Source of the DNA: a virus
Length of the DNA: 38,214 nucleotides
Virus record (IMG/VR): IMGVR_UViG_3300034095_000325
Coordinates: 1-38,214 of that record
Strand: one strand, 5' to 3'
In this document: positions 1 to 38,214 of the stretch, in pieces
Layout of the letters: every line of letters begins with the position of its first letter
Numbering within the stretch: the first letter of the stretch is position 1
Notes under the pieces: model-generated
What the model saw: the letters and a program-made list of their open reading frames with translations, nothing else
Database searches by the model: none
What the model was told of the DNA's origin: nothing
Translations under genes and position numbers: made by a program

Positions 1-298
1 CCCAAGCTGGAACTGGTAGGTCCGTTAGGTTGAATACAAAAACACCAAAGGGCGTAGAATTAATGTACAATGGTATCGTACGAAACTCTAACGCCCTTGA
101 TAGCAGGTTGTCATATTTACTTTTCTCTATGAGAAGGTCATCGTAGTGTGTCTTGCGACACTTTAGCTCGATGTCGGAGTTGGTGGCGACAGAGTAGCAA
201 TCGTAAAAGCTAAACTCATCGCGGCAGGTCTCCAGGTCAGGTAGGTTTCCCTCCTTTAGATAATTGAAAAGCTCTCGCTCATTTCTGATTAGCATCAT
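1..298 (-). CDS. Partial putative PD-(D/E)XK nuclease-like phage protein (3' end beyond window)
   Basis: An open frame begins at ATG 298 (a second ATG is at 295) and stays open for 99 codons to the window edge, so the C-terminus is missing. It overlaps the stop of the upstream gene by 20 bases, the normal packing in this arm. The visible protein has an acidic N-terminal half, then FYDCYS, a central NSDIELKCRKTHYDDLLIEK segment and a strand-rich PLYINSTPFGVFVFNL end. Similar small phage proteins with an aspartate followed by E-x-K (here IELK) are usually interpreted as PD-(D/E)XK nuclease folds. That assignment is inference from motif shape; existence of the gene is more certain than its function. 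Confidence 0.6.
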   Translation of the reverse strand, partial: MMLIRNERELFNYLKEGNLPDLETCRDEFSFYDCYSVATNSDIELKCRKTHYDDLLIEKSKYDNLLSRALEFRTIPLYINSTPFGVFVFNLTDLPVPAW

Positions 299-557
299 TT
301 ATTGCAATCTTCAGAAGGATAAGATACCCGATTAAGTCGGATATTGTATCTTCTGTGTCGGAGTTAATTCCCCTATTTTTTATCCTCATAAGCTTATCAT
401 CAATCCTTGCGGTCAACGATATTACAGCGTCTGAGTTTCCAAAGATGGCAACAGGGCTAAGGGCCGAGTCACCATAGGCTCTATTTTTAGACAGCAACAA
501 ATCACGAACAGAGTTCGACATTTCTGTTATCTTATCTTCAGAACTTTTCATTTTCAT
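279..557 (-). CDS. Nmad1/DUF1599-like or MazG-like small phage protein
   Basis: Start chosen at ATG 557 (92 aa; ATG 551 also possible) rather than the more upstream in-frame start at 623, because the longer form would lie deep inside the preceding gene that ends at 538. The protein carries LLLSKNRAYGDSALSP, then VISLTARIDDKLMRIKN and TEDTISDLIGYLILLKIA. This order (a KN-x-x-YG turn, a RIDDKL-R helix and a D-x-x-GY-hh helix) is typical of the nucleotide-modification-associated domain 1 / DUF1599 phage family, which resembles all-alpha MazG-like NTP hydrolases. A role in nucleotide metabolism is therefore plausible; no activity can be read directly. Confidence 0.65.
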   Translation of the reverse strand: MKMKSSEDKITEMSNSVRDLLLSKNRAYGDSALSPVAIFGNSDAVISLTARIDDKLMRIKNRGINSDTEDTISDLIGYLILLKIAINDANQK

Positions 558-840
558 CAAACAAAGATACTTCAAATTTATATACTTTCTTCTTTCCGTT
601 AGATTCAAGTAACAGACGACCATTTATAGGATTAAAAAACACATACCTTTCGGAGTGTCCCGTGTAGTCAGATACGTCAAACTTATACTCTTGGTTGTTG
701 AGCACAAGGTTTAAGTTCTCATCCAATTCAGCAGAAGTTATCTGCTCTATATTTAGGTTAAAGAATAGGCAGATAGTGTTCCCCCAGTTTCTTTTGTACT
801 CTCTAACTAACGAGAGGTTGGGCGTAGATTCTGCTTCCAT
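538..840 (-). CDS. Hypothetical protein (100 aa)
   Basis: A 100-residue protein not recognised as a known family. It starts at ATG 840, overlapping the last 38 bases of the helicase gene, and its stop overlaps the start of the next gene, so it is held tightly in the operon. The sequence alternates hydrophobic and polar residues (for example LNLVLNNQEYKFDVSDY and NGRLLLESNGKKKVYKFEV), suggesting a small beta-rich fold. No catalytic motif, signal peptide or membrane segment is visible. Its position behind the helicase suggests a replication-linked accessory role, but that is context only. Confidence 0.65.
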   Translation of the reverse strand: MEAESTPNLSLVREYKRNWGNTICLFFNLNIEQITSAELDENLNLVLNNQEYKFDVSDYTGHSERYVFFNPINGRLLLESNGKKKVYKFEVSLFDENEKF

Positions 841-1732
841 CGAATTGGTTTACTTCGTAATATCTATTAGTCATTCTGTCGTAGTACATATATACCCATC
901 CAAGCTTACCCACAGCCTTCGGCTTGGCTTTCACAATGGAAATCTTTACCTGATTAGGCTCGTAGGGCACTCCGTTGCTGTCGCACAGCCCGTAGGGGCA
1001 GCGCCAGATACTCACGACCATCATACCCTTCCGGGACCACTGCATACCGCCCGCGATGTCGTTCATAGTCGGGACATCCACAAATGGAATCCCGTCTTTG
1101 TACTTAACCTGCTGATGCTTAGTGTGTACCGTTACAATAGTGTGGTAGTCGCGCTCTGCTGAGTGCTTCCTTACCCTTGTCAGAATCTGCCCGATGGCGA
1201 TGTCTTCCCTCACTCCCGAAGAAACATCTGTCTTTATCTCGGTGAATGGGTCTACGATACAGCCGTCAATCTTTATGTCGTATCGCGATTCTATGTCAGC
1301 AACAGCCGTGTAGAAACCTTCTATGGTTATATCCTGCAATCCTGAGTCGATGATGTAGAAGTGCTTGCTGATGAAGTCTATGGCCTTCTGTGCCTCTTCA
1401 TCTGATGCCGTCACCATATCGTTAAGTAGGAATGGCTTACGGAGATAAACCCAAGCGAGCTCTGCGAATACATCAACCGGGCTTCCTGTTTCTGGGGAGT
1501 ATACTGCCCACTTCCATCCGGAGAACTCAGCGAGGTTCATCATAATCTCAAATCCAAACTGGGACTTGCCTTGGTGTGCACCTGCGTATACATAGGTGGT
1601 GCTTCCTCGCTTTACTGAGTATTTGTCGAAGAGAGAGTGGAATCCAACCCATTCTCCTTTTTTCATACCATCGTTGCGTAGTTCGTAAAGTTGCTCTTTT
1701 ACTTTTTCTATGTCGAATATAAATTCTCTCAT
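803..1732 (-). CDS. DnaB-like replicative helicase (RecA-fold ATPase, no primase domain)
   Basis: A 309-aa RecA-fold ATPase of the hexameric DnaB/SF4 helicase type. Walker A is A50-GAHQ-GKS57. E81 in YSPETGSP fits the catalytic glutamate. Walker B is a hydrophobic strand ending in D161 (IDGCIVDPF). VTVHTKHQ (H203, Q207) fits motif H3, and MNDIAGGMQWSRKGMMVV matches the late helicase core motif. It is shorter than DnaB (about 450 aa) and lacks the N-terminal domain, so a primase, if encoded, must be a separate gene; none is seen here. Start ATG 1732 overlaps the upstream stop as ATGA. The predicted role is unwinding of phage DNA at the fork. Confidence 0.88.
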   Translation of the reverse strand: MREFIFDIEKVKEQLYELRNDGMKKGEWVGFHSLFDKYSVKRGSTTYVYAGAHQGKSQFGFEIMMNLAEFSGWKWAVYSPETGSPVDVFAELAWVYLRKPFLLNDMVTASDEEAQKAIDFISKHFYIIDSGLQDITIEGFYTAVADIESRYDIKIDGCIVDPFTEIKTDVSSGVREDIAIGQILTRVRKHSAERDYHTIVTVHTKHQQVKYKDGIPFVDVPTMNDIAGGMQWSRKGMMVVSIWRCPYGLCDSNGVPYEPNQVKISIVKAKPKAVGKLGWVYMYYDRMTNRYYEVNQFDGSRIYAQPLVS

Positions 1733-2052
1733 TTTGTAAATTCTTGGTTGTAGTCTTGTTCTTTGTGTGCGAATGATTCTGATATTGGCTTTTGTTCAAA
1801 GCACTGCTTGACATAAAATTCTTTAATCTTTTTGCCTGTCAGCCCATTCTGAACCATCATTTGGTAGATGATTTCAGGGTTGGCGTTGATGTGTTCTATG
1901 CTCTTTGCTCTTGACACAAACTCGTATGGTCTGTCCTCTGAGCCCTTGTAGTGATTGACGTATGATTTACCATAGGTAACCTTCCAAGCAAGCTGAACCT
2001 TGTATAGGTATATTGTCTGAAACAATGGTTGCTGTTCTGTAGTTTCCTCCAT
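1729..2052 (-). CDS. Hypothetical protein (107 aa), upstream partner of the helicase
   Basis: A 107-aa protein with no recognised family. It is separated by four bases from the 30-aa Cys ORF upstream and overlaps the helicase start by four bases (ATGA), implying translational coupling with the helicase. The sequence looks mostly helical, with aromatic-rich patches (FQTIYLYKVQLAWKVTYGK) and a charged C-terminus. A helicase loader or other replication partner would fit the location, but no AAA+ or other signature is visible, so this stays a guess. Confidence 0.65.
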   Translation of the reverse strand: MEETTEQQPLFQTIYLYKVQLAWKVTYGKSYVNHYKGSEDRPYEFVSRAKSIEHINANPEIIYQMMVQNGLTGKKIKEFYVKQCFEQKPISESFAHKEQDYNQEFTK

Positions 2053-2056
2053 TTCG

Positions 2057-2149
2057 TTATTCTGTGCAGTAGCAGTCGCCTGTTCCCTCGTTAATCTGTT
2101 GGATTGTCCGCAGGCATACTGGGCAGGGTTCTGTAGTTTCTTTTATCAT
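2057..2149 (-). CDS. 30-aa Cys-rich micro-ORF (possible zinc-binding peptide)
   Basis: A very short frame from ATG 2149 to TAA 2057. Its start overlaps the previous gene's TGA as ATGA, and its stop lies four bases before the next start, so it fills the gap exactly as a real coupled gene would. It encodes CPVC near residues 9-12 and CYC at 26-28, a pattern able to bind one zinc ion. No family is recognised. Support comes from gene packing and cysteine spacing, not homology. Confidence 0.5.
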   Translation of the reverse strand: MIKETTEPCPVCLRTIQQINEGTGDCYCTE

Positions 2150-2307
2150 TTCTCGTTGGTGTTAGTGTCCCAGTGGTATTCGCACTTGCCGTTCTTGATG
2201 GGTACGCCAACAAAGAACGATTGGTACATTCCCGTTGGGGCGGTGTAGCGGTAGCAGGTTTCTTTGAGTGGGCAGTCAGTCCCACTGCATTTAGTGATGT
2301 CGGTCAT
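2146..2307 (-). CDS. Small Cys-rich phage protein (53 aa)
   Basis: Start chosen at ATG 2307; the frame extends to a TTG at 2340, but that would overlap the preceding ORF more. The protein has CSGTDCPLKETCYRY near the N-terminus and a later cysteine in NGKCEYHW, giving four cysteines in a metal-binding-like arrangement. Short proteins with this CxxxxCPxxxxCxR pattern occur in many tailed phages and are of unknown function. It overlaps the upstream 34-aa ORF by 17 bases and is coupled by ATGA to the micro-ORF downstream. Confidence 0.7.
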   Translation of the reverse strand: MTDITKCSGTDCPLKETCYRYTAPTGMYQSFFVGVPIKNGKCEYHWDTNTNEK

Positions 2308-2395
2308 ACCATCTGCGATACATCGCTGCCGCAACAGCAATACGTTGTGGGTAGAACGGATAGTCGGGCTTGAGTTTCGCCATAGCTATTCTCAT
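2291..2395 (-). CDS. Putative 34-aa basic peptide
   Basis: A frame from ATG 2395 (or the second ATG at 2383) to TAA 2291 fills the gap between the 81-aa gene ending at 2412 and the Cys-rich gene. The peptide has a KLKPDYPFYPQRIAV segment and a YRRWYDRHH end, with strongly basic and aromatic content. No family is recognised. It is reported because the gap would otherwise be empty in a densely packed operon and the overlap style matches its neighbours. Confidence 0.45.
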   Translation of the reverse strand: MRIAMAKLKPDYPFYPQRIAVAAAMYRRWYDRHH

Positions 2396-2411
2396 AAACT
2401 GATTACGCTCA

Positions 2412-2657
2412 TCAATTAATATCTTCCTCTGTGTCTTCATAGTGTTCTCCGTTGTTTCCATTTTGTCCGATTATGTCCATCCTTGAATTTAACTCCTCCT
2501 CCTTCTCAGCCCATTCAGCATCAAAGATTCTACGACTCAGCAAGTCCTCTTCAGACTCCTTTAACTTTCTGCTACCGCCAGATATTTTCTGGTTGTCAAC
2601 GTGACTCTGGCTGTCGCCTAAGTCATCCCAATATAGAAAACGGAACTTGTTATCCAT
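2412..2657 (-). CDS. Hypothetical acidic protein (81 aa)
   Basis: An 81-aa, strongly charged protein with a C-terminal acidic tail (EHYEDTEEDIN) and a central helical stretch rich in Glu and Arg. No family is recognised. It is the first gene after the strong leftward terminator at 2671-2691, so its expression depends on readthrough or on a promoter not identified here. The next ORF begins 17 bases beyond its stop. Confidence 0.6.
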   Translation of the reverse strand: MDNKFRFLYWDDLGDSQSHVDNQKISGGSRKLKESEEDLLSRRIFDAEWAEKEEELNSRMDIIGQNGNNGEHYEDTEEDIN

Positions 2658-2670
2658 AGTATTGGTGATG

Positions 2671-2691
2671 AAAAAGGGGGCATAGCCCCCC
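2671..2691 (-). terminator. Rho-independent terminator, leftward
   Basis: On the minus strand a GGGGG-CTATG-CCCCC hairpin is followed at once by TTTTT (plus-strand stem 2676-2680 and 2686-2690, A-tract 2671-2675). It lies between the SSB-like gene and the 81-aa acidic gene, so it would separate the recombination and SSB genes from the helicase genes downstream. Confidence 0.8.
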
Positions 2692-2715
2692 TCAACATTC
2701 AGCTATCTAACATTG

Positions 2716-2961
2716 TTAGAATGGGAAGTCATCGGACCCACCATTTACAGGAGCTGGCTTTGGCGTGTAGGCTTCCTGTACCTTTAGGTACTTCTCGCCA
2801 TCGCGCTTAGACATAAGCTCCAGGTTAACCCAGCCGCTTTCGTTTTTAAGGCTATCGATTTTCTCGAAGTCCTTTGGCCCGAAGGCGATTTTGACGATTT
2901 CGCCATATTTGGTCTTGACCACTTTGGTCTTCCCGATAAAAATTGCAGTTTGTTCTGACAT
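2716..2961 (-). CDS. Small protein with SSB-like acidic C-terminal tip (putative ssDNA-binding protein)
   Basis: An 81-aa protein ending in GGSDDFPF, which closely matches the DD(I/F)PF tip through which bacterial and phage SSB proteins recruit partners. The body (about residues 1-65) is strand-rich: TAIFIGKTKVVKTKYGEIVKIAF, then GWVNLELMSKRDGEKYLKV. A short Pro-Gly linker precedes the tip. It is shorter than a canonical OB-fold SSB (about 110 aa before the tail), so it may be a reduced ssDNA-binding protein rather than a true SSB. The gene sits between an HTH gene and a terminator, in the recombination cassette, which supports a DNA-handling role. Confidence 0.6.
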   Translation of the reverse strand: MSEQTAIFIGKTKVVKTKYGEIVKIAFGPKDFEKIDSLKNESGWVNLELMSKRDGEKYLKVQEAYTPKPAPVNGGSDDFPF

Positions 2962-2973
2962 CTTTTTGAATAA

Positions 2974-3384
2974 TTAAGATAAAATTAATTGTTTGATATG
3001 TTCATACATATCCTCTAACCTTCGAACCTTGATTTTGAGTTTCTCCACATCATCGTTCAAGTCTTGCCCCACATAAAGGTCTTCGAGTGCTGAGAAGCAA
3101 GCGAAGTACGCCCTTTCGTAGGACTTGTCTGCATCTAACCAAGATTCGTGGCTACGCTCATAGTCGTAGACACTCTTCCTGTCGATGTTTAGGATAAGTG
3201 ATATTTCAGTACCACCATATCCGTTCTGCTTAAGTAAATTAACCGTAAGTCGTTTTGCCCTCGTTACGCTTTGGTTCTTCTTTGGACTCATAATAAGTTC
3301 TTGGGCAACCTCGGTGTACTGAGAAACGGTATCGACTATTTTATAAAATAAAGTTTCTTGCATAATTGTTTGTGTATTCTCCAT
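2974..3384 (-). CDS. DnaA domain IV-like helix-turn-helix protein, copy 1
   Basis: A 136-aa protein without an ATPase domain. Around residues 40-80, RAKRLTVNLLKQNGYGGTEI followed by SLILNIDRKSVYDYERSH follows the layout of DnaA domain IV: a long helix, an x-x-x-EI-x-x-hh turn, then a D-R/H-x-[ST]-V recognition helix. The C-terminal third is a predicted coiled coil (VEKLKIKVRRLEDMYEHIK), suggesting dimerisation. It overlaps the exonuclease 3' end by 44 bases; an internal ATG at 3363 would reduce this to 23. A paralogue lies at 4855-5286. Sequence-specific DNA binding is likely; replication initiation or operator binding are both possible. Confidence 0.6.
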   Translation of the reverse strand: MENTQTIMQETLFYKIVDTVSQYTEVAQELIMSPKKNQSVTRAKRLTVNLLKQNGYGGTEISLILNIDRKSVYDYERSHESWLDADKSYERAYFACFSALEDLYVGQDLNDDVEKLKIKVRRLEDMYEHIKQLILS

Positions 3385-4084
3385 CTAAGAAAAGACCTTC
3401 GTATAACTCTATACTCTTGTTAAGTTCGTAGATGCCGGAGTTGATGAACTCTTGACTGGAAGTAAAAATACCAATCTCATAAGGCCAACTCTTTTCCACG
3501 ACTACAAAGATAAAAGATTCTACTTCAAATAAACTACTATACAATGCAGCCTGCTGATTATACAAAAGATACTTGGCTGACTTGGCGAACTCACTGATGG
3601 GCTTCGCCGTTGTCTTTAGGTCCACGATGTAGTCCGATTGCCAGTTCTCCACAAGCATATCTGCCTTGGCCTTAAACTTATGCCCTTTGTAGAGTCCGAC
3701 CTTCGGAACCTCCGGTCTTCCTCCGAGCATTAACGCTTGAACATCTGAGTTATTCTGTAGTCGCTCACTCATACCAAGGTAGTCTCTGTAGTCAGACTGA
3801 GATAGTATCAAGCTATCTGAGTTCTCTTCCACAAACTCTTGGTATACTTTGGTGCGAGCATCCCTACGAATATCACAAACAACTGCTTTATCAATACCTT
3901 CAAGGACAAGTGAGTGCACCGCCTTACCGATGTCAAACGCTTGGTTCGAGCCTTGCTGCCACTTACCAGTACGCCATAGATGGAACTTGGTAGGCGACTC
4001 ACGAAGGAGTTTCAGGGAACTATTGGACAGATATTCTCTGTCGGCATAGTACGCCTCATCATCCTTAAAAATATCTTCAGTCAT
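3341..4084 (-). CDS. RecE-like PD-(D/E)XK exonuclease
   Basis: A 247-aa nuclease of the RecE / phage-exonuclease type (DUF3799-like). The N-terminus LSNSSLKLLRESPTKFHLW is the usual substrate-entry segment. FDIGKAVHSLVLEG provides H57, and E125 lies in PEVPKVG. The core motif is KAKADML (D142) followed by YIVDLKTT (D155, K157), and NQQAALY (Q178-Y182) matches the RecB-family QxxxY motif. All expected active-site residues are present. It is encoded two genes downstream of an Erf/Rad52-type annealing protein, so the pair would form a Red/RecET-like recombination module that resects double-strand ends and anneals strands. Confidence 0.88.
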   Translation of the reverse strand: MTEDIFKDDEAYYADREYLSNSSLKLLRESPTKFHLWRTGKWQQGSNQAFDIGKAVHSLVLEGIDKAVVCDIRRDARTKVYQEFVEENSDSLILSQSDYRDYLGMSERLQNNSDVQALMLGGRPEVPKVGLYKGHKFKAKADMLVENWQSDYIVDLKTTAKPISEFAKSAKYLLYNQQAALYSSLFEVESFIFVVVEKSWPYEIGIFTSSQEFINSGIYELNKSIELYEGLFLDGEYTNNYARNFIL

Positions 4085-4301
4085 TTAGCATTGATTCAAG
4101 TTGGTAAATAACCTCAACGATATGTTCTTTAGACATTGACATAAGATATATCTCATTGTCCTCATCAAACACTTGGAATAGGTCAACCACTTCTCGGCCC
4201 TCTTGCTTCTCGAAACGTATCGTAAAGAAGGTTCCGTTGGTCATTGAGACGGTGTGTGAGTTGACGAACTCGTTGTCGTCTTGGTTATCTAAATCGCTCA
4301 T
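4077..4301 (-). CDS. Hypothetical protein (74 aa) in the recombination cassette
   Basis: A 74-aa acidic protein between the annealing protein and the exonuclease. It is coupled to the former by a four-base ATGA overlap and overlaps the latter by eight bases. The sequence shows strand-like segments (FFTIRFEK, EVVDLFQVFDED) and a C-terminal helix (EHIVEVIYQLESML). No family is recognised. Tight coupling suggests co-translation with the exonuclease and annealing protein. Confidence 0.7.
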   Translation of the reverse strand: MSDLDNQDDNEFVNSHTVSMTNGTFFTIRFEKQEGREVVDLFQVFDEDNEIYLMSMSKEHIVEVIYQLESMLND

Positions 4302-4813
4302 TGGAATATAGATTCGTATTGCTCTGCGGTGTAGGTATACTTGCCCTCAAGTGCAGACTTGACGTGAGCCTCTTTTCCTTGCGCTACAGCCTCTTTCATA
4401 GAGTCAACGATATCTTGGGTCAAGGGGCGCTTAGAAGATGCGGCAGGAGGCGAATCTTGCTTCTTGATAGCCATATCCACCTCATCTGCTGTAGCGATAG
4501 AAGTATCGATGCCAATACCCAAGAACCCAAGGGCGCGACCTACGGCTGAAGTTTCGCAGTTCTCGACATAAGACGTTTGGTTGATACGACTTGATGCCTT
4601 ATCCTCCTGTGCCATACCCTGGGATACTACCAGCCCCTCAGCGTTCAGGATGCTTGCTCGCACTACACAAGACTCAGAGTCGATGTGAAGTAGTTCAGTG
4701 TGGATTCCATAACCAGCATAGACTGGGATAGAACGAAGGGCTTTCACACGCTGATTGACTTCAACGTATTCTTTTCCCTTGATGTTAGTGGTTTTGAATT
4801 TATAAGTGCTCAT
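4298..4813 (-). CDS. Erf/Rad52-family single-strand annealing protein
   Basis: A 171-aa protein with the signature ssDNA-annealing segment SYVENCETSAVGRALGFLGI (residues 81-100), followed by GIDTSIATADEV. This E-T-S-A-x-G-R-A-L motif marks the Erf/Sak branch of phage recombinases. The N-terminus (residues 1-75) has the expected beta-rich core with a Gly-Tyr loop (PVYAGYGIHTE). The C-terminal 50 residues are a low-complexity linker and a short helical tail, probably for partner contact. It is upstream of the RecE-like nuclease, giving a complete exonuclease-annealase pair. It starts 41 bases after the second HTH gene. Confidence 0.85.
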   Translation of the reverse strand: MSTYKFKTTNIKGKEYVEVNQRVKALRSIPVYAGYGIHTELLHIDSESCVVRASILNAEGLVVSQGMAQEDKASSRINQTSYVENCETSAVGRALGFLGIGIDTSIATADEVDMAIKKQDSPPAASSKRPLTQDIVDSMKEAVAQGKEAHVKSALEGKYTYTAEQYESIFQ

Positions 4814-4854
4814 AGTTATTTAGTTAAGTTTAGACAAAGATAATATAAAATTGG

Positions 4855-5286
4855 TTAATCGACAAATAATTCCACTTGTTTCCCTACATATTCTTTCAGT
4901 CGGAGTAATTTAGACCGCAGTTCCATTACCTCGGTGCGTAATTCTTGGATGTCTTTAATCATAGCATCATCGGCATTATCAAGGTCTCCCCTGACAAACT
5001 TACTGACACAAATCACAGCATCAGCGTAAAGGTCTCTGTAGTCTTGGTAAATCATACAACCATCGTGAGTACGCCGATAGTGGTAGGCACTTGCTCTGTC
5101 CATATCCAAGCATCCACCTATTTCGGGGTAGGTTGAATACTTATATACTGCATTTACAAATGCCCTTCGGGGCATTACACTCTCAGGTCTGTGGCTCTTC
5201 TCGTTGCTGTAGTTAGTGTTTCTGGCGATGAAGTAGTCCCAGATACTTGTTAATTCTGACTGATTGATTTTTATTTTATGTTCCAT
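4855..5286 (-). CDS. DnaA domain IV-like helix-turn-helix protein, copy 2
   Basis: A 143-aa paralogue of the HTH protein at 2974-3384. Residues about 34-75 contain RPESVMPRRAFVNAVYKYST then PEIGGCLDMDRASAYHYRRT, again with the EIG turn and a D-R-x-S recognition helix as in DnaA domain IV. The C-terminus is a coiled coil (IQELRTEVMELRSKLLRLKE). It is the first gene downstream of the palindrome-rich control region at 5287-5431, so it could bind that region and regulate its own operon, or load replication proteins there. No ATPase domain is present. Family assignment is by pattern only. Confidence 0.62.
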   Translation of the reverse strand: MEHKIKINQSELTSIWDYFIARNTNYSNEKSHRPESVMPRRAFVNAVYKYSTYPEIGGCLDMDRASAYHYRRTHDGCMIYQDYRDLYADAVICVSKFVRGDLDNADDAMIKDIQELRTEVMELRSKLLRLKEYVGKQVELFVD

Positions 5287-5314
5287 TTTGTTTTTTGATG
5301 TTAGTGTATTATAT

Positions 5315-5338
5315 TATACTATTAGCAATAATAGTATA
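5315..5338. repeat. 10-bp perfect inverted repeat TATACTATTA
   Basis: TATACTATTA (5315-5324) and its reverse complement (5329-5338) are separated by GCAA. The right arm overlaps the shared ATAGTATACTAT palindrome at 5331-5342, so the elements form a compound operator-like cluster. Confidence 0.75.
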
Positions 5339-5347
5339 CTATCTATA
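5331..5347 (-). repeat. Shared 17-bp element, copy in control region 1
   Basis: Minus-strand TATAGATAGTATACTAT is identical to plus-strand 10366-10382. It includes the perfect 12-base palindrome ATAGTATACTAT (5331-5342). In both regions it lies before the gene start in the same orientation. Confidence 0.85.
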
Positions 5348-5359
5348 TTATTATAATAT

Positions 5360-5381
5360 AGGTTACTCGTAAGAGTAACCT
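5360..5381. repeat. Dyad AGGTTACTC-GTAA-GAGTAACCT
   Basis: A nine-base perfect stem (5360-5368 with 5373-5381) and a four-base loop. No T-tract follows on either strand, so it is not a simple terminator. Its TACTC...GAGTA core is matched by the dyad at 10291-10315. Confidence 0.8.
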
Positions 5382-5431
5382 TATAGTGTAATATAGATAT
5401 ACTACTATTATACAGGGTTTTTGGGGTTCGC

Positions 5432-5767
5432 TTACGCTCCCCTTTGTAGTAACTCATTGATAATTGTTGCTTGTTGCTCGTTCATTGCAGCAACCTCTTC
5501 GTGCAAAGCTTTAAGTTTTGCATACTCAAGTTTCGCATTGTCAAGCCTCTCCAATGTATGAATAAGGTCGTTAGTCCTTGTAGAATGTACGGAGTAGAAC
5601 TTATCCAACTCCATAGTAAGGGCAAGATAGTCATCTTGTTTCCATTGATTAACCTCTTTCGAGAACTGAACCAAGGAACCAACCACATACATAAGTTTAT
5701 CTAAATCACTGAGGAATAGAATCTTAAGTGAATTAGTATCTATTTGTTTTTTCTTCCTTGTCTCCAT
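5432..5767 (-). CDS. Hypothetical coiled-coil protein (111 aa)
   Basis: Start chosen at ATG 5767, because the longer frame to 6043 lies inside the well-supported YubB-like gene. The protein begins METRKKKQ and has a mixed helical middle, then a coiled-coil C-terminal half (NDLIHTLERLDNAKLEYAKL, then HEEVAAMNEQQATIINELL). No family is recognised. It is the last gene before control region 1. Its stop codon falls inside an imperfect GGGG...CCCC hairpin that lacks a T-tract in the direction of transcription. Confidence 0.65.
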   Translation of the reverse strand: METRKKKQIDTNSLKILFLSDLDKLMYVVGSLVQFSKEVNQWKQDDYLALTMELDKFYSVHSTRTNDLIHTLERLDNAKLEYAKLKALHEEVAAMNEQQATIINELLQRGA

Positions 5768-5810
5768 TCTGGTATTGTTATAGTGAGTGTTAAGATTATA
5801 AATAGAATTA

Positions 5811-6551
5811 TCATAGAGCCTGAGAATCGTATTCGTATTCTTCCCTCGTATCATCCTCAGCCACAAACTGCCCCTTGTCGTTTCTCCAAGTGTGTAACTT
5901 GTCATCGTAGGTAACGGGACTACCTGTAGAGTCTTGCACCATATAAATAGTGCCCTCAGCATCCCACCTGTCCACTTCATCAAAGTAATGCGTTCCGGCG
6001 AAGCCCATACCTGATTCTGAGTACCGAAGTTCCATATAGACACCTAATCGTGGCAATAAACTTGCAATATGGTCAAACCAATTTGTAGGCGGCGACCAAG
6101 CCGTAGTAAAGTTTATTCTTGTTTCTACTCTCTTTACCGGGCCCTCATCATAAAAACGCTGACTAATGTCGTACACATCAGCATCCCACTTAGTGCCCCA
6201 ATTACTTATGTTCCATTGATACCAATCCGTACATCCGTATTTCTTCAAACACTTGTCGTGCGTTTGTTGGGTCATAGGCAAACCCTGCCAAGGCATCTCT
6301 CCCTTTTTCTTTCGTTTAAGGAACTCTTTTAACTCCTCCTTAGTAACTACCTTAGCGGGAGCCGAAGTGCCGCGTAAGGGCTCCGGAGTGGGTAATGCGG
6401 CCTCAAAAGAGAATACCTTACCACCCAAGGAGGCGCAATCCCATCCACCCGAAGATTCCTTCGGTTCTGTAAATAATAATTTGGAAATAATATCATCGTA
6501 TATCCCAACGATAGAATGAATTTCCAGTGTGTTGTCGCAATAATTTGGCAT
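5811..6551 (-). CDS. YubB/api92-like ferredoxin-fold protein (DUF1281-like)
   Basis: A 246-aa protein starting MPNYCDNTLEI, the usual N-terminus of the api92/YubB family carried by phages and plasmids. Other family features are WYQWNISNWGTKWDADVY near residues 111-128, TAWSPPTNWFD near 150-160, and RYSESGMGFAGTHYF near 177-190. The family is predicted to have a ferredoxin-like fold; its function is unknown. The start is preceded directly by the AATAGAAACT leader shared with neighbouring genes. The C-terminal tail (EEYEYDSQAL) is acidic. Confidence 0.8.
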   Translation of the reverse strand: MPNYCDNTLEIHSIVGIYDDIISKLLFTEPKESSGGWDCASLGGKVFSFEAALPTPEPLRGTSAPAKVVTKEELKEFLKRKKKGEMPWQGLPMTQQTHDKCLKKYGCTDWYQWNISNWGTKWDADVYDISQRFYDEGPVKRVETRINFTTAWSPPTNWFDHIASLLPRLGVYMELRYSESGMGFAGTHYFDEVDRWDAEGTIYMVQDSTGSPVTYDDKLHTWRNDKGQFVAEDDTREEYEYDSQAL

Positions 6552-6563
6552 AGTTTCTATTTG

Positions 6564-6809
6564 TTATTGGTTATTGTTTGCGTAGTCCTCCATCATCCCT
6601 TGAGTAATGATGTCGTTTATTAGTTCTATAATTTGGTCTTGATTATCTGCTATGTATGACTCAAGTTGTTTAACCTTGTCTTCATTACTCATTTCCATAA
6701 GTTCAAGGGCAGTTTTTTCGGTGATTTCATCTCTCATCCGCAGGTTCTCTGCGATGTTATTAAAATCATCCGCGCTCCAGGTTAGTGCGGGGCTTATTAC
6801 ATTTTTCAT
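6564..6809 (-). CDS. Hypothetical helical protein (81 aa)
   Basis: An 81-aa protein of unknown function, predicted to be mostly alpha-helical and acidic (EITEKTALELMEMSNEDKVK, then IELINDIITQGMMEDY). It starts MKNVISPALTW and lies in a run of short leftward genes. The bases ATAGAAACT sit directly before its ATG, as for two neighbours. No motif gives a function. Confidence 0.65.
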   Translation of the reverse strand: MKNVISPALTWSADDFNNIAENLRMRDEITEKTALELMEMSNEDKVKQLESYIADNQDQIIELINDIITQGMMEDYANNNQ

Positions 6810-6817
6810 AGTTTCTA

Positions 6818-7057
6818 TTATTTATTAGTTAATTCCTTATCAAATAGTTCCCAATTTAGCGATTCTTCGCTATCAAGGTCACAGGCAATTTCGATATTAT
6901 TTAAGTTATGCCAACACTCATCTGAAGTTTCGCTTTGGCGCTCAAAGTATTTTTCAAGTTGCTCATCGTGTATAAACTTGCGTATGACATTAAGGTCATC
7001 TTTAACCATAACAAGTCGATGCTTTAGTATTTCTATTTCAGTCATTTTATTTTTCAT
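6818..7057 (-). CDS. Hypothetical helical protein (79 aa)
   Basis: A 79-aa protein starting MKNKMTEIEILKHRL, with a charged helical body and one Cys-containing segment (SDECWHNLNNIEIACDLDSE). No family is recognised. Its stop TAA is part of the AATAGAAACT leader of the next gene, so the pair is tightly linked. An internal ATG at codon 5 is an alternative start. Confidence 0.62.
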   Translation of the reverse strand: MKNKMTEIEILKHRLVMVKDDLNVIRKFIHDEQLEKYFERQSETSDECWHNLNNIEIACDLDSEESLNWELFDKELTNK

Positions 7058-7069
7058 AGTTTCTATTTT

Positions 7070-7267
7070 TTATTGTTCATATCCGTAACTATTCAACACT
7101 TCATAGATTTCCTTGAAATCTTCGGTCAATGATTGTAACTTGTCCTCGACTAAATCAAATGCAATAAGTTTGTATAAAACATATCCACCTGCTGCACCTC
7201 TAAATTCACCTACTGATTCAAGAAAATCTTCGTACTTATCAATCATCTTTTCAAATTCTTTTTTCAT
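7070..7267 (-). CDS. Hypothetical protein (65 aa)
   Basis: A 65-aa acidic helical protein (KKEFEKMIDKYEDFLESVGE, then a GAAGGYVLYKL turn and LTEDFKEIYEVLNSYGYEQ). Unknown family. It lies 8 bases downstream of the GP88-like gene. The GAAGG segment between two helices could be a tight turn. No signal peptide or membrane segment. Confidence 0.62.
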   Translation of the reverse strand: MKKEFEKMIDKYEDFLESVGEFRGAAGGYVLYKLIAFDLVEDKLQSLTEDFKEIYEVLNSYGYEQ

Positions 7268-7275
7268 ATAAATAA

Positions 7276-7884
7276 TTAATGGAAAATTAAACCAACCTTA
7301 CCTGTGGGGTTGTACCACTTTGTAGCAAACAAATCGTACTCTGAGGCATCAATGTATCCCGCAGATAATAAAGCATCCTTTGTCTTAAATACCTGGCTAT
7401 GACGCTCGGTATCTTTGTCAATAGTATCGACAAGTTTACCACCATCAGAGAATATAAAGTCAAAGTTATAGGGCATATCACTACCCCGAACGATATTCAG
7501 AGAATTAGTGTAAGCATAAAAGTTTACACTTGGATTCTCCCTTGCGACAGAATACCACTTCTCTAAATATGCAGGGGAATAGAAATCTCCGCTATCGTGT
7601 ACACGCACAAATTCTGCACGTTTCTTTCTAACTTCCTTGGACATAATCTCAACGAAGTTATCTTCTAATGTAGCCTCATATCTTTTCTCAAAAACAGGGC
7701 TAACATTACTCCATATATATGCACCTTTCTGTGCATAACAATACTTCACACATTTATCGGCAAAAGGACAAATCATCTTGCCAGTTTTCTGTGATTTATA
7801 GGCAGTAATACCAAAGTTAAATAGTCTAACTCCGAACTTCTTGCCTGTCTTTTTAATCTTAGAATTTTGTGTCAACAGCTCCAT
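7276..7884 (-). CDS. GP88-family-like Cys-motif phage protein
   Basis: A 202-aa protein resembling the mycobacteriophage gene product 88 family. ICPFADKCVKYCYAQKGAY gives C39-x5-C45-x3-C49, a likely metal or cluster site. FVRVHDSGDFYSPAYLEKWY (residues about 91-110) and VNFYAYTNSLN follow, the pattern of successive barrel strands seen in this family and in the radical-SAM-like phage Gp37/Gp68 proteins. The family's function is not established; relation to radical SAM enzymes is inference. It starts at ATG 7884, four bases after the preceding stop. Confidence 0.72.
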   Translation of the reverse strand: MELLTQNSKIKKTGKKFGVRLFNFGITAYKSQKTGKMICPFADKCVKYCYAQKGAYIWSNVSPVFEKRYEATLEDNFVEIMSKEVRKKRAEFVRVHDSGDFYSPAYLEKWYSVARENPSVNFYAYTNSLNIVRGSDMPYNFDFIFSDGGKLVDTIDKDTERHSQVFKTKDALLSAGYIDASEYDLFATKWYNPTGKVGLIFH

Positions 7885-7888
7885 AGTA

Positions 7889-8200
7889 TTACGATTTATA
7901 GGAAAAGTTTACATATTCTTTTTTCTGTACACGCATAGATATAATACGCTCAGGGTCAATCGCAGTGTATCTCTTTCGGTTATTATCCCAAATGACGAGC
8001 ATAGTATCGGGAGCAGTACGCTTGCCTCCTCGTAGAAACTTATGGACACCAAACCTACCATTTACCTGAGTAAGTGAGCCGTCTTTTTTGCAGTACAATG
8101 CTCCGAATATAGTTCCGGACATTTGTAGTTTTTGCACAATACTTTGTAGATAAGTAACCTCACCACCAAGTATATTTCTAAAGTCTAATTCTTGTGTCAT
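7889..8200 (-). CDS. Conserved phage protein of unknown function (103 aa)
   Basis: A 103-aa beta-rich protein. The central DGSLTQVNGRFGVHKFLRGG followed by TMLVIWDNNRKRYTAIDPERIISM is a pattern seen in many small phage early proteins of unknown function, probably a small barrel. The C-terminus is basic. There is no enzymatic motif. It is the gene directly upstream of the GP88-like protein in the accessory run. Confidence 0.68.
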   Translation of the reverse strand: MTQELDFRNILGGEVTYLQSIVQKLQMSGTIFGALYCKKDGSLTQVNGRFGVHKFLRGGKRTAPDTMLVIWDNNRKRYTAIDPERIISMRVQKKEYVNFSYKS

Positions 8201-8218
8201 TTTTTGTGTGTTTATTTG

Positions 8219-8515
8219 TTATTTTAAGTCAATCAATTTTCCATCCCATTTCTCACCATTTAAGTACCATTCCCAGTTCTTTTGATTTATACTAACTTTG
8301 GGGATTGCATTTAGACGTTCTTTCGTAGTATTGCTGAACCATCCGCAGTTCTGTATAGATATAGTTCCCCGTGGGTCATTATACTTATAGGCTATCGGGT
8401 TATTGTGCAACTTTAGTATGGACACATTCGCCAATACCTCTACCTGCATATTCCCTTTCTTGAATTTCTTTGCGCTCATAAAAGCCGCCACTGATTCCTC
8501 TGATATCTTTTTCAT
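8219..8515 (-). CDS. Conserved phage protein of unknown function (98 aa)
   Basis: A 98-aa protein with LHNNPIAYKYNDPRGTISIQ, CGWFSNTTKERLNAIP and WEWYLNGEKWDG. The GW-x-[ST]-x-TTKERLN and WYLNG--WDG pair is a recurring pattern in a widespread phage protein family without known function. The start is preceded directly by ATAGAAATT, close to the leader of three other genes in this arm. Confidence 0.72.
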   Translation of the reverse strand: MKKISEESVAAFMSAKKFKKGNMQVEVLANVSILKLHNNPIAYKYNDPRGTISIQNCGWFSNTTKERLNAIPKVSINQKNWEWYLNGEKWDGKLIDLK

Positions 8516-8526
8516 AATTTCTATTT

Positions 8527-8778
8527 TTAATAATTGTTAGTGTCTATATCTAAATCCTCCGAGAATCCTTCTAAAATTCCCTCTAATCTTGTACGCAAAT
8601 CATCAGGTAAATCATATAACTTACCATTGACATTTATACGAGGATTCCTATCCCAAATTCCATAATTACCAGACTCATCATCTATGTAAAGACGTAGGGA
8701 GAAATCTATACCTATCTCTATTCCGTAATCCAAGAAATCCGCGTTGGTTTCTTCTATTGATATGCTTGAAGTTTTCAT
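8527..8778 (-). CDS. Hypothetical acidic protein (83 aa)
   Basis: An 83-aa acidic protein with alternating strand-like segments (GIDFSLRLYIDDESGNYGIW, then INVNGKLYDLP) and an acidic C-terminal helix (LRTRLEGILEGFSEDLDID). No family is recognised. It sits between two other unknown accessory genes with 11-12 base gaps. Confidence 0.65.
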   Translation of the reverse strand: MKTSSISIEETNADFLDYGIEIGIDFSLRLYIDDESGNYGIWDRNPRINVNGKLYDLPDDLRTRLEGILEGFSEDLDIDTNNY

Positions 8779-8790
8779 ATTTATTTTGTG

Positions 8791-9072
8791 TTAATTGTTT
8801 TCTAAAATCTTACTAACTAAATCCCAGTAATGGAATCCCTCACGGGTGGAGTCAAAGGTGAAGGCTCCGTACAGGTCGAACGATTCGTACAAATACCCTT
8901 CGGCCTTGGTTTTCCTTACAATATAATGAAGGTAACCTGAATCATCATCAGCCCCCAAGTTGTCATAAATCTTGTCTAATATGTTTATCGCTTCCTCACT
9001 ACCCACTACCTTAAATAGTTTCCGGTATAGGTAATTGTGAAGTTCCGTACTTTTGAATTCTGTGTAGTTCAT
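8791..9072 (-). CDS. Hypothetical acidic protein (93 aa)
   Basis: A 93-aa acidic protein (MNYTEFKSTELHNYLYRKLF, then DKIYDNLGADDDSGYLHYIV and a final helix DLVSKILENN). Aromatic residues are frequent. No known family or motif. It is preceded by an A-rich leader (AATAAAGATT) before ATG 9072. Confidence 0.65.
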   Translation of the reverse strand: MNYTEFKSTELHNYLYRKLFKVVGSEEAINILDKIYDNLGADDDSGYLHYIVRKTKAEGYLYESFDLYGAFTFDSTREGFHYWDLVSKILENN

Positions 9073-9090
9073 AATCTTTATTTTTATTGG

Positions 9091-9279
9091 TTAAAATCTT
9101 GGTGTAGCCAAAGACCAACGTACGGACTCGACTTGTTCACAGGCCAGCATCCCCAGAATATGCGCGTACTCTTTAGTCCTTTCAGGATATTTGCACCACT
9201 TCCGACTAACCATTTGGTAGTCTTCACCGGTTCTTTTGATTGAGAAACTATAAAGTTCCAAAGTTCTTTTACTTCGCAT
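9091..9279 (-). CDS. Putative basic protein (62 aa)
   Basis: A 62-aa frame from ATG 9279 overlapping the preceding membrane-peptide ORF by 11 bases. It is rich in Arg and Lys, with RKWCKYPERTKEYAHILGML in the middle and a second cysteine in LACEQVE. No family is recognised. A longer frame (9084-9401) covers the same bases in another reading frame; this one is preferred because it pairs cleanly with the upstream ORF, but the choice is uncertain. Confidence 0.5.
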   Translation of the reverse strand: MRSKRTLELYSFSIKRTGEDYQMVSRKWCKYPERTKEYAHILGMLACEQVESVRWSLATPRF

Positions 9280-9376
9280 CTTTGAAAAGTTCTTTGAAGG
9301 TTTGTACTCCTTGGGATATTACCAAAGGAACGAGTATAACGGCTGCAATTAGCATCAATAGTTGTAAAATATGCAT
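9269..9376 (-). CDS. Putative 35-aa single-pass membrane peptide
   Basis: A short frame from ATG 9376 to TAA 9269. Its first 23 residues are a strong hydrophobic segment (ILQLLMLIAAVILVPLVI) followed by a charged amphipathic end (TFKELFKDAK). The architecture is that of a single-pass membrane peptide. It is missed by length cut-offs but fits between the control gap at 9377-9525 and the 62-aa gene. Function unknown; small phage membrane peptides may inhibit host functions or block superinfection. Confidence 0.55.
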   Translation of the reverse strand: MHILQLLMLIAAVILVPLVISQGVQTFKELFKDAK

Positions 9377-9525
9377 AACTTATATTTTTAGAATTAAACA
9401 AAAAGAAAAGACCACAAACAAAGATTTAGCCTATGGGCATAGGTATTCCTTGTCGTAGTCCGTTGAAAGGTGGTCGCCCTTATTCTACCGAAGTAGTTCC
9501 GCGCCTCGCGCCTATGTTGATTGGT
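9377..9525 (-). promoter_or_regulatory. Non-coding gap before the membrane peptide, with a CCTATG hairpin
   Basis: A 149-base gap without a convincing gene. It holds a CCTATG-GG-CATAGG hairpin (9430-9443) and, on the minus strand, a T-rich run (CTTTGTTTGTGGTCTTTTC) before the ATG at 9376. The part nearer 9525 is GC-rich, the part nearer 9376 AT-rich. A leftward promoter is plausible but no full consensus was found. Confidence 0.35.
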
Positions 9526-9732
9526 TTACTTGTTCCGCTTCGCCCTTCGGTCGTTCCGTTGCGCTTCCGCCCGGTCTAATTTATGGCTGTGCTTTTCATC
9601 TACTATAATGGCGCGAACCATTGCAGCCGCTTTTTTTACTTGGCCCTTGCGAACCTTTGCGCTCGTTATTTCGGCGCGTGTATTCTTGCCCCGCGTTGAT
9701 TCGTTGGCAATGTAGTAACCCGCCGCGCTCAC
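9526..9732 (-). CDS. Hypothetical basic, Ala/Arg/Lys-rich protein (68 aa)
   Basis: Start chosen at GTG 9732, which overlaps the previous stop as GTGA, instead of the TTG at 9780 that opens the frame. The protein is basic and Ala-rich (ITSAKVRKGQVKKAAAMVRA, then DRAEAQRNDRRAKRNK) and may bind nucleic acid. No family is recognised. Codons are noticeably richer in G and C at the third position than in the neighbouring accessory genes, as for the gene upstream, hinting at a different origin for this pair. Confidence 0.55.
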   Translation of the reverse strand: MSAAGYYIANESTRGKNTRAEITSAKVRKGQVKKAAAMVRAIIVDEKHSHKLDRAEAQRNDRRAKRNK

Positions 9733-9995
9733 TTGCTCAATAGGTATTGAATTGCTTCCAAGGCTTCGGCCTGCGTCCAAGATGCGGGCACTATTTTTTG
9801 CGTCTTGACATAGCCGCTTGCGTCCATACCTTGCACGAAAATGGGCGCACCCTTTGACAAAGTTAGAAACCTGCGCCCTATCTTGTCTTGCTTCCGTAGT
9901 CCGTTAAATAGCATATTTAAGCCGGTCGGTAGGTCTTGGGCGCTTATCTTTGGTACTCTTTTGCCTGTTGCTGTGGTTTGAAAAATTGTGTACAT
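9729..9995 (-). CDS. Hypothetical protein (88 aa), first gene of the leftward arm
   Basis: The in-frame ATG at 9995 gives an 88-aa protein starting MYTIFQTTATGKRVPK. The frame continues up to a GTG at 10127, but the extra 44 residues are a low-complexity Gln/Asn/Lys stretch and look like a translated leader. The body has APIFVQGMDASGYVKTQKIV and ends in a helix (AEALEAIQYLLSK). No family is recognised. It would be the first leftward gene transcribed from the divergent control region. GC content is higher than in the surrounding sequence. Confidence 0.6.
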   Translation of the reverse strand: MYTIFQTTATGKRVPKISAQDLPTGLNMLFNGLRKQDKIGRRFLTLSKGAPIFVQGMDASGYVKTQKIVPASWTQAEALEAIQYLLSK

Positions 9996-10142
9996 TTTGT
10001 GGGGATTTTGTGTGTTTTGTTTTGTGTTGTCTACTCCGTGCAAGTTCAAAAAATTACTCCGCGTTTGTTTGTTTTGTTGCTTCGTTAGTTTCTTTTCTTG
10101 CTCTTGTTGTTGTTGTGGTCGTTCCACATATCAAAGATGCGA

Positions 10143-10150
10143 CAAAAATA
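10143..10150 (-). promoter_or_regulatory. Putative leftward -7 box TATTTTTG
   Basis: Minus-strand TATTTTTG fits TAnnTTTG. No TTG at the best -33 spacing was found; a TTTG with the later CATCTTTG is an alternative pairing. It would start leftward transcription near 10137. Confidence 0.35.
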
Positions 10151-10290
10151 GTTTCAAACAAATTTTTTATTTGTTGAACGGAAGAAGTTTTGATTGGGTG
10201 TCTAACTGACCACTAAGTCCGGGGGTAATTAATCAAAAACGACTCCCCTCCAAATCATTCACATTTTCTCTGTCTATTATTATACTACTA

Positions 10291-10315
10291 TAGAATACTC
10301 TATACGAGTATTCTA
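10291..10315. repeat. Dyad TAGAATACTC-TATAC-GAGTATTCTA
   Basis: A ten-base perfect stem (10291-10300 with 10306-10315) and a five-base loop. It shares the TACTC...GAGTA core with the dyad at 5360-5381 and, like that one, lies upstream of the ATAGTATACTAT palindromes relative to the controlled gene. Confidence 0.8.
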
Positions 10316-10356
10316 GTATTATTACATTTATATTATTACAATATATAGTAATATAG

Positions 10357-10396
10357 AAAGTATACTATAGATAGTATACTATATATAGTATACTAT
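10357..10396. repeat. Three 14-bp-spaced iterons of A(T/A)AGTATACTAT
   Basis: Copies start at 10357 (AAAGTATACTAT), 10371 and 10385 (both ATAGTATACTAT, a perfect 12-base palindrome), a constant 14-base step. Bases 10366-10382 are identical to minus-strand 5347-5331. Such phased palindromes suggest cooperative binding by a dimeric HTH protein or a replication iteron. Confidence 0.8.
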
Positions 10397-10433
10397 TATA
10401 CAAACTTCTTTTAGTAATTCATAACGTAATTCA

Positions 10434-10444
10434 TTGTATATTTG
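10434..10444 (+). promoter_or_regulatory. Putative promoter -7 box TTGTATATTTG for the rightward arm
   Basis: TATATTTG (10437-10444) matches TAnnTTTG exactly and ends three bases before ATG 10448. With a usual -7 spacing the transcript would begin at or next to the start codon, giving a leaderless mRNA. Confidence 0.55.
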
Positions 10445-10447
10445 CTT

Positions 10448-10735
10448 ATGGAACTAAGAGAACTCATTAGAGAGCTGCTAAGGCACAGTATGCCCAAGGG
10501 TGACCTGAAGGTTGCTTTGTTTGACTTTCATAACTCTATGGTAGGCCAGAGTGCCTACATCAAGGTTGTGGAGAACCCCAAGACTGTTTGTGGTTCCTGC
10601 ATTCAGAGAGTGAAGGCGAATGTTATGAAATACTACCACTACGAGTACGAGCCTAAGTTCGATGACGAGTTCTACTTCTCTTTGAAGTTTGGTGTAAATT
10701 CAATTCCTGTGTATGTCCTCCATAAGAAACGCTAA
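10448..10735 (+). CDS. Hypothetical protein (95 aa) upstream of small terminase
   Basis: ATG 10448 is preferred over the TTG at 10442, which lies inside the -7 box. The protein begins with an amphipathic helix (MELRELIRELLRHSMPKGD) and has a CxxC motif in VCGSCIQRVKANVMKYYHY (near residues 43-61), which could bind metal, then an aromatic-rich end. No family is recognised. Its 3' end overlaps the small terminase start by 23 bases, so it is the promoter-proximal gene of the packaging operon and may assist packaging or DNA recognition. Confidence 0.65.
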   Translation: MELRELIRELLRHSMPKGDLKVALFDFHNSMVGQSAYIKVVENPKTVCGSCIQRVKANVMKYYHYEYEPKFDDEFYFSLKFGVNSIPVYVLHKKR

Positions 10736-11177
10736 GAACGAAGTTGTCTCTGGAAGGGGCGCGGGGTTGACTCCTTTGCAGGAGCAGTTCATCGAGAGGG
10801 TGCGCGAGGAGGGGTTCGAGCATCAGGGCAGTATTGCGAAGGAGCTAAACTATACGAGCTATTACAGGGATAGGAACAACTATGGTACTGCTTTTTATTT
10901 GGCCTTGCGTAGCGCCATAAACAAAACAGAGGAGAAGGTAGAGGCAACCAAGGGTATGAACCTAGAGCTTCTTGTCAAGATACGCGATGAGGCTATGAGC
11001 ACTGGTGATGTCAAGATGGCAATGGAGGCTATGAAGATGATTAACGATATGCAGGGCTTCAAGGCCCCTGTGAAGGTGCAGCAGACCAAGATTGATGTGA
11101 AGGCAACTATAGACCTCACCCAATCGAACCAAGACCTTAGTGGGTACATCGACATAGGCTACGAGGATGAAGATTAA
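10713..11177 (+). CDS. Terminase small subunit (putative)
   Basis: A 154-aa protein just upstream of the large terminase and overlapping it by 11 bases, the usual place for the small subunit. The N-terminal half has a helix-rich DNA-binding-like region (LTPLQEQFIERVREEGFEHQ, then AKELNYTSYYRDRNNYGTAF) as in small terminases, followed by an oligomerisation helix (LELLVKIRDEAMSTGDVKMA) and a strand-rich C-terminus (TKIDVKATIDLTQ). The role would be recognition of phage DNA and regulation of TerL. Assignment rests on position and domain layout. Confidence 0.78.
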   Translation: MSSIRNAKNEVVSGRGAGLTPLQEQFIERVREEGFEHQGSIAKELNYTSYYRDRNNYGTAFYLALRSAINKTEEKVEATKGMNLELLVKIRDEAMSTGDVKMAMEAMKMINDMQGFKAPVKVQQTKIDVKATIDLTQSNQDLSGYIDIGYEDED

Positions 11178-12417
11178 TCTTTATAACCCCTCGGCTCCCC
11201 AGAGGGACTTCCTTGACCTAATCCATAAGGACAAGCCGTTTATTTCTCTTGTTGTTGCTGGTCGGCAAACAGGCAAGACTTTTATGATGATGAACGATGC
11301 TGTTATGCGTGGGCTCAATAATCCTCGACAGCGTATGTTCTGGGTCAGCCCTATTCAGGACCAAGCGAACAAGGTGATGAAGGACATCGAGGCTGCGTTT
11401 ATAAACCACCAAGATTTGTTTATGCAGATTGTAAAGCGGTTCGACAGGAAGAACAATGAGATGTTTTTCCACAACGGCAGCTTTATCAAGTTCCGCTCTG
11501 CTGACTCCGGGGACAACCTTCGTGGTGCAACTCTTGACTTCATCTACATCGATGAGGCTGCTTTCATAAGCGAGGACTTCATAAACGAGGTCCTGCTGCC
11601 TATGGTGACCCGAACAAGTGGTAGGGTTGTTATGTGCTCGACCTTCAATGGCAAAAACTGGTATTGGGACAAATATGTTCAAGGGATGGAGAAATCCAAC
11701 TGGGAACAGATAAAGTCCATCAAGAGGACATACCTAGACCTAAACGATGACGGTGTCGACAAGACTGTGCTGGGAATCAAGCAGAGTATGACAAAGGCTC
11801 AGTTCGACCAAGAGTTCTTATGTAAGCCAGTGAGTGGGGACGCTCTGTTCCACAACATCGAGGATGCGGTACGGCAGGCTGCGCCAAACACAACCGAACG
11901 AGTATATATGGGGATGGACATAGGTGTCGCCTATGACTACACCGTTCTCACTGCCCTAAATCAAGATTATGACATTATTGACATTGACAGGTTCCAGTAT
12001 CGCGAACTTGCTATGGATGCTAGTGCGTTCAAGAATCGCATCAAGGACTTCTATCTGAAGCACGATGAGCATCTAATGGCTTGCTACTTTGAGGTCAACA
12101 ACAACGACCTGCTGTTTGATGAGATTACCGATGATGAGAGGATGTATAAGATGCTGCCGTTTCACACTACAGGACAGACAAAGCCGGAGATTATAAAAAA
12201 TCTTATAAAGCTGTTTGAGGACAAGAAGATTACCATCCCAGATAACCTTGACCTGATAAAGGAGCTTTACGACTTCAAGAGCAAAAGGAACCCAATTACC
12301 GGAAATATGCAGTTCTCAAACTCTATGGGCAAGCACGATGATATGGTGATGTCTTTGGCTATAGGTGCGTGGTGTGCGTACAAAGAGCAGGATGGTGGAG
12401 TAACAATGTTCTTATGA
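11167..12417 (+). CDS. Terminase large subunit (packaging ATPase-nuclease)
   Basis: A 416-aa motor protein with all expected elements. Walker A is AGRQTGKT (31-38), Walker B is FIYIDEAAF (D129, E130), and the coupling motif is MCSTFNG (156-162). The C-terminal RNase H-like nuclease has acidic residues at D251 (MGMDIG), E309 (CYFEVNN) and D391 (GKHDDMVMSLA). The length is normal for the compact phage large terminases. It pumps DNA into the prohead and cuts the concatemer. The stop overlaps the next start as ATGA at 12414-12417. Confidence 0.95.
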   Translation: MKINLYNPSAPQRDFLDLIHKDKPFISLVVAGRQTGKTFMMMNDAVMRGLNNPRQRMFWVSPIQDQANKVMKDIEAAFINHQDLFMQIVKRFDRKNNEMFFHNGSFIKFRSADSGDNLRGATLDFIYIDEAAFISEDFINEVLLPMVTRTSGRVVMCSTFNGKNWYWDKYVQGMEKSNWEQIKSIKRTYLDLNDDGVDKTVLGIKQSMTKAQFDQEFLCKPVSGDALFHNIEDAVRQAAPNTTERVYMGMDIGVAYDYTVLTALNQDYDIIDIDRFQYRELAMDASAFKNRIKDFYLKHDEHLMACYFEVNNNDLLFDEITDDERMYKMLPFHTTGQTKPEIIKNLIKLFEDKKITIPDNLDLIKELYDFKSKRNPITGNMQFSNSMGKHDDMVMSLAIGAWCAYKEQDGGVTMFL

Positions 12418-13091
12418 AATTCGGACTAAAGCTTAAAATGGCGGAAGCCGCAAGGAAGGATGAACTGGAGAAATTCCTACAGGAAATATCTGCGGTTGAA
12501 AAGATAGATGTAATACGAGCATCAGAATCCTTCGAGGATAGCCGTTTTAAGTCCATAGACGCATCTTCTATAGCCGAACGGTATAAGGTGTACACTGACA
12601 TCACGAAGATGTCTCTAACGCAATTTATTTTATTGGAGTATGCAATCAAGGCTGACTTCGATGAGGCGAGAATAGCGAGCATAGTAATAAGGCCGAAAGA
12701 TGAGCTCGACTTTGACAACACCGACCAAGAGAAAGAAGAGTATTTAATTTCTTTGATATTCGATGAGGATGCACTAGCCGTTTCACACATCATATTAAGT
12801 ATGATGAAAAACAGAGACTATGTCCTATTCACTAAATTTGATGGTGTCATATACAACAAGATTGAACCAGTAGAGGGTGAAGAGGAAGAAGAGGATGAAG
12901 AGCCAGATACATTTAACGAGCGTTGGTTTTGGTATTCCATTGTTCGCTCACTTGCAAACGAAGACCTAACCAAGTTTGAATTTGTTTACGATATGAAGAT
13001 GTCTGATGTTCTAGTCGAGATGGCTTACAGGGTTCAACTCGCAAGAAGGCAAGAAGAGCAGCGCAGAGCAGAAGAGGCCCGTAGGCGATAA
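12414..13091 (+). CDS. Putative tail assembly / morphogenesis protein (225 aa)
   Basis: Start chosen at ATG 12414, which overlaps the terminase stop; the frame also extends to 12369. The protein is helical and acidic, with an EGEEEEEDEEPD stretch in the middle and a basic Arg/Glu tail (RRQEEQRRAEEARRR). Near the C-terminus, WFWYSIVRSLANEDLTKFEF then MKMSDVLVEMAYR resembles the C-terminal half of phage tail or baseplate assembly proteins (a short helix domain with S/R-LA and a later D-hh-x-hh-L segment). Location between terminase and tail genes supports a morphogenesis role. The exact function is uncertain. Confidence 0.6.
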   Translation: MKFGLKLKMAEAARKDELEKFLQEISAVEKIDVIRASESFEDSRFKSIDASSIAERYKVYTDITKMSLTQFILLEYAIKADFDEARIASIVIRPKDELDFDNTDQEKEEYLISLIFDEDALAVSHIILSMMKNRDYVLFTKFDGVIYNKIEPVEGEEEEEDEEPDTFNERWFWYSIVRSLANEDLTKFEFVYDMKMSDVLVEMAYRVQLARRQEEQRRAEEARRR

Positions 13092-13104
13092 TTTGTAAAT
13101 TAAC
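13092..13104 (+). promoter_or_regulatory. TTTGTAAATTAAC box (putative late promoter)
   Basis: The box starts just after the previous stop and 23 bases before ATG 13115. It is one of nine TTGTAwATT boxes in rightward gaps. No TTG at -33 was seen. Confidence 0.4.
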
Positions 13105-13114
13105 AAAAGCATTA

Positions 13115-13927
13115 ATGACCACTCTTTTCGATTTTTATAAGCAAATCAAGGGCTTTGTCGAGGGGCATCGGATGATTGAGAAATTCAATATTATCGGTTC
13201 CATCGAAGAGGTCGATACCATAAATGTTGACGCAAGGTCGCTTTTTATCTCAATAGAGTCAAGCAACATCTCACACAGGAACAACACAAACACCGTAACA
13301 TTCGCTCTGTTTGTAGTTGACAAGTGTCTGTCTGATGACCAAGACTCTTTGGTAATATCCACCCAGGAAAACATTTTTGTTGTTGGTCAGGTTCAGGACT
13401 TCATCTTGAGCCTTGACAACGATGTGGAGTTTGATGAAATCAATATGGCTCAATCTCCAAGTGGAGATTATAACCTAACGGCAGCTATTTGCACATTCTC
13501 AGTTGACTTTGACAAAAACATTGCCTGCACAGACTACTCGCTAAACTCCACCTACGTTCAGAATCAGCAGAGCTTATTCTTTGAAACCGAGAGTGGGGCC
13601 ATTGGAACTTTCTACGTTGCTAACGCAGGAATTATATTTGCAACGCAGGAACAGCCATCTGGCAACTTTTCAGCAAGCATTATAAATACAACCATTGGGC
13701 TTGACTTATTAGTTGAGATTTCAAGCACAAATGATGAGGTTCATATCATTGAGACACCAGTGTCTGGAAGTACGACAGTTGTAATAAATCAAGACATTGA
13801 CCAATACTTCGCGACAAGCGGAACTCTTTCGGTAAGGATTTGGCAGCAAGATGCAACTGGGAATAAATATGTTGAAAATATTGACCCAGTAACATACGAG
13901 TCGACTACCTTCAACTTTATCAAATAA
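13115..13927 (+). CDS. Putative tail terminator/completion-like structural protein (270 aa)
   Basis: A 270-aa, beta-rich protein. The first 130 residues (TLFDFYKQIKGFVEGHRMIE, later TVTFALFVVDKCLSDDQDS and IFVVGQVQDFILSL) follow the layout of tail terminator or head-tail joining proteins in Bacteroidota phages: an N-terminal helix, a VxFxhhVxD strand and a D-hh-x-x-L helix. The second half is a separate Ser/Thr-rich beta domain (from about residue 140), perhaps Ig-like. It directly precedes the neck-like gene and the tape measure, so a tail structural role is likely. The precise assignment is inferred. Confidence 0.5.
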   Translation: MTTLFDFYKQIKGFVEGHRMIEKFNIIGSIEEVDTINVDARSLFISIESSNISHRNNTNTVTFALFVVDKCLSDDQDSLVISTQENIFVVGQVQDFILSLDNDVEFDEINMAQSPSGDYNLTAAICTFSVDFDKNIACTDYSLNSTYVQNQQSLFFETESGAIGTFYVANAGIIFATQEQPSGNFSASIINTTIGLDLLVEISSTNDEVHIIETPVSGSTTVVINQDIDQYFATSGTLSVRIWQQDATGNKYVENIDPVTYESTTFNFIK

Positions 13928-14568
13928 TGAGCGCCAGAAGGCAAGGCGGTCAGCTAAGGGCAATACTCATTCGCAAATTAAGGTCTTCTGGACTTAATGA
14001 GGCGATGGTTGACATATTGCAAAAAAACAATCAGGTATACACTGGCACATTGTCTCAGGCAATCCTAAGAAGGGACCTAGCTAAAAACCTTAGTATTTCT
14101 TATAAGATTAACAAAGACATTGACATTATAGAAAATGTTGTTGTTAGGTTTGTAAACAAGGTGTCGGAACCAAGCTACGCTGGCAGAGTAGAAAAAACAC
14201 TAGGCGCTGTCAAAGATAAAAATATAAACGTAAGCGCTAGGGCTATTGAGAGCTGGATATTCGCAAAGGTGAAAAATGGGACTTGGAAGAACGAGAATGG
14301 ACCAAACTATAAAAAAAGTAATGGCAAGGGCCAGACATACCTCTACCCACTATCCAATAAAAAGGCGCGGGCTAGTTTGGCGTTTGTGATAGCTCGCTCC
14401 ATCAACAAAAAACAAATACTAAAGAACAGAAGTCCATTCTTGGTAAACCCAACGATTAACCTCCGTGCTGAATTTGCGATTTTATCAGGACTAGAAGAGT
14501 TTAACGAATTGTGGTTACAGGACCTAGGTGTTGAGTCAATCAACAAAGTAATTAGTATATTTCAATAA
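13927..14568 (+). CDS. Putative neck / head-tail connection protein (213 aa)
   Basis: A basic 213-aa protein whose ATG overlaps the previous stop by one base. It has an N-terminal helical region, then WIFAKVKNGTWKN and YPLSNKKARASLAFVIARSI before RSPFLVNPTINL. A late helix followed by a P-[FH]-x-x-P turn is reminiscent of HK97 gp10-like neck proteins. Its place before the tape measure fits a tail-completion or neck role. No catalytic motif is seen; the assignment is contextual. Confidence 0.5.
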   Translation: MSARRQGGQLRAILIRKLRSSGLNEAMVDILQKNNQVYTGTLSQAILRRDLAKNLSISYKINKDIDIIENVVVRFVNKVSEPSYAGRVEKTLGAVKDKNINVSARAIESWIFAKVKNGTWKNENGPNYKKSNGKGQTYLYPLSNKKARASLAFVIARSINKKQILKNRSPFLVNPTINLRAEFAILSGLEEFNELWLQDLGVESINKVISIFQ

Positions 14569-14594
14569 GTAACAACCAAATATAAAAGGTTACA

Positions 14595-17500
14595 ATGGCT
14601 AAAGAGCAATCATTCGAAGATGTAAATAAGAAGATAACACTTCTTAGTATAAATCTTCAAAAAATACTTGGGCAGTACGCCAAACTTAAGTCGGAGGGAA
14701 AAAGCTTTGCTGAGATTAACGAAATACTTGGCAAGAATATTGATTCTTTGAGCAAGAAGGTTGTAAGCGTTTCAAACGCTACGGCTCGCTATGGTAAGCA
14801 GCTTAATGTAACTGACGAACAGAGAAAGATTACAAGTGGAAACCTAACTAGGGCGGCAGCAATCCACGAAAAACTTACCGCGGCAGTAAACAAGACTCGC
14901 GTAGCTGAGGAAAAGGCAACTACATCCACAAAGGGATTTGGCGATGGCCTAAAGTCAGCATTCTCTGGTCAATCAATAGGCAGGGCAATAGGAAGTGTTT
15001 TAAAGTTCGTAGGGGCATACCAACTTCTTTCGCTAGTTTCTTCTGCAGTGAAAGATGTAATATTGGGCTCAATAACAGCATTTATTAAGTTTGAGGACTC
15101 TATTGGCAAACTTAGGGCTGTAACGGGCTCCACCTCGGAACAGACTGTTGCTATGACCGCTGCAATCAGGGAGACTGCAATTCAAACAAGGTTTACTTCA
15201 GATGAAGTTGCATCACTAGCTATTGAACTCGCGAAGCTTGGAGCAAAATCCAGTGAAATTCCAAATCTTATCCTACCAATTGCAACAGCCGCACAAGCAA
15301 TTGGGGCAAGCCTATCAGAAGTTGGTGAAGCCGTGTTCAAAGTAAATAATCAATTTGGACTTTCTTCGGCAGAAACCGCGTCAACCGCTCAAATACTTGT
15401 TTCGGCAATTAATGACTCCGCATTATCGCTTAGTAGTTTTACCACTGCAATGCAATATGTTGGACCGCTTGCAGACCAAGTTGGTTTATCATTGAGTGAA
15501 ACAGCATCGTTTCTTCAGGTTTTATCAGACAACGGATTTACCGCTTCAAGGATTGGTACTGGTCTTCGTAAAATCTTCATTGATATTAAAAAACCCGGAG
15601 AAGACCTTACAGTAACACTTGAAAATCTAGCAAAACAAAACATCAGTCTTGCTGAAGCAAATGAACTTGTTGGAAAAACAGCCGCCGCGCAATTGATAAC
15701 AATCCTAAGAAACTTGGATGCGTTTAAGGAAGCCGCGGATGAGTCTACTAGGCTGACCTCATCACTAAAGGCTTCTGCTGCTCAGATGTCAACAACCGCC
15801 GGAAGTATTGACATATTAAAAAGTTCTTATGAGGATTTAAAAATATCAATAGGTGCTGCAATAACAAGCTCGGAGCTTTTTACTGAAACAATTGGATTTA
15901 TTTTTCCTCAAGCTGAAAAGCTTATTAGGGGTTATAGGCTCCTAGATGAAACGCTGTCTACTACCTCTGGCGCTAAAATAGCTAGAGAAGAGCTTAAGGA
16001 GTTGTCAGCTGGAGTAATTAATTCATCATCTGTTCTTAAAACAACTTTTGATATATTAAAGAGAAACGCACCCGGGGATGAATTTATAACTGTTTTTGAA
16101 AATCTGGGTAAAGCTGGACTCACACTTTCTCAATCGCAAGAGGCGCTTTCTAAATTTGGACAAAATGAGCAATTTCTCAATAGATATCTGAAAAGTCTTA
16201 AACTTACAAGGGAACAAACTTTAGCAGTAAATGCCGCATTAAAGAACACTACTATGAGTTCCGATGAACTTCAGGATTCTTTTATAGGCTTCAAGGGTTT
16301 TCAGGAAATAATTCGTGGTCAGGCCGAAGAATCTCAAAAGGCAACAAAAATTGAAAACGCAAGACTCGCAACCTACAAGGAATTTGAGGCCCGCATAAAG
16401 AGGATATCTAACCTTCAGGCCACTGACCCCGAGGCCGCTAATCTAGCTTCTCAAAAACTAGAGCTTGAAATTAGGGATAAGATAGTTAAAGCTCAAGAAA
16501 GGCTTAACGAGGAATCTGAAAAGGGAATACTTGCGGATAAGGAAAAGATTTTAAATATCACCGGAGAGGTAAGCGGGTATGAAAAGGCAATCCAAGCGCT
16601 ATCTGAGTTTGGTGGCATAAGCGATGAACAAGCAGCAGTAAATAAAAAAAGAAGCGAAGCGGAAAAGAAAGCCCGTGAGGACCGAGCCAAAGCTGATGTT
16701 GATGCAATAAAGGACCGCAGGGATAATATCAAGGAAGAGCTTAAGCGAATCAAGGACCAAGCCGATGAGGAAATATCATTAGCCAAGGAGAAGACTAAGC
16801 TTATTCTCGAAGACCAAAGTATTAGTGTTGAGAAAAGAGCTGAAATTGAAAACGAACTTGCTGTCGAAATTGGTAAGTCAAATGAAAAAGCTGTTGGTTT
16901 AATTGACGACCAACTAGAAAAGCTTGGCCCACTGTATGATGATGCTAGTAAAGCGGTAAATGACTTTGGTAAAGAGTTTCCAAACCTTGTTGATGATTTA
17001 GATGACTCTGTGGGTGATGTTGGAAAAGTGCTCGGAGACCTGTCTGGACAATTTCAAACAACGTTCTTAGATAAAGCAAACATTGCGATAGATAAGTCAA
17101 GGGGTATTCTTGATACCTATAAAACACAAGTACAGGAACTAAATGATAAATTTGGAGAGAACGCTGGTAAAACAAAGGAGTATTTTGATGCTCTTGATGG
17201 AATAACCAACAGCTTATCTGAAGAGCTTCAAACGATTGCTAATGGACTTGACAAAAGCACCGACGCGGGAAAAATTGCTTTTGAAGTAATTCAACAGCTG
17301 ATTGATAAAGCAAAGCAGGAAGGCTCCAAACCAGATTTTGATTGGGGAGGTTTTTGGAAAGAAATCCTAGTTGACTCACTCAATCAGGCTCTTGATACTT
17401 CTATTGAAGCTATTGACCGATTCAATGAGATAGCTCTTGAGAACACTAGAAACAGACTTGAGGCTCAGAAACAACTGATTCAAAATCAGGCAGACGTTGA

Positions 17501-18203
17501 AGATGATATCCTTAAGGCTCGACTTGAAAATCAATTAATATCTGAAACGGAATACCGAGCACAGGTAGAGAAAAACAGAAAGAAAGAAGCTCAATCTATA
17601 AACAGAATTGAAAAACAGATTTTTGATGCGGAACAGAAACGTGAGCGTCAATCTGCACTTCTTGACTATTTGTCTGCGTTGGGTTCAATCGTTCCAGAAT
17701 TAATTAAAGGTGGTGAGGCAAACCCAGTCGCTCTTGCAATCAAAAGTTCCATAACTGCTGGATTCGCAACGGCTGGATATATCACCGAATTAAGGGCGAT
17801 TAATACTAGGCAGTTTGTTCCTACTCGCTTTGCTGAGGGTGGTATTGTAAACGGGCCATCACACGCTGAAGGTGGTGTTCCTTTTTCTGTTCGTGGTCAA
17901 GGTGGCTATGAGATGGAGGGTGGCGAATACATTGTCAACAAAAGAGCAACGCAGAAGTACAAATCATTACTTGACCAAATTAATGGAAAAGGAAATTCTA
18001 ATTATAAGTTTGCTACTGGAGGTATTGTTAAAGACCCAGCGCAAGCGGTGACACGTCAAATTGAGTTGTTAGAGGCCATTGCTTCATCAAACATTTCAAT
18101 GGTTGGTAAATTAGATAAACCAGTTCGTTCGTTTGTGTCAGCAACAGACTTACGCTCTGATGAAAACGCTCGTAGAATCCAAGAACGCAACTCTCAATTA
18201 TAA
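14595..18203 (+). CDS. Tail tape measure protein
   Basis: A 1202-aa protein, the tail-length ruler. Residues 1-110 are coiled coil. A hydrophobic segment lies near 128-165 (IGRAIGSVLKFVGAYQLLSL). From about 166 to 370 there is a TP901-type tape measure core: FEDSIGKLRAVTGSTSEQT, IELAKLGAKSSEIPNLILPI, and later FTASRIGTGLRKIF. Long coiled coils follow (about 600-1080), then a Gly-rich C-terminal motif (FAEGGIVNGPSHAEGG, GGEYIVNKRATQKYKSL) found at the end of many tape measure proteins. At about 1.5 angstrom per residue the tail would be near 180 nm, fitting a siphovirus. Confidence 0.92.
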   Translation: MAKEQSFEDVNKKITLLSINLQKILGQYAKLKSEGKSFAEINEILGKNIDSLSKKVVSVSNATARYGKQLNVTDEQRKITSGNLTRAAAIHEKLTAAVNKTRVAEEKATTSTKGFGDGLKSAFSGQSIGRAIGSVLKFVGAYQLLSLVSSAVKDVILGSITAFIKFEDSIGKLRAVTGSTSEQTVAMTAAIRETAIQTRFTSDEVASLAIELAKLGAKSSEIPNLILPIATAAQAIGASLSEVGEAVFKVNNQFGLSSAETASTAQILVSAINDSALSLSSFTTAMQYVGPLADQVGLSLSETASFLQVLSDNGFTASRIGTGLRKIFIDIKKPGEDLTVTLENLAKQNISLAEANELVGKTAAAQLITILRNLDAFKEAADESTRLTSSLKASAAQMSTTAGSIDILKSSYEDLKISIGAAITSSELFTETIGFIFPQAEKLIRGYRLLDETLSTTSGAKIAREELKELSAGVINSSSVLKTTFDILKRNAPGDEFITVFENLGKAGLTLSQSQEALSKFGQNEQFLNRYLKSLKLTREQTLAVNAALKNTTMSSDELQDSFIGFKGFQEIIRGQAEESQKATKIENARLATYKEFEARIKRISNLQATDPEAANLASQKLELEIRDKIVKAQERLNEESEKGILADKEKILNITGEVSGYEKAIQALSEFGGISDEQAAVNKKRSEAEKKAREDRAKADVDAIKDRRDNIKEELKRIKDQADEEISLAKEKTKLILEDQSISVEKRAEIENELAVEIGKSNEKAVGLIDDQLEKLGPLYDDASKAVNDFGKEFPNLVDDLDDSVGDVGKVLGDLSGQFQTTFLDKANIAIDKSRGILDTYKTQVQELNDKFGENAGKTKEYFDALDGITNSLSEELQTIANGLDKSTDAGKIAFEVIQQLIDKAKQEGSKPDFDWGGFWKEILVDSLNQALDTSIEAIDRFNEIALENTRNRLEAQKQLIQNQADVEDDILKARLENQLISETEYRAQVEKNRKKEAQSINRIEKQIFDAEQKRERQSALLDYLSALGSIVPELIKGGEANPVALAIKSSITAGFATAGYITELRAINTRQFVPTRFAEGGIVNGPSHAEGGVPFSVRGQGGYEMEGGEYIVNKRATQKYKSLLDQINGKGNSNYKFATGGIVKDPAQAVTRQIELLEAIASSNISMVGKLDKPVRSFVSATDLRSDENARRIQERNSQL

Positions 18204-18862
18204 TGGCTATAGATATATTATATGACAATGGTGTCCCGGCTGGAGCTCCCGGTGGTGTAATTGTAGGCTCTGGGGGTGCATTGTTAGCCTATAGTGAAAA
18301 TAACGGAGTCGCTTCCATTACCTACGAAGCTGAAGAGCCACCCACCTTTATCCCTTCCGCTGGTGACGTAGCGGTAATTTTCAACTCAGCAGACCTAACG
18401 GACTTTGGTGTGTTTTATGTTACTGGCTCAGGCCCCGGGATGGTAACTGGGGACTACCCAATATCAATAGGAGGTACAATCGACAAGAACTTTTATGCGT
18501 TTGCTAAAAATTTCGGAGAGTCTTATGTGGTACAGATATACAGTACGGACCTGTATTCTGATTTGACAGTTGATTTTGCAAACACTTTTAAGGTAAGCAC
18601 TCAAACGGAAAAGTCACACTACTCCGACCTTATGATTGCTTATTCAAAAAAGATATCTCATACTGTTATTTTGGACAACCTAAGAAGAAACTTTTGGAGT
18701 GGCAAAGATGCACTGATGGCAGACACTATCTTTCTAATAGACAGCTGCACCAACGGAAGCCCCAAAGCATACAAGGTGAGTATCAATGACGCTACCTTTG
18801 AAGTGTTTAATAACAAATTCAAAAGTACAGTAAGCTTTAACCTATCGTCAAGCAAGCTGTAA
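18203..18862 (+). CDS. Putative distal tail protein (219 aa)
   Basis: A 219-aa beta-rich protein starting one base inside the tape measure stop. It contains a Gly-rich N-terminus (GAPGGVIVGSGGALLAYSEN) and many short strands, with FKVSTQTEKSHYSDLMIAYS near the middle. Directly after the tape measure, siphophages encode the distal tail (Dit-like) protein, and a Bacteroidota-specific version would fit here. There is no strong sequence motif, so the name is from position. Confidence 0.55.
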   Translation: MAIDILYDNGVPAGAPGGVIVGSGGALLAYSENNGVASITYEAEEPPTFIPSAGDVAVIFNSADLTDFGVFYVTGSGPGMVTGDYPISIGGTIDKNFYAFAKNFGESYVVQIYSTDLYSDLTVDFANTFKVSTQTEKSHYSDLMIAYSKKISHTVILDNLRRNFWSGKDALMADTIFLIDSCTNGSPKAYKVSINDATFEVFNNKFKSTVSFNLSSSKL

Positions 18863-18871
18863 TTTATAGGT

Positions 18872-21388
18872 ATGAGCTACAGACTAAGAGTAAACAATCA
18901 GTTCCTTGATTTATTTCCCAATCAAGAAATTGCTATTGGCGTGGATTACTATGACACCACAAACATAGACTCCATAAAAATACCATTCAGCTTTAACTCT
19001 GACGTTCCATATACTTTTAAAAACAAAACTGCATTAGGCTATAATGATGCCAATGGATATGGTGGCATTCCATTGACGGAGTACGACTATGAAGTGTATA
19101 AAGGTGATGACATTATGTCTTCGGGGAAGGCTAGAGTTCAGTCCGTAATTATAAACTCCCTTGAGCCAATATTTACCCTTGAGTTAAAGGATAAGGTATC
19201 TGAGTTCTCTAAGAGGCTTAGGGACTTAAAGATTGAGGATATCTACAACGATGCTTTCTCTACCCAGGTTAGGACTTTGTCTACCTACTTGTCCGCTAAC
19301 CAAGGTTACGACCAAAGGGACATCGAGATACCATTTATTGATTTCGATAACATTCAAAAAACAACAGGATATGAATCACGTCAATTCACTTCGTGGGGCA
19401 CTAGTGGAAAGAAGTTTGGTCTTATGCCAGCGCTTAGAGTCATTGACTTTATTGATAGGGTATTTAGTACAGCTGGTATAGATTACACATCAAAGTTTGT
19501 TTCAGGAACAGGCTCTTGGGACCCAAGGAATCTTTATATACTTTACCCAACTTACTTATCCGGAACTCCTGAAAGCAAACGAGAGAGCTTTCTTTTTCCA
19601 TTTCCGTATAATGTTCAGGAAAATACAGACCAAGAGCTGACTGCAGGTGAGATAACTTTAGCTGGGGTCGATTATACTATTGCTCCAATAACAAACTATA
19701 AGCTAATAGCAAAAGAGTCATACGAGCCCTTCGGTCCAACCAACTACGCCCCAACGGAAATCCTTGTGTCAAGAGAGTATGGAGACCAGCTTAGAAAACC
19801 CGGTGGTGTTACCGACTGGGGCGATGAAAATGTAGGATACGTTTCCTACGGCTCTAGCTTTGATGCCAAGTTTTCTTTTACTAGCGGAAGCGTAACCATT
19901 CCAGCCCTGAAGACCTGTTTACTTACGATTGATAGGGATATATCTGACCAAGGTATTTATCCTCACATTGTAAGTGTTAAAGGTACTTCTAATGCAGTAT
20001 TTGTTGCCTATGTTTTAATTTACGAGTCATATACAACATCTAGTGCTCCAAAATACAGGATACCAATAGTTGACAATTCCAACAATCCAATACAATTAAC
20101 GGTTGCATCTATTCAACCAAATACCGGAATTGATAGCAACGGGTACTCCATTCAACCAAGTTCTACCATTGTTTTTAATTCATTCACCGGAAGTATTGAT
20201 AGCACAGAGCTGTATCAGATAAGTGGGGGAAGCACATATTCATACGCTATTGGCGTTTATATGGATTCCGGCTCGATAGACGCGAGGACAAGCTGTATTG
20301 CTTTAAATCAAAATACTCAAGGTCTTCAATTGATTAATGTAAATGATGATGCTGTGTTGTTTCAAAATGACTTTGTAAAACAAAGAACATTTGGATACGA
20401 CTGGAGCACTTTAGGTTTAAAGGTTGACAACATTGGCTCAGTTCCAGCAACAGTGCCAAATGACAACTTTCAATTCAAAGAGTCTTTGTCTAATAATAAG
20501 TCTTATGGTGTTTATGACATTATGATAGACATTATGAAAAGATTTGGACTTAGCCTAATCTATGACTACACTAGCGGTGATATAATTCTTGACAACCTAA
20601 AGGATATAAGGCTTACAACTGCTGCAATGGATGGTTATATTGATACACTAAAGCCATTTGAGGTCGAGTCGGGGGTTGTGCCGCCAAAGACCCTAAAACT
20701 TCTAAACGAGGTTAGGGATGGAATATATGACAAGACAGACGCTGATTTGTCCATTGGTAGCTTTGATGGGGTTTGGAATGCAAGCGGCTTGGGGGAAAAG
20801 TCTTTAGAGTTTAAGACATCGCTAATTAACCCAATAAATAAGTCAGTATGTGGTCCGGAGTTCTTTAACGACCCAATACTACTAAACGATGGACTCGTTG
20901 CTATTCAAGAGATTGGAAATATAAAAAACGAAATACCAGATTACGATAGAGTTGGTCTTAGGATATTTTATTTAAGGGAGCCCAACTTTGGTACGACACT
21001 AAGATATCCCGTGTTCCGAGAGTATAATAATTACGGACAGAGGATTCGGCAGATTTTATACAAGCCCGTTGGAACTTACCTACTTCAAGGATATCCAGTT
21101 AACTCACTCTCTGGCAATCAGATAGATTTGCGTTTTGTTTTGGCAAACGGAACCACCTCTTCCGCTTACGACTACTTGGTTGGCACAGAGCGGTTTGCAG
21201 CAAACGAAAAGAGCAAGATGTCTTTCTATGCAGCAATACCGGACACTATGTTCCAGAGTGGAGCACTTTATAAGAAAAAGTTTAGGTTTAACAAGACTGA
21301 CGAAAACTTTATAGTAAACTCGTTAACTGACGCTAAAATCTATAATGGGTATGTGTACGGCAAATTTGAGGTGATTTTTGTAGATTAA
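18872..21388 (+). CDS. Tail-tip / baseplate-associated protein (838 aa)
   Basis: A large 838-aa structural protein after the Dit-like gene, the place of the tail-associated (Tal-like) protein. The N-terminus (LRVNNQFLDLFPNQEIAIGV, then NIDSIKIPFSFNSDVPY) has a D/S-SI-x-IPFS-x-N pattern shared with tail proteins of Bacteroidota phages. Then FGLMPALRVIDFIDRVFS and later VYDIMIDIMKRFGLSLIYDY, each a helix as in hub domains, are separated by long beta-rich regions. No peptidase or lysozyme motif was recognised. It probably forms the tail tip that the fibres attach to. Confidence 0.68.
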   Translation: MSYRLRVNNQFLDLFPNQEIAIGVDYYDTTNIDSIKIPFSFNSDVPYTFKNKTALGYNDANGYGGIPLTEYDYEVYKGDDIMSSGKARVQSVIINSLEPIFTLELKDKVSEFSKRLRDLKIEDIYNDAFSTQVRTLSTYLSANQGYDQRDIEIPFIDFDNIQKTTGYESRQFTSWGTSGKKFGLMPALRVIDFIDRVFSTAGIDYTSKFVSGTGSWDPRNLYILYPTYLSGTPESKRESFLFPFPYNVQENTDQELTAGEITLAGVDYTIAPITNYKLIAKESYEPFGPTNYAPTEILVSREYGDQLRKPGGVTDWGDENVGYVSYGSSFDAKFSFTSGSVTIPALKTCLLTIDRDISDQGIYPHIVSVKGTSNAVFVAYVLIYESYTTSSAPKYRIPIVDNSNNPIQLTVASIQPNTGIDSNGYSIQPSSTIVFNSFTGSIDSTELYQISGGSTYSYAIGVYMDSGSIDARTSCIALNQNTQGLQLINVNDDAVLFQNDFVKQRTFGYDWSTLGLKVDNIGSVPATVPNDNFQFKESLSNNKSYGVYDIMIDIMKRFGLSLIYDYTSGDIILDNLKDIRLTTAAMDGYIDTLKPFEVESGVVPPKTLKLLNEVRDGIYDKTDADLSIGSFDGVWNASGLGEKSLEFKTSLINPINKSVCGPEFFNDPILLNDGLVAIQEIGNIKNEIPDYDRVGLRIFYLREPNFGTTLRYPVFREYNNYGQRIRQILYKPVGTYLLQGYPVNSLSGNQIDLRFVLANGTTSSAYDYLVGTERFAANEKSKMSFYAAIPDTMFQSGALYKKKFRFNKTDENFIVNSLTDAKIYNGYVYGKFEVIFVD

Positions 21389-21392
21389 CCAG

Positions 21393-21893
21393 ATGGCAAA
21401 GACTTATAACGATTATCCGGTAGCGGCTTCAAACAACGCCAAAAGAGCATTAGCTTGGCGTGAGAAGTACGGCAATGAGGTGAAGGGTGGAACTTCTATT
21501 GGTTGGACACGCGCCAATCAACTAGCGAGCCGTGAGTCTCTTTCGTACTCCACGATTGCTCGTATGGCTGCATTTAATCGCCATCGCAAAAACAGCGCAG
21601 TAGACCCTAAGTTCGCATCAACACCCTGGAAAGACAGGGGCTATGTTGCTTGGCTTATATGGGGTGGCACTAGTGGTGTAAACTGGGCCATCAGAAAGGC
21701 AGAGTCCATTCGTAACGGTCGTTTCTATAGTCAGGAGGATAAGGAGATGGTAGAGGGCATTGCAAGCATTGTACGCTCAATTGAAGACCTAAAGAACCGT
21801 ATGAAGACGGCAAAGAAGGAGTATCAGAACTTGGTCAACGAGGGTGTGGAAATTACCCTTGATGAGTTTCTGAAAATGGTTGGCCTTAAATAA
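21393..21893 (+). CDS. Conserved phage protein of the head-gene region (166 aa)
   Basis: A basic 166-aa protein with a strongly conserved-looking core: ASNNAKRALAWREKYGNEVK, GWTRANQLASRESLSYSTIA, RMAAFNRHRKN and WKDRGYVAWLIWGGTSGVNW. This NAKRAL...VGWTRA.QLA...RM..F.RH...PW.D.GY.AWL.WGG pattern occurs in phage head genes, sometimes fused to the protease or portal. Its function is not established. A coiled-coil tail follows (residues 115-150). Here it is a separate gene directly upstream of the prohead protease. Confidence 0.75.
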   Translation: MAKTYNDYPVAASNNAKRALAWREKYGNEVKGGTSIGWTRANQLASRESLSYSTIARMAAFNRHRKNSAVDPKFASTPWKDRGYVAWLIWGGTSGVNWAIRKAESIRNGRFYSQEDKEMVEGIASIVRSIEDLKNRMKTAKKEYQNLVNEGVEITLDEFLKMVGLK

Positions 21894-21895
21894 AA

Positions 21896-21907
21896 TTGTA
21901 TATTAAC
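21896..21907 (+). promoter_or_regulatory. TTGTATATTAAC box (putative late promoter)
   Basis: The box ends five bases before ATG 21913 of the protease gene. A TTG lies upstream with 16 bases between it and TATATTAA. Confidence 0.42.
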
Positions 21908-21912
21908 GAAGT

Positions 21913-22887
21913 ATGAAAAAGATTAACGAAAAGTTACCCATTTACGACATTGTTATGAAAGACAATGAGGAGAGTGGTATGTACCGTATTTCGTTGGTTA
22001 CAAACCCAGCAATCCAAGAAAACTTTATCTACTTCTCTGAGGAGAAAAAAGATATGTTCTTTGTTGATGAAGAAAAGGGTATTGTCGTTGGGCCTGTTAT
22101 TGTGCCAAACAAGCCAATCTTTCGTAGTGCAGAGACCGGAGGCTATTATGTCCAGTTCTCTGTCGATACAATTGAAAAGATGATGCGTAGTTACGCAGAG
22201 AAAGGTCTTCACAATTCTTTCAACATTCAGCACCAGTATGAAACCGATGAGGTTTATATGTTGGAGATATGGATGAAAGAGTCTGAAGAAGACAAGAGTA
22301 AAATGTACGGTTTCGATTTACCAGTCGGAACTGTATTTGCTAAAGCATACGTCAAGTCACAAGCAATTCGTGATGAGATTAAAGCTAGCGGCCTTAATGG
22401 TTTTTCTATTGAGGTTAAAAATTTTGATATGGTAGAACAAAAATTCGAAAGTAATATGGATTTCAAATTCGCTGTTGAGCTTGGTGAGCGTCTCTCAAAC
22501 CTAGAGGCTAGCATTAACAAGCAAAACGAAACAATCGCAACCTTAATGGAGCTTTGGGCTGAGTCGCAAGAGCAGTTCAACGAAGTAGTTGAGGCCAATG
22601 AAGAGCCTGCTGTAGAGCCAGCCGTAGAGGTGGCTGAAGAGCAAAACGTAGAACTCTCCGAAGAGCCCGTTGAGGCTACTGAGGAAGTAGTTGTAGAACC
22701 TGTTGTAGAAGTACAACTAGAAGAGGTAGAGGATGCCTCTGTCGAAGAAGCTGAATTGACTTTGTCTGCTGAACAAGCTGGTGAGGAAGAGGAAGCACCA
22801 GTCGTTGATAAGACGATTAAATTCGAACGAATCACCTCTGATAAAATCAAGATGATTGACAAGTTCTTTGGCAAGCGTCTTTATTAA
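21913..22887 (+). CDS. XkdF-like prohead serine protease fused to an acidic scaffold-like tail
   Basis: A 324-aa protein. Residues about 20-180 form an XkdF-type prohead protease (peptidase S78-like). GIVVGPVIVPNKPIFR and YYVQFSVDTIEKMMRSY precede NSFNIQHQ with the candidate catalytic H107, and YGFDLPVGTVFAKAYVKS leads to GLNGFSIEV with nucleophile S165. Residues about 190-215 are coiled coil, and 225-298 are a Glu/Val-rich low-complexity acidic region (EEPVEATEEVVVEPVVE), like an internal scaffold. A basic C-terminus ends KMIDKFFGKRLY. The fusion would let the protease remove the scaffold after assembly of the capsid encoded next. Confidence 0.85.
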   Translation: MKKINEKLPIYDIVMKDNEESGMYRISLVTNPAIQENFIYFSEEKKDMFFVDEEKGIVVGPVIVPNKPIFRSAETGGYYVQFSVDTIEKMMRSYAEKGLHNSFNIQHQYETDEVYMLEIWMKESEEDKSKMYGFDLPVGTVFAKAYVKSQAIRDEIKASGLNGFSIEVKNFDMVEQKFESNMDFKFAVELGERLSNLEASINKQNETIATLMELWAESQEQFNEVVEANEEPAVEPAVEVAEEQNVELSEEPVEATEEVVVEPVVEVQLEEVEDASVEEAELTLSAEQAGEEEEAPVVDKTIKFERITSDKIKMIDKFFGKRLY

Positions 22888-22899
22888 TTTGTATATTAC
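22888..22899 (+). promoter_or_regulatory. TTTGTATATTAC box before the major capsid gene
   Basis: The box starts one base after the protease stop and is 18 bases before ATG 22917. A TTG lies 21 bases upstream of TATATTAC, within the Bacteroidota -33/-7 range, making this the best-formed copy. Confidence 0.5.
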
Positions 22900-22916
22900 T
22901 TAAATTCAAAAATAAA

Positions 22917-23810
22917 ATGGCAATATCAGTTGCAACTTTAGATTGGGGCAACCGCACCCCCGACCTCTTTATCGATTCAATGGTGAAGAGTGCCAAAGTG
23001 TTGGACCGATTCCGTCTTGTTGACGGTGTCAAATCAAAAGTACAAGTCCCCATCTTCGATGCGAGCTTGACCTTTGGTAATGACTTGTGTGATTTCACTG
23101 CCGCTAGTTCTGCATCTATCGATGAGAAAGAGATGACTGTTGAGACCTACAAGTGGGCTTTCTTGAACTGCAAAGACGTTCTTGAATCTACCTACCGCTC
23201 TGTGCTTCTTAAGCAAGGCCAACACAACGAAGAGACTATGGACTCTCAGTTCAAAGACTGGGTTTTCGATTACTTCGCTAAGTTGTCTGCTCAGAAGGCT
23301 CTTGAGCTTGCTGCCACTACTCTAGCTACCGAGCTTTCTGCCGATGCTACTGTTCTTGACTACGACACAAACGCTGCTTTCACTGCTGCTAACATCCTCG
23401 ACAAAATGGAAGGTGCTTACCAAGTTATGAGCGCTGATATGTTGTCTGCTGTTTATGGTGATGCTGACCGTCAATTGAAGCCAGCTTTCTTTATGGGAAC
23501 TGCCGCTATTCAATGTTACCAAATAGCTATCGCTGGTTTGTACACTACCACTGCTCAAGGTGTTGTTGAAGGAAACATTCCTGCCTACTACGGTATGGAG
23601 GTTATCCACTTCCCTTCACTTGCTGCTGGTTCATTCTTTATCTCTGCTCCTGAGAACATCGTTATGTTGACCGACAACTACAGTGACGTTCGCGCTATCG
23701 ATATGAAGTACGAAGCAGAATTGTCTAGCGACAAAATCTGGGGACAATTCAAGCTTGGCTTCTCTTACCTGAAAGGTGAAGAAATCGTCTACGCTAAGAA
23801 TTTCGCATAA
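22917..23810 (+). CDS. Major capsid protein (HK97-fold, probable)
   Basis: A 297-aa protein directly after the protease-scaffold gene, the normal place of the major capsid protein. The N-terminus (TLDWGNRTPDLFIDSMVKSA) is followed by an E-loop-like region (VDGVKSKVQVPIFDASLTFG), a long spine-like helix (NEETMDSQFKDWVFDYFAKL) and a P-domain-like C-terminal half with GMEVIHFPSLAAGSFFISAP. Codons are enriched in GCT, ACT and GTT compared with neighbouring genes, as in highly expressed genes. No sequence homology test was possible, but length, context and layout agree. Confidence 0.82.
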   Translation: MAISVATLDWGNRTPDLFIDSMVKSAKVLDRFRLVDGVKSKVQVPIFDASLTFGNDLCDFTAASSASIDEKEMTVETYKWAFLNCKDVLESTYRSVLLKQGQHNEETMDSQFKDWVFDYFAKLSAQKALELAATTLATELSADATVLDYDTNAAFTAANILDKMEGAYQVMSADMLSAVYGDADRQLKPAFFMGTAAIQCYQIAIAGLYTTTAQGVVEGNIPAYYGMEVIHFPSLAAGSFFISAPENIVMLTDNYSDVRAIDMKYEAELSSDKIWGQFKLGFSYLKGEEIVYAKNFA

Positions 23811-23821
23811 TAAATAATCGA

Positions 23822-23839
23822 GGGGGGCGAAAGCCCCCT
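23822..23839 (+). other. Stable GAAA-tetraloop hairpin between capsid and tail-tube genes
   Basis: GGGGGC-GAAA-GCCCCC stem-loop (23823-23828 with 23833-23838), 13 bases after the capsid stop. It is not followed by a T-tract, so it is more likely an mRNA-stabilising or processing element than a terminator. Confidence 0.6.
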
Positions 23840-23861
23840 CTCACTTAAAAAATATAATAAA

Positions 23862-24413
23862 ATGGGATGTGCTGTTGATTTTACTGGACTTCAAGTTTCT
23901 TACGCCTGTAACACCGTGTCCAGCGGTGGATTAAAAAACGTTTACCTTGTTGACAAGGCTGAATTGGATGATAATGGAGACCTTACTGTAACCGCAGGAG
24001 TTGCTACTATCACTGGTGTTGGTCTTGTTTCTGGAGGAACTACTGTTCTTGAGCTTGGTTTCAACAACAAAGACGGATTTTCTAACTTTACTGACGTTAA
24101 GACAGTAAACGCTGATGGTTCTGCTTCTGTTGTTCCTACCATCACTATGGAGTTCTTGCGTATGGATGCCGTTAAGCGAGCAGCTTTTGACAAAATTGCT
24201 ACTCCTGGTGCTGAAATCGTAGCTTTCGTTGAGACTGCTGCTGGAACTTGCCACGTTGTAGGTTTAGATTTCGGTCTTTACGCTGCTACTGTTGACGGTG
24301 CTTCTGGCGCTGCTCGCACGGACAAGAACCGTTACCAGTTGACTTTGGTTGGCGAAGAGAACGCACTTGCTTACACGATGACCCCCACGGAATTCCTAAA
24401 GGTTAATCTGTAA
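23862..24413 (+). CDS. Probable major tail protein (tail tube) (183 aa)
   Basis: A 183-aa beta-rich protein. LELGFNNKDGFSNFTDVKTV, then GSASVVPTITMEFLRMDAVK and VEFVETAAGTCHVVGL-like strands (read as EIVAFVETAAGTCHVVGL), resemble the tube-protein fold of siphophages. The C-terminal half (YQLTLVGEENALAYTMT) also fits. It shares the highly expressed codon style of the capsid gene and ends in front of a strong terminator. A head decoration protein is the main alternative. Its place between the capsid and portal genes is odd, since tube genes normally lie beside the tape measure. Confidence 0.6.
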   Translation: MGCAVDFTGLQVSYACNTVSSGGLKNVYLVDKAELDDNGDLTVTAGVATITGVGLVSGGTTVLELGFNNKDGFSNFTDVKTVNADGSASVVPTITMEFLRMDAVKRAAFDKIATPGAEIVAFVETAAGTCHVVGLDFGLYAATVDGASGAARTDKNRYQLTLVGEENALAYTMTPTEFLKVNL

Positions 24414-24435
24414 TAAATATAACCCTTCATTGGGG

Positions 24436-24464
24436 AAAGGGAGGGGTTTCCCCTCCCTTTTTTT
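24436..24464 (+). terminator. Strong Rho-independent terminator after the tail-tube gene
   Basis: AAAGGGAGGGG-TTT-CCCCTCCCTTT stem with a continuing T-tract (24458-24464). It ends the highly expressed capsid/tail-tube segment. The next gene starts 15 bases further on, preceded by CTTTACATT. Confidence 0.92.
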
Positions 24465-24478
24465 ATTACCTTTACATT

Positions 24479-24823
24479 ATGAAACTGATTTTAAACGGAC
24501 AAAACAACGAGCTCTCATTTGTGAAAGCTCCAGCGATGTCAGATATTCCATTTACTATTAAGCTGACCAAGATTGTCGGTGGTCAGGAATATGTCTTTGA
24601 CAACCTATACGACAAGTATGATTTTGATGCAGCTAAAGACTTTATCGGTCTTGACCTTGATATCTCACCACAAGAAATTGCAGGTGGGGAGTATAAGCTC
24701 GAAATTTATGACGACATCCGGGCATACGGAAATTACATTTGTTTAGTAGAAGACTACACTTTTGAGAACTCTGATAGTAACGATGACCTATTTTCCAGTA
24801 CAGTTAAGATAAGTAACTTGTAA
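24479..24823 (+). CDS. Small beta-rich structural-region protein (114 aa)
   Basis: A 114-aa protein with Ig-like strand spacing (MKLILNGQNNELSFVKAP, IPFTIKLTKIVGGQEYVF, GGEYKLEIYDD, YICLVEDYTFEN). Similar small proteins with a GEY-x-x-xIYD motif occur next to head genes in Bacteroidota phages; their function is not known to me. A decoration protein or neck component is possible. It lies between a strong terminator and a promoter-like box. Confidence 0.62.
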   Translation: MKLILNGQNNELSFVKAPAMSDIPFTIKLTKIVGGQEYVFDNLYDKYDFDAAKDFIGLDLDISPQEIAGGEYKLEIYDDIRAYGNYICLVEDYTFENSDSNDDLFSSTVKISNL

Positions 24824-24828
24824 ATTAT
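24818..24828 (+). promoter_or_regulatory. TTGTAAATTAT box before the portal gene
   Basis: The box overlaps the stop codon (TAA 24821-24823) of the previous gene and ends six bases before ATG 24835. The start codon would lie close to the expected transcript start. Confidence 0.42.
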
Positions 24829-24834
24829 ATTAAA

Positions 24835-26079
24835 ATGAGCGTTTTCACTAAGGTTGTTGATTTTTTTGCTTCCAACACTTTCGTTGTTGCGAAGGACAGC
24901 AATATTGCCACAAACCCACTCGAAAAGTCAATTGAAAGCCTAGACAATCGCTATGCGGTAGGCAATACAATCGCAGGCGACTACATCAAGTTTGGTTATG
25001 GTGATGACTTCCCCATCCTCTTGCAACGTATGTACAACCAATCACCAGTTCACGCTGGTATTGTTACCAAGAAAGCAAAGATGGTTGCTGGAAACGGCCT
25101 AGATAGCTCTGTAGATGAAGCGTTCAAAGCTCCTATCAAAAGGGCAGAGATAAAGGCTTTCCTTGCAAACTGCGCTGGTAAGTCTCAGGGATTGTACGAG
25201 CAGATAGTACACGCGGCGTTTCAGCAGGAGCTTAATGGTGCTTTTGCGTTTTACATTAAATGGAATAAAGACCACAACAAATTAATTGAATTCAAGTCTC
25301 TTGACATTAAGGGTGTTCGCATTGCAGAGCCAGACGAGAATGGTCGTATAACTCACTACATCTTAAGACGTAAGTTTGGTAAGGGAGATGTGTCTATGCA
25401 ACACAACCAACCAAAAAAGATTGCTGCCTTTGATAAGTTCGGAAAGGAACAGGAGCAGGTCCTCTATGTCAAAAATCCATACAGCAACAATCACTATTAC
25501 GGTGTTCCGAACTACATTTCAGCGTTCCATTTTATCAGTGCGGACTACGAATTTGGTAAGCACATACGCAACTCCGCTGCCAACGGCTTTACTCCAAAAG
25601 TTCTCGCAACGTTCGTTGGACGTAATATGTCTAATGACCAAAAGAGACTAGAGTTTGATAAGTTCAAGGCATCCTTCGTAGGTGCTGAGTCGGAGACCGT
25701 TATTGCCTCTTGGGTAAAGAGCAAAGAAGACGCTCCGATATTTACTCCTCTTGACGTAAGCAACTTAGACAAAACCATTGATATCCTTAGCCGTCTTAAT
25801 GATGCTAAGATTCTCACTGCCCACAACGTAACCTCACCAACTCTATTTGGTGTTATGGTTGCTGGTAAGCTTGGTGGTACTGGTAACGAACTCGTTAGCG
25901 CATATCAGATTTTTCGAGCTACGGAGACACTGCCTAACCGGGCAAACATTATGGACTCTATGAATAGGGTTCTTAACACTGTTGGTTATGACAAGATTAA
26001 CTTGTCGATTATCGAAGAGCAAATAAACCTTGAATCGATTAAGGGAGCAAACATTAACGACATTCCTTCTGAGCAATGA
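24835..26079 (+). CDS. Portal protein
   Basis: A 414-aa portal-type protein. FGYGDDFPILLQRMYNQSPV followed by HAGIVTKKAKMVAGNGL is the typical N-terminal region in which successive residues line the cross-subunit contacts. ELNGAFAFYIKWNKDHN and IEFKSLDIKGVRIAEPDENG form the wing. YYGVPNYISAFHFISADYEF and SAANGFTPKVLATF form the stem region, and FDKFKASFVGAESETVIASW and AHNVTSPTLFGVMVAG the clip-proximal part. It forms the dodecameric DNA channel. The portal is encoded after the capsid gene, whereas it normally precedes it. The next gene is coupled by ATGA. Confidence 0.9.
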   Translation: MSVFTKVVDFFASNTFVVAKDSNIATNPLEKSIESLDNRYAVGNTIAGDYIKFGYGDDFPILLQRMYNQSPVHAGIVTKKAKMVAGNGLDSSVDEAFKAPIKRAEIKAFLANCAGKSQGLYEQIVHAAFQQELNGAFAFYIKWNKDHNKLIEFKSLDIKGVRIAEPDENGRITHYILRRKFGKGDVSMQHNQPKKIAAFDKFGKEQEQVLYVKNPYSNNHYYGVPNYISAFHFISADYEFGKHIRNSAANGFTPKVLATFVGRNMSNDQKRLEFDKFKASFVGAESETVIASWVKSKEDAPIFTPLDVSNLDKTIDILSRLNDAKILTAHNVTSPTLFGVMVAGKLGGTGNELVSAYQIFRATETLPNRANIMDSMNRVLNTVGYDKINLSIIEEQINLESIKGANINDIPSEQ

Positions 26080-26597
26080 GCATTGTAAAAGTTATCTTTA
26101 TTGACGACAACTACGTCTATCAAAACTATCCTCTGCCCAAGAAGTTAGACCGTTCTTCTTTGCTGTCTCTTATTATGTTAGAGCAGGTTACCTCTATCCA
26201 AGACTTATTGGGTACGGACCTATACGAAGAGCTTGAGCAAAAGGTTTTTGATGAGGATTTGACCGCAACAGAGGCTGGCTTATTTAAGTTAGTAAAGTAT
26301 TGCCTTGCCCTTTATGTTGTCCGTAGTGCCATCTCTACTATCCGCACAGCGATAGGAAGCACAAAAGCAGAAGAAAAGAATTTAGACCAATATGCCCTTG
26401 ATGGAATCTCAAGTGGGCTGGACTCCAAGATTAGTTATATCAATCAACGTATTGTAAATTATATCAAGGGTGATGCAACGCTTTTAGCGTCTGCTCAAGC
26501 CAGTACCAACGATTTGTTCAACGAGGAGGATTCGCAGCAGTCTTCGGTGTACTACCCAGTATATCCTATTGAAGGCGATTGCGATACTAACGCATAA
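26076..26597 (+). CDS. Head-tail connector / adaptor protein (173 aa)
   Basis: A 173-aa, mainly helical protein directly after the portal and coupled to it by a four-base overlap. LLSLIMLEQVTSIQDLLG, LYEELEQKVFDEDLTATEAG and LFKLVKYCLALYVVRSA match the helical layout of gp6-like head completion proteins, in which an initial helix bundle attaches below the portal. The C-terminus (SSVYYPVYPIEGDCDTN) is flexible. Function inferred from position and helical pattern. Confidence 0.65.
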   Translation: MSIVKVIFIDDNYVYQNYPLPKKLDRSSLLSLIMLEQVTSIQDLLGTDLYEELEQKVFDEDLTATEAGLFKLVKYCLALYVVRSAISTIRTAIGSTKAEEKNLDQYALDGISSGLDSKISYINQRIVNYIKGDATLLASAQASTNDLFNEEDSQQSSVYYPVYPIEGDCDTNA

Positions 26598-26602
26598 GGT
26601 CT

Positions 26603-29600
26603 ATGATAGAGAATTTATTTACGTTTGTCCGAACGCTCGGCAATCAGCGCATACAGGGCAAAAAATTCTTTGTCACTCAGGTAGGTCTTCTCGGAACCGT
26701 TAGTGATAACTCCGGGTCAATTGGAACTGCTGGTAAGGTACTCTCTTCCACAGGTAGTGGGGTAAGCTGGATTACCGTTGGTACTGGCAGTAGTGACGTA
26801 GATGTTCTTAATGACCTAAGCGATGTGGTCATTAGCACTGCCACAGAGGGCCAATTGCTGCGTTTTAACGGCACTTCGTGGGTTAACTGGGCTCCTAACT
26901 TTCTAACGGGTTATGGCTCGTTAAATGACCTCTCTGACGTTACGTTGACCCTTCCGGTAAATGGCTCTAGGTTGGTGTATGTTAGTAGCACTGGACAGTG
27001 GATTGATGCAGCTCCATTAGCATTTGGCAAAATGTATTATGGGTCGGCTTTAGGAGACGCAGCCACTACATCAGTAATTACAAACGGAACAAAGCTGTCT
27101 ATTGGAACAGCCACGTTTTCAACAAACCTAAATGTAGGTCAAGTAGACATAACCACAGGTATTGCAGGTCAGGGCTCTATTCACATTGGGGCTATTCAAG
27201 ATGGCAGCACCTATTTATTGGCTTCAAATAATAAAATACAGGTAGGAAGTCAGACTGAAATGATTGCTCCCGGTGACCCCGGTGAAGAACCAACTCTTGC
27301 TTTTACATTTACTCCATCAACACTAAACATTCAACCGCTAGGTGGTGATACTGTCTTTGGTGGATATACTACAGCAACAGGATATAAGACACCAGCAGGA
27401 AATAGGCAAGAACTTTTAACTGCCGCTGGTACAAAAACATTAACAAATGGCGTACAGAACCTTCAAATTCTTCGGTGGATTCAACCACCCGGAGGGGTTG
27501 GAAACTGGCAGGCTGATGATGAAAATACCGCCTCGACACCAAACCTAGATGCTGTCACAGACGTTGGCAGCACAACCACAAACTCTATAACAGTAGGTAA
27601 TCTTTCTACATCTGGAACTGTTACCGCAGCCGTTGTCACTACGCCACTTATTGAGCGTGAGGGTGTCCTTACGATTAACAGCGAAGAGCAGATTGACCAA
27701 GGCGACCCCAATCCAAACTTGCTGTATGTCTCTTGGAATGGAGATAGGAAATTCGTTATAAATGCTGATGGTTATGCGATTGCAGACACTGGTTATAAGG
27801 TTGTTGGAGGCACTGCCTCTGGATTCCTAAAGGCTAACGGAACAATTGATACAAGCACATACCTAACCTCATATACAGAGACTCAGACCCTTGATGCTGT
27901 TACGGACCTAGGAAGCACAACCACAAACAACATAAGCGTTGGTGGACTAACTTCTACGTCTGTATCTACGCCAATCTTGCAATCAAATAGTGGTATTTTA
28001 ATAATTGACGCTGATGTCAATGGAGGTATTGAGCCGCAGCAGGGCGCCGCCGCTGAAACTATATTGTCTTTTGACTGGCAGGGCGATTCTCAGGGATATA
28101 TAGACACAGACGGGAAGATTACCTTCAACGGATTCAAGACACCAGCAGGCACAGCCTCTGGGTTCCTAAAGGCCAATGGAACGGTAGACACCAGTGCATA
28201 TATCACTGAAATAGAGTACCTTGACGACATTGGCGATGTAGCTCTAATTTCTCCGGCTACTGGAGACGTTTTGACGTTTGATGGTACTGAGTGGGTAAAC
28301 TCTCCAATCGACAGTGCCGACTACGTTTCCAAAGTACAGCACGAAGTAAAGGCTGGCGTTGCCATTACAAAAGGGCAAGCGTTATATGTTACTGGGGCAG
28401 ATGGCACAAATATAGTTGTAGGTAAAGCCTCAAACGTATCTGAAGCTATGTCTTCTAAGACCATAGGTCTTGCCGCCGCTTCTGCCGCAGTAAATGGTAA
28501 GTTTTTCGTAATTACCGAGGGTCTTCTTGCTGGATTAAATACATCTGCCGCTAACGTGGGTGATGCTGTTTGGTTGGGCGTAAATGGGGCTTTAATCTTT
28601 GGACTCACAAACAAACCTGTAGCTCCAGCGCACCTTGTTTATATTGGAGTTGTTACTCGTAAAAACGCAAACAACGGAGAGATTTTTATTAGTATACAGA
28701 ATGGCTTTGAGCTCAAAGAACTTCACGATGTACTTATCAATGGAGTTACTGCCGGACAGCTAATCAGAAGAGAGGCTGATGGTCTTTGGAAGAATTGGAC
28801 TCCAAACTATATCACCGCTAACAGCGCAGATACCTTACTCAATAAAACAATTCCTTTAGGAACTGGTATAGCCACTATAGTAAATATTGACTCAATAGAC
28901 CCATTTATTGGCGAGTCATACATACCTATTTATCAGGACGGGATAAATAAAGATGGGACAATATCTGTAGATTTAGAGGGCAGTATATCAATATCCAATC
29001 CAGGTATTGGCTATTACTCTGGTCAGGTAAATACAGAAGGTGGAAGTCGTTTCTTAATTACCATTACGGGTAATTTAGTTACAGGTACGTTATCCGAGTT
29101 TAACCAAGCGCTTACTGATGGAACATTTGCCACAGAGTCTTACGTTGGCACTCAAATATCTAATCTTGTAGACTCCGCTCCATCTACTCTTAACACCTTA
29201 AACGAACTTGCCGCTGCGCTTGGTGATGATGCAAACTTTGCAACAACTGTAACAACTAGCATTGCAACTAAGCAACCACAGCTCAATGGTACTGGCTTTG
29301 TAAAGGCATCTGGTACAACTATTAGCTACGACAATAACACCTACCTAACTTCTGAGTCGGACCCGTTATTTACCAGCAGTGCCGCTTATGAAATTACAGG
29401 TGAGAATCTATCGGAGTGGGGTCAGGCATACGGATGGGGAGACCACGCTACCCAAGGTTACCTGACTTCTGAGACAGACCCTGTATTTACAGCAAGTCCC
29501 GCCTATGGTATTGCGGAATCAAATATAACAAAATGGAACACGGCATACGGATGGGGAGACCATTCTACTTTTGGCTACCTGACTTCTTTACCTGCCCACA

Positions 29601-31624
29601 CACACGCAGCCTCCGACATTACATCCGGAACACTTTCCACAGATAGACTCCCAAAGCAAGAACTTGGTATTTCTATTGCGGGAAACTTTGGGCAGTGGGA
29701 GCCTCACGGAACATATACAAACTTTAACACTGACGTTGCATATTGGGGTTGGAGCTATGTTCAGGGTACTGGAAATGCTCCGCACACAACATCTTCACAA
29801 TGGTATCGTGGAAGGTTTAGCCTTGGCAGTCAGTATGGTTTGGGGTCAGGCGGTGGAGATTACTGGATGGAAATTGCCATTCCACGTTACAGTCAAGGCA
29901 ATAATGCCGGGAATCTTTTTGTAAGAACCGCTGAAGATGGAGTGGCAACCGCTTGGCAAGGTGTTCGTGGCGCATACTCAACAAATGCAGGCTACGCAAT
30001 ATCATCTGGTAACTCAGAAACCACAGACCAGACAGTATTTAGCACACTCTTTATTAATGACGCAGCGGTAGCTACTGAGCATTTCGTTACGAGTCAAGGT
30101 TATATTAATGGCGAATCTGACCCTGTCTTTACAGGAAGTGTTGCTTACACTATCACAAGTGAAAATATAACAAAATGGGATGAGGCTTATGGTTGGGGCA
30201 ATCACGCTGACTATGGATACATAGCCGGGGAGAGCGATACATTGGATACTGTTCTTTCTCGCGGCGCATCAACAACAAGAACTGCTGAGTTTTATCAAAC
30301 GTCAAATACTTTTATTAATACTGTAGCTGCAGGAAATAGAGGATTAACTGTCTTTCAAAATACCGCAGGTGCTGATGCCTATATTACTTTTCACATTGGT
30401 GGAGATTATGCAGGATACTTTGGATTAGGTGGGGCAGAAAACGACCTTGTTTGGGGCGGGTGGTCTGTAGGTAATGCTCGTCACAGAATCTTGCACTCTG
30501 GAAACTTTACTGACAATAGTGCCGACTGGAATGCTGCCTATGATTGGGGAAACCATTCTATTGTTGGATATCTTACCACTCTTCCAGCACACTCACATAC
30601 AATTGGTGATGTAACGGGTTTACAGACAGCACTAGACGGCAAGCTGTCAACTTCCGGTAAGGCTGCAGACTCTGAACTTATTGATGGAATTGACTCATCA
30701 AGCATTTTATGGGGCAATGCTAGGGGAACTAACGATTCACTTACAACGGATGCTGACGGATTAGATAAGACTGGTTTTTACACATCTAGTGGATTCGTAA
30801 CTAGACCAGAAGGTGTTGATAACTGGATGTACATACAGCACATTAAGCTGTACAACAGCAACTCCCACTACCAAAAACAAATTGGTTACGATACATACGA
30901 TGACCGTATGTGGGTTAGAACAAAAAGTGGAAACACTTGGAGTTCTTGGAAGGCTATCCTTACCAGTGAGAACATTGGAGAATATACTTTAACATCACTA
31001 CCTGCTCACACGCATACTATTGCTAACGTAACAGGATTGCAAACCGCCCTTGATGGAAAACTTAGTGCTGAATCTGATACGCTAGACAGTGTTACTGGAA
31101 GGGATGCTACTACCACAAATGCTATTACCGTAGGATTATTAATAGCCAAAGGTCCAGGAGGAAACTATAATGAAAACATTAGACTCCCAGGTTCAACTGC
31201 GGTAATATCATTTAACACAACAGGAGATACTGGTGTAGGTTCTTACAATATAGTTTCTCAGACTAACTTTCAAATAAGAAATGCTGAAGGTGCTCAAGTT
31301 TTCGTAATGAACCAATCGGGTGACCTAACTATTGGTGGCACATTCACGGAGCAGTCATCTATCCGATACAAGGAGAACGTAAAGTCTATACCTAGCGTAT
31401 CACAGAAGATGGAACAGCTTGACGCGGTTTCCTACAATAAGATTGGTAGCAACCAAGAGGAGATTGGTCTCATCGCAGAGGACGTAGCGGAGCTATTCCC
31501 AGAGGTGGTAAAATATGATAATGAGGGTAGGCCGGATGGTGTCAACTACTCTCGCCTAAGCGTAATTTTGCTGAAGGCAGTACAAGAATTAACGGAACGA
31601 GTAAACAAGTTAGAAAACAAGTAA
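26603..31624 (+). CDS. Giant tail fibre 1 with C-terminal S74-type chaperone
   Basis: A 1673-aa fibre. The N-terminal 1000 residues are repetitive: LNDLSDV units and LDAVTDxGSTTTN units (near 312, 430 and later). From about residue 925 there are AYGWGDH-x5-GYLTS repeats (39-residue period) and PAHTHT-x2-VTGLQTALDGKL repeats. Residues about 1585-1673 form an intramolecular chaperone of the endosialidase type: SSIRYKENVK with candidate catalytic Ser/Lys, YNKIGSNQEEIGLIAEDVAE, and a final coiled coil (VQELTERVNKLENK). Such chaperones trimerise the fibre and are cleaved off. It would determine host binding. Confidence 0.88.
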   Translation: MIENLFTFVRTLGNQRIQGKKFFVTQVGLLGTVSDNSGSIGTAGKVLSSTGSGVSWITVGTGSSDVDVLNDLSDVVISTATEGQLLRFNGTSWVNWAPNFLTGYGSLNDLSDVTLTLPVNGSRLVYVSSTGQWIDAAPLAFGKMYYGSALGDAATTSVITNGTKLSIGTATFSTNLNVGQVDITTGIAGQGSIHIGAIQDGSTYLLASNNKIQVGSQTEMIAPGDPGEEPTLAFTFTPSTLNIQPLGGDTVFGGYTTATGYKTPAGNRQELLTAAGTKTLTNGVQNLQILRWIQPPGGVGNWQADDENTASTPNLDAVTDVGSTTTNSITVGNLSTSGTVTAAVVTTPLIEREGVLTINSEEQIDQGDPNPNLLYVSWNGDRKFVINADGYAIADTGYKVVGGTASGFLKANGTIDTSTYLTSYTETQTLDAVTDLGSTTTNNISVGGLTSTSVSTPILQSNSGILIIDADVNGGIEPQQGAAAETILSFDWQGDSQGYIDTDGKITFNGFKTPAGTASGFLKANGTVDTSAYITEIEYLDDIGDVALISPATGDVLTFDGTEWVNSPIDSADYVSKVQHEVKAGVAITKGQALYVTGADGTNIVVGKASNVSEAMSSKTIGLAAASAAVNGKFFVITEGLLAGLNTSAANVGDAVWLGVNGALIFGLTNKPVAPAHLVYIGVVTRKNANNGEIFISIQNGFELKELHDVLINGVTAGQLIRREADGLWKNWTPNYITANSADTLLNKTIPLGTGIATIVNIDSIDPFIGESYIPIYQDGINKDGTISVDLEGSISISNPGIGYYSGQVNTEGGSRFLITITGNLVTGTLSEFNQALTDGTFATESYVGTQISNLVDSAPSTLNTLNELAAALGDDANFATTVTTSIATKQPQLNGTGFVKASGTTISYDNNTYLTSESDPLFTSSAAYEITGENLSEWGQAYGWGDHATQGYLTSETDPVFTASPAYGIAESNITKWNTAYGWGDHSTFGYLTSLPAHTHAASDITSGTLSTDRLPKQELGISIAGNFGQWEPHGTYTNFNTDVAYWGWSYVQGTGNAPHTTSSQWYRGRFSLGSQYGLGSGGGDYWMEIAIPRYSQGNNAGNLFVRTAEDGVATAWQGVRGAYSTNAGYAISSGNSETTDQTVFSTLFINDAAVATEHFVTSQGYINGESDPVFTGSVAYTITSENITKWDEAYGWGNHADYGYIAGESDTLDTVLSRGASTTRTAEFYQTSNTFINTVAAGNRGLTVFQNTAGADAYITFHIGGDYAGYFGLGGAENDLVWGGWSVGNARHRILHSGNFTDNSADWNAAYDWGNHSIVGYLTTLPAHSHTIGDVTGLQTALDGKLSTSGKAADSELIDGIDSSSILWGNARGTNDSLTTDADGLDKTGFYTSSGFVTRPEGVDNWMYIQHIKLYNSNSHYQKQIGYDTYDDRMWVRTKSGNTWSSWKAILTSENIGEYTLTSLPAHTHTIANVTGLQTALDGKLSAESDTLDSVTGRDATTTNAITVGLLIAKGPGGNYNENIRLPGSTAVISFNTTGDTGVGSYNIVSQTNFQIRNAEGAQVFVMNQSGDLTIGGTFTEQSSIRYKENVKSIPSVSQKMEQLDAVSYNKIGSNQEEIGLIAEDVAELFPEVVKYDNEGRPDGVNYSRLSVILLKAVQELTERVNKLENK
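29425..29562 (+). repeat. 117-bp repeat unit within fibre 1
   Basis: GGCATACGGATGGGGAGACC occurs identically at 29425 and 29542, a 117-base (39-codon) step; degenerate copies lie near 30184 and 30534. These encode the AYGWGDH repeats and are possible recombination points between fibre genes. Confidence 0.7.
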
Positions 31625-31625
31625 T

Positions 31626-34600
31626 ATGGCAAATCTTTTAAGTACCATTGTATCTGGCAGGCTATCAATGGGGTCGAATACGGCAACTCCATATTTAACA
31701 ACGGCTCCTGATGGAATCGTATTTGGAGGTAATGAGGTTGGAAATGCTTACAGATTATATACCGACCTTGAGAATATCGGAGGAAACTACACTAAGTTAA
31801 ATATAGCTTGGCACACCGGAATAAAGATTGGAGCACATTTAAATTATGGAGGAACTCGTTTTTATAACGACTCACCAGCCTCTGGAACTGAGATTTTTTC
31901 AGTAGGAAAAGGAGACTCAAATGTCCGTGTCGTCAATACTCTTTTTATTGGAGGAAACACAGCTATCCACGCAGGTAACATCGGTAGCCAATCGGTAAGT
32001 TATGCCTCAACATCAGGCACATTCTCAACAGACTGGACCAACTACAAAGGAGTCACTGAAAACGCGGTAGCTGGTGAGCTAATGTGGAAGAACTATGGTA
32101 ACAACCATACAATCTTCGATGCGTCTAACAGCACATCGCCAACAGGTTCTGCTGTAAATAATACGAATTCAGATATAGCTTGGACCGGAACATATCCTAC
32201 CCTTATGGGATGGAACGGTAATAGCACTTATGGTGTTAGGGTTGATAGCGCTAGGGTCGCCGATAGTGCAGGGGCAATAAGTGGTCTTGTCGTGGGTGAT
32301 TTTGTGAGAGCTTACCCTACGGGTGCTGGAAACATTGACTCCGACTGGGGACAGTCCTTTAAGACCTTTGACCCGATACCATCAGGGACACCGCCTTTAC
32401 AATCGCCCAATATAAGAACGATAAACATTGGCGATAGTTACGCTAGAAGAACGCAATTAGCATTTGATTACTCATCGGATGTTGCTTACTTTAGAAGAAG
32501 GACGGAAACTGGATGGTTTACTTGGAGAGAGTTTATTCACTCCGGTAACATTGCCTCTCAGTCCGTAAACTATGCAACTACGGCAGGGACACTAACCTCA
32601 ATAAATATATCTCAGTTTACAAACGACTCCGGGTATTTAACAAGTGCAACGGTTGGGAATATGACAAGACTGTGGGCAGAATCACATCCCACTGATTATT
32701 ATGTTAGGGCAAATTGGACAGGTACTTATTGGCAATTAACAAGTAATCACCCAAGTCCCGTTCAAGTAGGATATGCGGATAGTGCTGGAAGTGCAGGGGC
32801 AGTAGCCTGGGGAAATGTGTCTAGCAAGCCATCAAACATTATGTTTTACGAAGGCTTTACCCTTGACGCAAACACAATGAGCTCTAATTCTACTGGATTT
32901 ACATATTCAGTAAACGCTCCATTTACTGGTCCTATTGCTAGATTTAGTACCGGAGGTGGATATGATTTGTGGCTTGGTGGTTCATACAATGGAGGTGGAA
33001 ATACGTTTTTTCTTAGGACAAGAGATGGTGATGCTGCTACACTTAACCCTTGGAGGGAGATAATAACTTCAGGTAACATTGGTTCTCAGTCTGTAAGTAA
33101 TGCTACTACTGCTAATGGGGCAAATGGTAATTTCTATATTGATGATAACTATGGTAATACCGTAGTTGGTCTTTACGATTCTACAAGATATCAAGGAGTT
33201 TTTGCGATGGGTGACGCATATAAGTTACCAGCTAACGGAACAACGACAGGCTCCTTATATGGTCTCGCTTGGTCCCACCCTAACGCTGGTGGTGTAGCGG
33301 GCAACCTGAATACCCACGGCCTCCTTGTAATGGAGAACGGTACGTTCTTGGCTGCAATCTCTGGCTCTATTAGGTCTAGGGATGATATGCGTGCCCCAAT
33401 CTTCTACGATTCACAGGATACCGCATATTATGTAGACCCAAATGGTAATTCATACCTATCTACACTTCGTGTTGCAAACGCAAGTAGTGGAGTGTCTTTA
33501 CACGTTGGTCTTGGCTCAACTCACGGAGTTTACACTTTAGACGATGCTAGAAAGTATTTAGTTGTCTCTGCTGAATTTTACCCACATATGGCAATCGTTG
33601 CTAGTGGCTCAAACAACACAAATCACGGAGCCGTATTTTCTTTTGTTGGAACAGAGGGTAGTTCTCCAAGGCAATGGAACCTTGGAATTCCAAATCAGAA
33701 TCCGTTTATATTTAGCATTGGATATAATACAAATAACGATACAAATCCTCACTACGGTGTAGGAGACGGTTGGTCTAGTAATGATGCTGACCACGCAAGA
33801 TTAAGTATCGACAGAAGTGGAAATACGAAGATTCGTGGTATGCTCTATGTTAATGGTACAAGTGGCGGTATATCTACTGGTAGCGCCGTTATACACGCAG
33901 GTAACATCGGCTCTCAGTCAGTAGCCAGTGCAGGTAACGCTGATACTGTAGATGGTTTTCACGCATCGGTTGCTGGCACGGCAAATACAATACCAACAAG
34001 AAATAGCAGTGGATACCTTATCCCGGAAAACTGGATTCAGCTTAATGGTGCTTATGGACTATACTCTCCGACTAATGACGCTCACTTAAGACCTAATAGT
34101 GGGAGTTATGGCTCTTGGCTAGTAACAGGTTCTCGCAATAGTTGGAGGGGATTAGAGTTTGATTCAGGAAGCAACGGAAATGTTAGCCTTATGGTTAATG
34201 TAACTAGTAATACAACCGGATTTCATAACAATTCTTATGGATGGCAGTTCTATTGGGAGGGCGGTACGCTATATTGTTCTAAAAACGCCTATGGTGCTGG
34301 AACCAACGCCACGGTACTAGACTCAGTAAACTTTACAAATTACGCTTGGCCTTTAGAGGGTGGATGGAAACCCGCATCTTTAGCTTCATCAACAAGGCTT
34401 AGGGGAGCAACTTCCCCTGATGGTGGAGAATTTGCATTAGCCTATTCCGGAGGTCAGATACATCCATACGCGGATGGTTTCTTTTATCAAAACGAAGGTG
34501 CATACAGGGTTATTGACACAAATAGTGTAGGCTCTTACGCACCAACATTAACTGGTGGGGGAGCGTCGGGAAGTTGGGGAATTAGTGTTACGGGTTCAGC

Positions 34601-35465
34601 GGCAAGTTCCGGTCGCTCTTCATCACTTGATATTGTTGGATATGGGGATGGTAATATGACCTATTACCAATCATCAGGAACATTTGCTGGATATAGTGGA
34701 TGGGCAGGATATTTTATTTCGAACCACGGGAATGGTTCGAACTACTACAACCAGACCATCATTACGCCGTTCTGGAGTCCGCCTCAGTATTCAAGACTTC
34801 AAGGTGGAACCTTTGTTGGTCCGTACACTTTTTGGAGTACAGAGAACTTGAATGATTACGCACCGAATATGAACCAATACGTTCGTACTACGGATAACGT
34901 AACATTCAATACAACTACTTCTCCTACTATACTTGTAAACGGTCACTCGGATAATACCAAGGGATACCGTATCCACAACACTAGCGGAAGCTCCGTAAGT
35001 GCGATGTTTACCAACTCATCCAACCAGCTAGTAATAGCCGCAGGTGCAGTTGACCAAATAAACCTCAATAAGAAGGTATACGTAAACGGAGTGGCACTCG
35101 GTGTCAACGTGGCGCCATCAGCAACCGCTGGACGTATTGACGCATCCAATGACATCGTTGCATTCTCATCCTCTGACGAACGTCTTAAGGATAACATAAC
35201 ACCCATTGAGAACGCACTTGACAAAGTGAAGTCACTCACCGGAGTGGAGTTTGACTGGAAACCAGAACATAAGGAAGCACACGGACACGAAGGACACGAC
35301 ACGGGTATCATAGCCCAGCAAGTGTTAGGCGTTATGCCGTCTGCTGTTAGGACTAACGATACAGGCTACCTAGCCGTGCGTTACGAGAAGCTAATCGGTC
35401 TCCTGATTGAGGCCAACAAGGAGCTTGCAGCTCGCGTTGAGGAACTTGAAAAGAAGATTGGGTAA
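31626..35465 (+). CDS. Giant tail fibre 2 with C-terminal S74-type chaperone
   Basis: A 1279-aa fibre starting one base after the previous stop. It carries at least four copies of a (H/T)(A/S)GNI(G/A)SQSV unit (beginning near 31967, 32537, 33066 and 33892) between variable, Gly/Ser/Asn-rich beta segments such as WYTW-like W-x-T-W repeats and a TAYYVDPNGNSYLSTLRV segment common in fibres. The last 95 residues are an S74 chaperone: SSDERLKDNI (Ser and Lys for autocleavage), VEFDWKPEHKEAHGHEGHDT with a His-rich loop, GIIAQQVLGVMP and a terminal coiled coil (ELAARVEELEKKIG). It likely pairs with fibre 1 for host recognition. Confidence 0.86.
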   Translation: MANLLSTIVSGRLSMGSNTATPYLTTAPDGIVFGGNEVGNAYRLYTDLENIGGNYTKLNIAWHTGIKIGAHLNYGGTRFYNDSPASGTEIFSVGKGDSNVRVVNTLFIGGNTAIHAGNIGSQSVSYASTSGTFSTDWTNYKGVTENAVAGELMWKNYGNNHTIFDASNSTSPTGSAVNNTNSDIAWTGTYPTLMGWNGNSTYGVRVDSARVADSAGAISGLVVGDFVRAYPTGAGNIDSDWGQSFKTFDPIPSGTPPLQSPNIRTINIGDSYARRTQLAFDYSSDVAYFRRRTETGWFTWREFIHSGNIASQSVNYATTAGTLTSINISQFTNDSGYLTSATVGNMTRLWAESHPTDYYVRANWTGTYWQLTSNHPSPVQVGYADSAGSAGAVAWGNVSSKPSNIMFYEGFTLDANTMSSNSTGFTYSVNAPFTGPIARFSTGGGYDLWLGGSYNGGGNTFFLRTRDGDAATLNPWREIITSGNIGSQSVSNATTANGANGNFYIDDNYGNTVVGLYDSTRYQGVFAMGDAYKLPANGTTTGSLYGLAWSHPNAGGVAGNLNTHGLLVMENGTFLAAISGSIRSRDDMRAPIFYDSQDTAYYVDPNGNSYLSTLRVANASSGVSLHVGLGSTHGVYTLDDARKYLVVSAEFYPHMAIVASGSNNTNHGAVFSFVGTEGSSPRQWNLGIPNQNPFIFSIGYNTNNDTNPHYGVGDGWSSNDADHARLSIDRSGNTKIRGMLYVNGTSGGISTGSAVIHAGNIGSQSVASAGNADTVDGFHASVAGTANTIPTRNSSGYLIPENWIQLNGAYGLYSPTNDAHLRPNSGSYGSWLVTGSRNSWRGLEFDSGSNGNVSLMVNVTSNTTGFHNNSYGWQFYWEGGTLYCSKNAYGAGTNATVLDSVNFTNYAWPLEGGWKPASLASSTRLRGATSPDGGEFALAYSGGQIHPYADGFFYQNEGAYRVIDTNSVGSYAPTLTGGGASGSWGISVTGSAASSGRSSSLDIVGYGDGNMTYYQSSGTFAGYSGWAGYFISNHGNGSNYYNQTIITPFWSPPQYSRLQGGTFVGPYTFWSTENLNDYAPNMNQYVRTTDNVTFNTTTSPTILVNGHSDNTKGYRIHNTSGSSVSAMFTNSSNQLVIAAGAVDQINLNKKVYVNGVALGVNVAPSATAGRIDASNDIVAFSSSDERLKDNITPIENALDKVKSLTGVEFDWKPEHKEAHGHEGHDTGIIAQQVLGVMPSAVRTNDTGYLAVRYEKLIGLLIEANKELAARVEELEKKIG

Positions 35466-35863
35466 TGGCCTTACAAAGTAGTGGAGCTATAAGCATAGAC
35501 AACATCAGAACGGAGCTATCGCAGGCGCAGGCGAACAGTTCGTTGAGAGCTCTATCGGCATTGGCTAATTTTTCTTCTCCTGATGCTATGAGTGATTTTT
35601 ATGGTTTCTCAGCCTCCACTGAATTTACATTCTTAGCTGGTGACGGTCAAAATGGATTCTCTAATTGGAGCCAAGCTTGCAATGAGGCATACGACCCAGT
35701 TACTCTGTACTCATCCAGCACTTCGCTGGCAGTAAACGTAGTCCTATATACGGACAATACACTCTCTAACCCGTTTAACGGAGGTGGTCTATGGTGGAAG
35801 TCTGGAGATAAAGTTTTTGAAATAGCAACTGATGGTAAGATATCAGCTGTTCGTGGTTGCTAA
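35465..35863 (+). CDS. Putative small fibre-associated protein (132 aa)
   Basis: A 132-aa protein that starts one base inside the fibre 2 stop. Its N-terminus (MALQSSGAISIDNIRTELSQ, then DAMSDFYGFS) is the pattern MALQSSG-x-IS-hxDI and hSDFYGxS that opens many phage tail-fibre-linked proteins. After it comes a beta-rich, Gly/Asn-rich domain (residues 50-130) with two cysteines, one near residue 70 and one terminal. It may be a distal fibre tip or receptor-binding adaptor. Function inferred from neighbours and the N-terminal pattern. Confidence 0.65.
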   Translation: MALQSSGAISIDNIRTELSQAQANSSLRALSALANFSSPDAMSDFYGFSASTEFTFLAGDGQNGFSNWSQACNEAYDPVTLYSSSTSLAVNVVLYTDNTLSNPFNGGGLWWKSGDKVFEIATDGKISAVRGC

Positions 35864-35867
35864 TCTT

Positions 35868-35879
35868 TTTGTATATTTG
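35868..35879 (+). promoter_or_regulatory. TTTGTATATTTG box (putative late promoter)
   Basis: TATATTTG matches TAnnTTTG exactly. TTGCTAAT lies seven bases upstream of it, the same arrangement as at 36272-36292. ATG 35901 is 21 bases downstream. Confidence 0.55.
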
Positions 35880-35900
35880 TATAACTAATTAGTAATCAAA

Positions 35901-36278
35901 ATGGCTGTAATCGCAACTGTAGATAAATTCGGGATGACTTTCTCCGAAGCATATCACAAAATCACTCGTCTAACATACGAGTCCACCGACCAAAAAACAT
36001 TTATCTATCCTTCACCTGTTTCTGGTGTAGATGAGAATGGGGCTCCTGTTCCCACAATGCCCGCGCCTCCCACAGAGACTTGGGTAAAGAAGAACTTCTG
36101 CCACATCGAGGTGGCTACCTACGCTACTGAGGAGACTCGTGAGAATCACTCTGAGCCTATCTACCGTACGCATCTTAACTTCGAAGCTATCGTTAGCGCC
36201 GAGGCTTCAGATATCATCGTTCAGGCTTACGATTATCTAAAGGCACAACCTGGATATGAAGATGCGGTAGATTGCTAA
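35901..36278 (+). CDS. Hypothetical protein (125 aa) of the fibre region
   Basis: A 125-aa acidic protein with a Pro-rich loop (SGVDENGAPVPTMPAPPTE) between strand-like segments (FGMTFSEAYHKITRLTYES; CHIEVATYATEETRE). It lies behind the fibre genes with its own promoter-like box. A fibre-assembly or virion role is suggested by context. No family is recognised with confidence. Confidence 0.62.
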   Translation: MAVIATVDKFGMTFSEAYHKITRLTYESTDQKTFIYPSPVSGVDENGAPVPTMPAPPTETWVKKNFCHIEVATYATEETRENHSEPIYRTHLNFEAIVSAEASDIIVQAYDYLKAQPGYEDAVDC

Positions 36279-36282
36279 TATA

Positions 36283-36294
36283 TTCGTATATTAG
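36283..36294 (+). promoter_or_regulatory. TTCGTATATTAG box (putative late promoter)
   Basis: A variant of the same box just after the previous stop. TTGCTAAT (36272-36279) lies seven bases upstream of TATATT, as at 35857-35877. ATG 36317 follows 22 bases downstream. Confidence 0.45.
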
Positions 36295-36316
36295 TACCAC
36301 ATTAATGTAACTTATT

Positions 36317-36574
36317 ATGATTCAAATTTCAGAAGAAAAACTCGGTAGTGCTCGTGAACTTCGTGGCAAACAGCAACAAATCCAAATGGAAATTGGTGCT
36401 TTGTATGTCTCGGAACAGGACCTAAAAGCTCGTCAATCTCAACTCGTTGAAGAACTTCGTAAATCCGGCGAAGCAGTTCAGGAACTTATGACCGAGCTTG
36501 CCGAAGAACACGGACACGGAACGCTAAACCTGGAGACAGGCGAATTTACTGTGTCTGAACAGATTACTGAGTAG
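36317..36574 (+). CDS. Coiled-coil protein (85 aa)
   Basis: An 85-aa protein that is coiled coil through most of its length (LRGKQQQIQMEIGALYVSEQ, LKARQSQLVEELRKSGEAVQ, ELMTELAEEHGHG), ending in a short strand-turn (TLNLETGEFTVSE). Such small coiled coils are frequent beside phage fibre or lysis genes, but function is unknown. A strong terminator follows 27 bases after its stop. Confidence 0.65.
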   Translation: MIQISEEKLGSARELRGKQQQIQMEIGALYVSEQDLKARQSQLVEELRKSGEAVQELMTELAEEHGHGTLNLETGEFTVSEQITE

Positions 36575-36601
36575 TTTCTCCCACCTTCCTTCTACTCTTT
36601 T

Positions 36602-36628
36602 GAAAGCCCTTCGGGGCTTTCTTTTTTT
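36602..36628 (+). terminator. Rho-independent terminator before the lysis cassette
   Basis: GAAAGCCC-TTCG-GGGCTTTC stem (36602-36609 with 36614-36621), a UUCG tetraloop and a seven-T tract (36622-36628). The T-tract merges directly into the promoter-like box at 36626. Confidence 0.95.
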
Positions 36629-36637
36629 GTAAATTAC
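36626..36637 (+). promoter_or_regulatory. TTTGTAAATTAC box before the lysis cassette
   Basis: The box shares its first bases with the terminator T-tract, so the end of one transcript unit and the start of the next are back to back. GTG 36655 lies 17 bases downstream. Confidence 0.45.
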
Positions 36638-36654
36638 TTAAACACTAACACGTT

Positions 36655-36816
36655 GTGAAGCCCGATTCCACAGAAGCTATTGCCACCACTTGGAGCCTTA
36701 CGGCAAGTGGAGTATTGCTCACCCAGCTACAATCCATTCTTGGGTTGGTTGTACTAGTTTTGTCCTTAGCGTACACCCTATGGCGGTGGCACAGGGATAT
36801 AAAGATTGGTAAGTGA
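36655..36816 (+). CDS. Putative holin-like membrane protein 1 (53 aa, GTG start)
   Basis: A short frame from GTG 36655 to TGA 36816, with no ATG available. One strong membrane segment (ILGLVVLVLSLAYTLWRW, residues about 26-43) is followed by a short basic tail (HRDIKIGK), giving an N-out, C-in topology. It is the first gene after the terminator and is coupled by GTGA to a second membrane protein, directly upstream of the endolysin. Size and topology fit a small holin or holin partner. Holin families are too diverse for a firm family name. Confidence 0.65.
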   Translation: MKPDSTEAIATTWSLTASGVLLTQLQSILGLVVLVLSLAYTLWRWHRDIKIGK

Positions 36817-37001
36817 TTAAGCGAATCTTCGAGAGTCCAAAGACCACAATACTTGGTCTAATTGTAATAGCGCTTTGTTTTGTGTTAGTTTTCCTAGAGA
36901 AGGCTACGCTTACAGAGCTGTCGTTGTTTATGGTTGGTGGATTTTCTATGTTATTTCTAAAAGACGATGTCAGCGAAACTAAAAAGCCAGACGGCAAGTA
37001 G
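36813..37001 (+). CDS. Putative holin-like membrane protein 2 (62 aa, GTG start)
   Basis: A 62-aa protein starting at a GTG that overlaps the previous stop. Two hydrophobic segments, TTILGLIVIALCFVLVFL (11-28) and ELSLFMVGGFSMLFL (35-49), are joined by a short charged turn, followed by a charged tail (KDDVSETKKPDGK). The two-segment topology with a hydrophilic C-terminus is that of class II holins. With the 53-aa protein upstream it may form a holin pair, or a holin and antiholin. Confidence 0.7.
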   Translation: MIKRIFESPKTTILGLIVIALCFVLVFLEKATLTELSLFMVGGFSMLFLKDDVSETKKPDGK

Positions 37002-37107
37002 GCACATAAGCAAAAGCAAAAAACGCGGAAAGCACTCTAAGAGTGCATCTGCTAATAAGGCCAGTAAAAACTACGCTAAACCGTACAAATCACAGGGTCG
37101 CTCGTAA
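36967..37107 (+). CDS. Small, highly basic Lys/Ser-rich peptide (46 aa)
   Basis: A frame from ATG 36967 that overlaps the 3' end of the holin-like gene by 35 bases and ends with TAA 37107. The peptide is extremely basic (SRHISKSKKRGKHSKSASAN, then YAKPYKSQGRS), without hydrophobic segments. It resembles small DNA- or RNA-binding basic peptides; small Lys/Ser-rich ORFs are known near lysis genes in other phages. Function unknown. Support is from the overlap style and composition. Confidence 0.5.
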   Translation: MSAKLKSQTASRHISKSKKRGKHSKSASANKASKNYAKPYKSQGRS

Positions 37108-37258
37108 CAAATCTGCTATGTTTTTTGTTACGAATAGTGAACCCTTTAATGTGCATTAAGGCGCACTTTACCTGTTAATGTACGTTTTAATGTACATTAT
37201 GACTACAAATTGTGCAATTAAAGGCACATTAAGCAATATGCAAAAGATGCAAATTGCT

Positions 37259-37307
37259 AAGTCAAATGAGCATAAATTGTGCAAAGTGTAAAGTCAAATG
37301 AGCATAA
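37259..37307 (+). repeat. Direct repeat AAGTCAAATGAGCATAA, 32-bp period
   Basis: Identical 17-base copies at 37259-37275 and 37291-37307. The sequence after each (ATTGTGCAAAGTGTA and TGTGTAAAATG) is also related, suggesting an imperfect tandem duplication. Confidence 0.85.
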
Positions 37308-37348
37308 TGTGTAAAATGCCCAGTTTTTGATAATATAAACGTGACAAA

Positions 37349-37359
37349 TTGTAAATTAT
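37349..37359 (+). promoter_or_regulatory. TTGTAAATTAT box before the endolysin
   Basis: The box ends seven bases before ATG 37367. A TTG is 22 bases upstream of TAAATTAT, in the usual -33/-7 range, so this is one of the better copies. Confidence 0.5.
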
Positions 37360-37366
37360 ACATACT

Positions 37367-37801
37367 ATGAAACTATCAGAAAACTTCAGCCTTGAAGAGC
37401 TTAGTAAAACCTCTACTGGTTTAGATAACACTCCAAACAAAGAGCAGATAGAAAACCTCCGGCAGTTAGCTATTAACGTACTACAGCCAGCTAGGGATGC
37501 CCTTGGTCCGATTAAGGTTACCAGCGCCTTCAGAGCGCCTGCCGTCAATTCAAAGGTGGGTGGGGCATCAAGCAGCCAACATACAAAGGGAGAAGCGGCT
37601 GACCTTATGATGTCAGGAGGCCAGAAAAAGCTCTTAGAATGGATTATTGCCAACGTAGAGTTCGACCAGATAATCTCTGAGTTTCCTGATGCAAATGGCA
37701 ACCCTCAGTGGGTTCACGTTAGCTACAGAGAAGGCAGCAACCGCAACCAAAAACTTAAAGCAATAAAGTCAAACGGCAAAACTAAATATGTACCTTTATG
37801 A
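37367..37801 (+). CDS. Endolysin, M15-family zinc peptidase
   Basis: A 144-aa peptidase of the M15 type (D-Ala-D-Ala carboxypeptidase-like / L-Ala-D-Glu endopeptidase). LSENFSLEELSKTSTGL opens the protein. VTSAFRAPAVNSKVGGASSS then QHTKGEAADL gives zinc ligands H72 and D79, and WVHVSY provides H117. All expected metal ligands are present. There is no signal peptide, so release probably depends on the two membrane proteins upstream. It would cleave cell-wall peptides. The stop overlaps the next ORF as ATGA. Confidence 0.92.
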   Translation: MKLSENFSLEELSKTSTGLDNTPNKEQIENLRQLAINVLQPARDALGPIKVTSAFRAPAVNSKVGGASSSQHTKGEAADLMMSGGQKKLLEWIIANVEFDQIISEFPDANGNPQWVHVSYREGSNRNQKLKAIKSNGKTKYVPL

Positions 37802-37902
37802 GCGACAACAACTTTGATAACTGGCTAAATGAACTTGAAGAAAAACCACAACCTATCTGTAGCATCGATAATCCTGACGGCTGCGATTCTTGCGGCAGTT
37901 AG
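37798..37902 (+). CDS. Small acidic Cys-containing ORF (34 aa), overlapping the spanin
   Basis: ATG 37798 overlaps the endolysin stop as ATGA and the frame ends at TAG 37902. The peptide is acidic (MSDNNFDNWLNELEEKPQP) and ends with three cysteines in CSIDNPDGCDSCGS. Its last 74 bases overlap the start of the spanin-like gene in another frame. It may be a short lysis accessory peptide, or only a translational coupling device for the downstream gene. Existence is moderately supported by the overlap. Confidence 0.5.
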   Translation: MSDNNFDNWLNELEEKPQPICSIDNPDGCDSCGS

Positions 37903-38214
37903 TGGATGCCGTACTGCTCAACCTATCCTAGAGAGTGTAACTGTTCGGGACACGGTAATTGTAACCAAAGAGCGACTCCTAACGGACACGCTGCTCCTGT
38001 ACAAAGACACGACAATATATCAAGAAAAAGTAAGTCTAAAGATTGAATATATCGATAGGTTTGTCAAGGTAAAGGTTGTCTGTCCACCAGACACCATCAG
38101 GCTTACAACGGTAAAAGTTGTTACCAAGACTCAGGTAGTAAAAGAAAATCGATTTGCAGAAAGCATAAAGTCGCTATCTGTGCTTTTTTTGATTATCTTT
38201 ACAGGACTAGTGGT
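37829..38214 (+). CDS. Candidate unimolecular spanin (lipoprotein with C-terminal membrane segment), partial
   Basis: A frame from ATG 37829 open to the window end (128 codons). The N-terminus is a lipoprotein signal: basic MNLKKNHNLS, hydrophobic ASIILTAAILAA and lipobox AVSGC with C27. A periplasmic strand/coil-like segment follows (residues 28-110, mostly Val/Thr/Lys). A hydrophobic segment begins near 114 (KSLSVLFLIIFTGLV) and continues past the edge. An outer-membrane lipid anchor plus a C-terminal inner-membrane anchor defines unimolecular spanins, as in phage T1. Gene order after holin and endolysin supports this. The C-terminus must be seen to confirm. Confidence 0.72.
   Translation, partial: MNLKKNHNLSVASIILTAAILAAVSGCRTAQPILESVTVRDTVIVTKERLLTDTLLLYKDTTIYQEKVSLKIEYIDRFVKVKVVCPPDTIRLTTVKVVTKTQVVKENRFAESIKSLSVLFLIIFTGLV

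Follow-up and report, generated by a model that had tools for sequence, protein, structure and literature searches.

The window analysed here, the 38,214-nt stretch that makes up IMG/VR record IMGVR_UViG_3300034095_000325, is a fragment of a tailed phage genome and is about 95% coding. Its second largest gap separates a small, very basic ORF from the endolysin gene and, as the preliminary description of this locus had noted, contains no credible gene in an otherwise tightly packed genome; only the gap in the divergent early region (10128-10447) is larger. The basic ORF is kept 5' of the endolysin in many relatives and matches phrog_32962 at E 0.0016. A very close relative, L003 (43,350 nt), self-overlaps by ~135 nt, so that the map closes as a circle of ~43.2 kb, on which the endolysin is followed by a lipoprotein-like gene, a terminator-like hairpin and then leftward early genes, including that of a DnaB-like helicase. 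Terminator-like hairpins were seen at window positions 36602-36621 (GAAAGCCCTTCGGGGCTTTC) and between converging gene sets at about 1222-1245 of L003 (GAAGGGGGCTTACGCCCCCTTTTC). That the host may belong to the Bacteroidota is suggested by the TAnnTTTG-like boxes of the early region and, in a related lineage, by a primase resembling BT4734.

Table 1. Features in and around the gap before the endolysin gene (window coordinates).
Feature	Position	Strand	Remarks
Very basic ORF, 46 aa (SKSKKRGKHSKSASANKASKNYAKPYKSQGR)	36967-37107		upstream neighbour of the gap
Module H, inverted repeat TCGTAACAAA-N12-TTTGTTACGA	37102-37133	.	10-bp perfect arms
Whole non-coding gap holding the array	37108-37366 (259 nt)	.	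no credible ORF
Ultraconserved core, ~90 nt	about 37142-37232	+	near-invariant columns, 50 distinct variants
Dyad 1, TTAATGTGCATTAA	37146-37159	.	6-nt arms, TG spacer
Six DnaA-box-like 9-mers (TTWTNCACA, at most 1 mismatch)	37150-37316	all -	densest stretch of the window
28-mer, TTAATGTACGTTTTAATGTACATTATGA	37175-37202	+	contains dyad 2
Dyad 2, TAATGTACATTA	37188-37199		perfect 12-bp palindrome
Dyad 3, AATTGTGCAATT	37208-37219	.	5-nt arms, TG spacer
Module R (TGTGCAATTAAAGGCACA)	37211-37228	+	once per genome in G015, G321, G324, G326 and others
32-bp tandem repeat, two copies, 84%	37248-37311	+	exact 17-mer AAGTCAAATGAGCATAA twice
Perfect DnaA-box-like 9-mer, TTTTACACA	37308-37316	-	
AT-rich stretch 5' of the endolysin start	37319-37366	.	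25% GC
Endolysin gene (phrog_894)	37367-37801	+	downstream neighbour of the gap
DnaB-like helicase gene	803-1732	-	circular distance to the element ~3.6 kb (from L003)
Terminase gene	11167-12417		far from the element

The three related dyads, the further half-sites, the 32-bp tandem repeat and the two exact 17-mers that had been described for this gap are all present (Table 1). Within the window by itself, three dyads in 101 nt make only a modest excess over shuffled sequence (mean 0.66; 59 of 2000 shuffles reach three), and the strength of the cluster lies in conservation across phages; enrichment of TTAATGTRCATTAA across the whole window, allowing up to three mismatches, was not significant. 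Single-strand folding gave z = -4.9, and no tRNA or tmRNA genes were found. Module H spans the stop codon of the basic ORF and also occurs in L002, L108 and L221. The tandem repeat is present in one or two copies among relatives, and is not a general component since it is single in many of them and absent from the 60-kb lineage. In longer versions of the gap (L002 4657-4842 and L172) a frame beginning MTTNCAIKG that overlaps the core is open for 51-61 codons, probably by chance; we rejected it as a small gene, as the core changes there are mostly non-synonymous and base conservation of the core is independent of codon position in this frame.

Comparison with relatives, the check named in the preliminary description, proved decisive. 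The exact 28-mer occurs once each in 55 viral IMG/VR contigs, and patterns to its left and right were found in 69 and at least 80 contigs, respectively. Overall, the ~90-nt core is present once per record in about 80 IMG/VR contigs from at least three phage lineages, at 86-100% identity over 92-101 nt, with most columns invariant between 37142 and 37231 and the GTGCATT of dyad 1 invariant among relatives, whereas the terminases and helicases of the same lineages share only ~22% and 20-25% of their amino acids. The core of the window and that of the L149 genome agree at 95.7% over 94 nt, a higher identity than in any other match found for this pair. When loci were chosen by the left part of the core only (53 loci, mostly lineage B), the unselected right half was 96% identical, while the endolysin gene reached 92% in its first 300 nt and 81% at its third positions; the non-coding core is therefore held more tightly than the neighbouring genes, and it is more conserved than their synonymous sites. 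Searches for the element retrieved nothing from isolate phages and only weak partial matches from plasmids, a 29-mer had no match in bacterial genomes, and a targeted literature search returned no published description of such an element. Two other regions of the window resemble other lineages as well: that of a small Cys-rich protein (2058-2308; MTDITKC...), with 75-88% DNA identity and an L149 counterpart only ~280 nt 5' of the core, and the tail-fibre tip (35130-35440), whose 77% DNA identity to the L149 lineage suggests shared hosts and gene exchange.

The core lies 5' of the endolysin gene in lineage A (the window, L002, L003 and L005) and in lineage B (L096, L104, L124 and others, with contigs up to ~32 kb), and among early genes in lineage C (L097, L108, L125, L143 and L149). 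In L149 it sits 11 kb from the endolysin and 0.6 kb 5' of a BT4734-like primase-helicase gene, which speaks against a lysis-timing operator, as the preliminary description had proposed, being its general function. L006, with an endolysin 81% identical to that of the window, keeps the gene order with neither a gap nor the core at the endolysin, and such a loss of the repeats from a relative of unchanged gene order, by which the same description had suggested judging its reading, counts against a lysis role. Lysis timing would be, at most, a side effect of the position of the core in lineages A and B. A motif scan of L003 placed the site only 5' of the endolysin (the scan covered the first 20 kb, including the helicase region, and further searches covered the whole record). 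The gene for the replicative helicase is 3.6 kb from the element in lineage A, 2.8 kb in B and 0.6 kb in C.

We gathered more distant relatives by a search with the MazG-like protein of L007, and comparison of their sequences indicates that the gap is modular, being made up of H, P, R and a tandem module with TTTACAC repeats. Module P (TCGGA-N5-TCCGA) is missing from the window and lies 33-65 nt 5' of the core in several lineage B and C loci, while module R corresponds to TGTGCANTTAAANNCACA; each occurs about once per genome, and a reversed control gave 0 matches. R abuts an ATG in L226 and L232, and P is followed by a near-constant spacer and then an ATG ahead of different genes (TCCGAATAACNAAACAAAATCTGACAATG in L228, L232 and L249). 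Relative to the flanking genes, the P-R unit of L221/L007 is inverted compared to that of L226, and its occurrence in both orientations argues for a function at the DNA level. A further repeat set (TATACCCTATCGYRTATA) was seen upstream of MazG in L007-type phages (L221 about 2750-2830, and L222). In the distant relatives, which have pieces of the element, the cluster is again close to the helicase gene (3.1 kb in G321, 0.8 kb in G324, 0.8 kb in G326/L007, 1.3 kb in G323; in G325, 1.0 kb from P and 2.7 kb from R), so that wherever both were seen in a genome they lie within 0.6-3.6 kb of each other.

In G326, which is 79% identical to the window, 2.4 kb carrying the cluster and MazG separate two blocks that the window joins by 289 bp (2019-2308), and L006 in turn matches G326 at 88% over 386 nt. 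The resulting pattern of complementary placement, on the helicase side or at the front of the lysis cassette, is pieced together from different contigs of the L007/G326/L006 group, as both sides are seen in no single genome of that group. In a sister group (L012 and others), the slot at the endolysin is taken by another, dissimilar non-coding stretch that is conserved there (in L012, upstream of 5001) and carries an AACTC...GAGTT hairpin with a variable loop.

The locus is also rich in DnaA-box-like sites. Within 181 nt (37140-37320) TTWTNCACA is matched six times when up to one mismatch is allowed, against 0.4 expected. All six lie on the minus strand, one is perfect and two are repeat copies belonging to the tandem; no separate 181-nt stretch of the 38-kb window exceeds three. 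As many boxes arose in 6 of 1000 dinucleotide shuffles and with 1 of 300 permuted motifs. The locus is the top stretch by this measure in g104, g124, G326 and G325 too, L003 has seven boxes at the element, and altogether it is the densest stretch, or nearly so, in 6 of the 9 genomes or contigs checked; the excess is absent at the locus in g149 (lineage C), G321 and G324. Because the DnaA-box test was picked after the motifs had been seen, this excess is only suggestive. The adjoining AT-rich stretch (25% GC versus 42% overall) is matched by 3.5% of all 48-nt stretches, and the GC skew, with a minimum near 10 kb in the window, tracks gene orientation and thus lends no independent support to an origin. 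The gap at 10128-10447, the largest and most AT-rich, lies between divergent early and late genes, contains tandem 14-bp palindromic repeats of the TACTATAGATAGTA type and could be a divergent promoter region or a rival origin.

Taken together, single copy, near-invariance, closeness to the helicase gene, presence in both orientations and DnaA-box density favour reading the array as a single-copy, DNA-level, cis-acting candidate locus of replication-origin type, to which we assign a probability of about 0.45. Of the three functions put forward in the preliminary description (lysis-timing operator, replication origin, packaging site), the origin is thereby the best supported, as a candidate, and the element probably serves for control, for instance as a start point of replication, and not for timing lysis; uniqueness in each genome and proximity to replication genes are as expected of an origin. 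Under this proposal, a host initiator (DnaA or similar) would bind the dyads and DnaA-box-like sites clustered in the core and tandem module, beside the AT-rich stretch 5' of the endolysin, and the phage DnaB-like helicase would load nearby for replication to initiate. Recognition by a host protein and initiation at the element are steps that we infer, and a host factor must be assumed because lineages with quite different helicases share the core. The lineage of the window would have lost the helicase-side cluster and would now rely on the core ahead of the endolysin. Against an origin at the element, the box excess is missing from lineage C, G321 and G324, and replication could start in the gap at 10128-10447, which is likewise rich in AT and in repeats.

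Also against an origin, P or R abuts a start codon in some relatives, which fits a promoter or leader. As the main alternative, the locus may be a promoter/operator hub in which the dyads are regulator sites and the modules a promoter and leader driving whichever gene follows, that is, early genes in most lineages and the endolysin in A and B. We consider this possible, though on the unlikely side. Operators typically show such repeats of a single dyad theme, and the arrangement of P, near-constant spacer and ATG before different genes would fit this reading, as would the contact between R and ATG in L226 and L232. Yet a promoter family should recur within a genome, while P and R occur about once each, the unit is also found inverted relative to flanking genes, and a nearly invariant run of ~60 nt is long for a promoter; by inspection the core has no TAnnTTTG-type box, sigma70-like matches are at chance level, and the proteins scanned include no recognisable regulator. 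That the core encodes a structured RNA (a leader, a put-kind antiterminator or a small RNA) seems improbable, even if it is co-oriented with the downstream gene at every locus where one was called, its consensus fold reaches -10.2 kcal/mol where shuffled columns average -2.8, and wobble pairing accommodates some of the stem changes. The DNA dyads alone yield the same folding, compensatory two-sided changes number 0 in 50 variants, several changes break stems, an Rfam search gave no match, and the inverted P-R unit of L221/L007 again speaks against a transcript.

Near identity across unrelated genomes, together with the perfect 9-nt inverted ends that the window has at 37146 and 37232, would also suit a non-coding element that is mobile or spreads horizontally, has short inverted ends (TTAATGTGC...GCACATTAA) and is of no use to the phage. 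This is quite improbable, as no record has more than one copy, the left end differs from relative to relative, the core is better conserved than its neighbouring genes, a sign of selection, and the complementary placement suggests that a genome needs one. Still less credible is a site for host XerC/XerD recombination, serving integration or dimer resolution: TAATGTACATTATG is similar to the centre of the E. coli dif sequence in PMC3025954, and dif sites do serve integrating phages of Bacteroidetes (PMC3091885, PMC9719478), the central palindrome of the element being close to the dif centre. It differs from such sites in that the outer part of the XerD arm is without a match, no 28-bp site with XerC and XerD arms being recognised, and in the lack of a host counterpart: TGTACATTATGACTACA has only 9 scattered matches in a collection of 84,980 species, and TAANGTACATTATG is not enriched in 296 genomes of the Bacteroidota, the presumed host phylum (29 places among the matches listed versus some 27 for the reversed control). 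Nor was there a sign of integration, and no integrase was recognised among the proteins scanned. The packaging site (cos or pac) of the preliminary description found no support and is comparably remote. Some contig ends do lie near the element, as does the self-overlap of L003, but these ends are scattered over different bases, which is what assembly breaks in shared sequence would produce, and the element is far from the terminase gene.

Returning to the origin-type reading, we consider it doubtful, yet worth stating, that the element is a portable initiation module recognised by the host and swapped between unrelated phages as bare non-coding DNA. If so, a single, nearly letter-perfect copy per genome would move between the helicase side and the front of the lysis cassette with its function kept. 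Few replication origins have been mapped in uncultured tailed phages. With a ~90-nt sequence common to phages with different replication proteins, such sites could be readily marked, and one could ask directly whether phages that share a host converge on an origin recognised by that host. The present case also illustrates how an operator-like array seen on its own can be read differently once phages are compared.

Among known systems, phage operator arrays likewise combine several related palindromes with half-sites, but the element is not tied to one gene, forms about one cluster per genome and is densely invariant between the palindromes too. Iteron-type phage origins such as lambda ori also repeat dyads of one theme in a short stretch; the element differs from them in that its core is common to phages with different helicases and sits in intergenic gaps of changing context, so that no lineage-specific initiator explains it. 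DnaA-box origins are known from bacteria, plasmids and phage-plasmids (for example P1 oriR), and although most boxes of the element carry a mismatch, no initiator gene was identified and lineage C is without the excess, the candidate locus of the window resembles them in its clustered same-strand DnaA-box-like 9-mers, the AT-rich stretch beside them, its uniqueness in the genome and its position near a helicase gene.

Follow-up and report, generated by a model that had tools for sequence, protein, structure and literature searches.

A unimolecular spanin (u-spanin) is defined in a 2018 survey as a single protein that combines a lipoylation signal at its N-terminus with a transmembrane (TM) segment at its C-terminus; T1 gp11 is the prototype, and according to the survey none of its 58 u-spanins in 13 families has a periplasmic cysteine (PMC6139136). 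A 2025 survey states that the unimolecular type is the only one used by Bacteroidetes phages (PMC12596118), and u-spanins are annotated in the flavophages Ingeline and Nekkels (PMC8776804). A spanin of this type in the phage studied here is thus expected in kind, and the view in the original prediction that such proteins are poorly characterised in Bacteroidota phages needs correcting, since the type had already been reported. The second known system of relevance is class I ribonucleotide reductase (RNR). Its tails have no ordered structure and in most cases terminate with a CXXC pair by which the active site is reduced (PMC9669993).

The DNA analyzed here, hereafter the window, is an entire virus record, linear and 38,214 bases long (IMG/VR IMGVR_UViG_3300034095_000325). 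The portal protein matched four phage records only, all from Nonlabens (Flavobacteriia) phages and at 21% identity, and a Shine-Dalgarno-like motif was found upstream of 0 of the 36 gene starts tested in the window. Shine-Dalgarno motifs are largely absent from Bacteroidota, and both observations indicate that the host of this tailed phage is probably a member of the Bacteroidota. The terminase and the endolysin have matches in many phages of other hosts and are therefore uninformative in this respect. A related record of 43.4 kb, L003, is nearly collinear with the window, as read from the ORF positions, and its segment 787-3289 bridges the window ends (1-298 and 37829-38214), which are separated by some 1.8 kb. 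A permuted genome of about 40 kb is therefore probable. Two long ORFs in the window (26603-31624 and 31626-35465) are tail-fibre-like, with ends that we take to resemble intramolecular chaperone domains.

By architecture, the window spanin is similar to T1 gp11 in its N-terminal lipoprotein signal, possibly beta-prone linker, C-terminal TM segment and position as the last gene of the cassette, but differs in having an invariant periplasmic cysteine, a signal peptide overprinted on another gene and an M15 endolysin. With the u-spanins of the Bacteroidetes phages, including Ingeline and Nekkels, it shares the probable host phylum and the one-protein design, a likeness drawn from their descriptions. 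The nested Rz/Rz1 genes of lambda are also comparable in that they overlap out of frame within a lysis cassette, whereas the overlapped partner in the window is no subunit of a spanin and has neither a signal peptide nor a TM segment.

Similarity of the micro-protein to the RNR alpha tail

The overlapped partner is a micro-ORF (37798..37902, + strand) for a protein of 34 amino acids with three cysteines, in which an amphipathic helix is followed by a C-terminal CSIDNPDGCDSCGS, like the redox tail of class I RNR alpha. AlphaFold predicted one helix at residues 3-15 with a pLDDT of about 86, the tail being less certain. The acidic, aromatic N-terminus may resemble the C-termini of RNR beta.

A profile of 14 micro-proteins was searched against the PDB, and the best four matches were all to RNR alpha, each at its C-terminus (E 0.1-0.51), including yeast Rnr1 at residues 873-888 (E 0.1) and the Pseudomonas-type NrdA 5im3 at residues 946-962 (E 0.51). 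The same four RNR alpha proteins were recovered as the best matches with a profile of 44 diverse micro-proteins (E 0.05-0.31). With the 14 micro-proteins, a single NCBIfam family was identified, RNR alpha NF005544, the match covering its positions 940-964 of 965 (4/14 micro-proteins, E 0.11-0.25), while 3 of the 44 micro-proteins matched this family at E<=1 and one match to a selenoprotein model was obtained (E 0.061). A tblastn search with the micro-protein in 50,697 phage records retrieved five records, of which the best two, H2 and H3 (E 0.1 and 0.4), translate into RNR alpha proteins that end with CSIDNPDDCIACGS and CSLDNPDDCLACGS, respectively, immediately before the stop codon; the remaining three (E 4-5) look like chance. 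Searches of the micro-ORF against PHROGs gave nothing convincing. A search of plasmids for copies of the micro-ORF gave only two weak matches, in Cupriavidus (E 7), which were taken as chance.

Viral contigs were also scanned with a degenerate DNA pattern for the C-terminus of the micro-protein plus the stop codon, which gave at least 119 matches. Those listed consisted of 14 RNR alpha C-termini, 105 free-standing micro-ORFs and no other protein; as the motif is imposed by the pattern, it is the lack of a third protein class among the matches listed that is informative. Some of the 14 RNR C-termini listed are cut by the contig end, and the shortest, with 34 amino acids (L175), was called by its YSDL linker. 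The helix motif was present in 104 of the 105 free-standing micro-ORFs listed, the exception being L240, which holds part of it only, and an ATG start was identified in 87, a TTG or GTG start only in 17 and no start in one.

The tails of yeast Rnr1, 5im3 and the viral RNR alpha proteins of L141, L157 and L214 have in common with the micro-protein the motif C-x-I-D-N-P-x(1-2)-C-x-x-C, followed by G-S or S-G and the end of the protein. The micro-proteins differ from these tails in that they are free-standing, with a length of 32-50 amino acids, a start codon of their own and an amphipathic helix, and reside in records that, where tested, lack RNR alpha. Of the features that characterize class I RNR alpha, the micro-protein thus displays the C-terminal redox tail with CxxC, by tail similarity only, and with its 34 amino acids lacks the catalytic barrel (PF02867). 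The accessible parts of the literature searched did not describe any RNR tail protein that stands alone.

The similarity extends over about 14 residues only, with E-values of 0.05-0.5 against RNR in single searches, and RNR genes are absent from the same records, as might be expected if the micro-protein had converged on a short acidic cysteine motif, for example that of a metal-binding or virion peptide. Against such a convergence, which we consider somewhat unlikely, the exact C-terminus was matched in the PDB, in NCBIfam and in phage records, no third type of protein with the motif was seen among the 119 matches listed, and a stretch of 14 residues is identical in the micro-ORF of L200 and the RNR alpha protein of L157. 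As judged from these sequence comparisons, the micro-protein very probably resembles the RNR tail beyond chance.

Distribution and possible role of the micro-protein

Among the matches listed, 89 of the 105 free-standing copies are distinct in their surroundings. Genes for a spanin or a holin lie next to most of the 105 copies: 54 overlap with a u-spanin-like ORF, 42 in frame +1 and 12 in frame +2, another three overlap with a lipoprotein ORF that is cut by the contig end, and 17 are adjoined by a three-TM (3TM) holin-like ORF. The holin-like class was recognised through a short sequence pattern and may include too many members. The remaining 31 copies have no recognised lysis gene alongside. 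Two of the holin examples were checked, one of which scored above the Pfam cut-off for GTA_holin_3TM while the other, L144, matched the phrog_3427 holin (E 1.3e-17). In L144, L171 and their relatives, the gene that follows the micro-ORF is the 3TM holin-like one instead of a spanin gene. Micro-ORFs without a spanin overlap were found near tail-fibre-like, Cpn10-like, methyltransferase-like or PhoH-like ORFs, of which the Cpn10-like protein scored just under the Pfam cut-off and the others were named by eye. In L109 (60-767), a frame that by eye is GIY-YIG-like directly follows and overlaps with the micro-ORF and precedes a Cpn10-like gene. The stand-alone copies suggest that the mini-gene may be older and that the signal peptide of the spanin was overprinted on it.

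RNR alpha (PF02867) was identified in none of 22 records, including the window, and in none of 19 further micro-ORF records, while all three RNR-tail controls were positive; the records may be fragments. The absence is firmer for the window phage because PF02867 is lacking both from the window and from L003, which covers the gap between the window ends. We also searched 21 records, comprising the window, 18 micro-ORF records and the controls G041 and G042, in which RNR beta was identified in both controls only, thioredoxin scored above the cut-off in control G042 only, with sub-threshold matches in G023 and G030, and glutaredoxin was found in none.

The mini-protein would be located in the cytoplasm of the host and could serve as a substrate or decoy for thioredoxin and glutaredoxin or for the active site of the host RNR. 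In such a scheme, the helix would provide docking and the tail the redox function: the tail would be reduced by thioredoxin or glutaredoxin and either enter the active site of the host RNR alpha or compete for the donors. A trans action of the mini-protein on RNR or on the donors of the enzyme is a tentative proposal. The broader reading, in which many phages carry an RNR tail as a separate mini-protein with the host enzyme or its thioredoxin and glutaredoxin donors as targets in trans, and in which the signal peptide of the u-spanin in lysis cassettes arose by overprinting, is to our minds possible, somewhat short of probable.

The position in a late operon is odd for a function in the supply of dNTPs. 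It would be more in line with a micro-protein that blocks the host RNR or deprives this enzyme of thioredoxin, in the manner of the small disordered inhibitors of yeast, but phages usually raise the supply of dNTPs, and we find a block of this kind rather unlikely. Sml1 is one such small RNR inhibitor in yeast. Another, Hug1, is described in PMC4245953.

Coding status of the overlapping frames

The start codon of the micro-ORF forms an ATGA overlap with the stop codon of the endolysin gene, the start codon of the spanin gene sits inside the micro-ORF, and the micro-ORF stops 4 nt upstream of the codon for the lipobox cysteine. By these coordinates, the micro-ORF and the spanin signal peptide share 74 nt (37829..37902, + strand) in different frames. 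The gene order suggests that translation may be coupled from the endolysin to the micro-ORF and from the micro-ORF to the spanin. Gene callers would easily miss the mini-gene since it is short and overlaps with the next gene.

The third codon position of the micro-ORF corresponds to the second codon position of the spanin gene. We counted parsimony changes along the tree of 89 loci that have the spanin in frame +1 and obtained 69, 73 and 183 changes at positions 1, 2 and 3 of the micro-ORF in the 19 overlap codons; the counts are unequal with a chi-square p of 1.7e-17, which is descriptive only since the sites share one tree. Beyond the stop codon of the micro-ORF, there were 777, 434 and 1695 changes at positions 1, 2 and 3 of the spanin codons in the same loci. 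These counts indicate that both frames are coding, and that the micro-protein is the more constrained of the two within the overlap. The pattern used to select the 89 loci contains the stop codon, which is therefore conserved in this set by construction, and many of the loci were first found via the spanin. In 50 distinct sequences, consisting of the window and 49 relatives, the stop codon of the micro-ORF was kept in 49.

The micro-ORF is coding, which we regard as practically certain, and the cysteine-rich micro-ORF that had been noted in another frame, partly overlapping the spanin gene, is thus a real gene (37798-37902+). The possibility that it represents a shadow of the signal peptide was rejected by the codon-position counts. 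That it is a mere leader for translational coupling to the spanin, with a peptide of no role of its own, would agree with the ATGA overlap and the internal spanin start, but is very unlikely given that the micro frame is conserved at the amino-acid level and that many other contigs have the peptide without an overlapping lipoprotein ORF.

The sole loss of the stop codon among the 50 sequences was observed in L028 (spanin at 1663-2067), in which it is replaced by TGG and the frame continues into a cysteine-rich shadow frame. In the window, this second cysteine-rich frame (37906-38046) was rejected as a gene and is considered a shadow of the spanin, with 250, 119 and 566 changes at spanin codon positions 1, 2 and 3 in the first 46 codons past the micro-ORF stop. 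L029, L034 and L050 have a TAA stop codon in place of TAG and VANGC in place of AVSGC at the lipobox, and the micro-protein still ends with CGS.

The spanin and its lysis cassette

The spanin gene is the final gene of a cassette that also contains two holin-like genes and an M15 endolysin gene, a location in agreement with that of unimolecular spanins. The two small hydrophobic ORFs of 53 amino acids (36655..36816, + strand) and 62 amino acids (36813..37001, + strand) are holin-like by position and, for the former, by one TM segment. No convincing family match to Pfam or PHROGs was obtained for the 53-residue protein, while the 62-residue protein matched phrog_5595 (unknown function, E 7.2e-08). 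The two ORFs overlap and look like a holin pair, and the second of them, the phrog_5595 type, recurs in L027. The endolysin (37367..37801, + strand) was identified as a Peptidase_M15_3 (Pfam PF08291, E 2.9e-19; phrog_894 endolysin, E 3.2e-38). In L027, it is replaced by an Amidase_2 endolysin (Pfam E 7.1e-15), which is still followed by the micro-ORF and the spanin.

The spanin gene (37829..38214, + strand) has 128 of about 137 codons, corresponding to about the 5' 93% of the gene, within the window; the ORF (37829-38212+) starts with ATG and runs past the window end, its own stop codon being located outside the record. The product begins with MNLKKNHNLSVASIILTAAILAAVSGC and continues with RTAQPI, and displays a basic n-region, a hydrophobic stretch and the lipobox AVSGC, in this order. 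This type II signal peptide (37829..37909, + strand) includes the lipobox cysteine at residue 27 (codon 37907-37909). A hydrophobic run begins near residue 115, and the start of the C-terminal TM segment (38171..38214, + strand), which is cut by the window edge, is supported by relatives, AlphaFold and hydropathy.

Since the record stops at the window edge, the C-terminus was studied in relatives. A search in IMG/VR identified 61 stretches that match the pattern, and 55 of the loci encode a relative of the spanin. Those in L002-L005 are complete, with 137 amino acids and 95-98% identity to the window spanin, and end with SLSMLFLIIFTGLVVIWLVKLTK or close variants, so that a single C-terminal hydrophobic segment is followed by a short KLTK tail and the stop codon. 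The remaining complete relatives have 130-140 amino acids and a C-terminus of KRWVDKLTE or similar. The mean column identity in the 45 distinct complete spanins is 77%, and the lipobox cysteine is kept in all of them (45/45). The Kyte-Doolittle hydropathy of the L002 spanin, in windows of 19 residues, has a maximum of 2.58 over residues 115-133, as compared to 0.79 in the periplasmic part. The latter consists of about 80 residues, of which 46% are V, I, Y, F, W or T. AlphaFold, run on the 45 sequences, gave a mean pLDDT of 47 and no confident fold for the periplasmic part, and was confident only for a C-terminal helix at residues 108-136, with a block of pLDDT about 70-88 from residue 111.

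The original prediction was that the lipobox and the downstream hydrophobic segment of this protein suggest a unimolecular spanin; it asked whether the protein ends shortly after the membrane segment beyond position 38214, and took a long cytoplasmic domain or the lack of a real TM segment as evidence to the contrary. The relatives bear this out: in proteins with up to 98% identity the chain ends shortly after the TM segment, with no long cytoplasmic domain. Both membrane signals are located within one protein, which differs from the two-component (i-/o-) spanins, and the product of the micro-ORF is acidic and, by eye, without a hydrophobic segment. With its type II signal peptide, possibly beta-prone linker, C-terminal TM segment, short charged tail and place in the cassette, the protein is best read as a unimolecular spanin, and we consider it very likely that ORF 37829-38214 is a genuine one.

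No family in Pfam or PHROGs labels the protein as a spanin; matches were weak only, the best in PHROGs being phrog_20260 (unknown function, E 0.00074), which was obtained for 16 of the 45 members. Likewise, neither the window spanin nor the diverged spanin of L153 had a tblastn match at E<=1 in the 50,697 phage records, and scans of genome contigs for host genomes that encode the spanin or the micro-protein found none. The missing library label would be compatible with a phage lipoprotein of another kind (o-spanin-like, for superinfection exclusion or from the virion) in which the C-terminal helix is incidental, but this is very unlikely as the lipobox and the C-terminal TM helix co-occur in complete relatives and the gene directly follows the endolysin gene even when the type of endolysin changes.

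The surface-export motif of Bacteroidetes lipoproteins is given as K-(D/E)2 or SDDDD/SDDFE in PMC5080379. Neither form is present in the mature N-terminus of the spanin, CRTAQPI, and the mature protein should therefore face the periplasm. As a unimolecular spanin, and in line with the standard model for such proteins, it would be attached to the outer membrane by its lipid anchor and to the inner membrane by its C-terminal helix, with the possibly beta-prone linker of about 80 residues crossing the periplasm. Once the wall has been removed by the holin and the M15 endolysin, the linker would collapse and the two membranes would presumably fuse.

The periplasmic part contains a cysteine, Cys85 (38081..38083, + strand), in the motif VVCPPDTIR, which is kept in 45/45 complete relatives and in 88/89 frame +1 loci. 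Diverged spanins beside the same micro-ORF (L153, L216, L238, L177 and L193) also carry C-P-x-D-T. The absence of periplasmic cysteines is a regularity of the 2018 survey that lies outside the definition of a u-spanin, and the conserved Cys85 is a departure from the u-spanins surveyed. It may form a disulfide between two spanin molecules, and being invariant, it offers a direct test of covalent dimerisation in one-piece spanins.

On its own, the spanin adds one slightly atypical example to an established class, and the micro-ORF is the more surprising half of the locus. If our reading is correct, the same 74 nt specify a redox motif in one frame and a lipoprotein signal in the other, and the mini-protein, with its roughly 35 residues, would be widespread in phages and mimic the functional end of a host enzyme that is essential. 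It would then provide phages that lack RNR genes with a new means of intervening in dNTP synthesis or in the redox state of thiols.
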